This document shows positions 1 through 64,000 of a DNA stretch of 64,000 nucleotides, in pieces (the stretch's first letter is position 1; every line of letters starts with the position of its first letter). Source of the DNA: Paenacidovorax caeni (lineage in GTDB: Bacteria > Pseudomonadota > Gammaproteobacteria > Burkholderiales > Burkholderiaceae_C); assembly GCF_001298675.1 (NCBI RefSeq), contig NZ_CYIG01000005.1, positions 124,001 to 188,000 on the forward strand, written 5' to 3'. Below the pieces are notes generated by a model that made no database searches, was not told the DNA's origin, and saw only the letters and a program-made list of their open reading frames with translations. Position numbers and translations under genes: made by a program.

Positions 1-204
1 CAGGGCCGTCCCCTGGGCGAGAGCGTGGCGCAGTACGGCCCCTTCGTAATGAACACGCAGGCCGAGATCATGCAGGCGCTGCAGGATTACCGGCGCACCC
101 AGTTCGGCGGCTGGCCCTGGAGCGCGCCCGGCCCGGTGCACGGCAGCGCGCCCCGGCGTTTCGCGCGCCACCCCGGCGCACAGACCGACGCGCTGCCGGC
201 GTGA
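1..204 (+). CDS. Pirin family protein, C-terminal fragment
   Basis: This is the last 67 codons of a gene that begins before the window. The frame is open from base 1 to the TGA at 202-204. The fragment carries the pirin C-terminal signature [17 protein letters not shown] followed by a helix ([12 protein letters not shown]). Pirins are bicupin metal-binding proteins, some with quercetinase or redox-sensing activity. The metal-binding N-terminal cupin is outside the window, so the activity cannot be judged. The tail after the conserved block (about 30 residues, Pro/Ala/Arg-rich) is longer than in many pirins. Confidence 0.8.
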
Positions 205-284
205 ATTCTGGGCGCGGCAGGGGTGTTGGGCGTGGACAATGCGGGTTGCCGTTTTTTCCTGTTCCAGCCCGCCGAGGATTTTGT

Positions 285-755
285 ATGCACATCACCAAGG
301 ACACCGCCGTCACCCTGAGCTACCAGCTCACCACGCCCCAGGGCAAGCTGCTGGACAAGGGCCACATGGCCTACCTGCACGGCGGCTACGAGAACATCTT
401 CCCCAAGGTCGAGGCCGCGCTGGAAGGCCAGGCCGCAGGCTACGCCGTCACGCTGGACCTGGACGTGGACGACGCCTTCGGCGAGCGCGACGAGCGCCTG
501 GTACGCACCATTCCCAAGAGCGAGTTCCCCCCGGGCGTGAAAGTGGGCGGCCAGCTGCGCGGCCCTGGCCCCGATGGCCACCCGCAGGCCTTCAACGTCG
601 TCAAGATCAAAGGCGCCGAGGTGCATCTGGACGGCAACCATCCGCTCGCGGGCCAGGCCCTGCGCTTTGCCTGCCAGGTCACCGAGGTGCGCGCTGCCAC
701 TGCCGAGGAAATCGCCCACCGCCATGTCCATGGCGGGCATGGACACCACCACTGA
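285..755 (+). CDS. slyD: SlyD-type FKBP peptidyl-prolyl isomerase
   Basis: The 156-residue product begins MHITKDTAVTLSYQL and contains the SlyD-like FKBP/IF-domain stretch YLHGGYENIFPKVEAALEGQ and DAFGERDERLV. It ends in a short His-rich tail (HRHVHGGHGHHH), the metal-binding feature that gives SlyD its nickel-related role. It should catalyse cis-trans prolyl isomerisation and act as a cytosolic chaperone. The ATG at 285 is chosen because GAGGA at 274-278 lies at good spacing; the frame is open further upstream but has no family similarity there. A large palindrome begins five bases after the stop codon. Confidence 0.9.
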   Translation: MHITKDTAVTLSYQLTTPQGKLLDKGHMAYLHGGYENIFPKVEAALEGQAAGYAVTLDLDVDDAFGERDERLVRTIPKSEFPPGVKVGGQLRGPGPDGHPQAFNVVKIKGAEVHLDGNHPLAGQALRFACQVTEVRAATAEEIAHRHVHGGHGHHH

Positions 756-759
756 TACA

Positions 760-1029
760 AGAACGTGCCCATGGTCTTTTCATAGTGCCCGCAAGGCAGC
801 AAAAGGCCGCAATCCAGGCGCGCGCCGCAGGCCATGCTGGCGGCCTGGTCAACGTGCGCAACGACGCAGTAGCGGCCTTTTGCTGCCTTGCCCTTCGGGT
901 TGCCCCGCAAAAGTGGCATCTGCGGCGTTGCAAATGCTCGCCGGGCCACCAGCCCGGCTGCGCTTAGCGCCTTGCACCTGCCACTTTTGCAGTGCAACGG
1001 GCACTATGAAAAGACCATGGGCACGTTCT
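760..1029. repeat. 270-bp three-stem palindromic element
   Basis: Bases 760-791 and 998-1029 are perfect 32-bp inverted repeats. Between them lie two further stem-loops: 791-810 pairs perfectly with 872-891 (20 bp), and 907-918 pairs perfectly with 979-990 (12 bp) and encloses a small hairpin (940-946/952-958). As RNA or extruded DNA it would form a long stem closing two hairpin arms. No protein of recognisable family is encoded. It sits five bases after slyD and about 115 bp before the HPF-like gene. It could be a non-autonomous mobile element, a structured RNA or a strong terminator; the sequence does not decide this. Confidence 0.85.
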
Positions 1030-1145
1030 CAGGGCTTTCCCGCGCGGCGTGCCCGGTGTTTTGAGCGGTGGCGCGGCGTGGGGGCGATAAGATGGCAGCG
1101 TGCCCCGGCAGTCCGCCAGGGGCAGCTCAAGGAGAGGTCATCACG

Positions 1146-1493
1146 ATGCAAGTGCAAGTCCATACCGACGACAAGATCCATGGCGGTGAATCGCTGGCCC
1201 AATGGGTGCAGCAGGAGGCCCAGACCCGCCTGGCGCGTTACCGCGAGCTGGTGACGCGCATTGAGGTCTTCCTGACCGACGTCGATGCGGGCAAGTCCGG
1301 CGCCAACGACAAGCGCTGCCGTATCGAGGCCCGGCCCGCCGGCCGCCAGCCCGTGGCCGTCACGGCCGATGCCGACAAGGTGGCTGACGCCGTAACTGGC
1401 GCCCTCGAGAAGCTGATGCGCGCCATCGACCACGACCTGGGCCGTGCCAAAGACCGCCACGGCCGCGACACCATCCGCACCGCCGAAGGCTAA
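1146..1493 (+). CDS. HPF/RaiA-family ribosome-associated protein
   Basis: The 115-residue protein begins MQVQVHTDDKIHGGESLAQW and has the beta-alpha-beta-beta-beta-alpha layout of the short ribosome-hibernation factors. It ends in a helix (KVADAVTGALEKLMRAIDHDL) and a basic tail. These proteins bind the 30S decoding region and modulate dimerisation or silencing of ribosomes. An AAGGAGAGG Shine-Dalgarno lies just upstream. It is clearly diverged from the second, canonical hpf at 28155-28487, so the genome encodes at least two family members. The family is assigned with good confidence; the exact role (HPF-like or RaiA-like) is not. Confidence 0.75.
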   Translation: MQVQVHTDDKIHGGESLAQWVQQEAQTRLARYRELVTRIEVFLTDVDAGKSGANDKRCRIEARPAGRQPVAVTADADKVADAVTGALEKLMRAIDHDLGRAKDRHGRDTIRTAEG

Positions 1494-1510
1494 GCCTTCC
1501 GCCTGGCCCG

Positions 1511-1531
1511 GCCAGCCCTGTGCAGGCTGGC
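1511..1531 (+). terminator. Possible stem-loop after the HPF-like gene
   Basis: GCCAGCC at 1511-1517 pairs with GGCTGGC at 1525-1531 around a 7-base loop, 18 bases after the stop codon. There is no downstream T-run, so intrinsic termination is uncertain. Confidence 0.35.
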
Positions 1532-1664
1532 GGGCCTGCAGGCCGCAGGCTCTAGCAGCCCTGCGACCGGCACCACACGGGCGGCACCGCTCCCCCGTTT
1601 AGCACCATTGTTTCCCCTCTTTTTTGCATTTTTGGTCCAGCGGCGCGTTCGTGATAATGCGGCC

Positions 1665-2261
1665 ATGGTCTCCGCACTTGCCGCAACGTCATCCGCTGCC
1701 CTGCAGGGCTGGAGTGCTGCTGCCGGGGCGCAGCGTATGCAGCGCCAGGGCGCATCCCGCGAGGCATCTGCCACCGAGCAGGCTGGTGAGGAGCGCAGTG
1801 CTAGTACGCCCGACGCGCGTGCCGCCAACGATGCCGAGCAAGCGCGCGCCCTGCAACGCGAAATCGAGCGCCTGAGCGCACGCGACAAAGAGGTGCGTGC
1901 GCACGAGCAAGCCCACATGACGGCTGGCGCAGGCCTGGTGACGCGCGGGGCCAGCTACAGCTACGTCAAAGGCCCCGACGGCCGTCGCTATGCCACTGGT
2001 GGCGAAGTCGGCATCGACACCTCGCCAGGCAAGACCCCGCAAGAAACCATCGACAAGGCGCAGCGCATCCGCGCCGCTGCGCTGGCTCCTGCCCAGCCTT
2101 CGGGCCAAGACCTGCAGGTGGCTGCGCAAGCGACACAAATGCAAATGCAGGCGCAGATGGAGCTGATGCTGCAGCGGCGCAACGCCGCCTACAGCGGCAT
2201 GGCGGAAGAAGCTGGCGGCAGCACCGCCCAACGCCGCACCCCGCTCTACGCGGTGGCGTGA
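1665..2261 (+). CDS. SprA-related putative metalloprotease
   Basis: The 198-residue product has an Ala/Ser-rich N-terminal half and a conserved C-terminal half containing DKEVRAHEQAHMTAGAG and YVKGPDGRRYATGGEVGID. This matches the SprA-related family (annotated as putative metalloprotease), whose HEQAH stretch resembles a zinc HExxH motif. The C-terminus is Gln/Met-rich (QMQMQAQMELMLQRR). The substrate is not known from sequence. ATG 1665 is preferred over the TTG at 1608 because the extra N-terminal residues are low-complexity. A GATAAT box lies only 7 bases upstream of this ATG, so the message may be leaderless or the true start may lie further in. Confidence 0.7.
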   Translation: MVSALAATSSAALQGWSAAAGAQRMQRQGASREASATEQAGEERSASTPDARAANDAEQARALQREIERLSARDKEVRAHEQAHMTAGAGLVTRGASYSYVKGPDGRRYATGGEVGIDTSPGKTPQETIDKAQRIRAAALAPAQPSGQDLQVAAQATQMQMQAQMELMLQRRNAAYSGMAEEAGGSTAQRRTPLYAVA

Positions 2262-2300
2262 ACCGCTCCCCCAAGAAAATCTGCAGGACTCAATCGCTCC

Positions 2301-2353
2301 ATTTTTAGGAGCTGCTCGCGCTTGTCCAGTGAGGCTTGGAGGCGCTTTTGATC
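2301..2353 (+). repeat. Comamonadaceae-type palindromic repeat, copy 1
   Basis: This copy carries the family landmarks AGGAGCTGCTCGCGCTTG and GAGGCTTGGAGGC at the spacing seen in the other copies. It lies in the gap between the SprA-like gene and the gap gene terminator. Confidence 0.75.
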
Positions 2354-2375
2354 GTTAATTCACGCCCCAATGCAA

Positions 2376-2406
2376 CAAGCCACCGGCCTGACGGCGCGGT
2401 GGCTTG
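2376..2406. terminator. Perfect 10-bp stem between converging genes
   Basis: CAAGCCACCG at 2376-2385 pairs perfectly with CGGTGGCTTG at 2397-2406, loop 11 bases. It lies between the convergent SprA-like and gap genes and probably ends the tkt-gap transcript, although the T-run is weak on both sides. Confidence 0.6.
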
Positions 2407-2451
2407 TGCGTTACGCAGGCACGGGGCGCTGCGCACAGGGTGGAGCCAGGC

Positions 2452-5544
<3,093 letters not shown>

Positions 5545-5781
5545 CGGGGCGGCTCCGAAAGGGGCGTGAAGGGGAAACCCGCAATTTTACCGGGCAGGCG
5601 GCGCGCCCGTCCGCGTGCCACCTATTCGCCATGGGCCCGGCGGCTCTTCGGGCGCGCTAATGGCCGCACGCATGTGGCCACGCTCGGCAGCTTGCGTGCG
5701 CTGGGCATCGCGCCGGCCAGGGCGCACAGTCCACCCGCTGCTACGGCGGGCAGTGACATTTTTCCTGGCTAGGATGGCCGC

Positions 5782-6510
5782 ATGAACCAATGGCCCGCCT
5801 TCGACCTCTCCGCCACGCTGAGCACCCTGGCCAGCCTGCTGCTGGCCTTCCTGCTCGGCGCACTGATTGGTTTCGAGCGCCAGGTGCGCCAGCGCACGGC
5901 GGGGCTGCGCACCAACACCCTGGTGGCTGTGGGCGCAGCGGTGTTCGTCGACTTGGCGGTGCGCTTTCACGCGCTCTATGGCGGCTCGCCCAGCCCGCTG
6001 CAGGTGATTGCCTACGTGGTCTCGGGCATCGGCTTCCTCGGTGCCGGCGCCATCATGAAGGAGGGCGCCAACGTCTCGGGCCTGAACACCGCCGCCACGC
6101 TTTGGGGCTCTGCCGCCGTGGGCTGCTGCGCCGGCGCCAAGCTGCTGCCCGAGGCCGTGCTGGCGGCGCTGTTCGTGCTGGCGGCGAATACGCTGCTGCG
6201 CCCGGTGGTCAACCGCATCAACCGCCAGCCGGTGCAGGAGGAACTCAGCGAGGCCACCTACACGGTCTACGTCATCTGCCAGCGCGCGCGCCAGTCCGAG
6301 GTGCGCGAGCGGCTGGTCGAATGGCTGGAGGCCGCCAGCTACCCGGTGCGCGACATCGACCAGCACCCCTTTGGCCAGGGCGACGCGGAGATCGAGGCCA
6401 CGCTCTACGCCACCGCCGTGGACGGCGGCGAACTGGACCAGATCATGGCCCGCCTGGAAGCCGAGGACGGCGTGCTGCAGGCCTTCTGGAACGCCAGCGC
6501 GGAGGATTGA
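5782..6510 (+). CDS. MgtC/SapB family membrane protein
   Basis: The 242-residue protein has an N-terminal MgtC domain with about five membrane helices (residues 10-155), including FLLGALIGFERQVRQRTAGLRTNTLV-type sequence and the family motif GIGFLGAGAIMKEG. A soluble ACT-like C-terminal domain follows. MgtC proteins affect magnesium or phosphate homeostasis and inhibit the F-type ATPase in pathogens; the role in an environmental betaproteobacterium is not known. It is divergent from tkt. A TAGGAT box lies a short distance before the ATG. No M-box-like leader is apparent. Confidence 0.88.
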   Translation: MNQWPAFDLSATLSTLASLLLAFLLGALIGFERQVRQRTAGLRTNTLVAVGAAVFVDLAVRFHALYGGSPSPLQVIAYVVSGIGFLGAGAIMKEGANVSGLNTAATLWGSAAVGCCAGAKLLPEAVLAALFVLAANTLLRPVVNRINRQPVQEELSEATYTVYVICQRARQSEVRERLVEWLEAASYPVRDIDQHPFGQGDAEIEATLYATAVDGGELDQIMARLEAEDGVLQAFWNASAED

Positions 6511-6625
6511 TGCGGCACCAGCGCCTGCCCGGCCCGAGCGGCCTTGGGCCACAGCACCAGGGGCCGATGCAGGGCTGGGCGCTGTCTGTGGCCGACCCGT
6601 TCTGCGCCACCTACACTGCGCCCCC

Positions 6626-7399
6626 ATGACCACCACGCCCCCCATTCCCGCCATGCTGCTGGCCGCCGGCCGTGGCGAACGCATGCGCCCGCTGACCGAC
6701 TCGTGCCCCAAGCCGTTGCTGCCCGTGCAGGGCGTACCGCTGCTGGAGTGGCATTTGCGCGCGCTGGCTGCTGCCGGTGTGCCGCGCGCGGTAGTCAATA
6801 CCGCTTGGCTGGGTGCGCAGGTGGCGGCGCGTTTTGGTAGTGTTTTTGCCCTTGATGCGGCTTCAGACAAGCGCCAGCAGCTATCGATTTCATACTCCGA
6901 CGAGGGGCAAGACTTTGGCCGCGCGCTGGAAACCGCCGGCGGCATCGCGCGTGCCCTGCCGCAGCTTGGCCCGGTGTTCTGGCTGGCGGCGGGCGACGTG
7001 TTTGCGCCCGACTTCGTCTTTGCGCCCGAGGCCGCGCAGGCCTTCGCCGCCAGCCCGCTGCTGGCGCACCTGTGGCTGGTGCCGAACCCGCCGCACCACC
7101 CGCGCGGCGATTTCGGCCTCTCCCCCGAGGGGTTGGCGCTGAACCTGCCCGACGCCGACCCGGCGCCGCGCTACACCTACAGCACGCTGGCGCTGCTGAA
7201 GGCCGCGCTGTTCGCGCCGCCCTGGTGCGACATTCCGCCCGGCAACCCGCAGGGCCTGGCCGCGCCGCTGGCGCCGCTGCTGCGCCGCGCCATGGATGCG
7301 GGCCGCGTTGGCGCCGCGCTGTACACCGGCCGTTGGACCGACGTGGGTACGCCCGAGCGCCTGCAAGCGCTCAACCAGCGCACTACCATAGCGCCATGA
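6626..7399 (+). CDS. MurU-like sugar-1-phosphate nucleotidyltransferase
   Basis: The 257-residue protein begins with the NTP-transferase signature AMLLAAGRGERMRPLTDSCP and the lysine block PKPLLPVQGVPLLEW. It resembles N-acetylmuramate alpha-1-phosphate uridylyltransferase (MurU) of the peptidoglycan recycling pathway, but no amgK kinase gene is next to it, so the substrate is inferred. An antisense copy of the palindromic repeat (6842-6896) encodes roughly residues 73-90 (FALDAASDKRQQLSISYSD), an apparent in-frame insertion. The stop codon overlaps the pepP start by four bases (ATGA), so the two are co-translated. Confidence 0.75.
   Translation: MTTTPPIPAMLLAAGRGERMRPLTDSCPKPLLPVQGVPLLEWHLRALAAAGVPRAVVNTAWLGAQVAARFGSVFALDAASDKRQQLSISYSDEGQDFGRALETAGGIARALPQLGPVFWLAAGDVFAPDFVFAPEAAQAFAASPLLAHLWLVPNPPHHPRGDFGLSPEGLALNLPDADPAPRYTYSTLALLKAALFAPPWCDIPPGNPQGLAAPLAPLLRRAMDAGRVGAALYTGRWTDVGTPERLQALNQRTTIAP
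6842..6896 (-). repeat. Palindromic repeat, copy 2 (inside the murU-like gene)
   Basis: The reverse complement reads ATAGCTGCTGGCGCTTG with the usual flanking A/T-rich ends. It is fully inside the nucleotidyltransferase gene, antisense to it, and keeps the frame open. Confidence 0.75.
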
Positions 7400-8778
7400 C
7401 CACACCCCATGCCCAGCGCCGCCAGGCCCTCGCGTGCCAACTCGGTGCCGGTGGCATCGCCCTCATTCCCACCGCCACCGAGCAGCCGCGCAACCGCGAC
7501 AACGGCTTTCCGTTCCGCCACGACAGTTACTTCTACTACCTCACCGGCTTCACCGAGCCGCAGGCCCTGCTGGTGCTTACGGCCGAGGGCGAGTCCACCC
7601 TGTTCTGCGCGCCCAAGGACCTGGAGCGCGAGATCTGGGACGGCTACCGCCTTGGCCCCGAGGCCGCGCCGGCCGCACTCGGCGTCGATGCCGCGCACTC
7701 CTTCGCCGAGCTGGGGGCGCGCCTGCCGCGCCTGCTGGAGAACCGCAGCCAGGTCTGGTTCCCGTTCGCCACCCACCCGGGCTTGGCCGCGCAGGTCGAG
7801 GGCTGGCTGGGCCAGGTGCGCGCGCGTGCGCGCTTTGGCGCGCTGTGCCCGGCGCAGCAAGGCGACCTGTGCACGCTGCTGGACGAAATGCGCCTGGTGA
7901 AAGACGCGCACGAGCTGGCCACCATGCGCCGTGCTGCCGAGATCAGTGCGGGCGCGCATGTGCGCGCCATGCAGCAGTCGGCGCGCATGCTGCGCGCGGG
8001 CCAGGACCTGCGCGAATACCACCTCGACGCCGAGCTGCTGCACGAATTCCGCCGCCATGGCGCGCAGTCTCCGGCCTATGGCTCCATCGTTGCGGCCGGT
8101 GCCAATGCCTGTGTGCTGCACTACCGTGCCGACGCCGCGCCGCTGCGCGACGGCGAACTGGTGCTGATCGACGCGGGCTGCGAGCTCGACGGCTACGCCA
8201 GCGACATCACGCGCACCTTCCCGGCCAACGGGCGTTTTACCGGACCGCAGCGCGCGCTCTACGACCTGGTGCTGGCCAGCCAGGAGGCCGCCGTGGCCGC
8301 CACGCGCCCCGGCAACCGCTTCAACGACCCGCACGATGCCACCGTGGCCGTGCTGGCGCAGGGCCTGCTTGACCTTGGCCTGCTCGACAAGGGCAAGGTA
8401 GGCAGCGCGCAGGACGTGATCGAGCAGCGTGCCTACTTCCCGTTCTACATGCACCGCACCGGCCACTGGCTGGGCATGGACGTGCACGACTGCGGCAGCT
8501 ACGTCGAGCCCTCCGAAGTGGGGCAGACCAGCCAGCGCCAGGACCCGCTGTCGGGCGAAACCATCACCAACCGCCCGAGCCGCATCCTGCGCCCAGGCAT
8601 GGTGTTGACCATCGAGCCGGGCCTGTACGTGCGCCCCGCCGAGGGCGTGCCCGAGGCGTTTTGGAACCTGGGTATTCGCATCGAGGACGACGCCGTGGTC
8701 ACCGAGGGGGGCTGCGAACTCATCACGCGCGGCGTGCCCGTGGCCGCCGACGCGATCGAGGCGCTGATGCGCGACTGA
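7396..8778 (+). CDS. pepP: Xaa-Pro aminopeptidase (PepP/M24B)
   Basis: The 460-residue pita-bread metallopeptidase removes an N-terminal residue next to proline. It has the AMP_N domain (residues 1-130, including DSYFYYLTGFTEPQALL) and the catalytic domain with the dimanganese ligands: Asp in LIDAGCELDGYASDITRTF, His in HRTGHWLGMDVHD, Glu in TIEPGLYV and Glu in IRIEDD. The ATG overlaps the stop codon of the preceding nucleotidyltransferase by four bases. Length and motif order are normal for PepP of E. coli type. Confidence 0.94.
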   Translation: MTTPHAQRRQALACQLGAGGIALIPTATEQPRNRDNGFPFRHDSYFYYLTGFTEPQALLVLTAEGESTLFCAPKDLEREIWDGYRLGPEAAPAALGVDAAHSFAELGARLPRLLENRSQVWFPFATHPGLAAQVEGWLGQVRARARFGALCPAQQGDLCTLLDEMRLVKDAHELATMRRAAEISAGAHVRAMQQSARMLRAGQDLREYHLDAELLHEFRRHGAQSPAYGSIVAAGANACVLHYRADAAPLRDGELVLIDAGCELDGYASDITRTFPANGRFTGPQRALYDLVLASQEAAVAATRPGNRFNDPHDATVAVLAQGLLDLGLLDKGKVGSAQDVIEQRAYFPFYMHRTGHWLGMDVHDCGSYVEPSEVGQTSQRQDPLSGETITNRPSRILRPGMVLTIEPGLYVRPAEGVPEAFWNLGIRIEDDAVVTEGGCELITRGVPVAADAIEALMRD

Positions 8779-8782
8779 TGGT

Positions 8783-8881
8783 GCTATTTAAAAGATAGCT
8801 GCTGGCGCTTTTCCCTATTGGGTTTGTCAGGGAAATTGCCCGTAAACCCTTGTGGGTAAAGCGCTGGCAGCTCCTGTTTTT
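8783..8881. repeat. Palindromic repeat, copies 3a and 3b as an inverted pair
   Basis: A forward copy (AGCTGCTGGCGCTT at 8797-8810) and a reverse copy (AAAGCGCTGGCAGCT at 8858-8872) face each other, with a further inner stem (GGGTTT/AAACCC). The pair forms one long hairpin just after the pepP stop codon and could act as its terminator. Confidence 0.75.
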
Positions 8882-8900
8882 GCTGCCACTTGTCGCATGG

Positions 8901-8940
8901 ATGTAACCGGTTTTGTGCAAAAATTGAAACCGGATTACAT
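8901..8940. promoter_or_regulatory. Candidate operator dyad upstream of pyk
   Basis: ATGTAACCGGTTT at 8901-8913 is mirrored by AAACCGGATTACAT at 8927-8940, with one extra base on the right arm. Each arm alone contains a CCGG-centred core resembling a LacI-family half-palindrome (TGTAACCGGTTACA). It lies about 20-60 bases upstream of the pyk start and may bind a sugar-responsive repressor. No regulator gene is adjacent, so the binder is unknown. Confidence 0.45.
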
Positions 8941-8958
8941 GCACATCAGGAGACCCTC

Positions 8959-10395
8959 ATGCAATTGCTTCGCGCCACCAAGATCGTCGCCACCCTGGGC
9001 CCCGCTTCCAGCGACCCCCAGCTGCTTGAGCAGATGATCCGCGAGGGCGTCAATGTCGTGCGCCTGAATTTCAGCCACGGCAAGGCACAGGACCACATCG
9101 ACCGCGCCACCATGGTGCGCGAGGCCGCCCAGCGCGCCGGGCGCGAGGTGGCCATCATGGCCGACCTGCAGGGGCCAAAGATCCGTGTGGGCAAGTTTGC
9201 CCAGGGCAAGGTGTGGCTGGAGCCCGGCGCCTCGTTCGTGCTGGACGCTTCGCGCACCGAGCCGGGCGACCTGCAGGGCGTGGGGCTGGACTACAAGGAG
9301 CTGCCGCGCGACGTGAAGCCGGGCGACACGCTGCTGCTCAACGACGGCCTGATCGTGCTCACCGTGGAGGCGGTGCGCGGCGACGCCGTGCACACCACCG
9401 TCAAGCTGGGTGGCGAGCTGTCCAACAACAAGGGCATCAACAAGCAGGGCGGCGGCCTGACGGCGCCCGCGCTCACCGCCAAGGACATGGAGGACATCAA
9501 GACCGCCATGGGCTTTCAGGCCGACTACGTGGCCGTGAGCTTTCCCAAGAACGCCATCGACATGGAGATGGCGCGCCAGCTGTGCAACGTGGCGGCGGCC
9601 GAATATGGCCACCGTCCCGCGCTGATCGCAAAAATTGAGCGCGCCGAAGCCATTCCGCGCCTGGAGGAAATCCTGCGCGTGTCCGACGGCATCATGGTGG
9701 CGCGTGGCGATCTGGCCGTGGAGGTGGGCAACGCGGCGGTGCCCGCGCTGCAGAAGAAGATGATCACCATGGCGCGCGAGATGGACAAGGTGGTCATCAC
9801 CGCCACGCAGATGATGGAGAGCATGATCACCAACCCGGTGCCCACGCGCGCCGAGGTGAGCGACGTGGCCAACGCCGTGCTCGACGGCACCGACGCCGTG
9901 ATGCTCAGCGCCGAGACGGCGGCAGGCAAGTACCCGCTGGAGACGGTGCGCGAGATGGCCAACATCTGCGCGGCCGCAGAGGCCGCCGAGGACGTGAAGC
10001 GGGACGCCGACTTCACTGGCCGCACCTTTGGCCGCATCGACCAGAGCATTGCCATGGGCGCGCTGTTCACCGCGCACCACCTGGGCGCCAAAACCATCGT
10101 GGCGCTGACCGACAGCGGCTCCACCGCGCTGTGGATGAGCCGCCACCGCATCCATATTCCGATTTACGCGCTTACCCCCAAGGTGGCCACGCAGCGCAAG
10201 ATGGCGCTGTACCGCAACGTGCGCCCACTGCTCATGGACACGAGCGCCGACCGCGATACCGCCCTGGAGCAGGCCGAGATTCACCTGAAGGCCCGCCAGA
10301 TCGTGCAGCCGGGTGACATCTACGCCATCACCTGCGGCGAGCCCATGGGCGCACCGGGCGGCACCAACATGCTCAAGATCTGCCGCGTGGCATAA
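8959..10395 (+). CDS. pyk: Pyruvate kinase
   Basis: The 478-residue enzyme converts phosphoenolpyruvate and ADP to pyruvate and ATP. It begins [19 protein letters not shown] and shows [12 protein letters not shown], the catalytic block [12 protein letters not shown], the metal-binding [11 protein letters not shown], and [10 protein letters not shown]. The C-terminal allosteric domain is complete. The ATG at 8959 follows a CAGGAGA site at good spacing. It is followed by fba after 112 bases, giving a pyk-fba glycolytic pair, although fba has its own apparent promoter. Confidence 0.97.
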
Positions 10396-10443
10396 GTCCC
10401 CCGGGGCTACTGCGGCGCTGGCGGGCTTGGATGGGGCAGGCCC

Positions 10444-10493
10444 TAGAATCGAGGGTTACCAAGCGGTTACCACCGCTTTTCCTCAACCCTCGA
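10444..10493 (+). promoter_or_regulatory. Promoter and dyad in the fba leader
   Basis: A TAGAAT box at 10444-10449 overlaps the start of a dyad: TCGAGGGTT (10449-10457) with AACCCTCGA (10485-10493), enclosing AAGCGG/CCGCTT (10461-10466/10473-10478). The dyad would cover the transcription start and form a hairpin in the leader, so it could be an operator or an mRNA structure. Confidence 0.4.
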
Positions 10494-10507
10494 ACGGACT
10501 CCCCACC

Positions 10508-11572
10508 ATGCCTCTCGTCTCGATGCGCGAACTGCTCGACCATGCCGCCGAAGCCGGCTATGGCATCCCCGCCTTCAACGTCAACAACCTGGAGCAGGTG
10601 CAGGCCGTCATGGCCGCGGCCGACGAAGTGGGCGCACCCGTGATCCTGCAGGCCAGCGCCGGCGCGCGCAAGTACGCGGGCGAGAGCTTCATCAAGCACC
10701 TGATCGCCGCCGCCAGCGAGGCCTATCCGCACATTCCGCTGGTCATGCACCAGGACCACGGCACCTCGCCCGCCATCTGCCAGGGCGCGCTCGACCTGGG
10801 CTTCGGCTCGGTGATGATGGACGGCTCGCTGCGCGAGGACGGCAAGACCCCGTCCGATTTCGCCTACAACGTCGACGTGACGCGCCAAGTGGTCGCCATG
10901 GCGCACCGGATCGGCGCCACCGTCGAGGGCGAGCTGGGCTGCCTGGGCTCGCTCGAAACCGGCCTGGCCGGTGAGGAAGATGGCGTGGGCGCTGAGGGCA
11001 AGCTGGACCATTCCGCGCTGCTGACCGACCCCGAGGAAGCCGCGCAGTTCGTCAAGGCCACGCAGCTCGACGCGCTGGCCATTGCCATCGGCACCAGCCA
11101 TGGCGCCTACAAGTTCACGCGCCCGCCCACGGGCGACGTGCTGGCCATCAGCCGCGTCAAGGAAATCCATGCGCGCATTCCCAACACCCACTTGGTGATG
11201 CACGGCTCCTCCAGCGTGCCGCAGGATTTGCTGGCGCTGATCAACCAGTACGGCGGCAAGATGAAGGAAACCTACGGCGTGCCCGTGGCGGAAATCCAGG
11301 AAGCCATCAAGTACGGCGTGCGCAAGATCAACATCGACACCGACATCCGTCTGGCCATGACGGGCGCGGTGCGCAAGTTCCAGGCCGAGAACCCGGACAA
11401 GTTCGACATGCGCGAATGGATGAAGCCCGCGCGCGAGGCCGCCAAGGCCATCTGCAAGCAGCGTTACCTGGAATTCGGTTGCGAAGGCCAGGCTGCCAAG
11501 ATCAAGGGCGTGCCGCTGGCCGCGATGGCACAAAAATACGCCGCCGGCGAACTCGCGCAGGTCGTGCGCTAA
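10508..11572 (+). CDS. fba: Class II fructose-bisphosphate aldolase
   Basis: The 354-residue zinc-dependent aldolase cleaves fructose-1,6-bisphosphate (or sedoheptulose bisphosphate in the Calvin-cycle version). It begins [20 protein letters not shown] and has the zinc and catalytic blocks [44 protein letters not shown] and [11 protein letters not shown]. Length and sequence fit the CbbA-like subclass common in betaproteobacteria. A strong terminator follows. Confidence 0.96.
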
Positions 11573-11613
11573 GCGCGCCGCGGGGCGCTTGCCGCCCGCG
11601 CACCGGCCATGCC

Positions 11614-11640
11614 AAGGCAGCCTGCGGGCTGCCTTTTTTT
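11614..11640 (+). terminator. Intrinsic terminator after fba
   Basis: AAGGCAGCC (11614-11622) pairs with GGCTGCCTT (11627-11635) around a TGCG loop and is followed by a run of seven T (11634-11640). This is a textbook rho-independent terminator. Confidence 0.92.
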
Positions 11641-11736
11641 GCACGTGGCCCGGGCGCCACGCGTGTGGGGGCAGCTCCCTACAGCGCGCGCACGCGGCGG
11701 GGGTGCAACCATCTTCATGTAAGCTTGTGGTCAGAT

Positions 11737-12471
11737 ATGAATACATCCGCTTTGGCAGCCCGCCGTTGGCTGCCCCGTCTGCTTTTGGCCTGTTCTGTCT
11801 TGGCGCTCGGGGCCTGTGCGCCCCTGGAGCGCCAGCCGAATGAGTACCAGGTAGGGCGCTCGCGCCTGAACCTGCCCGCGGGCGACTGGGAGGATCTGGG
11901 CACGACTGACACCGTCTATCCCCTGCCATCGCAGCCGGGCGGCAGCATTGCGCTGCAGGCGCGTACCCTGGTGCTGCACGGCCCCAAGAAGGAGGTGCTG
12001 GCGGTGCTGCGCGTGCAGACCAACCGGGGCAACTTCGAGCGCGAGGACGTGCTGTGGACCGGCAACTGCCCACGCCAGCAGGGCATGGACGTGGAGGACG
12101 CACGCAGCGGCTCCAACGTGCGCGTGGACTGCCTGCGCATGAAGCGCTGGGCCGACGGCGCCTGGATGGACAAGTACCAGAGCGAATGGGCGCAGTGGCT
12201 GGCCGGCCGCAAGCTGGCCCCGCTACAGCCAGCCAGCTACATCAGCTACCGCTATGGCATGGACCGGGGGGCCCTGGTCGTGGTGGACGCCTGGGTGGTG
12301 CAGAACCTTTTGCGGCCACCAACGCGCAACAACCATGAATTCCTGGTGGCCGGCAGGCCCGCCAAGGCGTGGACCGAGGCGCTGGCCCAGGCCGCTCGGC
12401 AGAGCACCGGGATGATGGACGGCACCTTCACCATCCCGCCCTTCCCTGTGCCCGCGGGGCCCCGGTCTTAG
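11737..12471 (+). CDS. Putative lipoprotein of unknown function
   Basis: The 244-residue protein has a lipoprotein signal: positive residues RRWLPR, a hydrophobic core and the lipobox ALGAC with Cys27. The mature part (PLERQPNEYQVGRSRLNLP onward) has no domain I recognise; it is polar, mixed alpha/beta by appearance, with conserved-looking Cys pairs around residues 110-128. It is probably anchored in the outer or inner membrane facing the periplasm. It has an AGATATGA-type start region and its own position between a terminator and a palindrome, so it is likely monocistronic. Confidence 0.65.
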   Translation: MNTSALAARRWLPRLLLACSVLALGACAPLERQPNEYQVGRSRLNLPAGDWEDLGTTDTVYPLPSQPGGSIALQARTLVLHGPKKEVLAVLRVQTNRGNFEREDVLWTGNCPRQQGMDVEDARSGSNVRVDCLRMKRWADGAWMDKYQSEWAQWLAGRKLAPLQPASYISYRYGMDRGALVVVDAWVVQNLLRPPTRNNHEFLVAGRPAKAWTEALAQAARQSTGMMDGTFTIPPFPVPAGPRS

Positions 12472-12631
12472 TGTGGTGTTCGACGCTGTCTGGAACATAA
12501 AACCGCGTCTTTGCCGCCCTGGCAGCGTTGTCAATCCTCGCGATAGCTACGGCTATCGCTGCGGTTGGCGCCTCGCCAGGACGACAAATCCATCGGTTTT
12601 ATTTGTTCCATCAAGCGTCGAACACCACACT
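12470..12631. repeat. 162-bp near-full-length palindrome
   Basis: The outer arms AGTGTGGTGTTCGACGCT (12470-12487) and their exact complement (12614-12631) are 18 bp. Next come imperfect arms GGAACATAAAACCG (12492-12505) and CGGTTTTATTTGTTCC (12594-12609). The centre is a perfect hairpin GCGATAGC-TACG-GCTATCGC (12540-12559). The whole element folds as one long imperfect hairpin, like ERIC-type elements, and encodes nothing recognisable. It starts within the stop codon of the lipoprotein gene. Confidence 0.85.
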
Positions 12632-12772
12632 GGCCGGCGGCCTGTGCCTGGGGGAGGTTGCGCAGCATCAAGCGGTGGTTCCGGCTTCGGGATAACCACC
12701 TGCGTGAGAGAAGGAGCCCGCTGACACAATGCGGGCTATCCGTTTTGTAACGATAAGTTTGGAGAGACAAGC

Positions 12773-14452
12773 ATGCAAGACCGCCCCTGGCTGGCCGCTT
12801 ACCCGCAAGGTGTTCCGGCCGACATCGACCCGTCGCAGTACCCGTCCCTGGTGGCCCTGATGGATGAAGCGTTCACCAAGTACGCCGACCGGATCGCCTA
12901 CAGCTTCATGGGCAAGGACATCAGCTACGCCGAGACGGACTCGCTCAGCCGCGCCCTCGCGGCCTATCTGCAGAGCTTGGGGCTGGCCAAAGGCGATCGC
13001 GTCGCCATCATGATGCCCAACGTGCCGCAGTACCCGGTTTCGGTGGCGGCCGTGCTGCGTGCGGGCTACGTGGTGGTCAACGTCAATCCACTCTATACCT
13101 CGCGCGAGCTGGAGCACCAGCTCAAGGACTCCGGCGCCAAGGCCATCATCATCATCGAGAACTTCGCCACCACGCTGCAGGGCTGCGTGGCCAACACGCC
13201 CATCAAGCATGTGGTGCTCTGTGCCATGGGAGACCAACTCGGCTGGCTCAAGGGCGCACTGGTCAATTACGTGGTGCGCAACGTCAAGAAGATGGTGCCC
13301 GAGTTCGACCTGCCCGGTGCCGTGCGCTTCAACGACGCCATTGCCCAGGGCTCGCGCGGCAGCTTCAAGGCGCCGGACATCAAGCCCGACGACATCGCGC
13401 TGCTGCAGTACACCGGCGGCACCACCGGCGTCTCCAAGGGGGCCGTGCTGCTGCAGCGCAATATCATTGCCAACGTGCTGCAGTCCGAGGCTTGGAACGC
13501 CCCCGTGATGAGCAAGGTTCCGGCCGGCGAGCAGCCCACGGCGGTGTGCGCGCTGCCGCTGTACCACATCTTCGCCTTCACCGTGAACATGATGCTGTCC
13601 ATGCGCACGGGCGGCAAGACCATCCTGATTCCCAACCCGCGCGACCTGCCTGCGGTGCTGAAAGAGTTGTCGCGCCACAGCTTCCACAGCTTCCCGGCGG
13701 TGAATACGCTGTTCAACGGCCTGGCCAACCACCCCGACTTCGGCAAGGTCAACTGGAAGAACCTGAAGATCTCCGTGGGCGGCGGCATGGCCGTGCAGGG
13801 CGCCGTGGCCAAGCTCTGGCTGGAAAAGACGGGCTGCCCCATCTGCGAAGGCTACGGCCTGTCGGAAACCAGCCCCTCGGCCAGTTGCAACCCGGTCACC
13901 GCGACCGACTACACCGGCACCATCGGCGTGCCCATCCCCAGCACCTACATGAAGCTGCTGGACGACGAAGGCAACGAAGTCACCACCCTGGGCCAGCCCG
14001 GCGAGATCGCCATCAAGGGCCCGCAGGTCATGGCCGGCTACTGGCAGCGCCCGGACGAGACCGCCAAGGTCATGACCGAGGACGGTTACTTCAAGAGTGG
14101 CGATATCGGCATCATCGACGAGCGCGGCTACTTCAAGATCGTCGACCGTAAGAAGGACATGGTGCTGGTCAGCGGCTTCAACGTCTATCCCAACGAGGTC
14201 GAGGACGTGGTGGCCAAGATGCCTGGCGTGCTCGAATGCGCCGTGGTGGGCGTGCCCGATGAGAAGACCGGCGAGGCCGTGAAGCTGGTCATCGTCAAGA
14301 AAGACCCCGCGCTGACCGAGGCGCAGGTCAAGGAGTTCTGCCGCGCCAATCTCACGGGCTACAAGCAGCCCAAGGTGATCGAGTTCCGCACCGACCTGCC
14401 CAAGACCCCCGTGGGCAAGATCCTGCGCCGCGAGCTGAGGGACAAGAAGTGA
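12773..14452 (+). CDS. fadD: Long-chain fatty-acid-CoA ligase
   Basis: The 559-residue AMP-forming ligase activates fatty acids to acyl-CoA for beta-oxidation. It has the P-loop-like motif YTGGTTGVSKGA near residue 213, the adenylate motif GYGLSETSP, and the C-terminal GDIGIIDERGYFKIVDRKKD with the catalytic-lysine region KTPVGKILRRELR. Length matches FadD. The ATG follows GGAGAGACAAGC. The sequence at 12740-12760 has a weak promoter-like pair (TTGTAA, GATAAG at short spacing). The next gene, mtnN, begins 52 bases later on the same strand. Confidence 0.94.
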   Translation: MQDRPWLAAYPQGVPADIDPSQYPSLVALMDEAFTKYADRIAYSFMGKDISYAETDSLSRALAAYLQSLGLAKGDRVAIMMPNVPQYPVSVAAVLRAGYVVVNVNPLYTSRELEHQLKDSGAKAIIIIENFATTLQGCVANTPIKHVVLCAMGDQLGWLKGALVNYVVRNVKKMVPEFDLPGAVRFNDAIAQGSRGSFKAPDIKPDDIALLQYTGGTTGVSKGAVLLQRNIIANVLQSEAWNAPVMSKVPAGEQPTAVCALPLYHIFAFTVNMMLSMRTGGKTILIPNPRDLPAVLKELSRHSFHSFPAVNTLFNGLANHPDFGKVNWKNLKISVGGGMAVQGAVAKLWLEKTGCPICEGYGLSETSPSASCNPVTATDYTGTIGVPIPSTYMKLLDDEGNEVTTLGQPGEIAIKGPQVMAGYWQRPDETAKVMTEDGYFKSGDIGIIDERGYFKIVDRKKDMVLVSGFNVYPNEVEDVVAKMPGVLECAVVGVPDEKTGEAVKLVIVKKDPALTEAQVKEFCRANLTGYKQPKVIEFRTDLPKTPVGKILRRELRDKK

Positions 14453-14504
14453 GCACCCCCTTGAGCCGCTGCGTGGCGGGGCGGCCCTTGCGTGGCGCGC
14501 CCCC

Positions 14505-15257
14505 ATGAGCACGGCCATCCTCAGCGCGCTGCCTGAAGAGCAGGCCGGCCTGGTGCAGGCGCTGGCGCAGCCGCAGCGCATCATCCACGCCGGGCGCTCC
14601 TTCTGGCGCGGTGAACTGTACGACCGGCCCGTGGTGCTGGCGCTTTCGGGCATGGGCAAGGTGGCAGCCGCCACCACGGCCACGGCGCTCATTGAGCGCT
14701 TCGGCGCAGCGCGTATCTTGTTTACGGGCGTGGCCGGCGGCGTGGGCGATGGCGTGCGCGTGGGCGACGTGGTGGTGGCCAGCGACTACCTGCAGCACGA
14801 CATGGACGCCTCGCCCCTCTTCCCGCGCTGGGAGCTGCCCGGCTACGGCGCGGCACGCCTGGCCTGCGATACGGCTCTGACGGCGATGCTTGTGCACGCT
14901 GCCAGCGCGTGCCTGGAAAGGATGGGCGGCGCCCTTGGCTCCCAAGCCGGCGGCGGTGCCGCGCCGCGCGTGCACCAGGGCCTGGTGGCCAGCGGCGACC
15001 GCTTCGTCTCGGCCGCGCAGGACGCACATGCGCTGCGCACCGCGCTGCATGCGGCGGGGCATCCGGTGCTGGCGGTCGAGATGGAGGGGGCAGCCGTGGC
15101 CCAGGTGTGCGCCGACTACCGCGTGCCCTTCGCCGCTATGCGCACTATCTCGGACCGCGCCGACGATATGGCGCATGTCGATTTCAACCGTTTCGTCGCC
15201 ACCGTGGCCAGCCGCTACGCCGACCACATCGTCGGGGACTGGCTGCGTTTGCTCTGA
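14505..15257 (+). CDS. mtnN: 5'-methylthioadenosine/S-adenosylhomocysteine nucleosidase
   Basis: The 250-residue protein begins STAILSALPEEQAGLV, with the catalytic-water Glu region, and contains GMGKVAAATTATALIERF, FTGVAGGVGDGVRVGDVVVAS and the purine/ribose motif VEMEGAAVAQVCADY. It should cleave methylthioadenosine and S-adenosylhomocysteine, recycling by-products of polyamine synthesis and methylation. An insertion of about 25 residues (LERMGGALGSQAGGGAAPRV region) sits between core strands. A neighbouring role in polyamine metabolism with the aminopropyltransferase at 46-47.5 kb is possible but they are not linked. Confidence 0.85.
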   Translation: MSTAILSALPEEQAGLVQALAQPQRIIHAGRSFWRGELYDRPVVLALSGMGKVAAATTATALIERFGAARILFTGVAGGVGDGVRVGDVVVASDYLQHDMDASPLFPRWELPGYGAARLACDTALTAMLVHAASACLERMGGALGSQAGGGAAPRVHQGLVASGDRFVSAAQDAHALRTALHAAGHPVLAVEMEGAAVAQVCADYRVPFAAMRTISDRADDMAHVDFNRFVATVASRYADHIVGDWLRLL

Positions 15258-15307
15258 AAAAAGGAGCTTCCAGCGCTTGCCGGATAAGCGCTAGAGGCGA
15301 TTTTCAC
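15256..15307 (+). repeat. Palindromic repeat, copy 4
   Basis: GGAGCTTCCAGCGCTTG and ATAAGCGCTAGAGGCGATTT follow the family layout; AGCGCTT and AAGCGCT form the stem. It begins at the mtnN stop codon and ends before the convergent corA stop codon. Confidence 0.8.
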
Positions 15308-15321
15308 GCGTATGCGCGGCG

Positions 15322-16308
15322 TTACTTCAGCCACCCGCGCTTGCGGAAGTACAGCATGGGCACGATGGCGCTGGCGATCATGACCCCAATGGCGTAGACG
15401 TAGCCGAATTCCCACTCCAGCTCCGGCATGGCACGGAAGTTCATGCCGTAGACGCTGGCGATCAGCGTCGGCGGCAGCAGCGCCACGCTGGCCACCGAGA
15501 AGATCTTGATGATCTTGTTCTGGTTGATGTTGATGAAGCCGACGGTGGCGTCCATCAGGAAGTTGATCTTGTCGAACAGGAAGGCCGTATGGCTGTCCAA
15601 CGAGTCGATGTCGCGCAGGATCTGGCGCGCCTCCTCGAACTGCTCTGCGTTCAGCATCTTGCTGCGCATCATGAAGCTGACGGCGCGGCGCGTGTCCATC
15701 ACGTTGCGGCGGATGCGCCCGTTCAAGTCCTCCTGGCGCGCGATGGCGCCCAGCACCTCGCCCGCCAGCGCGTCGGTCACGTTGCCCGAGAGCACCTTCT
15801 TGCCCGCCAGTTCCAGCTCATCGTAGATGCCTTCCAGCGTGTCGGCGGAGTATTCGGCGTCGGCGTCGAAGAGCTTGAGCAGCACCTCGCGCGCGTCGGT
15901 GATGAGGCCTGGTGCACGGCGCGCGCGCAAGCGCAGCAGGCGGAACACGGGCACGTCCGCGTCGTGGATGGAGAACAGCACGCCCTTGCTTTTGAGCTCA
16001 TCGTTGACCAGGTTCAGGATGAAGGCCACGCGCACGCCGCGCGGCTGCTCGTGGTCGTCGATGAGAAAGTCGCTGCGGATGTGCAGCTCGCCGTTGTCTT
16101 CTTCGTAGAAGCGCGCCGATTCCTCGATGTCCTCGTCCATCGCGTCTTCGGGGATGGACAGGCCGTAGTGCTGCTTGATCCAGCGTTTTTCCTCGGGCGT
16201 GGGGGACTCCAGGTCCACCCAGATCGGCTGGAAGCGCGACAGCTCTTCCAGGGACTCGATCTCTTCCTGGACCAGGCGGCCATTGGCGAGCGTAAAGATG
16301 TTGAGCAT
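15322..16308 (-). CDS. corA: Magnesium/cobalt transporter CorA
   Basis: The 328-residue protein has the large cytosolic N-terminal domain and two C-terminal membrane helices joined by the signature loop YGMNFRAMPELEWEFGY (GMN near residue 290), ending in the basic tail RKRGWLK. CorA forms a pentameric channel for magnesium and cobalt. Length is normal. The 173-bp region before its start (16309-16481) contains CTTTCAG/CTGAAAG (16359/16384), which may be a degenerate copy of the palindromic repeat, and no recognisable magnesium riboswitch. Confidence 0.95.
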   Translation of the reverse strand: MLNIFTLANGRLVQEEIESLEELSRFQPIWVDLESPTPEEKRWIKQHYGLSIPEDAMDEDIEESARFYEEDNGELHIRSDFLIDDHEQPRGVRVAFILNLVNDELKSKGVLFSIHDADVPVFRLLRLRARRAPGLITDAREVLLKLFDADAEYSADTLEGIYDELELAGKKVLSGNVTDALAGEVLGAIARQEDLNGRIRRNVMDTRRAVSFMMRSKMLNAEQFEEARQILRDIDSLDSHTAFLFDKINFLMDATVGFININQNKIIKIFSVASVALLPPTLIASVYGMNFRAMPELEWEFGYVYAIGVMIASAIVPMLYFRKRGWLK

Positions 16309-16481
16309 GGGCTCACTCCTTGTGGGGGGCGGGGGCGACGAAGCGGGAGGGGGTGCTTTCAGTCACCCGGAGCGAGCCAGGCGCTGAAAGCTACCGACTG
16401 GGGTAGGTTTCCAAGGAGTGTTCTCCGGTAAGCAAGCGGCGGATTATCGCACCGCAGCAATGACAGCGCCGTGTCGGTGTT

Positions 16482-17219
16482 TCACGTGTTGCTGCGCTGC
16501 ACCATGGCCTGCGCGCGGCACAGGTCGGCCCAGGCGGCTGCCTTGGCCTGTGGCGCGCGCAGCAGGTACGAGGGTGCGTAGGTGGGAACCACGGGAATGC
16601 CCTCCACGCTCTGCGGGCTGGCGCGCAGGCGGCCCAGCGGGTCGCTGCAGCCGAGTACCGTGCGCGCCGCCGGCAGCCCCAGCGCCAGCACCACGGCCGG
16701 GCGCAGCGCATGCAACGTATCGGCCAGGGCGGCGGGCGCGGCGGTAGGGCCGCGCAGCAGCGGCGCGATGAAGACGCCCGGCTGCCGGTGCAGCCGCAGC
16801 GCGCGCAGCATGTTGTCGAGCAGGCGGCCGGTTTCGCCAGCGAACGGATCGTCTTCCTGGGCGCATTCCACCACCACCAGCCAGGTGGGCTGCGCGGGTG
16901 CACCCGCAGCCGCCGCCTGCGCAGGGTAGGCCGGGCGCGGGGCCGCCAGGGTGAAGGCCATGCCGGCCGCCGCTTCGGCCGCAGGCGCCGCGGTGGTGGT
17001 GGGAGCGGGTGCCGTGGTGGGGGGCGGTGCCGCTGGGCGTGCCGCGGGGGCGGCGGCAGGCGTGGCGGCCGCCACCGGGGGCATCGGCGCGGATGGTGCG
17101 GGGGGCGCCAGCGCCGCTGCGGGAGCCGGAGCGGGCGCGGGGGCCGCACCGGGCAGCCACAGGGTGATGCCCATCTCTTGCAGCATGGCGCGCTGGCGTG
17201 CGTCGAGGTTCAGGGGCAT
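16482..17219 (-). CDS. UDG-fold protein; candidate DNA polymerase III psi subunit
   Basis: The 245-residue protein has a short N-terminal motif (RQRAMLQEMGITLWLPG), a Pro/Ala linker of about 85 residues, and a C-terminal domain that automatic annotation would call uracil-DNA glycosylase (family 4/5-like). The normal family 4 entry motif and its four iron-sulfur cysteines are absent; only three scattered Cys remain. The N-terminal motif closely resembles the chi-binding start of E. coli HolD (LQQLGITQW). HolD has a glycosylase-like fold and its gene adjoins rimI, as here. I therefore infer a psi-like clamp-loader subunit, with a degenerate UDG as the alternative. It overlaps rimI by 10 bases. 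Confidence 0.6.
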   Translation of the reverse strand: MPLNLDARQRAMLQEMGITLWLPGAAPAPAPAPAAALAPPAPSAPMPPVAAATPAAAPAARPAAPPPTTAPAPTTTAAPAAEAAAGMAFTLAAPRPAYPAQAAAAGAPAQPTWLVVVECAQEDDPFAGETGRLLDNMLRALRLHRQPGVFIAPLLRGPTAAPAALADTLHALRPAVVLALGLPAARTVLGCSDPLGRLRASPQSVEGIPVVPTYAPSYLLRAPQAKAAAWADLCRAQAMVQRSNT

Positions 17220-17707
17220 AGGTTCAGCTGCATGACGATGGCGTCCTCGCGCAGGCCTGCGGCGGCGGGGTAGTAGGCCTTGCGCACACCGACCCGGCGG
17301 TAGCCATGGGTTTCATAGATTTGGCGTGCCCGCGTATTGCTCTTGCGAACTTCCAGCCAGAGGGATTGCGCGCCGCAGCTGCGCGCCCAGGCGTTGAGCG
17401 CCTCCAGCAGCACGCGTGCCCAGCCCTGGCCCTGGTGCTGCGGGGCCACGGTGATGTTGAGCAGGTGCGCCTCCTGCACCCCCTGCATGGCGACGTAGTA
17501 GCCGAGCAACGTGTCTCCAGCCAGCAGCAATTCGGCCTGGTAGCCAGCCGCCAGGGTGTCGATGAAGTTGCCGCGCGTCCAGGGATGGGTATAGGCCTGC
17601 TGCTCGACGTCCAGCAAGGCATCCAGGCGCGCCAGTGACAGCGCCTCGAAGCGCGTAGCGTGCCCAGACGCGGGCTGGGTGGTGGCGTGCGCGGCGTGGG
17701 CGCTCAT
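17210..17707 (-). CDS. rimI: Ribosomal protein S18-alanine N-acetyltransferase
   Basis: The 165-residue GNAT protein contains the acetyl-CoA loop HQGQGWARVLLEAL and the typical RimI segments AYTHPWTRGNFIDTLA, LLNITVAP and YETHGYRRVGVRKAYYP. It acetylates the N-terminal alanine of ribosomal protein S18. It overlaps tsaB upstream by four bases and the UDG-fold gene downstream by ten, so the three form one operon; tsaB-rimI coupling is widely conserved. Confidence 0.92.
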   Translation of the reverse strand: MSAHAAHATTQPASGHATRFEALSLARLDALLDVEQQAYTHPWTRGNFIDTLAAGYQAELLLAGDTLLGYYVAMQGVQEAHLLNITVAPQHQGQGWARVLLEALNAWARSCGAQSLWLEVRKSNTRARQIYETHGYRRVGVRKAYYPAAAGLREDAIVMQLNLCP

Positions 17708-18414
17708 GGGGCTGCGGTGGTCTGCGCTGCGGCCTGCCGCAGTGCGGCCCGCTCGGCGGTGGTCTGCGCCACCTTGTCGCGTACGTACAGCGGCAGCGCC
17801 TGGCTGGCGGGCACGGCGCGGCCCGCGGCCAGCCAGGCAGGTGCCAGGCGCAGCAGCGCCGCCGCACTGGGCAGGGCGTGCAGCCGGGGTGCGGTGGCCG
17901 CTTCGGGGGCCAGGCGCTCGCCGTAGGCCGCCGGCGCGTTGCCCACAAGGGCGAAACCGGAGGGTACGGGCACGGCTTCAGGCGCGCACAGGCCGCAGTC
18001 GGCCAGCGCCGTCCACTGGTTGCCGTCCCATTGCCAGGGCGCGTGGTAGACCTCGCCCATGCGGGCGTCCAGCGTCGCCACCACCGCGGTGCAGCCGTGC
18101 AGTGCACGGGCTTCCTCGGCCACGGCAAGCAGGGTGTCGATCGGCAGCACGGGCAGGCCGGCACCCCAGGCCAGGCCCTGGGCGATGGCGCAGGCCGTGC
18201 GCAGTCCGGTGAACGAGCCGGGGCCACGCCCGAAGGCGATGGCCTGCAAGTCCCCCAAGGCCAGCCCAGCCTGCGCCAGCAGGCCCTGGACACCAGGGAT
18301 CAGCGTGCCCGAGGCGTGCGCGCCACCGGGGCCGCTGTGCGTCCACACCTGTGTGCCGTGCTGAACGGCGATGGACAGGGTGTCGGTGCTGGTGTCGAAG
18401 GCAAGCAGTTTCAT
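17704..18414 (-). CDS. tsaB: tRNA threonylcarbamoyladenosine biosynthesis protein TsaB
   Basis: The 236-residue ASKHA-fold protein begins MKLLAFDTSTDTLSIAVQ and contains AIAFGRGPGSFTGLRTA, both diagnostic of TsaB. It partners TsaD and TsaE to install t6A at position 37 of ANN-decoding tRNAs. The t6A precursor enzyme (Sua5 type) is encoded at 22477-23460 in the same window. It is the first gene of the tsaB-rimI-psi-like operon. Confidence 0.93.
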   Translation of the reverse strand: MKLLAFDTSTDTLSIAVQHGTQVWTHSGPGGAHASGTLIPGVQGLLAQAGLALGDLQAIAFGRGPGSFTGLRTACAIAQGLAWGAGLPVLPIDTLLAVAEEARALHGCTAVVATLDARMGEVYHAPWQWDGNQWTALADCGLCAPEAVPVPSGFALVGNAPAAYGERLAPEAATAPRLHALPSAAALLRLAPAWLAAGRAVPASQALPLYVRDKVAQTTAERAALRQAAAQTTAAP

Positions 18415-18460
18415 GGGCAGGCAGGCAAAGCAGCCCTGGATTATCGACGCCTTGACGAAA

Positions 18461-18516
18461 TATCAAAAATGATAGCTGCCAGCGCTTGCTGCGTAAGGGT
18501 TGAAGGCCAAATTTGC
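18461..18516 (+). repeat. Palindromic repeat, copy 5
   Basis: ATAGCTGCCAGCGCTTGCTG followed by TAAGGGTTGAAGGCCAAATT is one of the best matches to the family. It lies in the divergent tsaB-dacB promoter region, ending 13 bases before the dacB ATG. Confidence 0.85.
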
Positions 18517-18529
18517 TTAAAATGTGAGC

Positions 18530-19975
18530 ATGTACTCCTTTGGTCTCTCCCGTCTTCGCGGCCGTGGGGCTGTCTGCATGCTGGCCGTGCTGCTGTGCAG
18601 CGCGGCGGCCGCGCAGCCCGCGTCGGTCCTTCCCGCCGAGGTGCAGGCGGCGCTGGCCGCCGCCAAGCTGCCGCCTGAGGCTTTGGCCGTGGTGGTGGCC
18701 GATGCCGATGCACCGCGCAAGCCGCCGCGCCTGGCCTGGCGTGCGCAGGTGCCGGTGAACCCGGCCTCGGTGATGAAGCTGGTCACCACCTTCGCTGCGC
18801 TGGACCAGCTGGGGCCCGCCTACACCTGGCAGACGCCGGTGTACCTGGAGGGCACGCTGCAGGGCGGCACGCTGCAGGGCAATGTCTATATCCAGGGCCG
18901 GGGCGATCCCAAACTCGTGGTCGAACGGCTGTGGCTGCTGCTGCGCCGCCTGCAGGCGCAGGGCGTGCACGCCATCGCGGGCGACATCGTGCTCGACCGC
19001 AGCGCTTTCAGCCTGGGCGCGCACGACCCGGCGGCTTTCGATGGCGAGCCCAACCGGCCCTACAACGTGGCGCCCGATGCGCTGCTGGTCAACTACCAGG
19101 CCATCGCCCTGACTTTCGTGCCGGACAGCGTGGCCGGCGTGGCGCGCGTGTCCTACGAACCACCGTTGGCGGGCCTGCAGTTCCAGGCCAGCGTACCCCT
19201 GGCGGCGCCGGGCACGGCCTGCGGCGACTGGCGCCAGACCCTGCGCGCCGAGCTGGGCGAGGCCGCGCGCATCGCCTTCGCCGGAGTCTTTCCCGCCGCC
19301 TGCGGCGAGCGCACCTGGGCCGTGGCGCCAGCGCAGCCCGCGGCCTTCAGTGCGCGGGCCATCGAGGGCATGTGGCGCGCACTCGGCGGCACGCTGGCAG
19401 GCCAGGTGCGCGACGGCAGGGTGCCGGCGGGGCTCCAGCCCGCGTTCAGCACCACCTCGCCCGCACTGGCCGAGGTGGTGCGTGACATTAACAAGTACAG
19501 CAACAACGTCATGACGCAGCAGGTGTTTCTGACACTGGGGCTGCAAAAGGGCGGCGCGGGCAGCTTCGAGGCCGCGCGCGACGCCCTGCAGCGCTGGTGG
19601 CGCCAGCGCCTGGGCGGCGATGCGGACCTGCCGGTGGTGGACAACGGTGCGGGCCTGAGCCGCGAGGCGCGCATCAGCGCCCAGGCCCTGGCACGCATGC
19701 TGCAGCTGGCCTGGGCCGCGCCGGTCATGCCCGAGTACCTGGCGTCGCTGCCCATCGCCGGCGTGGACGGTACGCTGCGCCGCAGTACCAGCCGTGCGGC
19801 GGGTGCGGCCCACCTCAAGACCGGCAGCCTGCGTGATGTGATGGCCGTGGCCGGCTATGTGCACGCCGCCAACGGCCGGCGCCAGGTGCTGGTGGCCATC
19901 GTCAACCACCCCAACGCCAGCGTCGCACGGCCCGTGCTGGACAGCCTGATCGACTGGGCCGCGCGCGACCAGTGA
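18530..19975 (+). CDS. dacB: D-alanyl-D-alanine carboxypeptidase/endopeptidase (PBP4)
   Basis: The 481-residue protein has a Sec signal peptide (MLAVLLCSAAAAQP) and the three penicillin-binding motifs: SVMK in NPASVMKLVTT, SNN in NKYSNNVMTQQ, and KTG in HLKTGSLRD, with the large domain inserted between the first two as in PBP4. It trims and cleaves peptidoglycan cross-links in the periplasm. A GTG at 18524 in frame is an alternative start; neither has a clear Shine-Dalgarno. TAAAAT at 18518-18523 is so close that the transcript could be leaderless. Confidence 0.92.
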   Translation: MYSFGLSRLRGRGAVCMLAVLLCSAAAAQPASVLPAEVQAALAAAKLPPEALAVVVADADAPRKPPRLAWRAQVPVNPASVMKLVTTFAALDQLGPAYTWQTPVYLEGTLQGGTLQGNVYIQGRGDPKLVVERLWLLLRRLQAQGVHAIAGDIVLDRSAFSLGAHDPAAFDGEPNRPYNVAPDALLVNYQAIALTFVPDSVAGVARVSYEPPLAGLQFQASVPLAAPGTACGDWRQTLRAELGEAARIAFAGVFPAACGERTWAVAPAQPAAFSARAIEGMWRALGGTLAGQVRDGRVPAGLQPAFSTTSPALAEVVRDINKYSNNVMTQQVFLTLGLQKGGAGSFEAARDALQRWWRQRLGGDADLPVVDNGAGLSREARISAQALARMLQLAWAAPVMPEYLASLPIAGVDGTLRRSTSRAAGAAHLKTGSLRDVMAVAGYVHAANGRRQVLVAIVNHPNASVARPVLDSLIDWAARDQ

Positions 19976-20035
19976 GCGAATGGATGGGCCTGTACGGCGC
20001 ATGCCCCCGGGGCTGATCCGCGTTATCCCCAATGG

Positions 20036-21394
20036 ATGGTGCAGCGCAGGTGGGCGCACGATGCCGTGCTGTTCACAGACCAAAGGGTTCCCTCTAAGAC
20101 CTATTTCCGCCTGACCTGCGTGGCCTCCGCCGCGGTGTTGCTTGTGGCCTGCGGGGGCTCGGATGGCCCCGAGCGCGGCGCGCTGATTGATCCGCCCGCC
20201 GTGCTGACCACCCTGACCGCCGCGCAGATCGATGCAAGCGCCGCCAGTGCCGGCCTGCAGGCGCTGACCGGCAAGGCCAAGTGCGATGTGAAGGTGGTGG
20301 CGCTGAACTACAACACCGTGGGTGCCAAGCCCGGCGAGAACACCAACGCTTCCGGTGCCATGCTGGTGCCCAGCGGCGCCTGCACGCAAGCCGCACCGCT
20401 GCTGGCCTATGCGCGCGGCACGGACGTGCTCAAGACCCGCACCATGGCGAATCCGCAAGATTCGGAGACCTTTCTGCTGGCCGCCTTCTTCGCGGCCCAG
20501 GGGTATGCCGTGGTGGCGACCGACTACCTTGGCTACGCCAAGTCGAGCTACGCGTTCCACCCCTACCTGCATGCCGACTCCGAGGCGACGACCATCATCG
20601 ACTCTGTGCGGGCCGCGCGCCAGGCGGCTGCGAGCGTGGGCGCCAACCTCTCGGGCAAGGTGATGTTCTCGGGCTACTCGCAGGGCGGGCATGCGTCGAT
20701 GGCGGCGCAGCGCGCAGCCGAGCGCGACTATGGCAGCGAGTTCAACGTGGCCGCTGGCGCCCACCTCGCGGGGCCTTACAACCTGGGCGACGCGGTGCGC
20801 GTGCCCGTCGCCATCGCGGGCTACCAGGTCTTCGTTCCCTTCATGGTCACGTCCTGGCAGAAGGTGTACGGCAATCTGTATACCGACGTGAAGACGGTCT
20901 TCAAGGCGCCGTACTCCGGCTACATCGAAAACCTGATGCCCAACCCCACCAAGGGGTCCTCGCAGCTCATCGCCAGCGGTGACCTGCCGGGCGGCACGCC
21001 CGACCAGGCGCGCGATGCCATGTTCCAGGCCGACTACCTGGCCGGCGCCAGCACCAGCGCCACGCATCCGTTCTATCTGGCCGCCAAGAAGAACGAGCTG
21101 CTGGGCTGGACGCCCAAGGCGCCCGTGCTGCTGTGCGGCGGCGCGGGCGACCCCACCGTGCCACCGGCAGTGCACCAGCGGCCCATGAAGGCGGACTTTG
21201 ACAGCCGGGGCGTGAAGAACGTCACCTCGGTGGACGTGGACGCGTACGTCCAGGCCACTTTCGGCATTGGTGGCAAGGCGCCAACCGACCCCACTTCCGC
21301 CGCATTTGCCACCTACTACGGCAACTACCACGGCCAGTACGAGCCTCCGTTCTGCCTGGCGCAGGCGCGTGGGATGTTTGACGCGGTCAAGTAA
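20036..21394 (+). CDS. Alpha/beta-hydrolase lipoprotein (lipase-like)
   Basis: The protein is 452 residues from the ATG at 20036; a GTG at 20066 may be the real start, leaving a compact lipoprotein signal (YFRLTCVASAAVLLVACGG, lipobox LVAC). The hydrolase domain has the nucleophile elbow GYSQGGHAS, the strand AAQGYAVVATDYLGY and the C-terminal acid region LLCGGAGDPTVP. It resembles secretory lipase/prolyl-oligopeptidase-like esterases that act on lipids or esters outside the cell. Substrate is not predictable. It converges on a GDSL-like gene across a shared terminator. Confidence 0.75.
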   Translation: MVQRRWAHDAVLFTDQRVPSKTYFRLTCVASAAVLLVACGGSDGPERGALIDPPAVLTTLTAAQIDASAASAGLQALTGKAKCDVKVVALNYNTVGAKPGENTNASGAMLVPSGACTQAAPLLAYARGTDVLKTRTMANPQDSETFLLAAFFAAQGYAVVATDYLGYAKSSYAFHPYLHADSEATTIIDSVRAARQAAASVGANLSGKVMFSGYSQGGHASMAAQRAAERDYGSEFNVAAGAHLAGPYNLGDAVRVPVAIAGYQVFVPFMVTSWQKVYGNLYTDVKTVFKAPYSGYIENLMPNPTKGSSQLIASGDLPGGTPDQARDAMFQADYLAGASTSATHPFYLAAKKNELLGWTPKAPVLLCGGAGDPTVPPAVHQRPMKADFDSRGVKNVTSVDVDAYVQATFGIGGKAPTDPTSAAFATYYGNYHGQYEPPFCLAQARGMFDAVK

Positions 21395-21414
21395 GCCGCC
21401 ACCCGCCCCAGAAA

Positions 21415-21446
21415 CAAAAAAGCCGACCCTTGGGTCGGCTTTTTGG
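21415..21446. terminator. Bidirectional intrinsic terminator
   Basis: AGCCGACCC (21421-21429) pairs with GGGTCGGCT around two bases, with A-runs on the left and T-runs on the right, so it can terminate both the hydrolase gene and the convergent GDSL-like gene. Confidence 0.93.
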
Positions 21447-21458
21447 CGGGGGCAGGGC

Positions 21459-22421
21459 TTACCAGCGCAGACGCACCTTGTCCACGGCGTAGGTGCCGAA
21501 CTGGCGGTGCGCCGAGGGCGTGAGGTACACGTTGTCGGCGAACACGTAGCGGTCGACGTTGGCGCCGGCCAGCACGGTGGACGGGGTGCACAGTGCCGAG
21601 TTGATCTGGCCCGTGCCCGTGCCGATGCCGTTGCCCGCGTCAACCGAGGTGCACACCGCCTGCGTGGCGTTGTCGAAGGAGAAGCTCGAGGGTGTATCGG
21701 TGTACAGGTTGACGTAGTACTCCAGGTCCACGTACTGCACCTTGTTGCCCAACTCGGTCAGGGAGACCTGCAGGCCGGTGTTGAAGGCGCGGCTCACGTC
21801 CTTCAGCAGCGCCTGCTGCCCGATGGCCGCGGCCCAGGGGGTGCGGCTCAGGTCGTACACACCGGCGAGCACCACGTGGGTGCCACCCGCTTCGGTGATG
21901 CGGCGCACCTGGGTCGCCAGGTCCACGCCCCACTGGCGCGCCTGGGCGCGGAAGGCGTCGGCCGTCAGTTGGCCGGCATTGACCTGCGCCATGCCGGCGA
22001 TGAGGTCGCTGATGCCACCGTTGATCAGCACGATGTCCTGGGCGCCGAAGGTCTTGTTGGCGGCCAGGAAGTTGTTGATTTGCTCGGTGATGGTGGGCGT
22101 GGTGGCGTCGCCTGCGGCGTCAGGCTTGGCGCTGATGCGCGCATTGCCTTGGGCATAGTTGCTGCCGCCGGTTGATACCGGGGTGACGGGCAGGTTCCAG
22201 TACGAGGCGAACTGCGTCGTCCAGTTGATGCGGCTGCCGTTGGTGACGTTGACGGTGTAGGCCGAGCCCTTCTGGCCTACGTCGTTCACGGCATCGCCGA
22301 AGACCACGGCGCGCTGCGGCGAGATGGCGGAATCGACGGTGCTGGAACCGCAGGCCGCGAGCAGCGCGGCCGAAGCACAGGCGGCGGCCAGAAGGCTGCG
22401 GCGCATCCAATGAGAAGCCAT
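21459..22421 (-). CDS. SGNH/GDSL-family lipoprotein lacking the catalytic serine
   Basis: The 320-residue protein has a lipoprotein signal (LLAAACASAALLAACGSS). The mature part has the SGNH layout: block I reads VFGDAVNDVG, block III contains INGGISDLIAG, and block V is YLTPSAHRQFG. In active family members block I is GDS, so the nucleophile serine is replaced by alanine here, while the C-terminal His is kept. The ATG at 22421 follows GGAGAAATTC; the longer frame upstream has no signal-like start. It may be a binding or structural protein or use another nucleophile. Confidence 0.75.
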   Translation of the reverse strand: MASHWMRRSLLAAACASAALLAACGSSTVDSAISPQRAVVFGDAVNDVGQKGSAYTVNVTNGSRINWTTQFASYWNLPVTPVSTGGSNYAQGNARISAKPDAAGDATTPTITEQINNFLAANKTFGAQDIVLINGGISDLIAGMAQVNAGQLTADAFRAQARQWGVDLATQVRRITEAGGTHVVLAGVYDLSRTPWAAAIGQQALLKDVSRAFNTGLQVSLTELGNKVQYVDLEYYVNLYTDTPSSFSFDNATQAVCTSVDAGNGIGTGTGQINSALCTPSTVLAGANVDRYVFADNVYLTPSAHRQFGTYAVDKVRLRW

Positions 22422-22476
22422 GAATTTCTCCAAAAAAGTGGGCGAAAGTGTAAACGTCAAGCGGCGTTCAGCGGTA

Positions 22477-23460
22477 TCAGGCGGCTGCGGCACGCTGCAG
22501 CCGGTCGCGCACGCCTTCCCATTCGGGGGTGGCGGGCGGCCATTCGATCCAGACCAGGCGCACGCCCGCGTCGTCGAAGCCGCGCAGCGCGGCGAACAGC
22601 TCCTGGGCCGCCGCCTCTGCGTCTTGCGGCATGCGCCGCAGCAGCACCTGGGGCGCGCGCAGAGGCGTGCGGGCGTACACGGCCAGGTGCGCGGCGTCGC
22701 TGCCCAGCAGATCGAGGCCGGCCTGCAGTGCCTTGGTATCCATCAGGCGCACCTTGGCGTTCGGCGCATAGTGCGCCTCCAGCGTGCCCGAGGCGCGTGG
22801 GGTGTGCGCGGGCAGCTCCTCTTTCGAGAGCGGAGCGATGCCGCAGGCGGCGGCAATCTGGGCCCGCGTGATGGCGCCGGGGCGCAGCAGCACCGGCACG
22901 CCCCGCGTGCAGTCGACGATGGTCGATTCGATCCCCACGGCGCAGGCGCCGCCGTCGAGCACCAGCAGGCCGTCGCCGAACTCGTCTTGCACATGCGCGG
23001 CGGTGGTCGGGCTCACACGGCCGAAACGGTTGGCGCTGGGCGCGGCCACGCCATGCACCCCCGCTGCCACACAGGCACGCAGCAGCGCTTGGGCCACCGG
23101 GTGGGCCGGGCAGCGCAGGCCGATGCTGTCCTGCTGCCCGGCGGCGGCGGCACCATGGCCGGGGCGGCGCGGCAGGATCAGCGTGAGCGGGCCGGGCCAG
23201 AAGGCCTGCACCAGCGCCTGGGCAAAGGCGGGCACGTTGCGGGCAAAGTGGCCGATGCCGCTGGCGTCGGCCACGTGCACGATCAGCGGGTGGTCCGCCG
23301 GGCGGCCCTTGGTGGTGTACACCTGGGCTACGGCCTGGTCGTTGTCGGCGTCGGCCGCCAGGCCGTAGACCGTTTCCGTGGGCAGGCCGACGAGCTGGCC
23401 CGCGCGCAGCGCCTGGGCCGCGGCGGTGATGGAGGCGTCTTGCTGGCCGTCGAGTACCAT
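22477..23460 (-). CDS. L-threonylcarbamoyladenylate synthase, Sua5 type
   Basis: The 327-residue protein has an N-terminal YrdC domain (LVGLPTETVYGLAADA, KGRPADHPLIVHV, PSANRFGRVSPT, VGIESTIVDC) and a C-terminal Sua5 domain (GTLEAHYAPNAKVRL onward). It makes threonylcarbamoyl-AMP for t6A in tRNA, feeding the TsaB/D/E step. The start is two bases after the purK stop codon, so it is the last gene of the purE-purK-sua5 operon. Confidence 0.92.
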   Translation of the reverse strand: MVLDGQQDASITAAAQALRAGQLVGLPTETVYGLAADADNDQAVAQVYTTKGRPADHPLIVHVADASGIGHFARNVPAFAQALVQAFWPGPLTLILPRRPGHGAAAAGQQDSIGLRCPAHPVAQALLRACVAAGVHGVAAPSANRFGRVSPTTAAHVQDEFGDGLLVLDGGACAVGIESTIVDCTRGVPVLLRPGAITRAQIAAACGIAPLSKEELPAHTPRASGTLEAHYAPNAKVRLMDTKALQAGLDLLGSDAAHLAVYARTPLRAPQVLLRRMPQDAEAAAQELFAALRGFDDAGVRLVWIEWPPATPEWEGVRDRLQRAAAA

Positions 23461-23462
23461 GG

Positions 23463-24635
23463 TCAGAAAGGCGCAATGCCCAGCAGCGCGGCAGCCTGCA
23501 GCGCCGTGGCGCGCGCCGCTTCGGGCGTGGCGGCCGTGATGTTCAGGTGGCCCATCTTGCGCCCGTGCTTGGCAGCGCTCTTGCCGTACAGGTGCAGGTG
23601 TGCGCCGGGCAGTTGCAGCACCGCCTCCCAGGGCGGGGTTTGCGCCGTGTCGCCTTGCGTGAACCACAGGTCGCCCAGCAGGTTGAGCATGACGGCGGCA
23701 CTGTGCAGGCGCGGCTGTACCAGCGGCAGGCCGGCCATGGTGCGCACCTGCAGCTCGAACTGCGACACGTCGCAGGCGTTCTGGCTGTAGTGGCCGCTGT
23801 TGTGCGGGCGCGGGGCGATTTCGTTGACCACCAGGCGGCCGTCCTGCAGCACGAAGAATTCGACGCACAGCACGCCCACGTACAGCAGGCCGTTTGCTAT
23901 CGAAATTGCAGCTTCTACCGCTTGACTGGCAAGGGCTGGAGGCACATTTCCTTCATGCACCTCGGTGACGGCCAGGATGCCGTCGCGGTGCAGGTTGCGT
24001 TGCACCGGCAGGTGCACGGTGGCGCCGTCGTGCCCGCGCGCCACGATCACCGAGCATTCAAACGCCAGCGGCAGCATCTGCTCCAGCACGCAGGGCACGC
24101 GGCCAAGCTGCACCCAGGCGGCGGCCAGCTCGGCGGCGGTTTGCACGCGCACCTGGCCCTTGCCGTCGTAACCCAGGCGGGCGGTCTTCAAAATGCCGGG
24201 CAGCAGGCTGGTGGGCACGGCGGCGAGCTGTTCAGCTGTCTCGATGACCGCATGCGGTGCGCAGGGTACGCCACACGCGACGAAGTGCGCCTTCTCCTGC
24301 GCGCGGTCCTGCGCCACGGCCACGGCGCGTGCGGCGGGCGCCACGGGACACTGCCCGGCCAGCGCGGCCAGGGCCACGGCGGGCACGTTCTCGAACTCGG
24401 TGGTCACCGCGTCGCACAGGCTGGCGAGTTGCGCCAGGCCGTCCGGGTCGTCGTAAGCGGTGCGGATGTGGTGGTGGCTGATGCGGCCGGCGGGGCTGTC
24501 GGCATCGGCGTCCAGCACGGCGGTGAAGTAGCCCATGGCCTGCGCGGCGTGCGCGAACATGCGCCCGAGCTGGCCGCCGCCGAGTACGCCCAGCGTGGCG
24601 CCGGGGGGCAGCAGGTGGATGGGGTGCGTGCTCAT
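23463..24635 (-). CDS. purK: 5-(carboxyamino)imidazole ribonucleotide synthase
   Basis: The 390-residue ATP-grasp enzyme carboxylates AIR to N5-CAIR in purine synthesis. It begins with [18 protein letters not shown] and has the ATP-grasp features [24 protein letters not shown] and [14 protein letters not shown]. An antisense copy of the palindromic repeat (23893-23950) encodes residues about 229-248 ([20 protein letters not shown]), a helix where other PurK proteins also have one, so the repeat has been accommodated without obvious damage. It overlaps purE by four bases. Confidence 0.94.
23893..23950 (+). repeat. Palindromic repeat, copy 6 (inside purK)
   Basis: TTGCAGCTTCTACCGCTTG and AAGGGCTGGAGGCACATTT match the family core and its 3' half. 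It is antisense to purK and in frame. Confidence 0.7.
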
Positions 24636-25126
24636 GCGGCGGGCGGCAGCGTCATGGCGCGCGCGGCTTCGGTCTGCTGCGCGCGGAACTGTTCAAGCTG
24701 CTGGCGCAGGGCCGGGTCCTCATTGGCCAGCAGCGCCACGGCGAACAGTGCCGCGTTGGCGGCGCCAGCCTGGCCGATGGCGAACGTGGCCACGGGAATG
24801 CCCTTGGGCATTTGCACGATGCTGTGCAGCGAGTCCACGCCTTGCAGGTGGCGGCTGGCCACCGGCACGCCCAGCACCGGCACGGTGGTCTTGGCGGCGA
24901 TCATGCCGGGCAGGTGGGCGGCACCGCCCGCGCCTGCGATGATGGCCTTGAGCCCGCGCTCTGCCGCGCGCTCGGCGTAGGCAAACATGTCGTCGGGCAT
25001 GCGGTGGGCCGAGACGACCTGGGCCTCGTGGGCGATACCGAATTGCCGGAGAATCTCTACTGCGTGCTGCATGGTGTCCCAGTCGCTGCTGGAGCCCATG
25101 ACCACGCCGATCTGTATGGGTTTCAT
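24632..25126 (-). CDS. purE: N5-CAIR mutase, catalytic subunit
   Basis: The 164-residue class I PurE rearranges N5-CAIR to CAIR. It has the substrate motifs [21 protein letters not shown] and [16 protein letters not shown]. The ATG at 25126 is the start of family similarity; the very long open frame upstream overlaps the divergent thioredoxin gene and is not real. It leads the purE-purK-sua5 operon, but purC, often next to it in relatives, is separated here by two genes on the other strand. Confidence 0.95.
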
Positions 25127-25225
25127 GTGCTGTGCGGCGCTGCGCGTGGGCGCTGCGCCTTGAGTGGAACCCCCGATTTTACTTTTGCGCCGCCCAGGCG
25201 CCATGCTTTGCAGAGGATCCCTTCC

Positions 25226-26134
25226 ATGATCGATGTAACCGTCCAGAATTTTGAAGCCGAAGTCATCGCCGCTTCCATGCAGGTGCCCGTGCTGGTGGAC
25301 TTCTGGGCGCCCTGGTGCGGCCCGTGCAAGACGCTGGGGCCGGTGCTGGAAAAGCTGGAGGTGGCCTACGCCGGCCGCTTCAAGCTGGCCAAGATCGATT
25401 CCGACCAGGAGCAGCAGCTTGCCGCCATGTTCGGCATCCGCAGCATTCCCACCTGCGTGCTGCTGATGAACGGCCAGCCTGTGGATGGATTCATGGGCGC
25501 GCTGCCCGAGGGCCAGGTGCGCGAGTTTCTCGACAAGCACCTGCCCAGCGTCGAGGAGGTGGAGGCCGACGAGGCCGAGTCCGAAGCACTGGACGCCCTG
25601 GCCGAAGGCGACACCGCCAGCGCGCTGGAACACCTGCAGCACGCCGTGGCCACTGACCCGGCCAACGACGAGGCGCGCTTCGACTACGTCAAGCTGCTGC
25701 TGCAGCTCGGCCGCGAGGATGACGCCAAGGTGGCCTTTGCGCCCGTCATCGCCAAGGCTGCGGGCTCGCGCCGCCTGGGGGCGCTCAAGGACTGGATGGA
25801 TGCTCTTGATTTCGTAGCTGCTAGCGCTTACGGAGAAAGCGCTGGAGCCGAATTTGATGCAAAAATTGCGGCCAACAAGCGCGACTTCGAGGCGCGCTTT
25901 GGCCGCGCGCGCTGGCTCATGGCGCAGCAGCGCTGGACGGAAGCGATGGACGAGCTGCTCGAAATCCTCATGCGCGACAAGGCCTGGGGCGAGGAGGCGG
26001 CACGCAAGACCTATGTGTCCATCCTCGAAATCATCGAGCCGCCCAAGCCCAAGGTGGCCGAGGGCCAGATCCCGCCCGAGGATCCGGTGGTGGCGACGTA
26101 CCGGCGCCGCCTGTCCAGCGTCGTGCTGAGCTGA
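25226..26134 (+). CDS. Thioredoxin-TPR fusion (CnoX/YbbN-like)
   Basis: The 302-residue protein has an N-terminal thioredoxin domain (residues 1-110) with an intact WAPWCGPCK active site and cis-proline RSIPTCV, then a TPR-like helical region. E. coli CnoX has a degenerate active site, whereas CGPC here suggests real redox activity plus chaperone function towards oxidised proteins. A sense copy of the palindromic repeat (25804-25858) encodes residues about 194-211 ([17 protein letters not shown]), breaking a helix-rich segment. It is divergent from purE and followed closely by a lipoprotein gene. Confidence 0.88.
25804..25858 (+). repeat. Palindromic repeat, copy 7 (inside the thioredoxin-TPR gene)
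   Basis: GTAGCTGCTAGCGCTTACGG and AAAGCGCTGGAGCCGAATTT match the family with a clear stem (AGCGCTT/AAAGCGCT). It is the only intragenic copy in the sense orientation. Confidence 0.75.
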
Positions 26135-26145
26135 GACAAACCGCC

Positions 26146-26964
26146 GTGCGCTGGATGGTGTGCGCTGCCGCAGCCGCTCTGGCGCTGGCGGGCTGCGCCA
26201 CGGCGCCCGCGCCGGACGCCCAGGTGTCCGGCACCGTCTTTGCGCGCGAGCGGCTGTACGTGCCGCCCGATGCCTATTTCGAGGCGGCACTGGTGGACGT
26301 AACGGACGACAGTGCGCCGCCGCTGGTACTGGCACGCCAGCGCGTGGACCCGGCGGGGCCGCTGCCGTACGCGCTGCGCATTCCTTACCGTCAGGCGCAG
26401 ATCCAGACCGAGGGGCGCTACGAGGTGCGTGCGGCGGTGCGCTGGCGTGGCCGCCTGCTGTTGGACGCGCCCGGCGTTCACCCGGTGCTGTGGACGCCCT
26501 TGTCCCGCCATGTAGACGTGCAACTGGCCTTGCCACACCAAAGTGCAGCCACCGCGACGGCGGCGGTGCCCCTGCAGCAGACCTACTGGCGGCTGGAGGA
26601 AATCGTCGGCGGCGAAGCTGTCGGTGCGCCAGCACAGGGCGCGAGCGCGGCACATCTGGTACTGCAGCGCGGCATGCCGCGCGCCAGTGGCTCGGGGGGC
26701 TGCAACCGCTTTGTCGCCAGCTACGCGCAGCAAGGTGGCGCGCTGCGCCTGTCGGAGTTCGATGTGTCGCTGCGGCTGTGCCTGGCAGGCGGGCGCAGCG
26801 AGCTGGCCTACCTGGAGCGCCTGGCCGCCGTTGCCGCCTTCCACCAGCAAGGCCGCACGCTGGAGCTGCGCGACGAGGAAGGCCAGCCGCTGCTGCGCTT
26901 CACAGCGCAGGAGCGCGGCGAGCCGTCGCTGGACGAGATCGAGGTGCCACTGCTGCCGCAGTGA
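26146..26964 (+). CDS. Lipoprotein with YbaY-like and META domains
   Basis: The 272-residue protein starts at GTG 26146, with a lipoprotein signal ([16 protein letters not shown], lipobox LAGC). Residues 30-130 form a YbaY-like beta-sandwich ([20 protein letters not shown]), and residues 145-260 form a META/HslJ domain ([38 protein letters not shown]). HslJ relatives are linked to heat and drug tolerance. It follows the thioredoxin-TPR gene after 11 bases and is probably co-transcribed with it, suggesting an envelope or protein-stress role. Confidence 0.8.
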
Positions 26965-26967
26965 GCT

Positions 26968-27888
26968 TCAGGCCGTCAGGCGTTCGAGCGCTTCGCGGTA
27001 CTTGGCGGCGGTTTTCTCGATCACGTCCTGCGGCAGGCGCGGTGCCGGGGCGGTTTTGTCCCAGGGCTTGCCGTTGACCTTGGCCTGTTCCAGCCAGTCA
27101 CGCACGAACTGCTTGTCGTAGCTCGGCGGGTTCTCGCCCTTGGCGAGTGCGTCGGCGTAGCCCTCCACGGGCCAGTAGCGCGAGCTGTCGGGCGTGAGCA
27201 CCTCGTCCATCAGCACCAGCGTGCCGTCGGGCGCCAGGCCAAACTCGAACTTGGTGTCGGCAATGATCATGCCCTTGGCCAGGGCGATGTCGGCCGCCTC
27301 CTGGTACAGGCGGATGGAGATGTCGCGGATGCGCGTGGCCAGGTCCAGGCCGATCATCTCCACCGTGCGCTCGAAGGTGATGTTTTCGTCATGGTCGCCC
27401 GCCTCGGCTTTGGCTGCGGGCGTGTAGATGGGCGCGGGCAGCTTGGCCGCGTTGGTCAGGCCCGGGGGCAGCGGCACGCCGCAGACCGATTGGGATGCCT
27501 GGTACTCCTTCCAGCCGCTGCCGGCCAGATAGCCGCGCACCACGGCTTCAACGAGGATGGGCTTGAGGCGCTGCACCAGCATCGAGCGGCCGCGCACCTG
27601 CGGCACCTCGGCGGGCGAGACCACGCTTTCGGGTGCTTCACCCGTGAGGTGGTTGGGGCAAATGTGGCCGAGCTTGCCGAACCAGAACAGCGCCATTTGC
27701 GTCAGCAGTTCGCCTTTGCCGGGAATGGGCTCGCCCATGATGACGTCGAAGGCCGAGAGACGGTCGCTGGCCACCATCAGGATGCGGTCGTCGCCCACGG
27801 CGTAGTTGTCGCGCACCTTGCCGCGCGCCAGCAGGGGCAGCGAAGTCAGGGCAGAGGTGTGCAGGGCGGGAGTGCTGGGCTGGGTCAT
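26968..27888 (-). CDS. purC: SAICAR synthase
   Basis: The 306-residue enzyme joins CAIR and aspartate in purine synthesis. It shows [29 protein letters not shown], seen here in segments [12 protein letters not shown] and [10 protein letters not shown], plus [27 protein letters not shown] and [13 protein letters not shown]. The length fits the single-domain bacterial/yeast type. The ATG at 27888 is where family similarity begins. It converges on the META lipoprotein gene with only three bases between the stop codons. Confidence 0.96.
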
Positions 27889-28005
27889 GGCTATGGGAGG
27901 GTTGGTTCGGCGCGCGGCGGGGCTGTCCCCGCCAGGGCGCGATTCTAGGTCTCCCGCTGGAGCACTGCCCAAAGCCTGTCCATTGTGCGCAGGTTTGCAC
28001 CGTTT

Positions 28006-28021
28006 TGGCACCTGGCGTGCC
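28006..28021 (+). promoter_or_regulatory. Possible sigma-54 promoter upstream of hpf
   Basis: TGGCACC-N4-GTGCC has the GG and GC doublets 12 bases apart, as in -24/-12 promoters, but the -12 block is GTGC instead of TTGC. It lies about 135 bases before the hpf start in the purC-hpf gap. Confidence 0.3.
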
Positions 28022-28154
28022 ATAACCCGGTGCGCTATGGCGGAATCGGATTGCTTTCCGCCGGGGCTGGGCGCATAGTGAAACCACAAGTTCTCAGGGG
28101 CGGCCCAGCGCAGCGGGCCGCAGTGTTCAACCGAGCGCCATAGGAGGCATATCC

Positions 28155-28487
28155 ATGAACTTGACGATCAGCGGTCACCACCTCGAAGTCACCCCCGCCT
28201 TGCGTAGCTATGTCATGACCAAGCTGGATCGGATCACCCGCCATTTCGACCAGGTGGTGGATGTGAAAGTGCTGTTGTCGGTCGAGAAGCAAAAGGAGAA
28301 GGAAAAGCGGCAGCGGGCCGAATGCAATGTGCGCGTCAAGGGCAACGACCTGTTCGCCGAGAGCGCGCACGCGGATTTGTACGCGGCCGTGGATGAGCTG
28401 ATGGACAAGCTCGACCGCATCGTCGTGCGCCACAAGAACCGGCTGCAAGACCACCAGGCCGATGCGCTCAAGCGTGTTTACGCCTGA
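28155..28487 (+). CDS. hpf: Ribosome hibernation promoting factor HPF
   Basis: The 110-residue protein begins [20 protein letters not shown] and has the HPF features [20 protein letters not shown] and [20 protein letters not shown]. It promotes 100S ribosome dimers in stationary phase. A TAGGAGG ribosome site precedes it. It lies upstream of ptsN and hprK, the usual betaproteobacterial order, but without rpoN directly before it. A terminator separates it from ptsN, so hpf is at least partly a separate transcript. Confidence 0.94.
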
Positions 28488-28522
28488 GCAATGCACGCGG
28501 CCGGGGCAGGTTCCGGCACTGA

Positions 28523-28549
28523 AAGCCGCCTTCCGGGGCGGCTTTTTTG
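28523..28549 (+). terminator. Intrinsic terminator after hpf
   Basis: AAAGCCGCC pairs with GGCGGCTTT around TTCCGG-type loop bases and is followed by a T-run ending near 28549. Confidence 0.92.
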
Positions 28550-28682
28550 CTGCTTGCCATAGCCCCCTGTTTGGGACACTGGGCACACTCGCATTACACT
28601 ATTTTTGCATTGCAACAAAATATTGCGAGGCTACCGGGCGCACAGAACCCAACCCGGCGCGTTTCCAAGCACCGTGTGCATA

Positions 28683-29165
28683 ATGACCGACACCACCATG
28701 AACCGACTTGCCTCCATCTTGCCGACCGCTCAGGTTCTCGTGAGCGTTGATGCCACCAGCAAAAAGCGTGCCTTTGAAGAAGCCGGGTTGCTGTTTGAAA
28801 GCCAGCATGGCCTGTCGCGTGCCCTGATTACCGACAGTTTGTTTGCCCGCGAGCGCCTGGGCTCCACGGGCCTTGGCCATGGCGTGGCGATTCCACATGG
28901 GCGCATCAAGGGGTTGAAGTCCCCCATGGCTGCGGTGTTTCAGCTGGAGCGACCGATTGGTTTCGATGCGCCCGACGAGCAGCCCGTGAACCTCCTCATC
29001 TTTCTGCTTGTGCCCGAAGCGGCAACGCAGAAGCACCTGGAAATCCTCTCCGAAATCGCCGAATTGCTCAGCGATGGTGCGTTGCGGGAGCGGATCAAGG
29101 CCTGCACCGACGCGGCCGAGCTGCACGGCATGATCGCCGGCTGGCAATCCACCCAGGCGGCATAA
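28683..29165 (+). CDS. ptsN: Nitrogen-PTS enzyme IIA
   Basis: The 160-residue EIIA-Ntr has the phosphorylated His in [15 protein letters not shown] and the fold segments [30 protein letters not shown]. It regulates potassium transport and metabolism by its phosphorylation state. ATG 28683 ([11 protein letters not shown]) and ATG 28698 are both possible starts. It is followed after 16 bases by hprK, giving a ptsN-hprK unit. Confidence 0.93.
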
Positions 29166-29181
29166 GCCCGCTGCGTCCGCT

Positions 29182-30138
29182 GTGAAACCCAACGTCGTCA
29201 GCGCCGATGTCCTGTTCGAGGCCTTTCGCGGCCAGTTACGCTGGGAGTGGGTGGCAGGGCTGAGTGCGTCGGAGCGCCGTTTCGACGAAGTGGCCATCCG
29301 CAGCGCCCGCTCGGGCGCGGATCTCGTGGGGCACCTCAACTACATCCACCCGTACCGCGTGCAGGTGCTGGGTGAGCGCGAGATCGCCTACCTGGGCAAC
29401 GCCACGCCCGAGGACTGCAAGCGCCGTGTCTCGCGCATCGTCACCCTGGAGCCGCCGGTGCTGGTGCTGGCCGACGGACAGGCAGCGCCGGACGAGCTCG
29501 TTTCCATGTGCGAGCGCGCTCAGATTCCGATGTTTGCCACGCGCGAGTCCTCGGCCTTCGTGATCGACGTGTTGCACGCCTACCTGTCCAAGCATTTCGC
29601 CGAACGCATGACCATGCATGGCGTGTTCATGGACATTTTGGGTCTGGGTGTGCTCATCACGGGCGAGTCTGGCCTGGGCAAGAGCGAGCTGGGGCTGGAG
29701 CTGATCTCGCGCGGCAATGGCCTCGTGGCCGACGATGCGGTGGATTTGTACCGCATCAACCAGAACACCATCGAGGGCAAGTGCCCTGCGCTGCTGCAAA
29801 ACCTGCTTGAAGTGCGTGGCATTGGTCTGCTGGACATCCGTGCCATCTTCGGCGAGTCGGCTGTGCGCCGCCGCATGCGCCTGCGGCTCATCGTGCACCT
29901 GGTGCGCAAGGAAACGCTGGAGCGCGAGTACGAACGCCTGCCCTACGAGCCGTTGACCCAGGATGTACTGGGCATCCCGGTGCTGAAGGTGGTCATCCAG
30001 GTGGTCGCCGGACGCAACATCGCCGTGCTGGTTGAGGCAGCGGTGCGCAACACCATCCTGCAACTGCGCGGAATCGATACCTACCAGGAGTTCGTCGAGC
30101 GTCACCGCCGTGCCATGGAGCACAGCAGCGACTTCTAG
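29182..30138 (+). CDS. hprK: HPr kinase/phosphorylase
   Basis: The 318-residue protein begins at GTG 29182 and has an N-terminal DRTGG-like domain and a C-terminal kinase domain with Walker [18 protein letters not shown] near residue 155, the adjacent [10 protein letters not shown], and the signature [17 protein letters not shown]. It phosphorylates HPr on serine. In betaproteobacteria such incomplete PTS systems are thought to be regulatory. It converges on fur with eight bases between stops. Confidence 0.96.
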
Positions 30139-30145
30139 CGGCCAA

Positions 30146-30565
30146 TCAGCCTTTGCTCGCGCAGCTTGCGCACTGGCCGTACAGCGCCATGGCGTGGTCT
30201 TGCACCACCCAACCCTTGGACTTGGCGATGGCCTGCTGACGCTTCTCGATCTCCGGATCGTAGAATTCCTCGACCTTTCCGCAGGCCGTGCAAATAAAGT
30301 GGTCGTGGTGCTGGCCTTCGTTCAGTTCGTAGACGGCCTTGCCGCTCTCGAAGTTGCTGCGCAGCAGGATGCCCGCCTGCTCAAACTGCGTCAGCACCCG
30401 ATACACGGTCGCCAGGCCGATGTCGGAGCGTTCGTCGAGCAGGGTGCGGAACACATCTTCCGCGGTCATGTGGCGTTGCACGCCCTTTTGGAAGATTTCG
30501 AGGATTTTCAGGCGTGGAAGCGTGGCCTTGAGTCCAGTGCTTTTGAGTTCGTCGATATTCGTCAT
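30146..30565 (-). CDS. fur: Ferric uptake regulator
   Basis: The 139-residue repressor has an N-terminal winged helix ([35 protein letters not shown]) and the C-terminal dimerisation and metal domain ([21 protein letters not shown]), ending with CASCASKG. Start ATG 30565 gives the standard length. It is divergent from bamE, a pairing conserved through Burkholderiales. A Fur-box-like site is seen at 56891-56909 in this window. Confidence 0.96.
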
Positions 30566-30621
30566 GGCAAGGTCTTTCGCATACGCCGCAAAGCGCGGGC
30601 CGGGCATTCGGTACCAGCCGC

Positions 30622-30627
30622 TACAAT
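30622..30627 (+). promoter_or_regulatory. Candidate -10 box for bamE
   Basis: TACAAT lies 32 bases before the bamE ATG in the fur-bamE divergent gap. No good -35 hexamer is visible at 17 bases. Confidence 0.35.
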
Positions 30628-30658
30628 GGGCCGGATCATAGCCTCATAGCCTTACCCC

Positions 30659-31213
30659 ATGCATGCCACAGCCCGTTGCAGCGCCCGTGTGGCGCTGATT
30701 GTGTCCATTGGTGCTGCCATGAGCGCCTGCGGCAGCGTCGACCTCTCCGGGCGCGCGATGGTCGAAACCCTCAAGCCCTACCGTGCCACCGTGGTGCAGG
30801 GCAACTTTGTCTCGCGCGAGCAGGTGCAGGCTTTGCAGCCTGGCATGAGCCGCCAGCAGGTGCGTGACCTCCTCGGCACGCCGCTGGTCACCAGCCTGTT
30901 CCATGCCAACCGCTGGGACTACGTGTTCACCCTCAAGAAGCAGGGCGAAGAGGTGCAGACGCGCAAGCTCGTCGTGTTCTTTGAGGGCGACGAGTTCGTG
31001 CGCTCCGAGGGCGACGAGATGCCGACCGAGGCCGAGTTTGTCGCCACCCTGGGGTCGCGTGCCGTGCCGCGCAAAGTGCCCGTGCTGGAAGCCACCGAGG
31101 CCCAGCTGGAACGCTACCCCGCACCTGAACGCGCACCGTCCACCAGCCCTGCGGCGCCCGATGCTGGCGCCGCGCCCCGGCACTACCCGCCGCTGGAATC
31201 TTCCGCGCGCTGA
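30659..31213 (+). CDS. bamE: Outer membrane assembly lipoprotein BamE
   Basis: The 184-residue protein has a lipoprotein signal (VALIVSIGAAMSACGS, lipobox MSAC) and the BamE/SmpA core QGNFVSREQVQALQPGMSRQ, VRDLLGTPLVTSLFHANRWDYVF. It stabilises the BamA/BamD machine that inserts outer-membrane proteins. A Pro/Ala-rich C-terminal extension of about 50 residues goes beyond the compact E. coli protein. dapB follows after 54 bases. Confidence 0.93.
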   Translation: MHATARCSARVALIVSIGAAMSACGSVDLSGRAMVETLKPYRATVVQGNFVSREQVQALQPGMSRQQVRDLLGTPLVTSLFHANRWDYVFTLKKQGEEVQTRKLVVFFEGDEFVRSEGDEMPTEAEFVATLGSRAVPRKVPVLEATEAQLERYPAPERAPSTSPAAPDAGAAPRHYPPLESSAR

Positions 31214-31267
31214 TCTGCCCTTGGCGCGCCGGCTGCGGGGCGCCATCTTTCATTTGCCAGGATTTCC

Positions 31268-32101
31268 ATGACCGCTACTTCCCCGTCCGCAGCTCCTGCG
31301 ATCCGCGTTGCCATCGCCGGCGCATCTGGCCGCATGGGCCGCATGCTGATTGAAGCTGTGCGTGCCAGCGGCGACTGCGTGCTGGCCGGTGCCCTCGACA
31401 TCGCCTCCAGTCCGGCCATCGGTTCCGACGCCACGGCCTTCCTTGGCGTGGCCAGCGGCGTGCCCATCACTGCGGACGTGCGCGCGGGCCTGGCCAACGC
31501 CGACGTGCTGATCGACTTCACCCGTCCCGAGGGCACACTGGAGCATTTGGCCGTGTGTGCCCAAGTCGGCGTCAAAGCCGTGATCGGCACCACGGGCTTC
31601 ACGGCAGAGCAGAAAGAGGCCATCGCCGCTGCCGCGCAAAAGACGGCTGTCGTCTTCGCACCCAACATGAGCGTGGGCGTGAACGTCACGCTCAAGCTGC
31701 TCGACATGGCGGCCCGGGCGCTGTCCACGGGCTATGACATCGAGGTCATCGAGGCCCACCACCGCCACAAGGTGGACGCCCCCTCGGGCACCGCGCTCAA
31801 GATGGGCGAGGTTATCGCCCAGGCCCTGGGGCGCGATCTGAAGGACTGCGCCGTCTACGCCCGCGAAGGCGTCACGGGGGAGCGTGATCCGTCCACCATC
31901 GGCTTCGCCACCATCCGTGGCGGCGACATCGTGGGCGACCACACGGTGCTGTTCGCGGGCACGGGCGAGCGTATCGAGATTTCGCACAAGTCCTCCAGCC
32001 GCGCGGGCTACGCCCAGGGCAGCCTGCGCGCCGCGCGCTTCCTGGCGGCGCATCGTACTGGGCTGTTCGATATGTTCGACGTCCTCGGCCTGAACGACTG
32101 A
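31268..32101 (+). CDS. dapB: 4-hydroxy-tetrahydrodipicolinate reductase
   Basis: The 277-residue enzyme of lysine and diaminopimelate synthesis has the nucleotide site [14 protein letters not shown], the conserved VIGTTGF and NMSVGVNV, and the substrate block [20 protein letters not shown]. It precedes exbB by seven bases, so a dapB-exbB-exbD transcript is likely. Confidence 0.96.
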
Positions 32102-32108
32102 GCACGCC

Positions 32109-32756
32109 ATGGACCTGCTGCACTGGTGGCGCCAAGGCGATGCCGTGACCCAGGTCACGGCGCTGCTGTTGCTCGCCATGTCGGTGGCGAGCTGGGTCGT
32201 CATCCTGTGGAAGTTGCGCCTGCTGCGCCGCGCCAGCGCCGACCTGCCGCGTGCCACGGCCGCCTTTTGGCAGGCCGCCAGCCTGGCCGATGCCGCCAGC
32301 CGCGTGCAGCCCTTCGACCGCGAATCCCTGATCCTGCCGCTGGCAGGTGCCGCCCACGCGCTGGCAGCGGGCGCGCCGTCCGGCTCGCTGGCCGCGCAAG
32401 GCAGCCGTGCGCAGCAGCTCACGCGTGTACTGCGCGATGCGCTGCACGGCGTACTCGGGCGTCTGCAATGGGGCCAGGTGCTGCTGGCCACGGTGGGTTC
32501 GACGGCGCCTTTCGTCGGCCTGCTGGGCACCGTGTGGGGCATCTACCATGCGCTGGCGACCATTGCGGGTGCGGGCCAGATCACCATCGAGCGCGTGGCC
32601 GGCCCGGTGGGCGAGGCCCTGGTCATGACCGCTGCGGGGCTGGCCGTGGCCATTCCCGCGGTGCTGGCTTACAACGTGTATGGCCGCATCACCGGGCGCC
32701 TGGAGGCCGACCTTGAAGGCTTCGCGCGCGACCTGCGCGAGCTGCTGCTGGGCTGA
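32109..32756 (+). CDS. exbB: MotA/TolQ/ExbB proton channel family protein
   Basis: The 215-residue protein has an N-terminal membrane helix (VTALLLLAMSVASWVVILW), a cytosolic stretch, and two C-terminal helices with the family motif VGSTAPFVGLLGTVWGIYHAL and GEALVMTAAGLAVAIPAVLAYN. With the following ExbD it should use the proton gradient to energise TonB-dependent uptake. No tonB is adjacent, so a Tol-like partner cannot be ruled out. Confidence 0.88.
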   Translation: MDLLHWWRQGDAVTQVTALLLLAMSVASWVVILWKLRLLRRASADLPRATAAFWQAASLADAASRVQPFDRESLILPLAGAAHALAAGAPSGSLAAQGSRAQQLTRVLRDALHGVLGRLQWGQVLLATVGSTAPFVGLLGTVWGIYHALATIAGAGQITIERVAGPVGEALVMTAAGLAVAIPAVLAYNVYGRITGRLEADLEGFARDLRELLLG

Positions 32757-32761
32757 CGCGC

Positions 32762-33211
32762 ATGGGATTCGGTAGGCTGGAGCGCACCACCGGGCCGCAG
32801 CCCATGAGCGAAATCAACGTCACGCCGCTGGTCGACGTGATGCTGGTGCTGGTGGTGATCTTCATTCTGACCGCGCCGCTGCTGGCCAGCAGCATCCAAC
32901 TGGAGCTGCCGCGCGCCCAGGGCGGGGTGCCGGGTGCGCCCGTGCACGCACTCACGTTGGTGGTCGATCGCACGGGCCAGGCGTTCATCGACGACCGGCC
33001 CCTCACGCCAGAGGCGCTGGCCGCGCGCCTGGCCGAAGTGGGGGCCGCGCAGCCCGATACCGAGATCCAGCTGCGCGCCGACGCTGCCGTGCCCTACGGC
33101 CGCGTGGTTGAGATCATGGGCGCCGCCCACGCGGCAGGCTTGGCGCGCATCGGCTTCGTGTCCGAGCCGCCGAATCCGCCGCCAGGCGCAGCGCCTCGCG
33201 CGCTGCGTTGA
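32762..33211 (+). CDS. exbD: ExbD/TolR family protein
   Basis: The 149-residue protein has the cytosolic and membrane motif MSEINVTPLVDVMLVLVVIF with the essential Asp in the single membrane helix, then a periplasmic domain. It starts five bases after exbB and pairs with it. The stop codon lies at the edge of palindromic repeat copy 8. Confidence 0.9.
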   Translation: MGFGRLERTTGPQPMSEINVTPLVDVMLVLVVIFILTAPLLASSIQLELPRAQGGVPGAPVHALTLVVDRTGQAFIDDRPLTPEALAARLAEVGAAQPDTEIQLRADAAVPYGRVVEIMGAAHAAGLARIGFVSEPPNPPPGAAPRALR

Positions 33212-33266
33212 TGCTATTTAAAATGTAGCGCCAGGCGCGCGTCCTAAAAGGCTTCAGGCCGTTTTC
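33211..33266 (+). repeat. Palindromic repeat, copy 8
   Basis: AAATGTAGCGCCAGGCGCGC and AAAAGGCTTCAGGCCGTTTT fit the family. It starts at the exbD stop codon and its right end overlaps the last codons and stop codon (33254-33256) of the convergent hemerythrin gene. Confidence 0.7.
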
Positions 33267-33718
33267 TTCCCCAAACGTGCAAAGAAGCGCCCGAGCAGCG
33301 AGGTGTGGTGCTTTTCGGTCTGAAACTGCGTCACGTAGCGCTTGTCTTCCACCAGGATGTGGTTGACCAGCCAATCACGCAGGAAGTGCAGCAACTCCAG
33401 GCTGATCCGCTCACCGCTTTGTGCCTTGGCCTTTTCCTCGGCGACGCGCTGCACGAAGCGGCGGTGCAGTGCGACATGGGCATCAAAGTTCGGGTACCGG
33501 ATGCTGCGCATGAAGGTTTCTTCTTCGGTGAAGTGCAGAACGGTATAGCGTTCCAGGTCTTCCAGCGCGCTGCCGATCGTGGTGGCATCGGCGTTGCGCA
33601 CGATGCCTTCCCAGATGCGGTTCATGATGTCGAAGAGCATCTTGTGCTGTTCGTCAATCTCCTCCAGGCCGAGGGCGTAGCTGTTTTGCCAAGTCACAAG
33701 CGGTGCGGCCAATTTCAT
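33254..33718 (-). CDS. Bacteriohemerythrin
   Basis: The 154-residue protein has the hemerythrin di-iron ligand pattern: His in EEIDEQHKMLFD, His-Glu in VLHFTEEETFM, His-x3-His in DAHVALHRRF, and His/Asp in WLVNHILVEDKRY. It binds oxygen and may store or deliver it to enzymes or serve in chemotaxis. ATG 33718 begins the family similarity (MKLAAPLVTWQNSYALG). Its last codons (KKTA-stop) fall within a palindromic repeat. It interrupts the common exbD-leuS neighbourhood. Confidence 0.9.
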   Translation of the reverse strand: MKLAAPLVTWQNSYALGLEEIDEQHKMLFDIMNRIWEGIVRNADATTIGSALEDLERYTVLHFTEEETFMRSIRYPNFDAHVALHRRFVQRVAEEKAKAQSGERISLELLHFLRDWLVNHILVEDKRYVTQFQTEKHHTSLLGRFFARLGKKTA

Positions 33719-34008
33719 GGATTCGGTTGCTTTCTCGAGGATGAAAAGATCTTTCGTGGTGCTGGCTGCAGAATAACCATACAGCCAGTGTGAGCATATC
33801 GGCGTTGCCGTGCGCTGGCACGGCTTCGGTGGTTGGTTGTTGGGTCGACGCCTCATTTGGCTGCACCAGTTGCCCTGCCTGTGGTGCGCTGCGTGGTGGG
33901 CCGCTTGTCTTTCTGGCGCTTGGTGGCCCGGGGGGCTGATTGACCGCTGGCGTGTCGCGCCTGGGGTTTGGGGGCGTACCGGGATGCAAGGTGCGGGAGC
34001 ATGGGGTG
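33719..34008. other. Non-coding stretch upstream of the hemerythrin gene
   Basis: I see no gene with family-like sequence here; open frames on both strands are Pro/Arg/Trp-rich shadows. It should contain the hemerythrin promoter; a GAGAAAG ribosome site lies near 33740 on the minus strand. The region continues, without a gene, to leuS at 34272. Confidence 0.6.
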
Positions 34009-34112
34009 TTGCTATTAAAGAAATAGCTTGTAGCGCTTTCCTGTTCAAGGTTTCATGGTGTTTTCTCACTGAAACCCTGGCTAGAAAAGCGCTGGCAGCT
34101 ATGGTTTTTGCG
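34009..34112. repeat. Palindromic repeat, copies 9a and 9b as an inverted pair
   Basis: AGCTTGTAGCGCTTT (34025-34039) faces AAAGCGCTGGCAGCT (34086-34100), with an inner stem GGTTTCA/TGAAACC (34049-34055/34070-34076). The arrangement is the same as copies 3a/3b. Confidence 0.75.
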
Positions 34113-34271
34113 TTGTGCGCCAGGTTTTGCCGCCTGCGTGGCGCGGGCCGGGCGCAGGGGGTGGGTGGTCGCGGAGGGTGCGTCGGCCCTTCGGCGGGGG
34201 GCATGGCGCCGAGCGCCTAAAATCCGTGCAACGCAGTTGCCGAGACTGCACAGCCTCTCTCACCCATTCCC

Positions 34272-36977
34272 ATGCAAGACAAATACAACCACACCGAGGT
34301 GGAGCGCGCCGCGCACGCCCACTGGGCCGCCACCGACGCCTACCGCGTGACCGAGGACGCAGGCAAGAAGAAGTTCTACGCCTGCTCCATGCTGCCCTAC
34401 CCCAGCGGCAAGTTGCACATGGGGCATGTGCGCAACTACACCATCAACGACATGCTCACGCGCTACCTGCGCATGAACGGCTACAACGTCTTGATGCCCA
34501 TGGGCTGGGACGCCTTCGGCCTGCCCGCCGAGAACGCCGCGCTGAAGAACAAGGTGCCGCCCGCGCAGTGGACCTACGACAACATCGCCTACATGAAGGG
34601 CCAGATGCAGGCCATGGGCCTGGCCATTGACTGGAGCCGCGAAGTCGCCACCTGCGACCCCGACTACTACCGCTGGAACCAGTGGCTGTTCCTGAAGATG
34701 CTGGAAAAAGGCATCGCCTATCGCAAGACCCAGGTGGTGAACTGGGACCCGGTGGACCAGACCGTGCTGGCCAACGAGCAGGTGATCGACGGCCGTGGCT
34801 GGCGCACCGGCGCGCTGGTGGAAAAGCGTGAAATCCCGGGCTACTACCTGAAGATCACCGACTACGCGCAGGAGCTGCTCGACCACGTGCAGGTCGGCAA
34901 CGACAAGGCCACGCTGACCGGCTGGCCCGACAAGGTGCGGCTGATGCAGGAAAACTGGATCGGCAAGAGCGCAGGGGTGCGTTTTGCCTTCACGCACAAC
35001 ATCCAGAACGCGGCGGGCGAACCGATCCAATACGGCAAGATGTACGTCTTCACCACGCGCGCGGACACCATCATGGGCGTGACCTTCTGCGCCGTCGCGC
35101 CCGAGCACCCGCTGGCGCAGCACGCCGCTGCCACGAACGAAAAGCTGGCTGCCTTCATCGAGGAATGCAAGAAGGGCGGCACCACCGAGGCTGAGCTGGC
35201 CGTCAAGGAAAAAGAGGGCATGCCCACGGGGCTGCACGTCACGCACCCACTCACCGGCGCGCAGGTCGAGGTGTGGGTGGGCAACTACGTGCTCATGAGC
35301 TACGGCGACGGCGCCGTGATGGGCGTGCCCGCGCACGACGAGCGCGATTTCGCCTTCGCTAAAAAATACAACCTGCCCATCCAGCAGGTGGTGGCGGTGG
35401 AAGGCCAAAGCTTTGGCACCGATACGTGGCAAGAGTGGTACGGCGACAAGCAAAAGTGCGTGTGCGTCAACTCCGGCGAACTCGATGGCCTGGGCCACGC
35501 GCAGGCCGTGGACAAGGTGGCCGAGCTGCTCGCAGCCAAGGGTCTGGGCGAGAAGAAAACCACCTGGCGCCTGCGCGACTGGGGCGTGAGCCGCCAGCGC
35601 TACTGGGGCACACCGATTCCCATCATCCACTGCACGGACTGCGGCGCGCAGCCTGTGCCGGAAAAAGACCTGCCCGTGGTGCTGCCGCAAGACCTGGTGC
35701 CGGACGGCAGCGGCAACCCGCTGGTGAAAAGTGAAGCCTTCCACGCCGGCGTGGTCTGCCCGTGCTGCGGCAAACCGGCGCGGCGCGAGACCGACACCAT
35801 GGACACCTTCGTGGACAGCTCGTGGTACTTCATGCGCTACTGCGACCCGAAGAACCGCGAAGCCATGGTGGCCGAAGGCGCCGACTACTGGATGCCGATG
35901 GACCAGTACATCGGCGGCATCGAGCACGCCATCCTGCACCTGCTGTACGCACGTTTCTGGACCAAGGTGATGCGCGACCTGGGGCTGGTGAAGGTGGACG
36001 AGCCCTTCACCAAGCTGCTCACCCAGGGCATGGTGCTGAACCACATCTACAGCCGCCGCACCGCCAAGGGCGGCAAGGACTACTTCTGGCCGCACGATGT
36101 GGAGCACATCTATGACGACGCGGGCAAGATCATCGGCGCCAAGCTGAAGAACCCGGCCGAAAGTGGCGACGGGCTGCTGCCCGTGGGCACGCCCATCGAC
36201 TACGAGGGCGTGGGCACCATGTCCAAGTCGAAGAACAACGGCGTCGATCCGCAGCAGCTCATAGAGAAGTACGGCGCCGACACCGCGCGCCTGTACACCA
36301 TGTTCACCGCGCCGCCCGAGCTGACGCTGGAGTGGAACGACGCCGCCGTGGAAGGCAGCTACCGCTTCCTGCGCCGTGTGTGGAACTTCGCAGTCAAGCT
36401 CGCCGCCATCGACAAGGTGGCCGCCGACGCCAGCGTGGCCGGCTACACCAGCCTGAAGGACGTGCAGTTCGGCCCCGATGCGCAGGCGCTGCGGCGCGAG
36501 ATCCACACGGTGCTCAAGCAGGTGCAGTACGACTACCAGCGCATGCAGTACAACACCGTGGTCTCTGGCGCCATGAAGATGATCAACGCGCTGGAAGACT
36601 TCAAGGCCCACGGCGACGCCGGCGCCCCCGTGGCCCTGATCGAGGGCTTCGGCATCCTGCTGCGCGTGCTCTACCCGGCCACGCCGCACATCGCCCACGG
36701 GCTGTGGAGCCAGCTTGGCTACGCCAGCGTGCTGGGCGACCTGCTCGATGCGCCCTGGCCGCAGGTCGATCCGGCTGCACTGGTGCAGGACGAGATCGAG
36801 CTGATGCTGCAGGTCAACGGCAAGCTGCGTGGATCCATCCGCGTGCCCGCCGCCGCCGACAAGGCCGAGATCGAGCGCCTGGCCGTGGCCAGCGAGGCCT
36901 TCGAGAAATTCGCCGCAGGCGCCACGCCGAAGAAGGTCGTGGTGGTGCCCGGGCGCCTGGTCAACCTGGTGGTCTGA
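34272..36977 (+). CDS. leuS: Leucyl-tRNA synthetase
   Basis: The 901-residue class I synthetase has the HIGH-type motif [13 protein letters not shown], the editing domain (residues about 225-430), and the KMSKS loop [12 protein letters not shown], then the anticodon-binding domain. Length is standard. lptE starts directly at the next base, so leuS-lptE-holA form an operon as in relatives. Confidence 0.98.
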
Positions 36978-37490
36978 ATGCAGCGGCGCGCCCTGCTTGC
37001 TCCCCTGGCCGCCGTGCCGCTGCTGGCGGCTTGCGGCTTTCGCCTGCGCGGTGCGCCCGAGTTCGCGTTTCGCTCGCTCTACATCGCCGCGCCGCCGTCC
37101 TCACCGTTGGCGCGCGAGCTGGAGCGCACGCTGGCCAGCTCTGGCGGCGACCTTCAGGTGACGCGTGACCCCGCGCGCCTGACGCAGTCCGAGGCCATCC
37201 TCGACCTGCTGTCCGAGCAGCACGAGCGCGTGGTCGTGGCCTTCAACAGCGCGGGCCAGGTGCGCGAGCTGCAGCTGCGCCTGCGTGTCAACTTCAGGCT
37301 GCGCACCCGGGCAGGGGAGGAACCCATCGGTCCCACCGAACTGCTGCAGACGCGCGACGTCAGCTACAACGAAACCCAGGCGCTGGCCAAGGAGGCTGAG
37401 GAGGCGCTGCTGCTGCGCAACATGCAGACCGACATCGTGCAGCAGCTGCTGCGCCGCCTGGCTGCCGTGCGCCCCAGCACGGCGCCTTGA
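36978..37490 (+). CDS. lptE: LPS-assembly lipoprotein LptE
   Basis: The 170-residue protein has a lipoprotein signal (LLAPLAAVPLLAACGFRLRG, lipobox LAAC) and the LptE core CGFRLRGAPEFAFRSLY. It plugs the LptD barrel for LPS insertion. It abuts leuS with no spacer. The ORF ends eight bases before palindromic repeat copy 10. Confidence 0.9.
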   Translation: MQRRALLAPLAAVPLLAACGFRLRGAPEFAFRSLYIAAPPSSPLARELERTLASSGGDLQVTRDPARLTQSEAILDLLSEQHERVVVAFNSAGQVRELQLRLRVNFRLRTRAGEEPIGPTELLQTRDVSYNETQALAKEAEEALLLRNMQTDIVQQLLRRLAAVRPSTAP

Positions 37491-37497
37491 TTGCTGC

Positions 37498-37549
37498 TTT
37501 TTTTATAGCTGCCAGCGCTTGATGCAAAAGGCTTGGAGGCCAATTTGGC
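37498..37549 (+). repeat. Palindromic repeat, copy 10 (carries the holA start)
   Basis: ATAGCTGCCAGCGCTTGATG followed by AAAGGCTTGGAGGCCAATTT is a near-consensus copy. Its GGAGG (37535-37539) and the TTG at 37545 form the apparent translation start of holA. Confidence 0.85.
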
Positions 37550-38597
37550 GCACATTGCACTGAACCAGCTCGGCGCCCACCTGCAAAAAGGCCTGCGCTC
37601 GCTCTACACCCTGCATGGCGACGAGGCCCTGCTGCAGCAAGAAGCGCTGGACGCCATCCGCGCTGCTGCGCGCGCCCAGGGCTACACCGAGCGCAGCAGC
37701 TACACCGTGGCGGGCGCGCATTTCGACTGGAGCGCCGTGCTTGCCGCGGGCGGCTCGCTCTCGCTGTTTGCCGACAAGCAGATCGTCGAAGTGCGCATTC
37801 CCTCGGGCAAGCCCGGCAAGGACGGCGCAGCAGCGCTGCAGCAGCTGGCCCAGGCGGCGCAGGGTAATGACAGCACCCTCACGCTGGTCATCCTGCCGCG
37901 CCTGGACAAAGCCGCCAAAACCAGCCCCTGGTTCACCGCCCTCGACACCCAGGGTATGAGCGTGCAGATCGACCCCGTGGAGCGCGGCATGCTGCCCGCA
38001 TGGATCGCCCAGCGCCTGGCCGCCCAGGGCCAGCGTGTGGCGGCGGGCGAAGAGGGGCAGCGCACGTTGCAGTTCTTCGCCGACCGCGTGGAGGGCAACC
38101 TGCTCGCCGCGCACCAGGAAATCCAGAAGTTGGCGCTGCTCTACCCCCCGGGCGAGCTGGCGTGGCGCCAGGTCGAGGCTGCCGTGCTCAACGTGGCGCG
38201 CTACGACGTGTTCAAGCTCTCCGAGGCCGTGCTCGCGGGCCAAAGCGCGCGCGTGCAGCGCATGCTGGACGGCCTGCAGGCCGAAGGTACCGCCGAGGTG
38301 CTGGTGCACTGGGCACTGGCCGAGGACATCCGGGCCCTCAAGCGTGTCAAGGACGCCATGAATGCCGGCAAGCCGCTGCCCATGGCGCTGCGCGAAAACC
38401 GCGTGTGGGGCGCCAAGGAACGCCTGTTTGAGCGCGTGCTGCCGCGCCTGCCGGACGCCGCCGCCGCACGCCTGCTGCAGTCGGCGCACCAGGTGGACGG
38501 CATCGTCAAGGGCCTGAAAGTGCCCGACTGGCCGCAAGACGGCTGGCAGGCGCTGCAGCGCCTGGCGTTGCAAATGGCGCGGGTGTGCCGCGCCTGA
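37545..38597 (+). CDS. holA: DNA polymerase III delta subunit
   Basis: The 350-residue clamp-loader subunit opens the beta clamp. It begins AHIALNQLGAHLQKGLRSLY and contains LYTLHGDEALLQQEALDAIR and the AAA+-like fold features IEGNL-type EGNLLAAHQEIQKLALLY. There is no ATG at the start. TTG 37545 has GGAGG five bases upstream and fits the family N-terminus; TTG 37533 is in frame but has no Shine-Dalgarno. Both lie inside a palindromic repeat, so the repeat provides the translation initiation region. Confidence 0.9.
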   Translation: MAHIALNQLGAHLQKGLRSLYTLHGDEALLQQEALDAIRAAARAQGYTERSSYTVAGAHFDWSAVLAAGGSLSLFADKQIVEVRIPSGKPGKDGAAALQQLAQAAQGNDSTLTLVILPRLDKAAKTSPWFTALDTQGMSVQIDPVERGMLPAWIAQRLAAQGQRVAAGEEGQRTLQFFADRVEGNLLAAHQEIQKLALLYPPGELAWRQVEAAVLNVARYDVFKLSEAVLAGQSARVQRMLDGLQAEGTAEVLVHWALAEDIRALKRVKDAMNAGKPLPMALRENRVWGAKERLFERVLPRLPDAAAARLLQSAHQVDGIVKGLKVPDWPQDGWQALQRLALQMARVCRA

Positions 38598-38650
38598 AGT
38601 GCTGATCGGCCAGCGCGCGGCTGGCAACCCACACACCAAAAGAGGGTGGT

Positions 38651-39409
38651 ATGCAGGTTCCTGAATTTTTGTGCCTGTTTTCTGGCGAGGGGGCGTTCAC
38701 GGTGCAGGCCTGTTTGCCGGGCCAGCGCCACGTGGCGCAACGCCGCGCGAGCCCCCACGAGCTGGCCGCGCTGCTGCACGACAGCCCCGCCGCCATGACG
38801 TTTGATGACTGGCACTTTCCGATTGCGCGCTACGAGCTCGATCCGGTGGGCAAAGTGCTGCGCATTTACGCGCAGGGTGCGCGCCGCCGTCCGTCCCAGG
38901 CGGCCAGTGCAGCGCAGGCGCCGCACTTTCCCGCGCTGCCAGCCCAGGCCCCCAAGGTGCCCTCTGACGACCCGGCCGCGCTGCCCAGCGGGGTGCAGGC
39001 ACTGGCGGCGCTGCATGCGCAGTATCTGGCGCTGCTGCACTGGGAGGTGAAGGCGCTGGGGGTGCAGCCCACGGCGCTGGTGCATTTGCTGGGGCGGCTG
39101 GGCGAGTTTCACTGCGCGCTGCAAGTTGGCGGGCAGCTGGCCGCACGCACGCACCAGCGCGGCTTTGATGTGCTGGGGCCGGACGGGCAGCGCATCAGCG
39201 TGAAAACCACCGCCCAGGCCAGCGGTTTTGTGGCCATTGGCCAAAGTACGGCGGCGCAGGCCGATGCGCTGATGCTGGTGCAGTACCGCGACGGCGAGAC
39301 CCATACGCTGTACTACGGCCCGATGCAGCCGGCGCTGGACAGCGCGCGGGTGTATGGCAGCAGTTTTGAGCTGGACCTGTCGGTGGCACGCCGGCTGGCA
39401 GCGGGTTAA
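38651..39409 (+). CDS. Hypothetical protein with nuclease-like C-terminal domain
   Basis: I do not recognise the N-terminal half of this 252-residue protein. The C-terminal half contains LGRLGEFHCALQVGG, QRGFDVLGPDGQRISVKTTA and VQYRDGETHTLYYGP, resembling the DUF6998 type (assignment from memory). The Glu, Asp and VK spacing recalls restriction-endonuclease-like folds, though the second acidic residue is replaced by Ser. It has its own gap before it and converges on the flavoprotein operon. Confidence 0.5.
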   Translation: MQVPEFLCLFSGEGAFTVQACLPGQRHVAQRRASPHELAALLHDSPAAMTFDDWHFPIARYELDPVGKVLRIYAQGARRRPSQAASAAQAPHFPALPAQAPKVPSDDPAALPSGVQALAALHAQYLALLHWEVKALGVQPTALVHLLGRLGEFHCALQVGGQLAARTHQRGFDVLGPDGQRISVKTTAQASGFVAIGQSTAAQADALMLVQYRDGETHTLYYGPMQPALDSARVYGSSFELDLSVARRLAAG

Positions 39410-39457
39410 CCGCAGCGCTTGTGGCCCAAAGGGCGTGGCCTGTAGCGGGGCGCTGCT

Positions 39458-41134
39458 TCAGGCGCTGACCAGCCCGGCCGCGTGCCCGCGTGTAAAGGCT
39501 TCTTCAAACACCGAATAGCCCGACCAGTCCGCGTGGGCAAAGGCCAGCCGGGCGGTGCCTGGTGTGGGCAGGGGCTGTACGCGCTCTCCATTCGATAGCT
39601 GCCAGCGCTTGCTGGGAAAGCGTTGCAGGCCGATTTGGCTCAAAAAAGCCTGGGTGCCGGGAACGGGGATGGACATGGCGTGGCCGTAGCGCGTGATGTC
39701 CATGCGTGTGGCGCGTGCAGTGATGTCGGGGTGCGCGCGGGCGAGCGCGGCCAGGATGGCGTCGCGCCAAAAAGTCCAGGGCTGGGTGGACAGCGCCTGG
39801 CGGCCATCGGGCCAGTCGCCCAGGGCCTGGTAGTAGGTCAGCACCGTGGGGTCGGTGGCGGTGGCGCGGGGGGCCAGCCGCTGGTGTCCGGCATCGACGT
39901 AGCCCAGGCCGCCGGGGTTGGGATCGGCGTAGAGCACGTTGTCCCAGGCCGGAGCGGCGCCAGGGCGGTCTTGCAGCGGCGCATCAATATGGAGATTGGC
40001 CACCAGCCAGGGCGCCCAGCGCAGGCGCTGGGCCGCCTGGGTCAGCAGCGCCGGTGCCGGCTGCACCACGCGTGCGGCCACGTACACCGGCAGCGCCACC
40101 ACGCAGCGTGCCGCCTGCCAGCGCTCCACGCTGTCGCTGGCGTGCAGGTACACGTCCACCTCCACGCCGTGGCGGCTTTCGACAATGCGCAGCACACTGG
40201 CGCCGGTGCGCAGCTGGCCCGCTGCCTGCAGCGGTGCGGCCAGGCGCTGGGCCAGCCAGCCGTTGCCTTCGGGCCAGGTGAGCACGCCTTCGCGCTCGGG
40301 CGTGGCGTCGTCGCCCGGGGCATGGAAGCCATGGCGGCTGGCAAAGTAGTGGATGCCGGCCCAGGCCGACACACGGGCCAGGCCGGCGCCAAAGTCATCG
40401 CGGCAGCAGTAGTCCAGATACCAGCGCAGGTGCACATCGTCCAGGCCTTCCTGGTCCAGCCATTTATCAAAAATGAGAGCGTCTAGCGCTTGGTGGACGG
40501 GCGCTAGGGGCTGATTTCGCCTCCAACCCCGTGGCGTGGGCATGTGGAACGGCGCGCTGCGTGACAGGGCGGCCACGCGTGCGGCAAAGCGCCGGTACTG
40601 GGCCAGTGTGCGCGCGGGCACGCCGTCCACGGGCAGCAGGCCCTCTTGCCATTGGCCGCCGAAATGCAGGCGCTCCTGCGGGCTGTGGCACAGGTGGCGT
40701 TCGTCGTACCGCCAGCGGCCGGCCACGCGCTGGCGCAGGCCCAGCTCTTCCAGCAGGTCCTGCACCTCGTGGGCGTCGTCGCCGGGCAGGGGGAGGTAGT
40801 GCGCACCCAGGGGGCAGGGCAGGCCGTTGACCTGGCCCGCGCGGCTATTGCCGCCGGGCTGGTCTTCAAGCTCCAGCAGCACAAAGTCGTCCTGCCCCGC
40901 CAGGCGCAGCGCGCGCGCTGCTGCCAGCCCGGCGATGCCGCCGCCGGCGATGACCACGCGCGCGCGGCGCACCAGGGCCGGTACGGGCGGCGCGGCGCGC
41001 GCCAGCCGGTCACGCAGGGCATGGCCGCGCTCCAGGGCGATGCCGGTGAACCCGCCCTCGACCGCGCGCGGCGCGGGCGCGCAGCCGCCCAGGCCCAGCA
41101 GCGGCGCGGTGGCGAGGAACTGGCGCCGCTGCAT
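39458..41134 (-). CDS. Tat-exported FAD-dependent amine oxidase-like protein
   Basis: The 558-residue protein begins MQRRQFLATAPLLGLGGCAP, a twin-arginine signal with a lipoprotein-type Cys. The FAD-binding motif RVVIAGGGIAGLAAARAL (residues about 60-77) and GGNSRAG follow, and a C-terminal FAD segment includes FAHADWSGYSVFEEAF. It resembles amine oxidase/protoporphyrinogen-oxidase-type flavoproteins; the substrate is unknown. Two antisense palindromic repeats lie in frame, encoding residues about 205-223 and 496-514. It starts one base after the HD-GYP regulator, in an operon with it. Confidence 0.78.
   Translation of the reverse strand: MQRRQFLATAPLLGLGGCAPAPRAVEGGFTGIALERGHALRDRLARAAPPVPALVRRARVVIAGGGIAGLAAARALRLAGQDDFVLLELEDQPGGNSRAGQVNGLPCPLGAHYLPLPGDDAHEVQDLLEELGLRQRVAGRWRYDERHLCHSPQERLHFGGQWQEGLLPVDGVPARTLAQYRRFAARVAALSRSAPFHMPTPRGWRRNQPLAPVHQALDALIFDKWLDQEGLDDVHLRWYLDYCCRDDFGAGLARVSAWAGIHYFASRHGFHAPGDDATPEREGVLTWPEGNGWLAQRLAAPLQAAGQLRTGASVLRIVESRHGVEVDVYLHASDSVERWQAARCVVALPVYVAARVVQPAPALLTQAAQRLRWAPWLVANLHIDAPLQDRPGAAPAWDNVLYADPNPGGLGYVDAGHQRLAPRATATDPTVLTYYQALGDWPDGRQALSTQPWTFWRDAILAALARAHPDITARATRMDITRYGHAMSIPVPGTQAFLSQIGLQRFPSKRWQLSNGERVQPLPTPGTARLAFAHADWSGYSVFEEAFTRGHAAGLVSA
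39591..39647 (+). repeat. Palindromic repeat, copy 11 (inside the flavoprotein gene)
   Basis: ATAGCTGCCAGCGCTTGCTG and AAAGCGTTGCAGGCCGATTT match well. It is antisense to the gene and encodes GLQRFPSKRWQLS in frame. Confidence 0.8.
40463..40520 (+). repeat. Palindromic repeat, copy 12 (inside the flavoprotein gene)
   Basis: GAGAGCGTCTAGCGCTTGGT and GGGCGCTAGGGGCTGATTT fit the family more loosely. It is antisense to the gene and encodes NQPLAPVHQALDALIFD in frame. Confidence 0.7.
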
Positions 41135-41135
41135 T

Positions 41136-42128
41136 TCAATCCTGCCAACGCTGGCGGATGTCCAATAGCTCTGGTAGCAGTGGCGCGAAAAGGCGCACCA
41201 GTTCCGGGTCGAAGTGCTGGCCGGCCTGTGCCGCGATGTGCGCCATGGCGTCCTCGGGGGCCCAGGCCTTCTTGTAGGGGCGCACCGAGGTCAGGGCGTC
41301 GAACACGTCGGCCAGGGCGACGATGCGCGCCTCCAGCGGGATGTGTTCGCCCGCGAGGCCTGCGGGGTAGCCACTGCCGTCCCATTTTTCATGGTGCGCC
41401 AGCGCCACCGAGCGCGCCAGGCGCAGCACGCCGGAGGGGTGCTCGCCGATGATTTCGGCGCCGATTTCGGGGTGGCGGCGCATGGTGGCCCATTCCTGGG
41501 GGTCCAGCGGGCCGGGCTTTTGCAGCACGGCGTCAGGAATGCCGATCTTGCCCACGTCGTGCATGGGAGCGGCGTTGAGCAGGTCGTCAGCCCATTCCGC
41601 GCCACAGCCCGCAGCCAGCGCCAGCCGGTGCGCGAAGTGGCTCATGCGGATGACGTGCATGCCGGTTTCGTTGTCCTTGTACTCGGCGGCGCGGCCCAGG
41701 CGCTGCACGATCTGCAGCCGGGTTTCGCGCAGCTCGTCCATGCGCACCAGCGACAGGTAGGTGCGCACCCGCGCGCGCACCACGGGCGGGCTGACGGGCT
41801 TGGTGATGTAGTCCACCGCGCCCGCGTCAAACCCGGCGGTTTCGTCCTGGCTGTCGGTGAGGGCGGTGATGAAAATCACCGGGATGGAGGCCGTGGCGGC
41901 ATCGGCCTTGAGCGCGCGGCACACGGCGTAGCCATCCAGGTTGGGCATCATGACGTCGAGCAACACCAGGTCGGGCCGCTGCTCGCGCGCCACCTGCAAT
42001 GCGCGCTCGCCGTCGGTGGCAAACAGCAGCCGGTAGTCGGCCTGCAGGATGTGGCGCAGCACCTGCAGGTTGGTCGGCTCATCGTCTACCAGCAGCAGGC
42101 GGGGTCGCAGGTCGGGGGTGGGGTTCAT
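41136..42128 (-). CDS. Response regulator with HD-GYP phosphodiesterase domain (RpfG-like)
   Basis: The 330-residue protein has a receiver domain (LLLVDDEPTNLQVL, phospho-Asp in LVLLDVMMPNLDGYAV) and an HD-GYP domain with APMHDVGKIGIPD and the GYP signature HHEKWDGSGYPAG. It should hydrolyse cyclic di-GMP when phosphorylated. Its start overlaps the hybrid kinase stop by four bases, so the kinase-regulator pair is translationally coupled. A Tat flavoprotein follows one base after its stop. Confidence 0.93.
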   Translation of the reverse strand: MNPTPDLRPRLLLVDDEPTNLQVLRHILQADYRLLFATDGERALQVAREQRPDLVLLDVMMPNLDGYAVCRALKADAATASIPVIFITALTDSQDETAGFDAGAVDYITKPVSPPVVRARVRTYLSLVRMDELRETRLQIVQRLGRAAEYKDNETGMHVIRMSHFAHRLALAAGCGAEWADDLLNAAPMHDVGKIGIPDAVLQKPGPLDPQEWATMRRHPEIGAEIIGEHPSGVLRLARSVALAHHEKWDGSGYPAGLAGEHIPLEARIVALADVFDALTSVRPYKKAWAPEDAMAHIAAQAGQHFDPELVRLFAPLLPELLDIRQRWQD

Positions 42129-45100
42129 GCGGGGTTCTCCGTGGGCGCATCGATCCAGTGCGTGCGCAGCTGCTGCAGCTGCGCCAGCGCCTGGTCGAAG
42201 TCAAAGGTGTCGATGGCCTCCTGCAGGCGCTCGGTGGCGTCGGCGGGCAATAGCTGCACCAGCACGTCCAGCGGCGGCTGGGCCAGCTCGGACTGCGCCA
42301 AGGCCTGCTGCAGCGCGTGCGCGGCGTCCCGGGCCTGCTGGCGCTGGTCGGCGGTCAGCGGCGCGTGCTGGCCCACGCCAGGGGCGGGTGCTGCGGCGGC
42401 CTCGGCCTCGTGGGCCAGGGCCTGCTGCACGGCCTGCAACGCGGCGGGCAGGGCAGCCACCAGCGGCTGCAGCGCCGTGCGGTCCAGGCTGTGGGCCGCT
42501 TCCTCAATGCGCTGCGCCAGCGTTTGCAGCGGGCCAAGCGCCAGGTTGCCTGCCGCACCACGCAGGCGGTGGGCCAGCGCACGGGCAGCGTCCATATCGG
42601 GCTGCGCCACCATGGCCTGCAAGGTGGCGGGGGTGGCAGCGTGGTCGGCCAGCAGGCGCGCCACGGCGTCGCGCAACAAGGCGCGCTGGCCCCACAGGCG
42701 GGTGCCGCGTTCCCAGTCCACGGCGGGCACGGCAGCCTGGGGGGCGGGGGGCATGTCGGGGCCGCGCGACAGGGTCTGCAGGCTGCTCCAGCCCGACGAG
42801 GAGGCATCGGGCTGCAGGTGCAGCACGCGGGCGATTTCGCGGAACAGGCGGGCGGGCTCCAGCGGCTTGCTCGCAAAGCCATCCATGCCCGCAGCGCGTG
42901 CGTTGCGCCGGTCCTGCTCCAGCACGCTGGCGGACAAGGCGATTACCGGCACTGGCTCACGCCGTTGCACCTGCTCGAACGCGCGGATGCGGCGCGTGGC
43001 CTCCAGGCCGTCCATGCCGGGCATCTGCAGGTCCATCAGCACCACGTCGAAGCGCCCGGCCTCGTAGGCGGCGACCGCGCTTTCGCCGTCCCGCGCCACG
43101 GTGACTTGGTGGCGCCCCCGGTCCAGATGGATCTGCAGCAGCTCGATGTTGGCCGGCACATCGTCCACCACCAGCATGCGCAGCGGCGGCAGCTGCACGG
43201 CCTGGCTCACGCAGGCCACGGCCGCCGTGGCCTGCCCCACGGGCAGCGGCACGCACACGGTGAACGTGGTGCCCACGCCCAACGTGCTGCGCACGCTGAT
43301 GCTGCCGCCCATCCGCTCCACCAGCTGGCGCGAGATGGTGGTGCCCAGGCCGGTGCCGCCGAACTGCCGCGTGGTGGACGCATCGGCCTGTGCAAAGGGG
43401 TCGAAGATGCGCTCCAGGTGCTGCGCGGCGATGCCGATGCCGGTGTCCTCCACCTCGATCACCAGCGTGCCGTCGTGGTAGTCCAGCCGCAGCAGCACAT
43501 GGCCGCGCTCGGTGAACTTGAGCGCGTTGCCCAGCAGGTTCAGCAGCACCTGCTGCAGGCGCAGTGCGTCGCCCCGCAGGTAGGGCGGGACCCGTTCAGC
43601 CATCACGCACTGCAGCGCAAGCCCCTTCTTGCCCGCATGGATGCGCAGCGTGGCGAGGATCTGGTCGCACACCTCCTGCAGCGAGAAGTCGGCAATCTCC
43701 ATCTCGACCGCGCCTTTCTCCAGCTTGGCCGTATCCAGGATGTCGTTGAGCAGGCGCAGCATGGAGCGGGCCGCTTGCTGCACGGTGCCCAGGTGGCGAC
43801 GCTGCTCGGCGTCCAAGGGGGTGTCGAGCAGCGCCTCAGTGAAGCCGATGATGGCGTTCATGGGCGTGCGGATTTCGTGGCTCATGTTGGCCAGGAAGGT
43901 GCTGCGCGCGGCGGCAGCGGCTTCCGCGCGCTCCTTGGCCTCGCGCAGTTCCTGCTCCATGGCGAGGCGCTCGGTGAGGTCGGTGACGAATTTCATGACC
44001 TTGAAGGGCCGGCCGTCCACGTCGAAGATGGGGTTGTAGGAGCCGTACATCCAGATGCGCCGCCCGCCCTTGCCCAGGCGCAGGTGCTCGCCCGCGTCGC
44101 ACTCGCCGCGCGCCAGCTTGGCCCACAGCGCGGCGTAGGCGGGGCTTTCCGCAATCGGCGCCGGGCACAACTGGCGGTGGTGGAGCTGGCGCAGCTCCTC
44201 CAGCGTATAGCCCATGAGATCGAGGTAATTGGCATTGGCCGTGAGCACCTGGCCCGTCAGGTCGAACTCCACCACGGCCATGGCCCGGTGCAGGGCGGCG
44301 GAGGTGCCCGCGAACTCGGCGTTGCGCGCCTTGCTCTCGGTGATGTCCAGGATCACGCCATCGATCCAGCGCGCGCCGGCGCCGCTCTCATCGCCGGGCA
44401 CGCCGCTCTCATCGCCGGGCACGCCGCTCTCATCGCCGGGCACGCCGCGCCCGTATTCGGCCAGCCAGCGCGTGCGGCCGTCGCGCGTGCGGATGCGGTA
44501 TTCGACGCGGTAGGCGCGCTGCTGCGCCAGCGCCTGCGCGACCTCGGGGGCGATGCGCTGCGCATCCTCTGCGTGCGTGATGTGGCCGAAATGCACGCGC
44601 CCCTGCAGGAAGTCCTCGGCGCTCCAGCCGGTGAGGGGCAGCACGGCGTCGCTGATGAACTCCATGGGCCAGTCGCCCTCGTTGCGGCAGCGGAAGGCCA
44701 CGCCGGGGATGTTGCCCACCAGGGTGCGCAGCTGCTCCTCGCGGCGGCGCAGCGCGCTTTCCATGGCGCGGCGCGCGCTGATGTCGGTGATGAAGCCCAC
44801 GAACAGCGCCTCGCCAGGCAGCGCCACGCGGCCCACGGCCAGGCGGATGGGCAGCACGCTGCCGTCCTTGCGCAGGGCCTCGACCTCGCGCCCCCGGCCG
44901 ATGATGCTGGAGCGCCCCGTGGTCAGGTGCGTGGACAGGTAGCCGTCGTGCGCCGACTGGTGCGGCTCGGGCATGAGCATGCTGACATTGCGCCCGATCA
45001 CCTCCTCGGCGCGCCAGCCCAGCAGGTGCTCGGCCGCGCCGTTGAACGACTGCACGATGCCGCGGCCGTTGATGGTGATGATGCCGTCCACCGCCGTGTC

Positions 45101-45928
45101 GGTGATGGCGCGCAGGCGCGACTCGCTGCGCCGCGTCTGCCACAGCATCTGCCGGTAGCGCAGGCCCGCATTGGCGGCGATGACCACCAGGCTCAGCGCC
45201 ACCGTGACCACGGCGACCGCCAGCGACAGCGAGGTCTGCACCGGCACGCTGAACGCGGTCTGGTTGAGCCGCTCGATGGGCTCGACGAAACGCAGCGCCG
45301 CCATGCCGGTGTAGTGCATGCCCGCGATCGCCAGGCCCATGACGCCGCCGGCCAGCACTGTGACCGGCGCCGTGCCCACACGCAGGCGCTGCTGCAGGCC
45401 AAAGCGCACCCACAGGGCCAGCACCGCCAGCAGCACCGCCACCACGATGGACAGGGCAAAGCCACGCGCGTCGTAGCGCATGAGCGGCGCCAGCTCCGAG
45501 GCCGCCATGCCGATGTAGTGCATGGCGCCTATGCCCGCGCCGACGAGCACGCCGCTGCCCAGCAGCACGGGCGCGCGCACCCGTTCGCGCACCAGCATGC
45601 GCAGCGCCACCCACGAGGCGCCCAGGCTGGGCAGCACCGACAGCGCCGTCATCCCCGGGTCGAAGCGCCCCTGGCCGCACACGGCAAAGGCCAGCATGCC
45701 GATGTAGTGCATGGTCCACACGCCGCTGCCCAGCGCCAGCGCTCCCGAGCCCAGCGCGAGCTGGCGCAAGCCGCGCGACTCGGCCGCGCGCGCCAGCGCC
45801 GCCATGTGCAGCGCCACGGCCGAGGCCCCCATGGACACCAGCACCGACAGCGCTACCAGCCACGGATCATGCTGGGACCACAGCAGCGGGTCGGGGGCGA
45901 TGGTGGCGGAAAAGTAGCTGTCGAACAT
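42125..45928 (-). CDS. MHYT-PAS hybrid sensor histidine kinase with REC and HPt domains
   Basis: The 1267-residue kinase has an N-terminal MHYT seven-helix membrane domain with three MHYxGM motifs (residues near 74, 135 and 204), thought to bind a metal and sense oxygen, CO or NO. Two or three PAS/PAC modules follow (about 265-640), then the HisKA site ANMSHEIRTPMNAIIGF (near 681), the ATPase domain (LLGNALKFTERG), a receiver domain (Asp in DVVLMDLQMPGMDG near 964) and an HPt domain (HRLRGAAGNLALG near 1123). A three-unit 7-residue tandem repeat lies in a PAS region. It should pass phosphate to the coupled HD-GYP regulator. Confidence 0.92.
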   Translation of the reverse strand: MFDSYFSATIAPDPLLWSQHDPWLVALSVLVSMGASAVALHMAALARAAESRGLRQLALGSGALALGSGVWTMHYIGMLAFAVCGQGRFDPGMTALSVLPSLGASWVALRMLVRERVRAPVLLGSGVLVGAGIGAMHYIGMAASELAPLMRYDARGFALSIVVAVLLAVLALWVRFGLQQRLRVGTAPVTVLAGGVMGLAIAGMHYTGMAALRFVEPIERLNQTAFSVPVQTSLSLAVAVVTVALSLVVIAANAGLRYRQMLWQTRRSESRLRAITDTAVDGIITINGRGIVQSFNGAAEHLLGWRAEEVIGRNVSMLMPEPHQSAHDGYLSTHLTTGRSSIIGRGREVEALRKDGSVLPIRLAVGRVALPGEALFVGFITDISARRAMESALRRREEQLRTLVGNIPGVAFRCRNEGDWPMEFISDAVLPLTGWSAEDFLQGRVHFGHITHAEDAQRIAPEVAQALAQQRAYRVEYRIRTRDGRTRWLAEYGRGVPGDESGVPGDESGVPGDESGAGARWIDGVILDITESKARNAEFAGTSAALHRAMAVVEFDLTGQVLTANANYLDLMGYTLEELRQLHHRQLCPAPIAESPAYAALWAKLARGECDAGEHLRLGKGGRRIWMYGSYNPIFDVDGRPFKVMKFVTDLTERLAMEQELREAKERAEAAAAARSTFLANMSHEIRTPMNAIIGFTEALLDTPLDAEQRRHLGTVQQAARSMLRLLNDILDTAKLEKGAVEMEIADFSLQEVCDQILATLRIHAGKKGLALQCVMAERVPPYLRGDALRLQQVLLNLLGNALKFTERGHVLLRLDYHDGTLVIEVEDTGIGIAAQHLERIFDPFAQADASTTRQFGGTGLGTTISRQLVERMGGSISVRSTLGVGTTFTVCVPLPVGQATAAVACVSQAVQLPPLRMLVVDDVPANIELLQIHLDRGRHQVTVARDGESAVAAYEAGRFDVVLMDLQMPGMDGLEATRRIRAFEQVQRREPVPVIALSASVLEQDRRNARAAGMDGFASKPLEPARLFREIARVLHLQPDASSSGWSSLQTLSRGPDMPPAPQAAVPAVDWERGTRLWGQRALLRDAVARLLADHAATPATLQAMVAQPDMDAARALAHRLRGAAGNLALGPLQTLAQRIEEAAHSLDRTALQPLVAALPAALQAVQQALAHEAEAAAAPAPGVGQHAPLTADQRQQARDAAHALQQALAQSELAQPPLDVLVQLLPADATERLQEAIDTFDFDQALAQLQQLRTHWIDAPTENPA
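44381..44443. repeat. Three tandem 21-bp units in the hybrid kinase gene
   Basis: Three perfect copies of a 21-bp unit (44381-44401, 44402-44422, 44423-44443) encode GVPGDES three times at about residues 495-515. The period is a multiple of three, so copy-number change would keep the frame. Confidence 0.95.
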
Positions 45929-46000
45929 GGATGGGAGGGTGCGCAGGGCAGAAGACGTGGGCCGATCGCACCCATTGTGCAGGAGCCGCGCGTTCCGCGC

Positions 46001-47563
46001 TCAATGCGCCAGCACCTGGCCCCACTCCTGCTCGTAGGTGTGCACCAGAACCTGGTTGGACAGGCGGTTGACCTCGGCCGGCACGCGCGCCATGTCGCGC
46101 GGGAAGTCGCGCAGCAGCGCCAGCGTGGGCAGGTCCAGAAAGCGCAGCCCCGCGGGCAGCTCCGTGGGCATGCGCCAGGGCCGGCGGCTGGCCAGCACGT
46201 AGCCCCACTCGCCGAAGCTGGGCACATGCGCGTGGTAGGGCGTGGCGCGCAGGCCCACCGATTCGATGGTGGCCACCACCGTCCAGAAGCTGCGGCGCGC
46301 CACCAGCGGCGAGGTGGTCTGCACCACGGCGTAGCCGCTGGCCGACAGACGTTGGTCGAGCAGGGCGTAGAAGCTGTTGGTATAGAGCTTGCCGATGGCG
46401 AAGTTGGTAGGGTCGGGGAAGTCGACCACGATCACATCGAAGGTCTCCTGCGCAGGCAGCGCTTGCAGCCACTGGAATGCATCCTCGTTCACGATATGTA
46501 CCTTGGGGCTCCACAGGGCGTCGGCGTTCAGGCGGCGTAGCGCCGGGTCGTCGCGGAACAGGCGCGTCATGGCCGGATCCAGCTCCACCAGCGTCACCGA
46601 CTCGACCGAGGGGTACTTCAGGATCTCGCGCACCGCCATGCCGTCGCCGCCGCCCAGCACCGCCACCTTGCGCGGCGCACCGTGCGCCGCCATGGCCGGG
46701 TGCACCAGGGCCTCGTGGTAGCGGTACTCGTCGCGCTCGGCGAACTGCAGGTTGCCGTTGAGGAACAGGCGGTGGCCCGCGCGCCCCTGCGTGACCACGA
46801 TGCGCTGGTACGGCGAGGCTGCCGCGACCACGATGCGATCCTGGTAGAAGCGGTCCTCGGCCAGGCTGGTGATGCGGTCCGCGCCGACCAGGCCAGCCCC
46901 CAGCAGTGCTAGCACCCCTGCGCAGGCTGCCGTATACGCGGCACGCCGGTGCAGCTCATGGCGGAACAGCCACAGCGCCCACACGGCCACGGCCGCGTTC
47001 ATCAGGCCAAACACCAGCCCGGTGCGGATCAGCCCCAGGTGCGGCACCAGCACCAGCGGAAAGGCCAGCGACACGGCCAGCGCGCCCAGGTAGTCAAAGG
47101 TCAGCACCTGCGACACCAGATCCTTCAGCGCCACGTTGCGCTTCAAGATACGCATGACCAGCGGAATCTCCAGCCCCACCAGCGTGCCCACCAGCAGCAC
47201 CATGCCGTACAGCAGTGGGCGGAAGGCTCCCGGTACATAGGCGTTTGCTATGAAAAGCGTAGCTGGTAGCGCTCCACCAATCAGGGCGACCAGCAGTTCT
47301 ATGCGTAAAAAGTGGGCGGGCAGCTGGCGCTCGAAATAGCGCGACAGCCACGAGCCCACGCCCATGGCAAACAGATAGGTGCCGATGACGGTGGAGAACT
47401 GCAGCACCGAGTCGCCCAGCACATAGGACGCCAGGGCGCCCGCCGCCAGCTCGTACAGCAGCCCGCAGGCCGCCACCACGAAAACGCTGGCCAGCAGGGC
47501 GACGTCTATCGGGCGCGGCGCAGTCGCGTGAACCGGCGCTGTGGGCGAGATGGGGGAGTTCAT
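46001..47563 (-). CDS. Membrane-bound polyamine aminopropyltransferase (SpeE-like)
   Basis: The 520-residue protein has an N-terminal half with about seven membrane helices and a C-terminal spermidine-synthase domain with the decarboxylated-SAM site VLGGGDGMAVREILKYP and VDFPDPTNFAIGKLYTNSFY. It probably makes spermidine or a related polyamine at the membrane. The ATG at 47563 overlaps the res stop codon by four bases (ATGA). A loose copy of the palindromic repeat (47242-47300) encodes part of a membrane helix. Such proteins are often linked to DUF350, DUF4178 and SPFH genes, which lie here on the other side of the restriction cassette. Confidence 0.87.
   Translation of the reverse strand: MNSPISPTAPVHATAPRPIDVALLASVFVVAACGLLYELAAGALASYVLGDSVLQFSTVIGTYLFAMGVGSWLSRYFERQLPAHFLRIELLVALIGGALPATLFIANAYVPGAFRPLLYGMVLLVGTLVGLEIPLVMRILKRNVALKDLVSQVLTFDYLGALAVSLAFPLVLVPHLGLIRTGLVFGLMNAAVAVWALWLFRHELHRRAAYTAACAGVLALLGAGLVGADRITSLAEDRFYQDRIVVAAASPYQRIVVTQGRAGHRLFLNGNLQFAERDEYRYHEALVHPAMAAHGAPRKVAVLGGGDGMAVREILKYPSVESVTLVELDPAMTRLFRDDPALRRLNADALWSPKVHIVNEDAFQWLQALPAQETFDVIVVDFPDPTNFAIGKLYTNSFYALLDQRLSASGYAVVQTTSPLVARRSFWTVVATIESVGLRATPYHAHVPSFGEWGYVLASRRPWRMPTELPAGLRFLDLPTLALLRDFPRDMARVPAEVNRLSNQVLVHTYEQEWGQVLAH
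47242..47300 (+). repeat. Palindromic repeat, copy 13 (inside the SpeE-like gene)
   Basis: GTAGCTGGTAGCGCT fits the family core, but the second half is degraded. It is antisense to the gene and encodes GGALPATLFIAN within a membrane helix. Confidence 0.5.
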
Positions 47564-50256
47564 GCCAGGGCGTTGTCCAGCTGTTGCGCCAGTCCTTCGA
47601 AAGTCAGCCAGCCAAATACGGCCTTCCCGCCGCTGCTGCGTGCCCACAGCTCACCGACTTGGCGTTTTTCCAGTTCGTAAGGCTCATGCTGCAAAAGCCC
47701 CTTGAACTCCAGCAACGCCACGCGCCCATCTGCCAGTTCGGCCACAAAGTCTGCATAGAACCGCCCACGCGATGTGGGCAGGCCAAAGCCGCAGGGCGCC
47801 GTGTCGAGGTTGCGCACCCAGTGGCGCACTTTGGGGTGGCGGTCGATGAGCTGCGCACATTGAAACTCTTGCCCGCCATCCTTCAGATCGGCCAGCACCG
47901 GGAAGTAGTGCTTGCCAAACTGATAGCGCCCGCCGTAACGCGAGGCCACGGGCGCGGGATAGCGGCCCGGCTCGAACACATGCGGGTGCGCCCAATCGGG
48001 CTCGATCAGCCATGCACCGCCATCCCCCAGACCCAGCACCTGTTGCTGAAAGGCACGCCGCGTGGCCGCTTCGCGCAGGTCGCCCACATGCGCTTCGATG
48101 GCGCGCGCCAGCCTGAAGCGCGCCTGTGCCAGCACCACCAGCGGCACGCCGCAGCTGTGCAACTGGTGCTTCACCACCGCCGCCAGGAAGGCGCGGCGCT
48201 GGCTCTGCGTGAGCCCGGCCAGTTCGGGGGCCTTGAACAGAGACTGGTCCAGCCAGCCCACCAAGGTGTCGGCATCAATGCTGCTGCTTTCCCAGTCCAT
48301 GGCCATTTGGGCGCTGCCCGCAGAGCGCAGCGCCACACGGGCACCGTCCATGCCGATCTCGAAAATGTCTGATTCCTGCGCCACCTGAAAGCCGGGCAAC
48401 TGCACCGCCTGCGGCGTGAGCAAGTCCAGTTCCACGGCGTCTAGCACCGCCTCGCGCTCCAGCGGCCACAGTGGGGCTTGCGCACCAAGCCGATAGCCCA
48501 ACGTGGGCAGCGGCGCAAACGGCACGCTGCGCGATGCCGGCGCCGCCTGCGCCGCCACCAGCGCGTTGTGCTGCGCCACCTGCTCGCGCACCTGCTCTTG
48601 CTTCTTGGCGCCGCGCACCTGGGCCAGCAGCAGCGCTTCGGTGTCTTGGCTGATGTGGCCGGTGACCACCACCTGTGCGACGCCCGCCACCGCCCGCTGC
48701 TGCACGCCGGGTGCCGCCAGCAGTTCGGGGGTGGCAGCAATGGACTCAAAATTTGTAGCTATTGGCGCTTGCTGGACGGGCGTTAGAGCCTGATTTGGTT
48801 CTAAATCATTGCCCCACAGCGGCAGGCTGCTTTGCGAGGCGATCATGCTCGCCACATCCAGCGCTTCAAAGCCCATGTGCTCGATCAGTCGATCCGCCAG
48901 TGCGTGCGCCGCCTGCGAGAACTCCGCCGCGCACACATGGGCGTAGGCGCGGTTGAGCGCCTCGCGCCCCCGGCGCGCAGCGTAGGGCATGCGCAGCACG
49001 CGGCCCAGCAATTGCTCCACCGCCGTGGCGCTGCTCAGTTTTTGCAGGCTGCACAGCACATAGGCAAACGGGCAGTCCCAGCCCTCGCGCAGCGCCTGCA
49101 CGGTGATGACGTAGCGCACCGGGCAATCGCGCGCCGCCAGGTGGATGTCGTCCAGGCCACGCTCCTTGCCCGTGGCCACGACCACCTGATTGGCTGGCAA
49201 TTTCAGTTCATCAATCAAGTAGTCGCGCAGCTTCTCGGGCGGCATCTCGTCGCCCGTGTTCTGCGCCTGAAAGAGCACGATGGGGCGCACATAGCCCGCG
49301 CCTGCGGCCTCGTCCTTCAGTGCCTCGGCCTCCAGCTTGCGCCGGGTTTGCACCGCGCCGAATACGGCAGCAGGCCAGCCCTCGGGGTGCTCTGCCAGCA
49401 CGATGGGCAGCTTGATCATGTCCTCGGCGGCCAGTTCCTGCGCGCTCACGTGGTACAGCACATTGGTCTTGGTGGCAATCGGTGTGGCCGTCAGCTCCAG
49501 AATGAAGCTGGGGTTGAGCCGCTGCAGCGCGGTAAAGCTTTTATCCGTCTTGGTGGTGTGCGCCTCGTCCACGATGAGCAGGGGCTGGTGCAGCGCCAGC
49601 CAGTTCGCCAGGCTCCAGCGCGGCTGGCCCGCAAAGCCCGCCAGCACGCCAGTGGTGTCGCGCGCCACATCCTCGGGCGTCACCAGCGCATCGGGCAGGG
49701 CACGCAGGCGGCTCAGCGCACGCTCATCCTTGCCCCTGAAATGCGGCTCGAAACTTTCCGAAAAACTGTAGACGTTGCGCTGGCCCGCATCCTCAATGCG
49801 AAAGCTCTGGATCGACGCCACCACCACCACGGCGTTGCGCCCCCACTCAGGCGGCGCGATCTGGGCCACGTCTTCTAGCACGCACACGCGCAACCCCTCA
49901 CCGTAGGCATCGACCAGTGCGGCGCGGTAGGGATGGCCGGGCGTCTGCAGGGCCTTGAGCGTCTGCTGGCGAATGGCATCACTGGGCACCAACCAGGCGG
50001 CCACCGGCGCATCCACCGCGGCCCACTCGCGTGCCAGCAGCGGCACGGCATGCGCGGCCAGCACCGTCTTGCCACCGCCGGTGGGGATGCGCAGGCACAC
50101 GCAGGGCAAATCGTCGCCAAACGCTCCCGCTTGCCAAGGGCGCCCCGTCTGTTCTCTGAACGCGCTCGCCGGTCCCTTGACCCGCGCTGCGCGAGCGAAG
50201 GCCGCCAGAGTGTCGATCGCGGCTTGCTGGTAGGTCTTGAGGGAGATGGGGGTCAT
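47560..50256 (-). CDS. Type III restriction enzyme, Res subunit
   Basis: The 898-residue protein is a superfamily 2 translocase-nuclease. Walker A is LRIPTGGGKTVLAAHA, motif II is LLIVDEAHTTKTD, motif III LELTATPIAT, and motif VI-like sequence is AVEQLLGRVLRMPYA. Near the C-terminus RFYADFVAELADG and ALLEFKG give the D and ExK residues of a PD-(D/E)xK nuclease. It should cut DNA only with the Mod subunit. Its start overlaps the AlbA-like gene by four bases and its stop overlaps the SpeE-like start by four. An antisense palindromic repeat encodes residues about 485-503. Confidence 0.92.
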   Translation of the reverse strand: MTPISLKTYQQAAIDTLAAFARAARVKGPASAFREQTGRPWQAGAFGDDLPCVCLRIPTGGGKTVLAAHAVPLLAREWAAVDAPVAAWLVPSDAIRQQTLKALQTPGHPYRAALVDAYGEGLRVCVLEDVAQIAPPEWGRNAVVVVASIQSFRIEDAGQRNVYSFSESFEPHFRGKDERALSRLRALPDALVTPEDVARDTTGVLAGFAGQPRWSLANWLALHQPLLIVDEAHTTKTDKSFTALQRLNPSFILELTATPIATKTNVLYHVSAQELAAEDMIKLPIVLAEHPEGWPAAVFGAVQTRRKLEAEALKDEAAGAGYVRPIVLFQAQNTGDEMPPEKLRDYLIDELKLPANQVVVATGKERGLDDIHLAARDCPVRYVITVQALREGWDCPFAYVLCSLQKLSSATAVEQLLGRVLRMPYAARRGREALNRAYAHVCAAEFSQAAHALADRLIEHMGFEALDVASMIASQSSLPLWGNDLEPNQALTPVQQAPIATNFESIAATPELLAAPGVQQRAVAGVAQVVVTGHISQDTEALLLAQVRGAKKQEQVREQVAQHNALVAAQAAPASRSVPFAPLPTLGYRLGAQAPLWPLEREAVLDAVELDLLTPQAVQLPGFQVAQESDIFEIGMDGARVALRSAGSAQMAMDWESSSIDADTLVGWLDQSLFKAPELAGLTQSQRRAFLAAVVKHQLHSCGVPLVVLAQARFRLARAIEAHVGDLREAATRRAFQQQVLGLGDGGAWLIEPDWAHPHVFEPGRYPAPVASRYGGRYQFGKHYFPVLADLKDGGQEFQCAQLIDRHPKVRHWVRNLDTAPCGFGLPTSRGRFYADFVAELADGRVALLEFKGLLQHEPYELEKRQVGELWARSSGGKAVFGWLTFEGLAQQLDNALA
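48745..48800 (+). repeat. Palindromic repeat, copy 14 (inside res)
   Basis: TTGTAGCTATTGGCGCTTGC and GGGCGTTAGAGCCTGATTTG match the family. It is antisense to res and encodes NQALTPVQQAPIATNFES, in a linker between helicase and C-terminal regions. Confidence 0.75.
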
Positions 50257-52139
50257 GGAAGAGGGTTTTCCTGCACACTGCGGTACGCCTGTTGCGGCGA
50301 CTTGGGCTTGTCCGGTTGGGTCATGACGATGCGCTTTTGCGCCAGCAGTGGACGCAGGTAGTCCTGCCGGATGGTTTCGGGCTTGCGACTGAGCAGCAAG
50401 GCCAGCTCTTCGGCCCGCCATGCTCGCAGTCTGCAAAGCTCCACCACCAATTCGCGCACCGGCTCTGGTGGGTGGCGTCGCCCTATGCTGCCGATGCGAG
50501 CCGCCAGTTGCCCTGGAATTTCATCCAGCAGCACGTTCCGCTCCTCGTCCGACTTGCTGGATAGGCCCTCAGGCTTACTGGATAAGCCCTCAGCCATGCT
50601 GGATAAGGGGGGGGGCTTACTGGATAGTTCGTCCAACTTGCTGGACAAGGCTCCCAACAGTCTCTCGGTAGGCAAATACCACGTAGCCGAACCTCTGCCC
50701 TGTTGGCTGAACAGGCCCGCATCGCGCAAACGCCGTAAGGCACTGCTGGCAGTCAGTGTGTCCACCTTGTTCAAAGCGCGGTAGGTGGCGTTGTCGATGG
50801 CGTTGGCCTCTCTGGCCACGACCAGGGCCCGGGCCTCCTCGTCGCTGAGATGCAGCACCTTGAACTGCGCCAGCCAGCGAATGTCTTCCTCGCCGAGAAA
50901 GTGGTGAAAGAAGAACAGGGTGGTGAACTGATCCTGGCCCCGATCCGACTCGAACAGGGGCGGCACCAAGCCGGCTGTGTCCATCGCCTCGCGCATGGCG
51001 CGAATGCCGCTGCCCTTGGTTTCGGCAAAGCGGGTTTCGTGCAGTACGGCAGCAATGTGAGGGTTGCGCGGCATGGAGCCCGGCTCCCCCAGATGATCGG
51101 GCGACTTGAGCGAGAAACCCGGATTGCGGATTTCAAGCCGGTTGGCATAGCGAATCACCTGCACCGGCGCCTGCACACGGTAGCTGCGGTGCATCAGGGC
51201 ATTGACCAGCGCTTCACGCAGCGCGCGCAACGGAATCACAGGCTTGTCACTGCGCTGCAATTGGCCCTCCTCCAGCCCAAAGCCCTTGGGCAGATCGTCC
51301 AGCACGGCGGCCTGCGTGCGGCGCAGCAGCGTGAAAAGTGGTGCACGCAGCTCCACCGTGTCAAAGCGGCGGTCGGGGTGCGGCACCCATTCGCGCCCCG
51401 GAACCCGGATGTAATCCACCCGCGTCATCGGAAAGCAGCGCCGCAGAGCCAAGGATTTCCCAAACAGCAATAGGCCAGCCACGGTGGGCTTCCAGGCACC
51501 TGCCGCATCGCGGCGCACCGCGTTCAATGCCTGCAACAGCTCCAAGTCCGTCCATCTCAGCTCCTCGGCATCGGGATTGGCCTCCGCTCTGGCTTGGCGG
51601 TAGTCGGCAATGGCGTCGGCATCAATGTCGTCCAGCTCGGCGCCAAAAACCAGCCCCGTGTCAAAACTTTCGCGCTGGCGCGACTGGTACAGCATTTCCA
51701 GATCGTCCTCGGTGCAGCGCTGGTCGGTGCTGCCGATCCGGCGAAACGCGCCCTTGGGCAAGCCGGTGGCCTTGAAGTAAATCGGCTTGTCCTGAGGCGC
51801 TGCCTCGGGCACGAACACGACAACGACGGGTTCACCCGACAGCATTTCAGTGCGGATGTCCACCCGCAGCGGCATGTTGAACGTCGTGGCGCACTGACTG
51901 GCCAAGTCCGCGCTGAGCTTGTCCGGCTGCGGCACACCCTCCACGGCATAGCCGGGAAACAGCGCCTGTTCGTCCGGCGCCACTCCCAACAAGAGCCAGC
52001 CGCCGCCCAAGTGGGGCTCATTGGCAAAGGCGCAAATGGTTTCCAGCAGCGACTTACCGGCTTCCTGTGCGCGCTTGGCCTCAATGCGCTCGTTTTCATC
52101 GAGAAGGTTCAAGCTTTCCAGCAGTTCCTGCGCGTTCAT
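50253..52139 (-). CDS. AlbA_2/Schlafen-type ATP-binding protein
   Basis: The 628-residue protein begins with an AlbA_2 domain (ERIEAKRAQEAGKSLLETI, CAFANEPHLGGGWLLLGV), followed by a HATPase_c_4-like domain (IPLRALREALVNALMHRSY, ETKGSGIRAMREAMDTAG) and C-terminal winged-helix segments. Between them is a run of heptad-like LSSKxDE/LSSKPEG units (residues about 490-525). Such proteins are often seen with restriction systems and phage defence, usually as regulators. It starts four bases after mod and overlaps res by four, so it is embedded in the R-M operon. Confidence 0.85.
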   Translation of the reverse strand: MNAQELLESLNLLDENERIEAKRAQEAGKSLLETICAFANEPHLGGGWLLLGVAPDEQALFPGYAVEGVPQPDKLSADLASQCATTFNMPLRVDIRTEMLSGEPVVVVFVPEAAPQDKPIYFKATGLPKGAFRRIGSTDQRCTEDDLEMLYQSRQRESFDTGLVFGAELDDIDADAIADYRQARAEANPDAEELRWTDLELLQALNAVRRDAAGAWKPTVAGLLLFGKSLALRRCFPMTRVDYIRVPGREWVPHPDRRFDTVELRAPLFTLLRRTQAAVLDDLPKGFGLEEGQLQRSDKPVIPLRALREALVNALMHRSYRVQAPVQVIRYANRLEIRNPGFSLKSPDHLGEPGSMPRNPHIAAVLHETRFAETKGSGIRAMREAMDTAGLVPPLFESDRGQDQFTTLFFFHHFLGEEDIRWLAQFKVLHLSDEEARALVVAREANAIDNATYRALNKVDTLTASSALRRLRDAGLFSQQGRGSATWYLPTERLLGALSSKLDELSSKPPPLSSMAEGLSSKPEGLSSKSDEERNVLLDEIPGQLAARIGSIGRRHPPEPVRELVVELCRLRAWRAEELALLLSRKPETIRQDYLRPLLAQKRIVMTQPDKPKSPQQAYRSVQENPLP

Positions 52140-52143
52140 CCCT

Positions 52144-53784
52144 TCACCTCGCCTTCACGTCATACGGAATGTGCTTGAACGTCACCCGTGCGCGGGCCAG
52201 GGTTTCGGGGCCCAGGCGGTTGGCCTCGCCATAGACCACCAGCGGCGCCTCGGGGTGGGGCGTGGTGGCGTGCAGCGCCAGCAGCGCATCGAGCACCGCG
52301 CGCGTGAGCACGTTGCCGCTGGCGGGGCGCTTGTCGCCCAAAATACCGTTGAACAGCAGGTAGTAGGCTGTGCGGCTGCGCAGCACCGGTGCATCCGAAA
52401 TTTCAAGCGAAATTGGCACTTCAGCCTTATCTGACAAGCGCGAGCAGCTCTCAAAAACAGAGTGCGTACCCAGCCACGGCGTGCCTGCACGACCCAAGGC
52501 GGGGTCGAAAGCGGTGCCGGTTTCTTGCTGCCAGACAAAAGCCGCCAGCGTGGCAAAACGCACATCGGGGTGAATGCAGCCGTGGGCATCAAAAATCGGT
52601 GCGCCCAGCCGCGCAAAACGAAAACCGCCGCCGCCCTGCCAGTTCACCGCGCTGCTGATGCCGCCTTGCTCGCCCGCGATCACCTTCTCCAGCCGGGGCA
52701 GGCAGTGCGTGGCGGCGTGCTCGCCCATTTCGATGCCGATCCAGCGGCGGCCCATCTTGTGCGCCACGGCGGCCGTGGTGCCGGAGCCGAGGAAGCTGTC
52801 GAGAACCAGGTCGCCGGGGTTGGATGCGATATGGAGGATGCGTTGGAGCAATGCTTCGGGTTTAGGTGTTGAAAACGGTGTTTCACCTGGGAAAAGCGCT
52901 ACCAATTCCGCCTTTGCTTTGCCGTTCGTCCCTACTTCCTGATGTAGCCACAGGGTCGACGGGACTAGGCCTTCTTGCACTTCCGACAGGAATTTTTTGA
53001 CCCGTGGCGCATTGTTTCCACTTTCGCCAAACCATATCCGGCCATCTCGCACCATCTCCAGAAATCGTGGCTCGGTGTAGAGCCAACAACGCCCGGGTGG
53101 TGGGTCGATCTTTCTTCCTGATGGAGTCGTGATTGTGAAAAACTGAGCCTCACGTCGCCCCTTCTCGGCCTTAGCATGTGCGGGCAGAGAGGCCCAATTC
53201 CCACGGGGGTCGCTATCTGGATTGGTGAATCGCTCTAGCTGCTCTTCTGAGGATGGAAGCATGTTTCTGACTTCCTTCCAGCCATCCCGGTTTTTGGCCA
53301 TCACAAGCAGGTGGTCATGCACGGCGGAAATGTCGGTTCTGTTTTCGCGCGTATGTGTCTTTTGCCAAAACACATTCGCCACAAAATTTCGCCGCCCAAA
53401 AACCTCATCCATCAACACCTTGAGGTAATGCCCCTCGTTGTCGTCGATGGTCACCCAGATCGATCCGTCCTCGGCGAGCAGCTCGCGCAGCAGTTGCAGG
53501 CGCGGCAGCATCATCGACAGCCACTGCGAATGCTCCAGGTTGTCGTCGTAATGCTCAAAGGCGCTTTGGGTGTTGTACGGTGGGTCGATAAAGATGCATT
53601 TCACCTGGCCCCGGTAAAACGGCAGCAGTGCCTTGAGGGCTTCGAGGTTGTCGCCCTGGATCAGCAGGTTGTCATGGGCTTGGTGCTGGTTCCCGTGGGT
53701 TGAAACGGTGTCCAGCAGCCGGTAGGGCACTTGGGCGGCGGTGGAGAAGGCAGTGGCGCGGTTAAGCCAGTCAAGGGTCGGCAT
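52144..53784 (-). CDS. Type III site-specific DNA methyltransferase, Mod subunit
   Basis: The 546-residue enzyme has the catalytic motif FIDPPYNTQSAFEHYDDN near residue 67 and, after the target-recognition region, the SAM motif LDSFLGSGTTAAVAHKMGRR near residue 335. This motif order (IV before I) is that of beta-class adenine methyltransferases such as type III Mod. The segment at about 52850-53450, the target-recognition domain, is visibly richer in A+T than its surroundings, as expected of a transferred recognition domain. It is first in the mod-AlbA-res operon. Confidence 0.93.
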   Translation of the reverse strand: MPTLDWLNRATAFSTAAQVPYRLLDTVSTHGNQHQAHDNLLIQGDNLEALKALLPFYRGQVKCIFIDPPYNTQSAFEHYDDNLEHSQWLSMMLPRLQLLRELLAEDGSIWVTIDDNEGHYLKVLMDEVFGRRNFVANVFWQKTHTRENRTDISAVHDHLLVMAKNRDGWKEVRNMLPSSEEQLERFTNPDSDPRGNWASLPAHAKAEKGRREAQFFTITTPSGRKIDPPPGRCWLYTEPRFLEMVRDGRIWFGESGNNAPRVKKFLSEVQEGLVPSTLWLHQEVGTNGKAKAELVALFPGETPFSTPKPEALLQRILHIASNPGDLVLDSFLGSGTTAAVAHKMGRRWIGIEMGEHAATHCLPRLEKVIAGEQGGISSAVNWQGGGGFRFARLGAPIFDAHGCIHPDVRFATLAAFVWQQETGTAFDPALGRAGTPWLGTHSVFESCSRLSDKAEVPISLEISDAPVLRSRTAYYLLFNGILGDKRPASGNVLTRAVLDALLALHATTPHPEAPLVVYGEANRLGPETLARARVTFKHIPYDVKAR

Positions 53785-53859
53785 GTTGGATGTGGAGGTG
53801 CCCGGTGTGCGGGCTGGAGGGCGAGTGCGCTATTGTGCGGGCGAGCTACCGCCACCGCG

Positions 53860-54078
53860 TCAGTGGATGGCGGCCGCCACGATGATGCTGATGCCCAGGC
53901 ACATGGCTGCCACCACCAGGGCCAGGGCCTGGTTTTGCTTTTCGACGATCTCGCGCCACAGGTCGTAGGGCGTGATCTTGTCCACGATGATGAAGCACAC
54001 CCAAAACACCACCACGCCGATGACGGCGTACAGGATGGAGCCGAGGAAGGCCGTGGGTTGGAGCCATTCGAGTTTCAT
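53860..54078 (-). CDS. DUF350 family membrane protein (YjfL-like)
   Basis: The 72-residue protein has two predicted membrane helices (LGSILYAVIGVVVFWVCFII and ALALVVAAMCLGISIIVAAA) joined by a polar loop with DKITPYDLWREI. This is the DUF350/YjfL type, often linked to DUF4178, SPFH and aminopropyltransferase genes. It starts 27 bases after the DUF4178 gene and lies just before the mod promoter region. Confidence 0.88.
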   Translation of the reverse strand: MKLEWLQPTAFLGSILYAVIGVVVFWVCFIIVDKITPYDLWREIVEKQNQALALVVAAMCLGISIIVAAAIH

Positions 54079-54105
54079 GGTGTTGTCCTTTCGTCAGTGC
54101 ACGCT

Positions 54106-55608
54106 TTACTTGTGGCCGCCGCCACTGGAGTAACCGCCCCAGGAGCCGCCGGAGTTGCGCGAATAGCCGCTGCCGCCCGAGGAGCCCCCCGAGCAGTCGC
54201 TCAGGATGATGAGCAAGATGATGATGACCACCGCAATCAGGATCACGGTGCCGCAGCCCGCGCCCTTGGAGGCGACGAAGGGCCCGGGGTCGCTGCCGCG
54301 CTGCAGCAGGTCTGCCTTGTCTTTCAGGCCGAAGGCCTGGGCCACGGTGTCGGCCTGCAGGCGGTCGCCGCTGGACCAGGTGACCTCGTTGGCGGTTTGC
54401 TCCATCGACAGCAGGCCTTTGCTGTTGGCGAAGTCGCGGTTGGCGGTTTTCTGGCCGCGCGCCACGGGCCAGTAGAACTCGCCCAGCACGTAGGTGGTTT
54501 CAGCGTCGTAGCTGTACTGCAGGGCGTAGGTGCTGCCCAGGTAGGTGGCGCTGCGCCCGTCGCTCGACAGCCGGGGCGCGCCGGTGGCAGGGCGCACCAG
54601 GCTCCAGCCGTCTTCGGCGTCCACCAGAAAGGCGAAGCCGCGCTTTTGGTTGTACAGCAGGTACTCGTTCCAGCCGAACAGTTCGTCGTCGCCGGGCTCG
54701 CGCCCCATGCGGTGCTGAAACCCCACTACTTGCCAGTGCACGCCCTGCAACTGGGCCTTGCTGCCCAGGGCAATCAGCGGCTGCACGGGCTCGTCCTGCT
54801 CGGCGGCGCGCAGCTCGCCGCCCACGCCGCTGTCCAGGTTGATGAGGCTGGCGCAGGACGGGCACGTCAGGCTCTTGGTGGTGGCCAGTTGTACCTGCAC
54901 CGGAGCGCCGCAGTGCGGGCAGCTGAACTGGCGGCCTTTTTCGTCCTTGACCGAGGCGTCCTTCAGCCCCTGCAGCTTCAGGTCGTCCAGCAGCACGGCG
55001 CGCCCGCGTTCGACCTGCGGCGGCTGGCGGCTGTAGTCGATGGAGAGCACATCGCCCTCGCTGCTGCGCAGCTCCACCATGCCAAAGGGCTCGCCCAGGG
55101 GCGGCAGCTTGGGCAGCTCGCCCTGGGCCGCGATCAGGCAGGCCTGGCCGCTGAAGGCCACGCTGTAGGGCTTCCCGTTGATGGCGGTGGTGGTGCCTAC
55201 GCGAAAGCGGCGGGCCTCGGGCAGTTCGCGCCCCGGGTCGATGGCGCGGGTGAAGACGTAGGCGCCGTTGTCTTCGCTCAGCGTGGCCAGGGTGCCGTCG
55301 TCAAGGAAGGCAGCCCACTCGGTCCACACCCCGGCGTCGCCCTTGAACTGCAGGCGGCCAACCAGGGTGAAGGGCAGCTCCTTGCCGTCCAGCGGCACGC
55401 GCCCGGTGGCCATGAGCTGCAGCGGGCTGTGGTCGTCGAACAGCTCGGCCATCTTGCCCAGGCGCTGCAGCACGTCGCCGCTGCGCACCACGGTGCTCTG
55501 GCAGTAGGCACAGACGGCGTGCGTGGACTGGGCGCTGCGGAATTCAACCGGCGCGCCGCAGCCGGGGCAGGGCGCCTGGTAGGTGCGCTGGGTGGGGGAG
55601 GTGGCCAT
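54106..55608 (-). CDS. DUF4178 zinc-ribbon membrane protein
   Basis: The 500-residue protein has an N-terminal zinc ribbon (CPGCGAPVEF, CAYCQSTVV), a DUF4178 domain, a second zinc ribbon (CPHCGAPVQV, CPSCASLIN near residue 230), and a second DUF4178-like region. Near the C-terminus is a membrane helix (GTVILIAVVIIILLIILSD) followed by a Gly/Ser-rich tail (SGGSGYSRNSGGSWGGYSSG). Its function is not known; the neighbourhood suggests membrane stress. Confidence 0.85.
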   Translation of the reverse strand: MATSPTQRTYQAPCPGCGAPVEFRSAQSTHAVCAYCQSTVVRSGDVLQRLGKMAELFDDHSPLQLMATGRVPLDGKELPFTLVGRLQFKGDAGVWTEWAAFLDDGTLATLSEDNGAYVFTRAIDPGRELPEARRFRVGTTTAINGKPYSVAFSGQACLIAAQGELPKLPPLGEPFGMVELRSSEGDVLSIDYSRQPPQVERGRAVLLDDLKLQGLKDASVKDEKGRQFSCPHCGAPVQVQLATTKSLTCPSCASLINLDSGVGGELRAAEQDEPVQPLIALGSKAQLQGVHWQVVGFQHRMGREPGDDELFGWNEYLLYNQKRGFAFLVDAEDGWSLVRPATGAPRLSSDGRSATYLGSTYALQYSYDAETTYVLGEFYWPVARGQKTANRDFANSKGLLSMEQTANEVTWSSGDRLQADTVAQAFGLKDKADLLQRGSDPGPFVASKGAGCGTVILIAVVIIILLIILSDCSGGSSGGSGYSRNSGGSWGGYSSGGGHK

Positions 55609-55645
55609 CGGGGCAGGGGCTGCATGCGCCGTTTCGCACGGAGTT

Positions 55646-55702
55646 CAGAGGCTTTTAGGCCTCTGGCGCTTATCCCTCAAGCGCAAGCAGCTATTGTTTT
55701 AG
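55646..55702 (-). repeat. Palindromic repeat, copy 15
   Basis: The reverse complement reads ACAATAGCTGCTTGCGCTTG and GGATAAGCGCCAGAGGCCTA. It lies between the SPFH gene and the DUF4178 gene, on their coding strand. Confidence 0.75.
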
Positions 55703-55713
55703 TAGCGATGGAT

Positions 55714-56760
55714 TCAGACCAACTTTTTCAGCAGTTCGGCTTTCTTGGCGTCAAACTCTTCCTGCGTCAGGATGCCTTTGGCCTTGAGGTCGGCGAGCTT
55801 CTCCAGCGTGGCCATGACTTCTTCGGGTTTGACACCCACGGGGGCCGCCGGAGCCGCCTGGGCCACCGGGGCCGCGCCACCGGCCAGGCCGGCCTGCAGG
55901 TTCTGCGCCAGCACCTGGCCCAGTGCCACGCCGGCGCCCAGGCCCATGGCATCGCCGGCAATGCCGCCACCGCCCTGGCCCACGCCCTCGGCCAGTTTGG
56001 GGATGGCCTGTGCTGTCTGGTACTGCATGAACTTGCCCATGTCGTTGCCGACCATGCCCATGCCGATCTTCTGGTCCAGGACCTTTTGCAGTTCCTCGGG
56101 CAGCGAGACGTTCTGCACCGTCATGCTTTCGAGCTGCAGGCCGATCTTGGCGAAGGCGGGTTGCAGTTCCTTGGCCAGGGCGTCGGCAAACATCACCTGG
56201 TTGGCCGCCAGGTCGAGGAAGGGCAGGCCGCTGCCCGCAATCGCGTTGCTGATGTTCTGCAGCACCAGGCCGCGCAGCTGGCCTTCCAGGTCGGCCGCGG
56301 GGTAGCTTTCGCGCGTGCCCGAAATCTCGGTGTGGAACAGCTTGGGGTCGGTCAGCCGATAGGCGTAGTTGCCGAAGGCGCGCAGGCGCACCGCGCCGAA
56401 GTCCTTGTCGCGGATGGTGATGGGCTGCGGCGTGCCCCACTTCTGGTCGATCTGCTGGCGCGTGCTGAAGAAGTACACGTCGCTCTTGAACGGCGACTGG
56501 AACAGCTTGTCCCAGTTCTTCAGATACGTGAGTACCGGCAGCGTCTGCGTGGTCAGCTTGTAGGTGCCGGGGCCGAACACGTCGGCCACCTGGCCTTCGT
56601 TGACGAACACCGCCATCTGCGACTCGCGCACCACCAGCGTGCCGCCGTTCTGGATTTCCATGCCCGCCATCGGGTAGCGCCAGGCCAGGGTGCCGTCGCC
56701 GTCCTCGGTCCACTGGAGGATGTCGATGAACTGTTTCTTGATGAAGTCCATGAGGGCCAT
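55714..56760 (-). CDS. SPFH-domain virion-core-like protein with SHOCT tail
   Basis: The 348-residue protein has an SPFH domain (residues about 20-260, from QWTEDGDGTLAWRYPM through VQNVSLPEELQKVLDQK), a Gly/Ala-rich segment, and a C-terminal SHOCT helix (LADLKAKGILTQEEFDAKKA). The family is annotated as virion-core-like SPFH and is thought to scaffold membranes. ATG 56760 is chosen over 56766 because GGAG lies seven bases before it. It is first of the SPFH-DUF4178-DUF350 cluster. Confidence 0.88.
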   Translation of the reverse strand: MALMDFIKKQFIDILQWTEDGDGTLAWRYPMAGMEIQNGGTLVVRESQMAVFVNEGQVADVFGPGTYKLTTQTLPVLTYLKNWDKLFQSPFKSDVYFFSTRQQIDQKWGTPQPITIRDKDFGAVRLRAFGNYAYRLTDPKLFHTEISGTRESYPAADLEGQLRGLVLQNISNAIAGSGLPFLDLAANQVMFADALAKELQPAFAKIGLQLESMTVQNVSLPEELQKVLDQKIGMGMVGNDMGKFMQYQTAQAIPKLAEGVGQGGGGIAGDAMGLGAGVALGQVLAQNLQAGLAGGAAPVAQAAPAAPVGVKPEEVMATLEKLADLKAKGILTQEEFDAKKAELLKKLV

Positions 56761-56890
56761 GCGCATGCTCCAAGGGATGAATAAAGGGATGGAACGAGGC
56801 CGCCATGATAGCCGCCGGACTGTCGCGCGCGGATCCTGCGGGCGGGCACGCTATGCACGGCTTAGCGAGGATCAATTGGCGCTTTTAAAT

Positions 56891-56909
56891 GAGAATGACT
56901 AACATTCAT
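56891..56909. promoter_or_regulatory. Candidate Fur box
   Basis: GAGAATGACTAACATTCAT matches about 12 of 19 positions of the Fur box and has GAATG/CATTC symmetry. It lies 24 bases before the DUF2061 start and about 130 bases before the divergent SPFH gene. fur is encoded in this window. Confidence 0.45.
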
Positions 56910-56933
56910 CGCAGACTATCCCAGGAGCCCGCC

Positions 56934-57197
56934 ATGTCCCGTCTTCGCGCCACCGCACGCCAGAACCTGCCCACGCTGATGAAGACCGGCAGCTACTACC
57001 TCATCCACATCTGCGTTGCCGCCCTGATGGCCTACGCCGTCACCGGCAACCTGATCGCCTCGCTGACGCTGAGCCTGCTGGAGCCCACGGTGCAGGCCGT
57101 GGCCTTCTTCTTCCATGAAAAGGCGTGGGAACGTGCCGCGCGCCGCCGCCAGGCGCCGGCCATGGACGCTGTGCCTGCGCTGAGGAGCGCGCCATGA
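56934..57197 (+). CDS. DUF2061 small membrane protein
   Basis: The 87-residue protein has a DUF2061 core: GSYYLIHICVAALMAYAVTG and a second hydrophobic stretch LIASLTLSLLEPTVQAVAFF followed by HEKAWERAARRR. Function is unknown. ATG 56934 has an AGGAG site; the ATG at 56889 would place the Fur-box-like site inside the gene. Its stop codon overlaps the start of a 19-codon ORF. Confidence 0.8.
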   Translation: MSRLRATARQNLPTLMKTGSYYLIHICVAALMAYAVTGNLIASLTLSLLEPTVQAVAFFFHEKAWERAARRRQAPAMDAVPALRSAP

Positions 57198-57253
57198 TGA
57201 CGTTCCAGGAATGGCTGGTGGAGCGGCTGGCGGGCTGGGCGCAGAGCCCCTGA
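57194..57253 (+). CDS. Possible 19-residue peptide coupled to DUF2061
   Basis: ATG 57194 overlaps the DUF2061 stop codon (ATGA) and opens a 19-codon frame for MMTFQEWLVERLAGWAQSP, which would be a short amphipathic helix. A GAGGAGCG site lies upstream. No family is recognised and it may be chance. Confidence 0.3.
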   Translation: MMTFQEWLVERLAGWAQSP

Positions 57254-57287
57254 AGGGATGGCACACCCGGAGGACGCAGGCCCCCCG

Positions 57288-57590
57288 TCAGGCGCGCATG
57301 TCGAGCAGCGAGCCGGTCATTTCCTTGGCGGTGCGCAGCACCAGCACATTGGCTTTGAAGGCGTAGGACGCCGCCATCTGCTCCACCACATCTTGCTCCA
57401 GCGCGACGCCGGGCGCGGGCATGCGGGTGGTCTGCGCCTGCACGCCACCCTGGTCGGGGGCGGCCTGCTGTTCCACGGCCTGGCGGCGAAAGCCCGGCGT
57501 GTTCATGTTGGCGACGTTGTGCGCGCTGCTGTCCAGCCGCAGTTGCGCGGCCTGCAGGCCCGAGGATGCGATGGCGAAGGCGGAGGACAT
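57288..57590 (-). CDS. Orphan flagellar rod/hook-like protein (FlgC-like)
   Basis: The 100-residue protein has the N-terminal flagellar rod signature ASSGLQAAQLRLDSSAHNVANMNTPGF (shown by ASSGLQAAQLRLDSSAHNVA and NMNTPGF) and a C-terminal helix (AASYAFKANVLVLRTAKEM) like FlgC. It is shorter than FlgC (about 135) and stands alone without flagellar neighbours. Function unclear; possibly an accessory rod protein. Confidence 0.75.
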   Translation of the reverse strand: MSSAFAIASSGLQAAQLRLDSSAHNVANMNTPGFRRQAVEQQAAPDQGGVQAQTTRMPAPGVALEQDVVEQMAASYAFKANVLVLRTAKEMTGSLLDMRA

Positions 57591-57605
57591 AGCGGCTATG
57601 GTAGC

Positions 57606-57631
57606 GGCATTGGCGCGCCGGCGCCAATGCC
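57606..57631. promoter_or_regulatory. Perfect 11-bp palindrome upstream of the FlgC-like gene
   Basis: GGCATTGGCGC (57606-57616) and GCGCCAATGCC (57621-57631) flank four bases, 16 bases before the FlgC-like start. It may be an operator or hairpin; there is no T-run. Confidence 0.4.
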
Positions 57632-57817
57632 GTTGGTGTCACCGGCTGTGGCAGGGACTGCTTCGTTTCTGAACACCACCGGAGCCGCCTGCTACGGATG
57701 GGCGCAGCGCCGGGCCTGCGTGCGGGATAGGACGGGGTTGGTCAGGGAAAAAATTGCTGGCATGGATGTTGCCGTATCGCAGCACCTCTGTCTTTCCACC
57801 CTGACCCTTCCTCCGTC

Positions 57818-58138
57818 ATGCGCAACATCCTCCTCGCTTCCCTGTGGGCCGCCACCGCCGCGGCCCAGGCCTCCACTGATCTGGGCGCCGCCGCAGAAAT
57901 CGTCAAGGCCAATGGCTGCTACAGCTGCCACTCCGTTTCGGAAAAAATTGTCGGTCCCGCCTTCAGTTCAGTGGCCGACAAATACGCCGGCGACAAGGAC
58001 GCCGTGGCCACGCTGGCGCAGTCCATCCAGATGGGCTCCAAGGGCAAGTGGGGGCGCGCTGCCATGCCCGCGCACTCCAGCCTCAGCGCGCAGGAACTCA
58101 AGCTGCTGGCCAGCTGGGTGCTCAGCGCCAAGCCATGA
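57818..58138 (+). CDS. Class I cytochrome c (c551/c8-like)
   Basis: The 106-residue protein has a signal peptide (LLASLWAATAAAQA), one haem site CYSCHS at mature residue about 17, and the sixth-ligand Met in GRAAMPAHSS. It is a small periplasmic electron carrier, perhaps for the neighbouring flavoprotein or PQQ dehydrogenase modules. It converges on the FccB-like gene. Confidence 0.9.
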   Translation: MRNILLASLWAATAAAQASTDLGAAAEIVKANGCYSCHSVSEKIVGPAFSSVADKYAGDKDAVATLAQSIQMGSKGKWGRAAMPAHSSLSAQELKLLASWVLSAKP

Positions 58139-58152
58139 ACACGTTCTGAGGG

Positions 58153-59433
58153 TCAGCGGCCCCAGATGTCCTGGCTGATCGCGGCGTACCAGGCCGCGCC
58201 GTGGCGCGCCTCGGCGGCGCGGTGCGCGGGCGGGGCGTCCAGCGGGCTCACGCCCACGCTGTGCGGCAGATCGGCGATGTGCCCCTGCTGCGCGCGGTAT
58301 ACCCCCGCCACCGAGATGCCGTAGCCCGGCGCCAGCAGGCTGTAGCAGGTGTTGGCATACCAGGCCGTGGGCGCGGCCCGGCCCGTCAGCGCGGCGGCGA
58401 TGGCCGCGGCCACCACCTTGCCCTGGTTGTTGGCGGCGAAGCCGGACTTCGGGATCGGCCCGGCCAGCGCCGCGTCGCCCAGCACGTGGACGCCGGGCAC
58501 CTGCCGCGACGCGAAGTCTTCGCCGTACACGGGGGCCCAGCCGCTGGCGTCCACCACGCCGGCGCGCGCGGCGATGAAGCCCGCCTTCTGCGGCGGGATG
58601 ACGTTGAGCACGTCGGCGCGGTGGCGTTCGCCAAAGAGGGTTTCCACCTCCAGCGCCTGCGCGTCCACGCGCACCACCTGGCCGTCGCGGGCCAGGCTGA
58701 CCCACTCGACCATGCCGCCGTACAGGGCCTGCCAGCCCTGCAGGAACAGCTCCTTCTTCGAGAAATTGTTCTTCGCGTCCAGCAGCAGCACCTTGCTGCG
58801 CGGCTTGTGCCGGCGCAGGTAGTGCGCGACCAGGCTGGCGCGTTCGTAGGGCCCTGGCGGGCAGCGGAACGGGTTGTCGGGAATGGCCATCACGAACACG
58901 CCGCCGTCGGGCATGGCCTGCAGTTGGCGGCGCAGCAGCCGGGTTTGCGCGCCCGCCTTCCAGGCGTGCGGCGCGTGTTCCGCAGCGGCTTCGCCGTAGC
59001 CTTCGAGCGCGTCCCAGCGCATGTCCACGCCGGGCGAGAGCACCAGGCGGTCCCAGCGCAGCGTCTGGCCCGTGTGCAGGCGCAGCGTGCGCGCGTCGGC
59101 GTCCACGTCGTCGGCCTGCGCGTGGATGACGTGCACGCCCGCCGCGCGCAGGCCGCCGTAGCCGTGGACGATGCTGTCCCAGCCGCGCAGCCCCGCCAGG
59201 TAGTGGTTGGAGAACGGGCAGGTGGCGAAGCGCCGCGCGGGCTCGACCAGCGTGACCTGGACCTGCGGCGCCCAGGCGCGCAGGTAGCGCGCCACCGTGG
59301 CGCCGCCAAAGCCGCCGCCGACCACCACTACGCGCGCGCTGGCGGCCTGTGCGCGCACGAGCGAGGGGGTGAGTGCGGGGGCCGCCAGCCCGGCGGCGCC
59401 GAGCAGGAACTGGCGGCGGGGCAGCGGCGCCAT
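58153..59433 (-). CDS. Flavocytochrome c sulfide dehydrogenase-like flavoprotein (FccB/SoxF)
   Basis: The 426-residue protein has a twin-arginine signal (PLPRRQFLLGAAGLAAPAL), the FAD site VVVVGGGFGGATVARYL, and the FccB Cys residues in FATCPFSNHYLAG and YANTCYSLLAPGYGISV, which form the redox centre. It probably oxidises sulfide or a related reduced compound with the adjacent small cytochrome. ATG 59433 overlaps the cytochrome stop codon. Confidence 0.85.
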   Translation of the reverse strand: MAPLPRRQFLLGAAGLAAPALTPSLVRAQAASARVVVVGGGFGGATVARYLRAWAPQVQVTLVEPARRFATCPFSNHYLAGLRGWDSIVHGYGGLRAAGVHVIHAQADDVDADARTLRLHTGQTLRWDRLVLSPGVDMRWDALEGYGEAAAEHAPHAWKAGAQTRLLRRQLQAMPDGGVFVMAIPDNPFRCPPGPYERASLVAHYLRRHKPRSKVLLLDAKNNFSKKELFLQGWQALYGGMVEWVSLARDGQVVRVDAQALEVETLFGERHRADVLNVIPPQKAGFIAARAGVVDASGWAPVYGEDFASRQVPGVHVLGDAALAGPIPKSGFAANNQGKVVAAAIAAALTGRAAPTAWYANTCYSLLAPGYGISVAGVYRAQQGHIADLPHSVGVSPLDAPPAHRAAEARHGAAWYAAISQDIWGR

Positions 59434-59771
59434 CACGGCCTCGCGTCCTGCGGGCGTGCGAACCACTGGGCCAGGGCCTGCATCTGGGCCGTGTCATAGC
59501 CCTGCATCAGCAGCGGCATGACCGTGGCGCCGGCGACCGGCCCGGACTGGAAGGCCTGCATGCGCGCCAGCAGGAAGGCACTGCCGCGCCCGCGCAGGCC
59601 GGGAATGCTGCCCGCGCCGCGGCCGCCCGGGCCATGGCAGGTGACGCAGGCGGCGGCCAGCAGCGCCGTGTCCTGCGCGCTCACGGGGGGCAAGGTCTGG
59701 GCGGCGCCGGGCTGCAGCCACAGCAGGGCGCAGGCGGCGAGCCAGCGCGGGCCGTCAGTCGAGCCAGCCAC
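59433..59771 (-). CDS. Monohaem cytochrome c, FccA/SoxE-like partner
   Basis: The 112-residue protein has a signal peptide (WLAACALLWLQPGAAQ), one haem site CVTCHG and a Met near the C-terminus (GATVMPLLMQGYD) that may be the sixth ligand. Its stop overlaps the flavoprotein start (ATGA), so the two probably form a complex, like the cytochrome and flavoprotein subunits of flavocytochrome c. It overlaps pqqD by 17 bases. Confidence 0.85.
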   Translation of the reverse strand: MAGSTDGPRWLAACALLWLQPGAAQTLPPVSAQDTALLAAACVTCHGPGGRGAGSIPGLRGRGSAFLLARMQAFQSGPVAGATVMPLLMQGYDTAQMQALAQWFARPQDARP

Positions 59772-60033
59772 GGCGCGTGCCCTCGGCGATCAGCGCGCAC
59801 ACCTGGGGGGCGATGCCCTGGGTGTCGAACAGCGCTTCGAGTTCGCTGACGATGTCGGCCACGGTGTGGCGCCCGTCGCAGCGGCGCAGGATCTCGGCGG
59901 CGCTGTCGTTGAGCTGCACGGTGCCTTCGGGGTCGCGCAGCACCCAGCGCGTCTGCGCACTCTCGTATTGCAGGCGCAGGCGGCGCGAGAGGTGGGGCAG
60001 CGCGGGCGCGTGCAGGGCGGCGTCGAAGTTCAT
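59755..60033 (-). CDS. pqqD: PqqD-like peptide chaperone
   Basis: The 92-residue protein has the PqqD fold motifs LRLQYESAQTRWVLRDPEG, VQLNDSAAEILRRCDGRHTV and ADIVSELEALFD. PqqD binds the PqqA precursor for PqqE. No pqqA, pqqB, pqqC or pqqE lies in the window, so this may be a stand-alone copy. It overlaps the cytochrome gene, tying it to that operon. Confidence 0.88.
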   Translation of the reverse strand: MNFDAALHAPALPHLSRRLRLQYESAQTRWVLRDPEGTVQLNDSAAEILRRCDGRHTVADIVSELEALFDTQGIAPQVCALIAEGTRRGWLD

Positions 60034-60070
60034 GGCGGGCCTCCCCGGTGGTGTCCCGCCGGTGCCGATG

Positions 60071-60124
60071 CTTTATTTTTTATAGCTGCTGGCGCTTGCT
60101 GCATAAGGGTTTGGCGTTGTTTTT
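60071..60124 (+). repeat. Palindromic repeat, copy 16
   Basis: TTATAGCTGCTGGCGCTTGC and ATAAGGGTTTGGCGTTGTTT match the family. It lies between the pedF-like and pqqD genes and its end touches the pedF-like stop codon (60123-60125). Confidence 0.8.
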
Positions 60125-60587
60125 ACTTCAAAGGCACGGTTTCCACGTAGCTGCGCAGCGCCCAGGCCAGCTCCGGGCTGACCACGCCCTCCCAGGGCGG
60201 CATGTGGACGATGCCGAACTTCTGCTTGCCGTAGCGCACCGATTTGATGAAGAACGCATCGGCATCGCCCAGGCAGCGCTGGCGCAGGGCGTCGTCCGCA
60301 ATGCGCTTGCAGCGCGTGCCCAGGCGCCGCAGGTCCGGCGCAGGAGAGCGCGCGCCGTTGGCGTTTTCGCCATGGCACTTGGCGCAGCTCTGGTTGAAGG
60401 CGGCCTGCCCGATGGCGATGGCCTGCGCGTCGCCGCGCAGGGGGTTGGGCTCGGCCCAGGTGCGGGCCTGCGCGGGCAGCGCCGAGGTATCGACCTGCGG
60501 GGCGACACGCTCGATGGCCTGTGCGGTCAGAGCCAGGCCCATGCCGAGCAGCCACGCGGCGGGTGTCAGGAAAGCGGGGTGGGGCAT
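60123..60587 (-). CDS. pedF: PedF-like cytochrome c550
   Basis: The 154-residue cytochrome has a signal peptide (LGMGLALTAQA), the haem site SCAKCHGENANGA, and a Met candidate in GIVHMPPWEGVVSPE. PedF/ExaB-type cytochromes take electrons from PQQ alcohol dehydrogenases. It is downstream of the exaA and pentapeptide genes on the same strand; a second PedF-like gene lies divergent at 63427. Confidence 0.9.
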   Translation of the reverse strand: MPHPAFLTPAAWLLGMGLALTAQAIERVAPQVDTSALPAQARTWAEPNPLRGDAQAIAIGQAAFNQSCAKCHGENANGARSPAPDLRRLGTRCKRIADDALRQRCLGDADAFFIKSVRYGKQKFGIVHMPPWEGVVSPELAWALRSYVETVPLK

Positions 60588-60590
60588 GGC

Positions 60591-61184
60591 TTATCTCCAA
60601 TCGGCGCGGCAGCCCTTGCAGCCTTGCAGTTGGGACTCGGACACCAGGGTGTAGAGCACGTGGTTGCCTTCGAACACGGCGTCCGTCAGGTTGGTGGCGA
60701 CGAACTTGGTTTCCTGCAGGTCGCTGGCGATGAAGCGCGTGCCGACGAACCAGGCGTGGTTGAGGCGCGCCATCTCCAGGCTGGCGCCGTCGAACACGGC
60801 GCCGGAGAAGTCCGAGCGCATCAGGCGCGCGCTCTCCAGGTCGGTGCCGATGAAGCGGGCGTTCTTGAAGTCGGCATTGGCCGCCGAGGCCTTGGACAGG
60901 CGCGCGCCGGTGAGGTTGGCGCCTTCCAGGTCGGCGGCCGAGAGGTTGGCGCCGCGCAGATCGGCGCGCGTCAGGTCGGCGCCGCGCAGGTCGGCACCGA
61001 CCAGGTTCGCGCCCACCAGGCTGGCGTGGCGCAGATCCGCGCCGGGGCAGCGCGTGTAGGGCCAGATGGGGCAGCCGTTGACGACCAGGGGTTCGTCCGG
61101 CGCGGCGGGCTGCGCCGGCGCGCTGCTGGCCCAGGCCAGGCAGGCCACCCCTGCCAGGGTGAAGCGGGTGAGAAGGTTCTTCAT
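60591..61184 (-). CDS. Secreted pentapeptide-repeat protein
   Basis: The 197-residue protein has a signal peptide (LAGVACLAWASSAPAQ) and about 20 pentapeptide repeats of A(D/N)LXX type (residues 50-165: ADLRHASLVGANLVGADL and on), forming a right-handed beta-helix, with Cys pairs at both ends. Exported pentapeptide proteins occur with PQQ dehydrogenases; the role is unknown. It precedes the pedF-like gene by three bases. Confidence 0.88.
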   Translation of the reverse strand: MKNLLTRFTLAGVACLAWASSAPAQPAAPDEPLVVNGCPIWPYTRCPGADLRHASLVGANLVGADLRGADLTRADLRGANLSAADLEGANLTGARLSKASAANADFKNARFIGTDLESARLMRSDFSGAVFDGASLEMARLNHAWFVGTRFIASDLQETKFVATNLTDAVFEGNHVLYTLVSESQLQGCKGCRADWR

Positions 61185-61263
61185 GGTGAGGGGCGGCTGC
61201 GAGAGAGGTTCGTGAACCCCCCTCCTGTCGCTGGGGGGGCAGGAAGGGGAGCGGGGCGGCAGC

Positions 61264-63153
61264 TTATTGGGCTGCCACCTTCTGCGCCTTGGGCAGCTTG
61301 AACACCCACATGGAGCCGCCCTGCGAGACCTGCTTGGTCAGCTCGGCCATGTCGCCGCCCCACAGCGGCACGGCGCCGCCATAGCCGGACTGGATGGCCA
61401 CGTACTGCTCGCCGTCCATCTCCCAGGTCACGGGCACCGAGACCACGCCCGAGCCGGTCTGGAACTTCCACAGCTCCTTGCCGTTCTTGGCGTCGAAAGC
61501 CTTCACGTAGCCGTCGGACGTGCCGGTGATGAGCAGGCCGCCGGCCGTGGTGAGCGTGCCCGCCCACAGCGGGAACTGCTCCTTGTGCTCCCACTCGATC
61601 TTGCCGGTCTGCGGGTTGATGGCGCGCAGCGTGCCCACGTGGTCGTCATGCAGCTTCTTGATGCGGAAGCCCTGGCCCAGGTAGGCCGCGCCGGGCTTGT
61701 AGGTGATGTGCTCGGACCAGTAGTCCATGGCCCAGTGGTTGGCCGGGATGTAGAACAGGCCGGTGTCGGGGCTGTAGCTCATCGGCATCCAGTTGGTGCC
61801 GCCGAGGAACGGTGGCGAGACGAAGATGCTTTCGCCCTTTTCCTCGCCTTCCTTGGGCTCGGGCGGGCGGTTGTTGTTCTCGATCGGCAGGCCGGTCTTG
61901 AGGTCGAAGCCCTTGGCCCAGGTGATGCCATCGACGAACGGCCAGGCGTTGATGATGGCGGCCTGCTTCCAGGGGTGGCCGGTGTCGCTCTTGGCGAGCT
62001 TCTCGCGGTCGGTCACGAAGAAGAAGCCGTTGCGGTCGGCGTGGGCCGAGGCCTTGACGGTCTTGCCGGTCTTCTGGTCCTTGTAATCGAACAGCAGCAC
62101 CGAGTTGTTGCCCGAGAAGTCCCAGGCGTCGTTCGGCGTGTGCGAGAAGAAGCCCTTCAGGTCGCCGGTCGTCGGGTCGATGTAGGCCTGGCCCGAGGTG
62201 TAGAGGCTGGGCCAGTTGCGCGGGTCGTCGCCCTTGGCGGTGCGCTTCCAGGTGTTCCAGGGCGCGGGGTTGCCGGTGCCGACGACGATGGTATTGGTCT
62301 CCACGTCGAACGACGGCGTCTGCCACGGCGCGCCGCCGCCCTGGCTCCAGGCCTCGGCCTTGCCGGTGGGGCTGTTCGGGTCGTTGGGCCAGCTCGGCGC
62401 CTTGGGGTCGCCTGTGGGCGTGCTGGGCTGGCCGTTCAGGCGGCCCACGTGGCCTTCGACCAGGGGGCGCGCCCAGACTTCCTTGCCGGTGTCGGGGTCG
62501 CGCGCATACAGGTAGCCGACCACGCCGAATTCGTCGCCCGAGGAGCCGTGCACCAGCAGCACCTTGCCGGTCTTCTGATCCTTGATGATGAAGGGCGCGC
62601 CGGTCATGGTGTAGCCCACCTTGTGGTCGCCGAACTTCTCGTTCCACACCACCTTGCCGGTGGCGCGGTCCAGCGCCACGATGCGCGCGTCCAGCGTCCC
62701 GAAGTACACCTTGTCGCCATAGATAGCGGGGCCGCGGTTGACCACGTCGCAGCAGGGGCGGATGTCCTCGGGCAGGCGGTGCTCGTAGGTCCACAGACGC
62801 TTGCCGCTGCGCGCGTCCAGCGCCACGAAGCGCGAGTACGAGGCGGTGACGTAGATCACGCCGTCATGGATCAGCGCCTGTGCCTCCTGGCCGCGCTGCT
62901 TCTCGCCGCCGAAGGAGTAGCTCCACACCGGCACCAGGCCGGCGACGTTCTTGGTGGTCAGCGTCTTGGCCGGGCTGTAGCGCTGCGCCGTCAGGCCCAG
63001 ACCGTAGGTCAGCACGTCCGCCGTGCTCTTGTGGTCGTTGGCGATTTCTTCCCAGGTGACGGGCTTGACGTTGGCGGCCTGGGCCGTCAGCGCCAGGGCG
63101 GCGGCTGCGGCCAGGCTGCCCAGGCGCAGGTGCTTGGATACCGGTGAGGACAT
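61264..63153 (-). CDS. exaA: PQQ-dependent alcohol dehydrogenase, calcium type (ExaA/PedE)
   Basis: The 629-residue quinoprotein has a Sec signal ([14 protein letters not shown]), the adjacent Cys-Cys in IRPCCDVVNRG, and the catalytic Asp in HTPNDAWDFSGNN. The residue two after the catalytic Asp is Ser, as in calcium-dependent ExaA/PedE and unlike the Asp of lanthanide types. Tryptophan-docking propeller repeats run throughout. It should oxidise ethanol or other alcohols in the periplasm and pass electrons to PedF-like cytochromes. A near-perfect sigma-54 promoter lies about 48 bases upstream. Confidence 0.93.
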   Translation of the reverse strand: MSSPVSKHLRLGSLAAAAALALTAQAANVKPVTWEEIANDHKSTADVLTYGLGLTAQRYSPAKTLTTKNVAGLVPVWSYSFGGEKQRGQEAQALIHDGVIYVTASYSRFVALDARSGKRLWTYEHRLPEDIRPCCDVVNRGPAIYGDKVYFGTLDARIVALDRATGKVVWNEKFGDHKVGYTMTGAPFIIKDQKTGKVLLVHGSSGDEFGVVGYLYARDPDTGKEVWARPLVEGHVGRLNGQPSTPTGDPKAPSWPNDPNSPTGKAEAWSQGGGAPWQTPSFDVETNTIVVGTGNPAPWNTWKRTAKGDDPRNWPSLYTSGQAYIDPTTGDLKGFFSHTPNDAWDFSGNNSVLLFDYKDQKTGKTVKASAHADRNGFFFVTDREKLAKSDTGHPWKQAAIINAWPFVDGITWAKGFDLKTGLPIENNNRPPEPKEGEEKGESIFVSPPFLGGTNWMPMSYSPDTGLFYIPANHWAMDYWSEHITYKPGAAYLGQGFRIKKLHDDHVGTLRAINPQTGKIEWEHKEQFPLWAGTLTTAGGLLITGTSDGYVKAFDAKNGKELWKFQTGSGVVSVPVTWEMDGEQYVAIQSGYGGAVPLWGGDMAELTKQVSQGGSMWVFKLPKAQKVAAQ

Positions 63154-63200
63154 GGTGGTTGTCTCCTTGTGTTGTGGTGGATGAATCACGCCAGCAATGA

Positions 63201-63216
63201 GGCAAGAGGCGTGCCA
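63201..63216 (-). promoter_or_regulatory. Sigma-54 (-24/-12) promoter of exaA
   Basis: On the minus strand the sequence is TGGCACG-N4-TTGCC, a match to the consensus TGGCACG-N4-TTGCW at all but the last base. It ends about 48 bases before the exaA ATG, a normal leader length. Transcription therefore needs an NtrC/AcoR-type activator. Confidence 0.8.
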
Positions 63217-63283
63217 AGAAGGTTTTGGCAGCAGTACGCCGGGGTTTGCCGCGTCTTGCGTTCAAATGTGGAGCGCAGCGCGC

Positions 63284-63316
63284 TGCCCGGCTGTTCATTT
63301 CAGGAGCAGCCGGGCA
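63284..63316. promoter_or_regulatory. Palindrome in the exaA/pedF2 gap, possible activator site
   Basis: TGCCCGGCTG (63284-63293) and CAGCCGGGCA (63307-63316) form a perfect 10-bp dyad around 13 bases. It is roughly 100 bases upstream of the exaA start site and 55 bases upstream of the pedF2 -24 box, a suitable place for an enhancer-binding activator. Confidence 0.5.
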
Positions 63317-63330
63317 CGCCCTGGCGCAAA

Positions 63331-63357
63331 CTGGGACAGCGCGCGGCGCCGTCCCAG
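63331..63357. promoter_or_regulatory. Second palindrome in the exaA/pedF2 gap
   Basis: CTGGGAC (63331-63337) and GTCCCAG (63351-63357) form a perfect 7-bp dyad around 13 bases, the same spacer as the first dyad. It may be a second activator site. Confidence 0.4.
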
Positions 63358-63370
63358 GGCACATGCGCGG

Positions 63371-63386
63371 TGGCATGCAAATTGCG
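63371..63386 (+). promoter_or_regulatory. Sigma-54 promoter of the second pedF-like gene
   Basis: TGGCATG-N4-TTGCG has the essential GG and GC doublets 12 bases apart and a strong match elsewhere. It lies about 41 bases before the ATG at 63427. Confidence 0.7.
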
Positions 63387-63426
63387 CAAGCGGGTTCATC
63401 CCTTTTCCATAATCAGGAGACAACCC

Positions 63427-63915
63427 ATGCAGCAATCTTTCTTCGTACCGGCACGGCGCGGCCTGCTGGCCCTGGCGCTGGCCTGCGGCGCCACCGCCGC
63501 CCTGGCGCACGGCGACGTGGTGCCCCAGGCCGTGGACACCAGCACCCTGCCCCAGCTCGGCACGAAATGGCGCGAGTCCAACCCGTACAGCAGCGGCGAG
63601 GGGCACAAGGAGGCGCTGCGCATCGGCAGCTCGGCCTACAACCAGAACTGCGCGCGCTGCCATGGGCTGGAGGCCATCTCCGGCGGCATCGCGCCCGACC
63701 TGCGCAAGTTCGACGAGGAATGCGCCGGCTACGCCGACGCCGCCAAGGCCAAGGTGTGCTACCAGGAGATGGACGACTACTACGCCGGCACGGTGCGCCG
63801 CGGCCGCACGCGCGACGGGCGGGTGTACATGCCGCCGTTCGAGGGCACGCTGACGCAGGAGGCCATCTGGTCGATCCGCACCTACCTGGAGGACCGGCGG
63901 AACTCCGTGAAGTGA
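63427..63915 (+). CDS. pedF: PedF-like cytochrome c550, second copy
   Basis: The 162-residue cytochrome has a signal peptide (LLALALACGATAALAHG), the haem site CARCHGLEAISGG and a Met candidate in YMPPFEGTLTQEAIW. It is divergent from exaA with its own sigma-54 promoter, so both may be induced together. It begins with a proper AGGAGA site. The repeat copy 17 follows its stop codon. Confidence 0.9.
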   Translation: MQQSFFVPARRGLLALALACGATAALAHGDVVPQAVDTSTLPQLGTKWRESNPYSSGEGHKEALRIGSSAYNQNCARCHGLEAISGGIAPDLRKFDEECAGYADAAKAKVCYQEMDDYYAGTVRRGRTRDGRVYMPPFEGTLTQEAIWSIRTYLEDRRNSVK

Positions 63916-63926
63916 TTGCGATGACA

Positions 63927-63980
63927 AGCAAAAATGGCTGCCAGCGCCCGTCTAATAAGCGCTGGCAGCTATTGAATAAG
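63927..63980 (+). repeat. Palindromic repeat, copy 17
   Basis: CTGCCAGCGC (63939-63948) and GCGCTGGCAG (63960-63969) with AAT-rich ends form the family's full hairpin. It follows the second pedF-like gene at the end of the window. Confidence 0.8.
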
Positions 63981-64000
63981 GAGCAATCGCTTCAGGGCTG

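What the first reader, a model, noticed from the sequence alone, without database searches (positions are those of the whole stretch)
46001..56760. The R-M operon splits a membrane-stress locus and is translationally coupled to the aminopropyltransferase
SPFH, DUF4178, DUF350 and membrane SpeE-like genes are often neighbours in other bacteria (my recollection). Here they have the same strand and order but the mod-AlbA-res cassette lies between DUF350 and SpeE. The res stop codon and SpeE start share ATGA. The SpeE-like gene may now depend on the R-M transcript, linking polyamine synthesis to defence.
Basis: partly seen in the sequence, partly recalled or inferred. Interest (0 to 1): 0.6.

Follow-up and report, generated by a model that had tools for sequence, protein, structure and literature searches.

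The report
Restriction cassette inside a membrane-stress operon
A bacterial DNA-defence gene set sits inside a conserved membrane-gene operon, at a spot where relatives carry many different genes, and in every relative examined with the same arrangement its last gene overlaps the start of the next host gene, so that host gene may depend on it.

Summary
On the minus strand the order is SPFH, DUF4178, DUF350, mod, AlbA_2, res, membrane SpeE; the res stop and SpeE start share ATGA (47563-47560). The DUF350|SpeE junction is a recurrent cargo slot. Of 108 relatives holding DUF4178 and SpeE together, 43 carry over 300 bp there; neighbouring junctions do so in 1 of 60 and 0 of 59 loci. Cargo is mixed: type III R-M in 7, a type I R-M, a decayed R-M, TonB receptors, NUDIX, PIN, GGDEF and more. 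In the 20 loci where res directly precedes SpeE (one decayed), all have the four-base overlap, against 6 of 30 for other same-strand cargo. The last res codon is the rare GCA in 17 of 20, so the overlapping start codon is maintained. One recombination tract (346 identical bases) spans res and SpeE. The same res family also precedes lipB or lipA in 8 genomes. I read this as an R-M cassette living in a core operon, exchanged by homologous recombination, SpeE probably being started by ribosomes leaving res. Functional coupling is untested; a defence-polyamine link is not supported. Integrase-free hotspots are known; the fixed overlap with a core gene appears new.

The parts
55714..56766 (-). SPFH/Band 7 protein with SHOCT tail, first gene of the operon
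   Evidence: Pfam Band_7_1 1.5e-76
54106..55608 (-). DUF4178 protein; weak zinc-ribbon matches below cut-off; C-terminal hydrophobic segment
   Evidence: Pfam DUF4178 4.2e-28; hydropathy
53860..54078 (-). DUF350 short membrane protein, left border of the cargo slot
   Evidence: Pfam DUF350 2.5e-15
53830..53838 (-). GCACAATAG element in the DUF350-mod gap; CACAATAGCG also precedes mod in L043, L106 and off-site L100, and the mod remnant of L061: possible -10-like element carried by the cassette (weak evidence)
   Evidence: 3 matches in the window against 1.6 by chance, so not significant alone
52144..53784 (-). mod, type III N6/N4 DNA methyltransferase (DPPY at aa 67, FxGxG at aa 331)
   Evidence: Pfam 5.7e-48; PADLOC MTase_III 9.3e-181; motifs
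50253..52139 (-). middle gene, SLFN_AlbA_2 plus HATPase_c_4
   Evidence: Pfam 3.6e-14 and 6.2e-17; replaced by other AlbA_2 classes or DUF3800 in relatives
47560..50256 (-). res, type III restriction helicase-nuclease (GGGKT, DEAH, C-terminal EFK)
   Evidence: PADLOC REase_III 1.7e-194; Pfam ResIII; motifs. Searches used 47560-50253, that is without the first Met codon
47560..47563 (-). ATGA: res stop and SpeE start overlap
46001..47563 (-). membrane SpeE-like aminopropyltransferase, right border of the slot (six N-terminal hydrophobic segments, GGGDG, DxxDP)
   Evidence: Pfam Spermine_synth 1.1e-35; PDB relatives
47514..47859 (-). 346-nt perfectly identical stretch with G226 across the res/SpeE junction, part of a longer high-identity tract in the 3' part of res

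Best explanation
A complete type III-like R-M cassette (mod, AlbA_2, res) lies in a cargo slot between DUF350 and the start codon of SpeE in an older SPFH-DUF4178-DUF350-SpeE operon. Shown by comparison: the slot is filled repeatedly with unrelated genes; R-M presence there has changed many times and one copy is decayed; in all loci examined where res directly precedes SpeE, the res stop overlaps the SpeE start. Inferred: the cassette is exchanged by homologous recombination through the flanking genes rather than by an integrase, and SpeE is translated at least partly by ribosomes that finish res, on a transcript from the SPFH side and/or a promoter before mod. The likeliest consequence is polarity: SpeE output follows res translation. 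No dedicated defence-polyamine circuit is implied.
For: Slot: 43 of 108 genomes have over 300 bp between DUF350 and SpeE (60 measured, 48 inferred short), against 1 of 60 loci for DUF4178-DUF350 and 0 of 59 for SPFH-DUF4178. DUF4178, DUF350 and SpeE keep their order in the 60 loci fetched; SPFH precedes in 59 and lies outside the stretch taken in L036. Turnover: at least 10 changes on a SpeE tree (18 carriers, 26 non-carriers) and 8 on an SPFH+DUF4178 tree (17 and 26); remnants of mod and res around a DUF3800 gene in G141 while its congener G353 is intact. Overlap: 20 of 20 res-SpeE junctions; last codon GCA in 17 of 20 against 7.6% of Ala codons, and in 15 of 18 at this column against at most 8 at the other 39 invariant Ala columns; 7 of 20 have no other start from -30 to +80. 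Recombination: tract spanning the junction with G226, an outlier among 153 pairs. No terminator-like site in the short gaps on the minus strand.
Against: No expression data exist. Overlap does not prove coupling: PvuII C/R genes overlap but are translated independently (PMC2997769, abstract). Only 1 of 153 carrier pairs shows a tract across the junction, and identity dips to 86-90% inside that tract near 9.4-9.5 kb of L044. res distances follow the flanks moderately (Spearman 0.49-0.68, n=17), so part of the distribution is vertical. The trees are quick searches with many weakly supported forks, and rows were chosen with carriers over-represented, so the counts of changes are not rates. SpeE upstream sequences in carriers have no weaker Shine-Dalgarno pairing than in 11 empty slots (median -3.3 against -1.8), so direct initiation is possible. 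Cargo identity rests on profiles and my own gene caller.
Confidence: 0.7

Rival explanations
1. Ancient resident: one insertion in a common ancestor, inherited vertically and lost in many lines; the constant overlap is ancestry plus start-codon constraint, not exchange.
For: res distances correlate with SpeE (0.68) and DUF4178 (0.63) among 17 carriers; GCA-TGA shared by most carriers; decay seen in G141.
Against: Carriers and non-carriers are interleaved (at least 8-10 changes, though counts cannot tell gain from loss); off-site copies L098, L099 and L100 fall among slot copies in the res tree, at modest support; mod is uncorrelated with SpeE (0.11), though its recognition part may simply evolve fast; the middle gene differs in class between carriers; a recombination tract crosses the junction.
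Confidence: 0.2
2. Ordinary operon packing: a 4-bp overlap is the commonest spacing of bacterial operon genes (recalled), and SpeE is simply co-transcribed with whatever precedes it; no regulatory meaning.
For: Overlaps of 1 or 4 bp also occur with 6 of 30 other same-strand cargo genes, including hsdR of G020, and in 6 of 20 DUF350 rows.
Against: 20 of 20 for res is higher than for other upstream genes (Fisher 5e-9, ignoring relatedness), and the codon constraint is specific to this column.
Confidence: 0.35
3. Functional module: the R-M and the membrane-stress/polyamine genes act together in phage defence, with SpeE recruited by the R-M.
For: Constant res-SpeE overlap in 20 loci; DUF350, DUF4178 and a membrane SpeE belong to an envelope-stress operon in print.
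Against: 30 of 43 filled slots gave no defence-type match in what was profiled; relatives of res sit before lipB or lipA in 8 genomes; the R-M also lies apart from SpeE in G120, G136 and G213, and downstream of it in L117.
Confidence: 0.06

Closest known systems
[quoted passage not shown] 2017, PMC5635113; abstract and passages)
   Same: Turnover of unrelated genes between conserved genes, no mobility gene identified in the cargo profiled, recombination in a flanking gene (one case).
   Different: This slot lies inside one operon and ends at the start codon of the next gene; the paper's statistical hotspot test was not run here.
Defence hotspots of E. coli (PMC10121019; passages)
   Same: Core-gene-flanked site with R-M cargo; some sites there also show no detectable mobile element.
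   Different: Most filled slots here gave no defence-type match, and much of the cargo reads with the host operon.
PSP-linked operon with CesT/Tir-PspA, TM-SpeE, DUF350 and DUF4178 (PMC11237479; passages)
   Same: DUF4178, DUF350 and membrane-fused SpeE together.
   Different: SPFH here; no PspA match in this genome.
Type III R-M systems (PADLOC MTase_III, REase_III)
   Same: Mod and Res with expected motifs.
   Different: Extra, interchangeable gene between mod and res (AlbA_2 classes or DUF3800).
Overlapping R-M genes: EcoKI hsdM/hsdS (coupled; PMC3510504, search listing only) and PvuII C/R (independent; PMC2997769, abstract)
   Same: Stop-start overlap of adjacent genes.
   Different: There both genes belong to the R-M; here the downstream gene is a host core gene.

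Membership tests
Type III restriction-modification system | Mod of the N6/N4 methylase family with DPPY before FxGxG | tested here: met
   (motif order as a mark of this methylase class is recalled)
Type III restriction-modification system | Res with helicase motifs and C-terminal nuclease | tested here: met
   PADLOC REase_III 1.7e-194 over aa 4-881; GGGKT, DEAH, LLEFKG by pattern; nuclease fold not modelled
Type III restriction-modification system | Methylates and restricts DNA | not testable with these tools
   needs enzyme or phage assays
Integrase-free recombination hotspot | Same flanks with diverse unrelated cargo | tested here: met
   (on a first, cruder ORF set)
Integrase-free recombination hotspot | More transferred genes than 95% of simulated maxima | not tested
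   no whole-genome spot analysis was made
Integrase-free recombination hotspot | Recombination in flanking core genes | tested here: inconclusive
   clear tract in 1 of 153 carrier pairs
Integrase-free recombination hotspot | No integrase or transposase in cargo | tested here: inconclusive
   none among the cargo proteins profiled, but not every ORF was profiled
PSP-linked TM-SpeE/DUF350/DUF4178 operon | TM-fused SpeE, DUF350 and DUF4178 together | tested here: met
PSP-linked TM-SpeE/DUF350/DUF4178 operon | CesT/Tir-PspA dyad | tested here: not met
   PF04012: 0 matches in the genome, controls ring; CesT/Tir not searched
Translationally coupled gene pair | Overlapping stop and start, maintained | tested here: met
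Translationally coupled gene pair | Downstream translation depends on upstream translation | not testable with these tools
   needs reporter fusions

The most novel reading that the evidence does not exclude
Translational tethering: this R-M family settles directly before the start codon of core operon genes (SpeE; lipB or lipA), so that the downstream gene is started from the res stop codon. Breaking or silencing res would then lower a useful host gene, which makes loss of the R-M costly and keeps the cassette in place without an integrase.
Probability: 0.15. Interest if true: 0.8.

Novelty: new variant of a known kind. Interest (0 to 1): 0.5.

Why it matters
It gives a defined acceptor slot, with empty, filled and decayed versions among relatives, where the exchange of R-M cassettes in natural genomes can be followed base by base. 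It also raises a testable idea: that a defence cassette can be kept, or its silencing punished, because a core gene borrows its stop codon as a start. The slot is a place to look for uncharacterised cargo in Comamonas, Acidovorax and Giesbergeria.

Tried and rejected
Dedicated defence island: rejected; by my labels 13 of 43 filled slots hold something defence-like (7 type III R-M, one type I, one decayed R-M, one DUF3800, one AlbA_2, two PIN pairs, some named by similarity only), 30 gave no such match in what was profiled. Cargo vehicle: the res protein has no match above 60% identity in 72,556 plasmids or 50,697 phages; best plasmid match 40%. Consensus sigma-70 scan: 0 hits in 11.1 kb against 1.0 by chance; uninformative. 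GCACAATAG element: shared before mod by some cassettes, but the window count is within chance, and the decamer also lies just before SpeE in G136 (L056), so it is only a hint. My first gene calling by longest ORF gave false antisense genes (also used, and wasted profiles); replaced by codon-usage calling. In one search, three rows labelled DUF350 (L069, L074, L075) are occupied slots whose cargo the caller missed, and one of the four antisense rows (L117) is not a slot locus. Weak Shine-Dalgarno as proof of coupling: rejected, carriers are not weaker than empties. Paper searches for this arrangement (listings, with passages or abstracts of hits) gave none that I saw describing it; that library lacks most subscription journals.

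Full report
What is there. The intergenic distances are 105, 27, 75, 4, -4 and -4 bp. Mod and Res match PADLOC type III models over most of their length and keep DPPY, FxGxG, GGGKT, DEAH and a C-terminal EFK. SpeE has six hydrophobic N-terminal segments and an aminopropyltransferase domain with GGGDG and DxxDP.

The operon without R-M. In 200 genomes of the same family, a SpeE match was found in 125 and a DUF4178 match in 114; 115 of the 125 were entered (10 with only weak paralogues or fragments left out), and in 108 both genes lie on one contig and strand. In 62 of these the whole stretch between them is 232-494 bp, room for DUF350 and little else; I took out 14 of the 62. In all 60 loci I took out, DUF4178, DUF350 and SpeE keep their order; SPFH precedes them in 59, and in L036 it lies outside the stretch. 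A related operon with DUF4178, DUF350, a membrane SpeE and PspA is in print (PMC11237479, passages); this genome has no PspA match.

A cargo slot. Forty-three of the 108 genomes have more than 300 bp between DUF350 and SpeE, up to 16.4 kb (the 48 unfetched genomes are short). The adjoining junctions are almost never interrupted: DUF4178-DUF350 in 1 of 60 (L060), SPFH-DUF4178 in 0 of 59. Cargo is mostly unrelated between genomes (on a first and cruder ORF set) and mostly reads with the operon. It includes type III R-M (7 of 108, the window included), hsdM/DUF3800/hsdR (G020), a DUF3800 gene alone (G142), TonB receptors, an AlbA_2 gene (G088), NUDIX, PIN, GGDEF, PEP-CTERM, EamA, MFS, peptidases, a chemoreceptor and a 16-kb hydantoinase/MMPL block (some members named by similarity). 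By my labels 13 of the 43 are defence-like; PADLOC was run on 10 proteins only. In three slots the gene next to SpeE is antisense (L050, L051, L057), so SpeE need not be co-transcribed with its upstream neighbour everywhere.

The R-M at this slot. A res search of 399 genomes gave 17 full-length matches at 64% identity or more, the window included: nine at the SpeE slot (G000, G226, G353, G004, G023, G138, G196, G072, G095), five before lipB, three elsewhere. A scan of named genomes gave 20 loci. Of these, 13 have DUF350 and SpeE on either side, two (L110, L118) show res-SpeE with the contig cut upstream, in one (L117) the R-M lies just downstream of SpeE, two (L107, L120) end inside res, and two (L108, L124) show no SpeE beside the R-M. 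Hosts as titled include Comamonas granuli, Acidovorax defluvii (a record marked unverified/contaminated), A. soli, A. temperans, Giesbergeria and Ramlibacter. The middle gene differs: the window's AlbA_2 type, two other AlbA_2 classes, or DUF3800. Between DUF350 and mod there are 27 bp to 1.6 kb, with a UPF0149/SEC-C gene in some. The same-genus relative G120 has an empty slot (an ATG for SpeE 19 bp after DUF350) and its R-M elsewhere. G141 keeps the last 24 residues of mod and the C-terminus of res around a DUF3800 gene, with ATGA intact, while its congener G353 is complete.

Exchange. On quick trees of SpeE (18 carriers, 26 others) and SPFH+DUF4178 (17 and 26), R-M presence changes at least 10 and 8 times (carriers are over-represented, so this is no rate, and gain cannot be told from loss). 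In the res tree, off-site copies L098, L099 and L100 fall among slot copies, at modest support. Among 17 carriers, res distances follow SpeE at 0.68, DUF4178 at 0.63 and SPFH at 0.49, and mod follows SpeE at 0.11. Against G226, the window is 96.2% identical in the 3' part of res (with a dip to 86-90% near its end), then has 346 identical bases across the res/SpeE junction (47859-47514), 94.7% over the first 150 bases of SpeE, and 85% and 82% further in. This is best read as one transferred tract with the junction inside it. It is the only such case among 153 pairs. No match above 60% identity is on a listed plasmid or phage.

The overlap. In all 20 loci where res directly precedes SpeE (19 with res as far as held, one decayed) an in-frame ATG, GTG or TTG overlaps the res stop by four bases, against 6 of 30 other same-strand cargo genes and 6 of 20 DUF350 rows (Fisher 5e-9 and 3e-6, related sequences counted as independent). 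The last res codon is GCA in 17 of 20 and all 20 stops are TGA, while GCA makes up 7.6% of Ala codons in these genes (161 of 2,117). Among 40 invariant Ala columns in 18 res genes, the last one has 15 GCA and the next highest 8, a control that shares the same ancestry. Seven of the 20 have no other start codon from -30 to +80. So the overlapping codon is very likely the SpeE start and is maintained. Whether ribosomes must finish res to start SpeE is not shown: the PvuII C/R overlap proved independent (PMC2997769, abstract), whereas EcoKI hsdM/hsdS is coupled (PMC3510504, search listing only). Shine-Dalgarno pairing does not decide it.

A second slot. Relatives of res sit directly before lipB in L101-L105, L135 and L137 and before lipA in L133 (LplA-B_cat profiles for three, the rest by similarity; DUF493/ybeD next to mod by profile in L104, and by similarity 3.3 kb upstream of mod in L101; lipA named by eye). 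L101, L102 and L133 overlap by ATGA; the others are 6-28 bp apart. For this I examined 20 copies: the eight off-site ones at 64% or more and the 12 full-length relatives at 46-55%. The other 12 of these 20 gave no lipB or lipA beside res, and weaker relatives were not taken. The R-M family therefore enters at least two conserved operons, each time before a core gene, with the overlap fixed only at SpeE.

Mechanism and verdict. The best-supported reading is an R-M cassette in an apparently integrase-free slot inside a core operon, swapped by homologous recombination in the flanks, with SpeE started at the res stop and hence probably polar on res. Slot, turnover and maintained overlap are shown by comparison; the recombination route (one clear tract), the co-transcription and the coupling are inferred. 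A link between polyamines and defence is not supported. The boldest reading not excluded is that the overlap tethers the cassette to its host by making a core gene depend on it.

Noticed in passing
L101-L105, L133, L135, L137 (res 3' ends): Relatives of res lie directly before lipB or lipA (after ybeD/DUF493 where seen), with ATGA overlap in three of eight: a second conserved operon used by these cassettes.
   Followed up: partly
window 50253-52139 and L041, L045, L099, L101, L111: The gene between mod and res is interchangeable: several AlbA_2/HATPase classes or DUF3800. The AlbA_2 genes' only PADLOC hits, where there were any, are Argonaute-linked models.
   Followed up: partly
L096:1697-2494, L097:2677-3471, and before mod in L111, L112, L115, L123: A UPF0149/SEC-C gene (profiled in L096 and L097; similar end sequence seen by eye in the others) often lies between DUF350 and mod; L096 also has a PIN gene with a small partner.
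   Followed up: partly
L117:2941-10715: In one Giesbergeria MAG the R-M lies just downstream of SpeE instead of upstream.
   Followed up: no
window 44385-44447: Three exact 21-bp tandem units inside the MHYT/PAS hybrid histidine kinase gene (GVPGDES repeats).
   Followed up: no
L056 (G136), just before the SpeE start: CACAATAGCG, the decamer seen before mod in several cassettes, stands immediately upstream of SpeE here.
   Followed up: no
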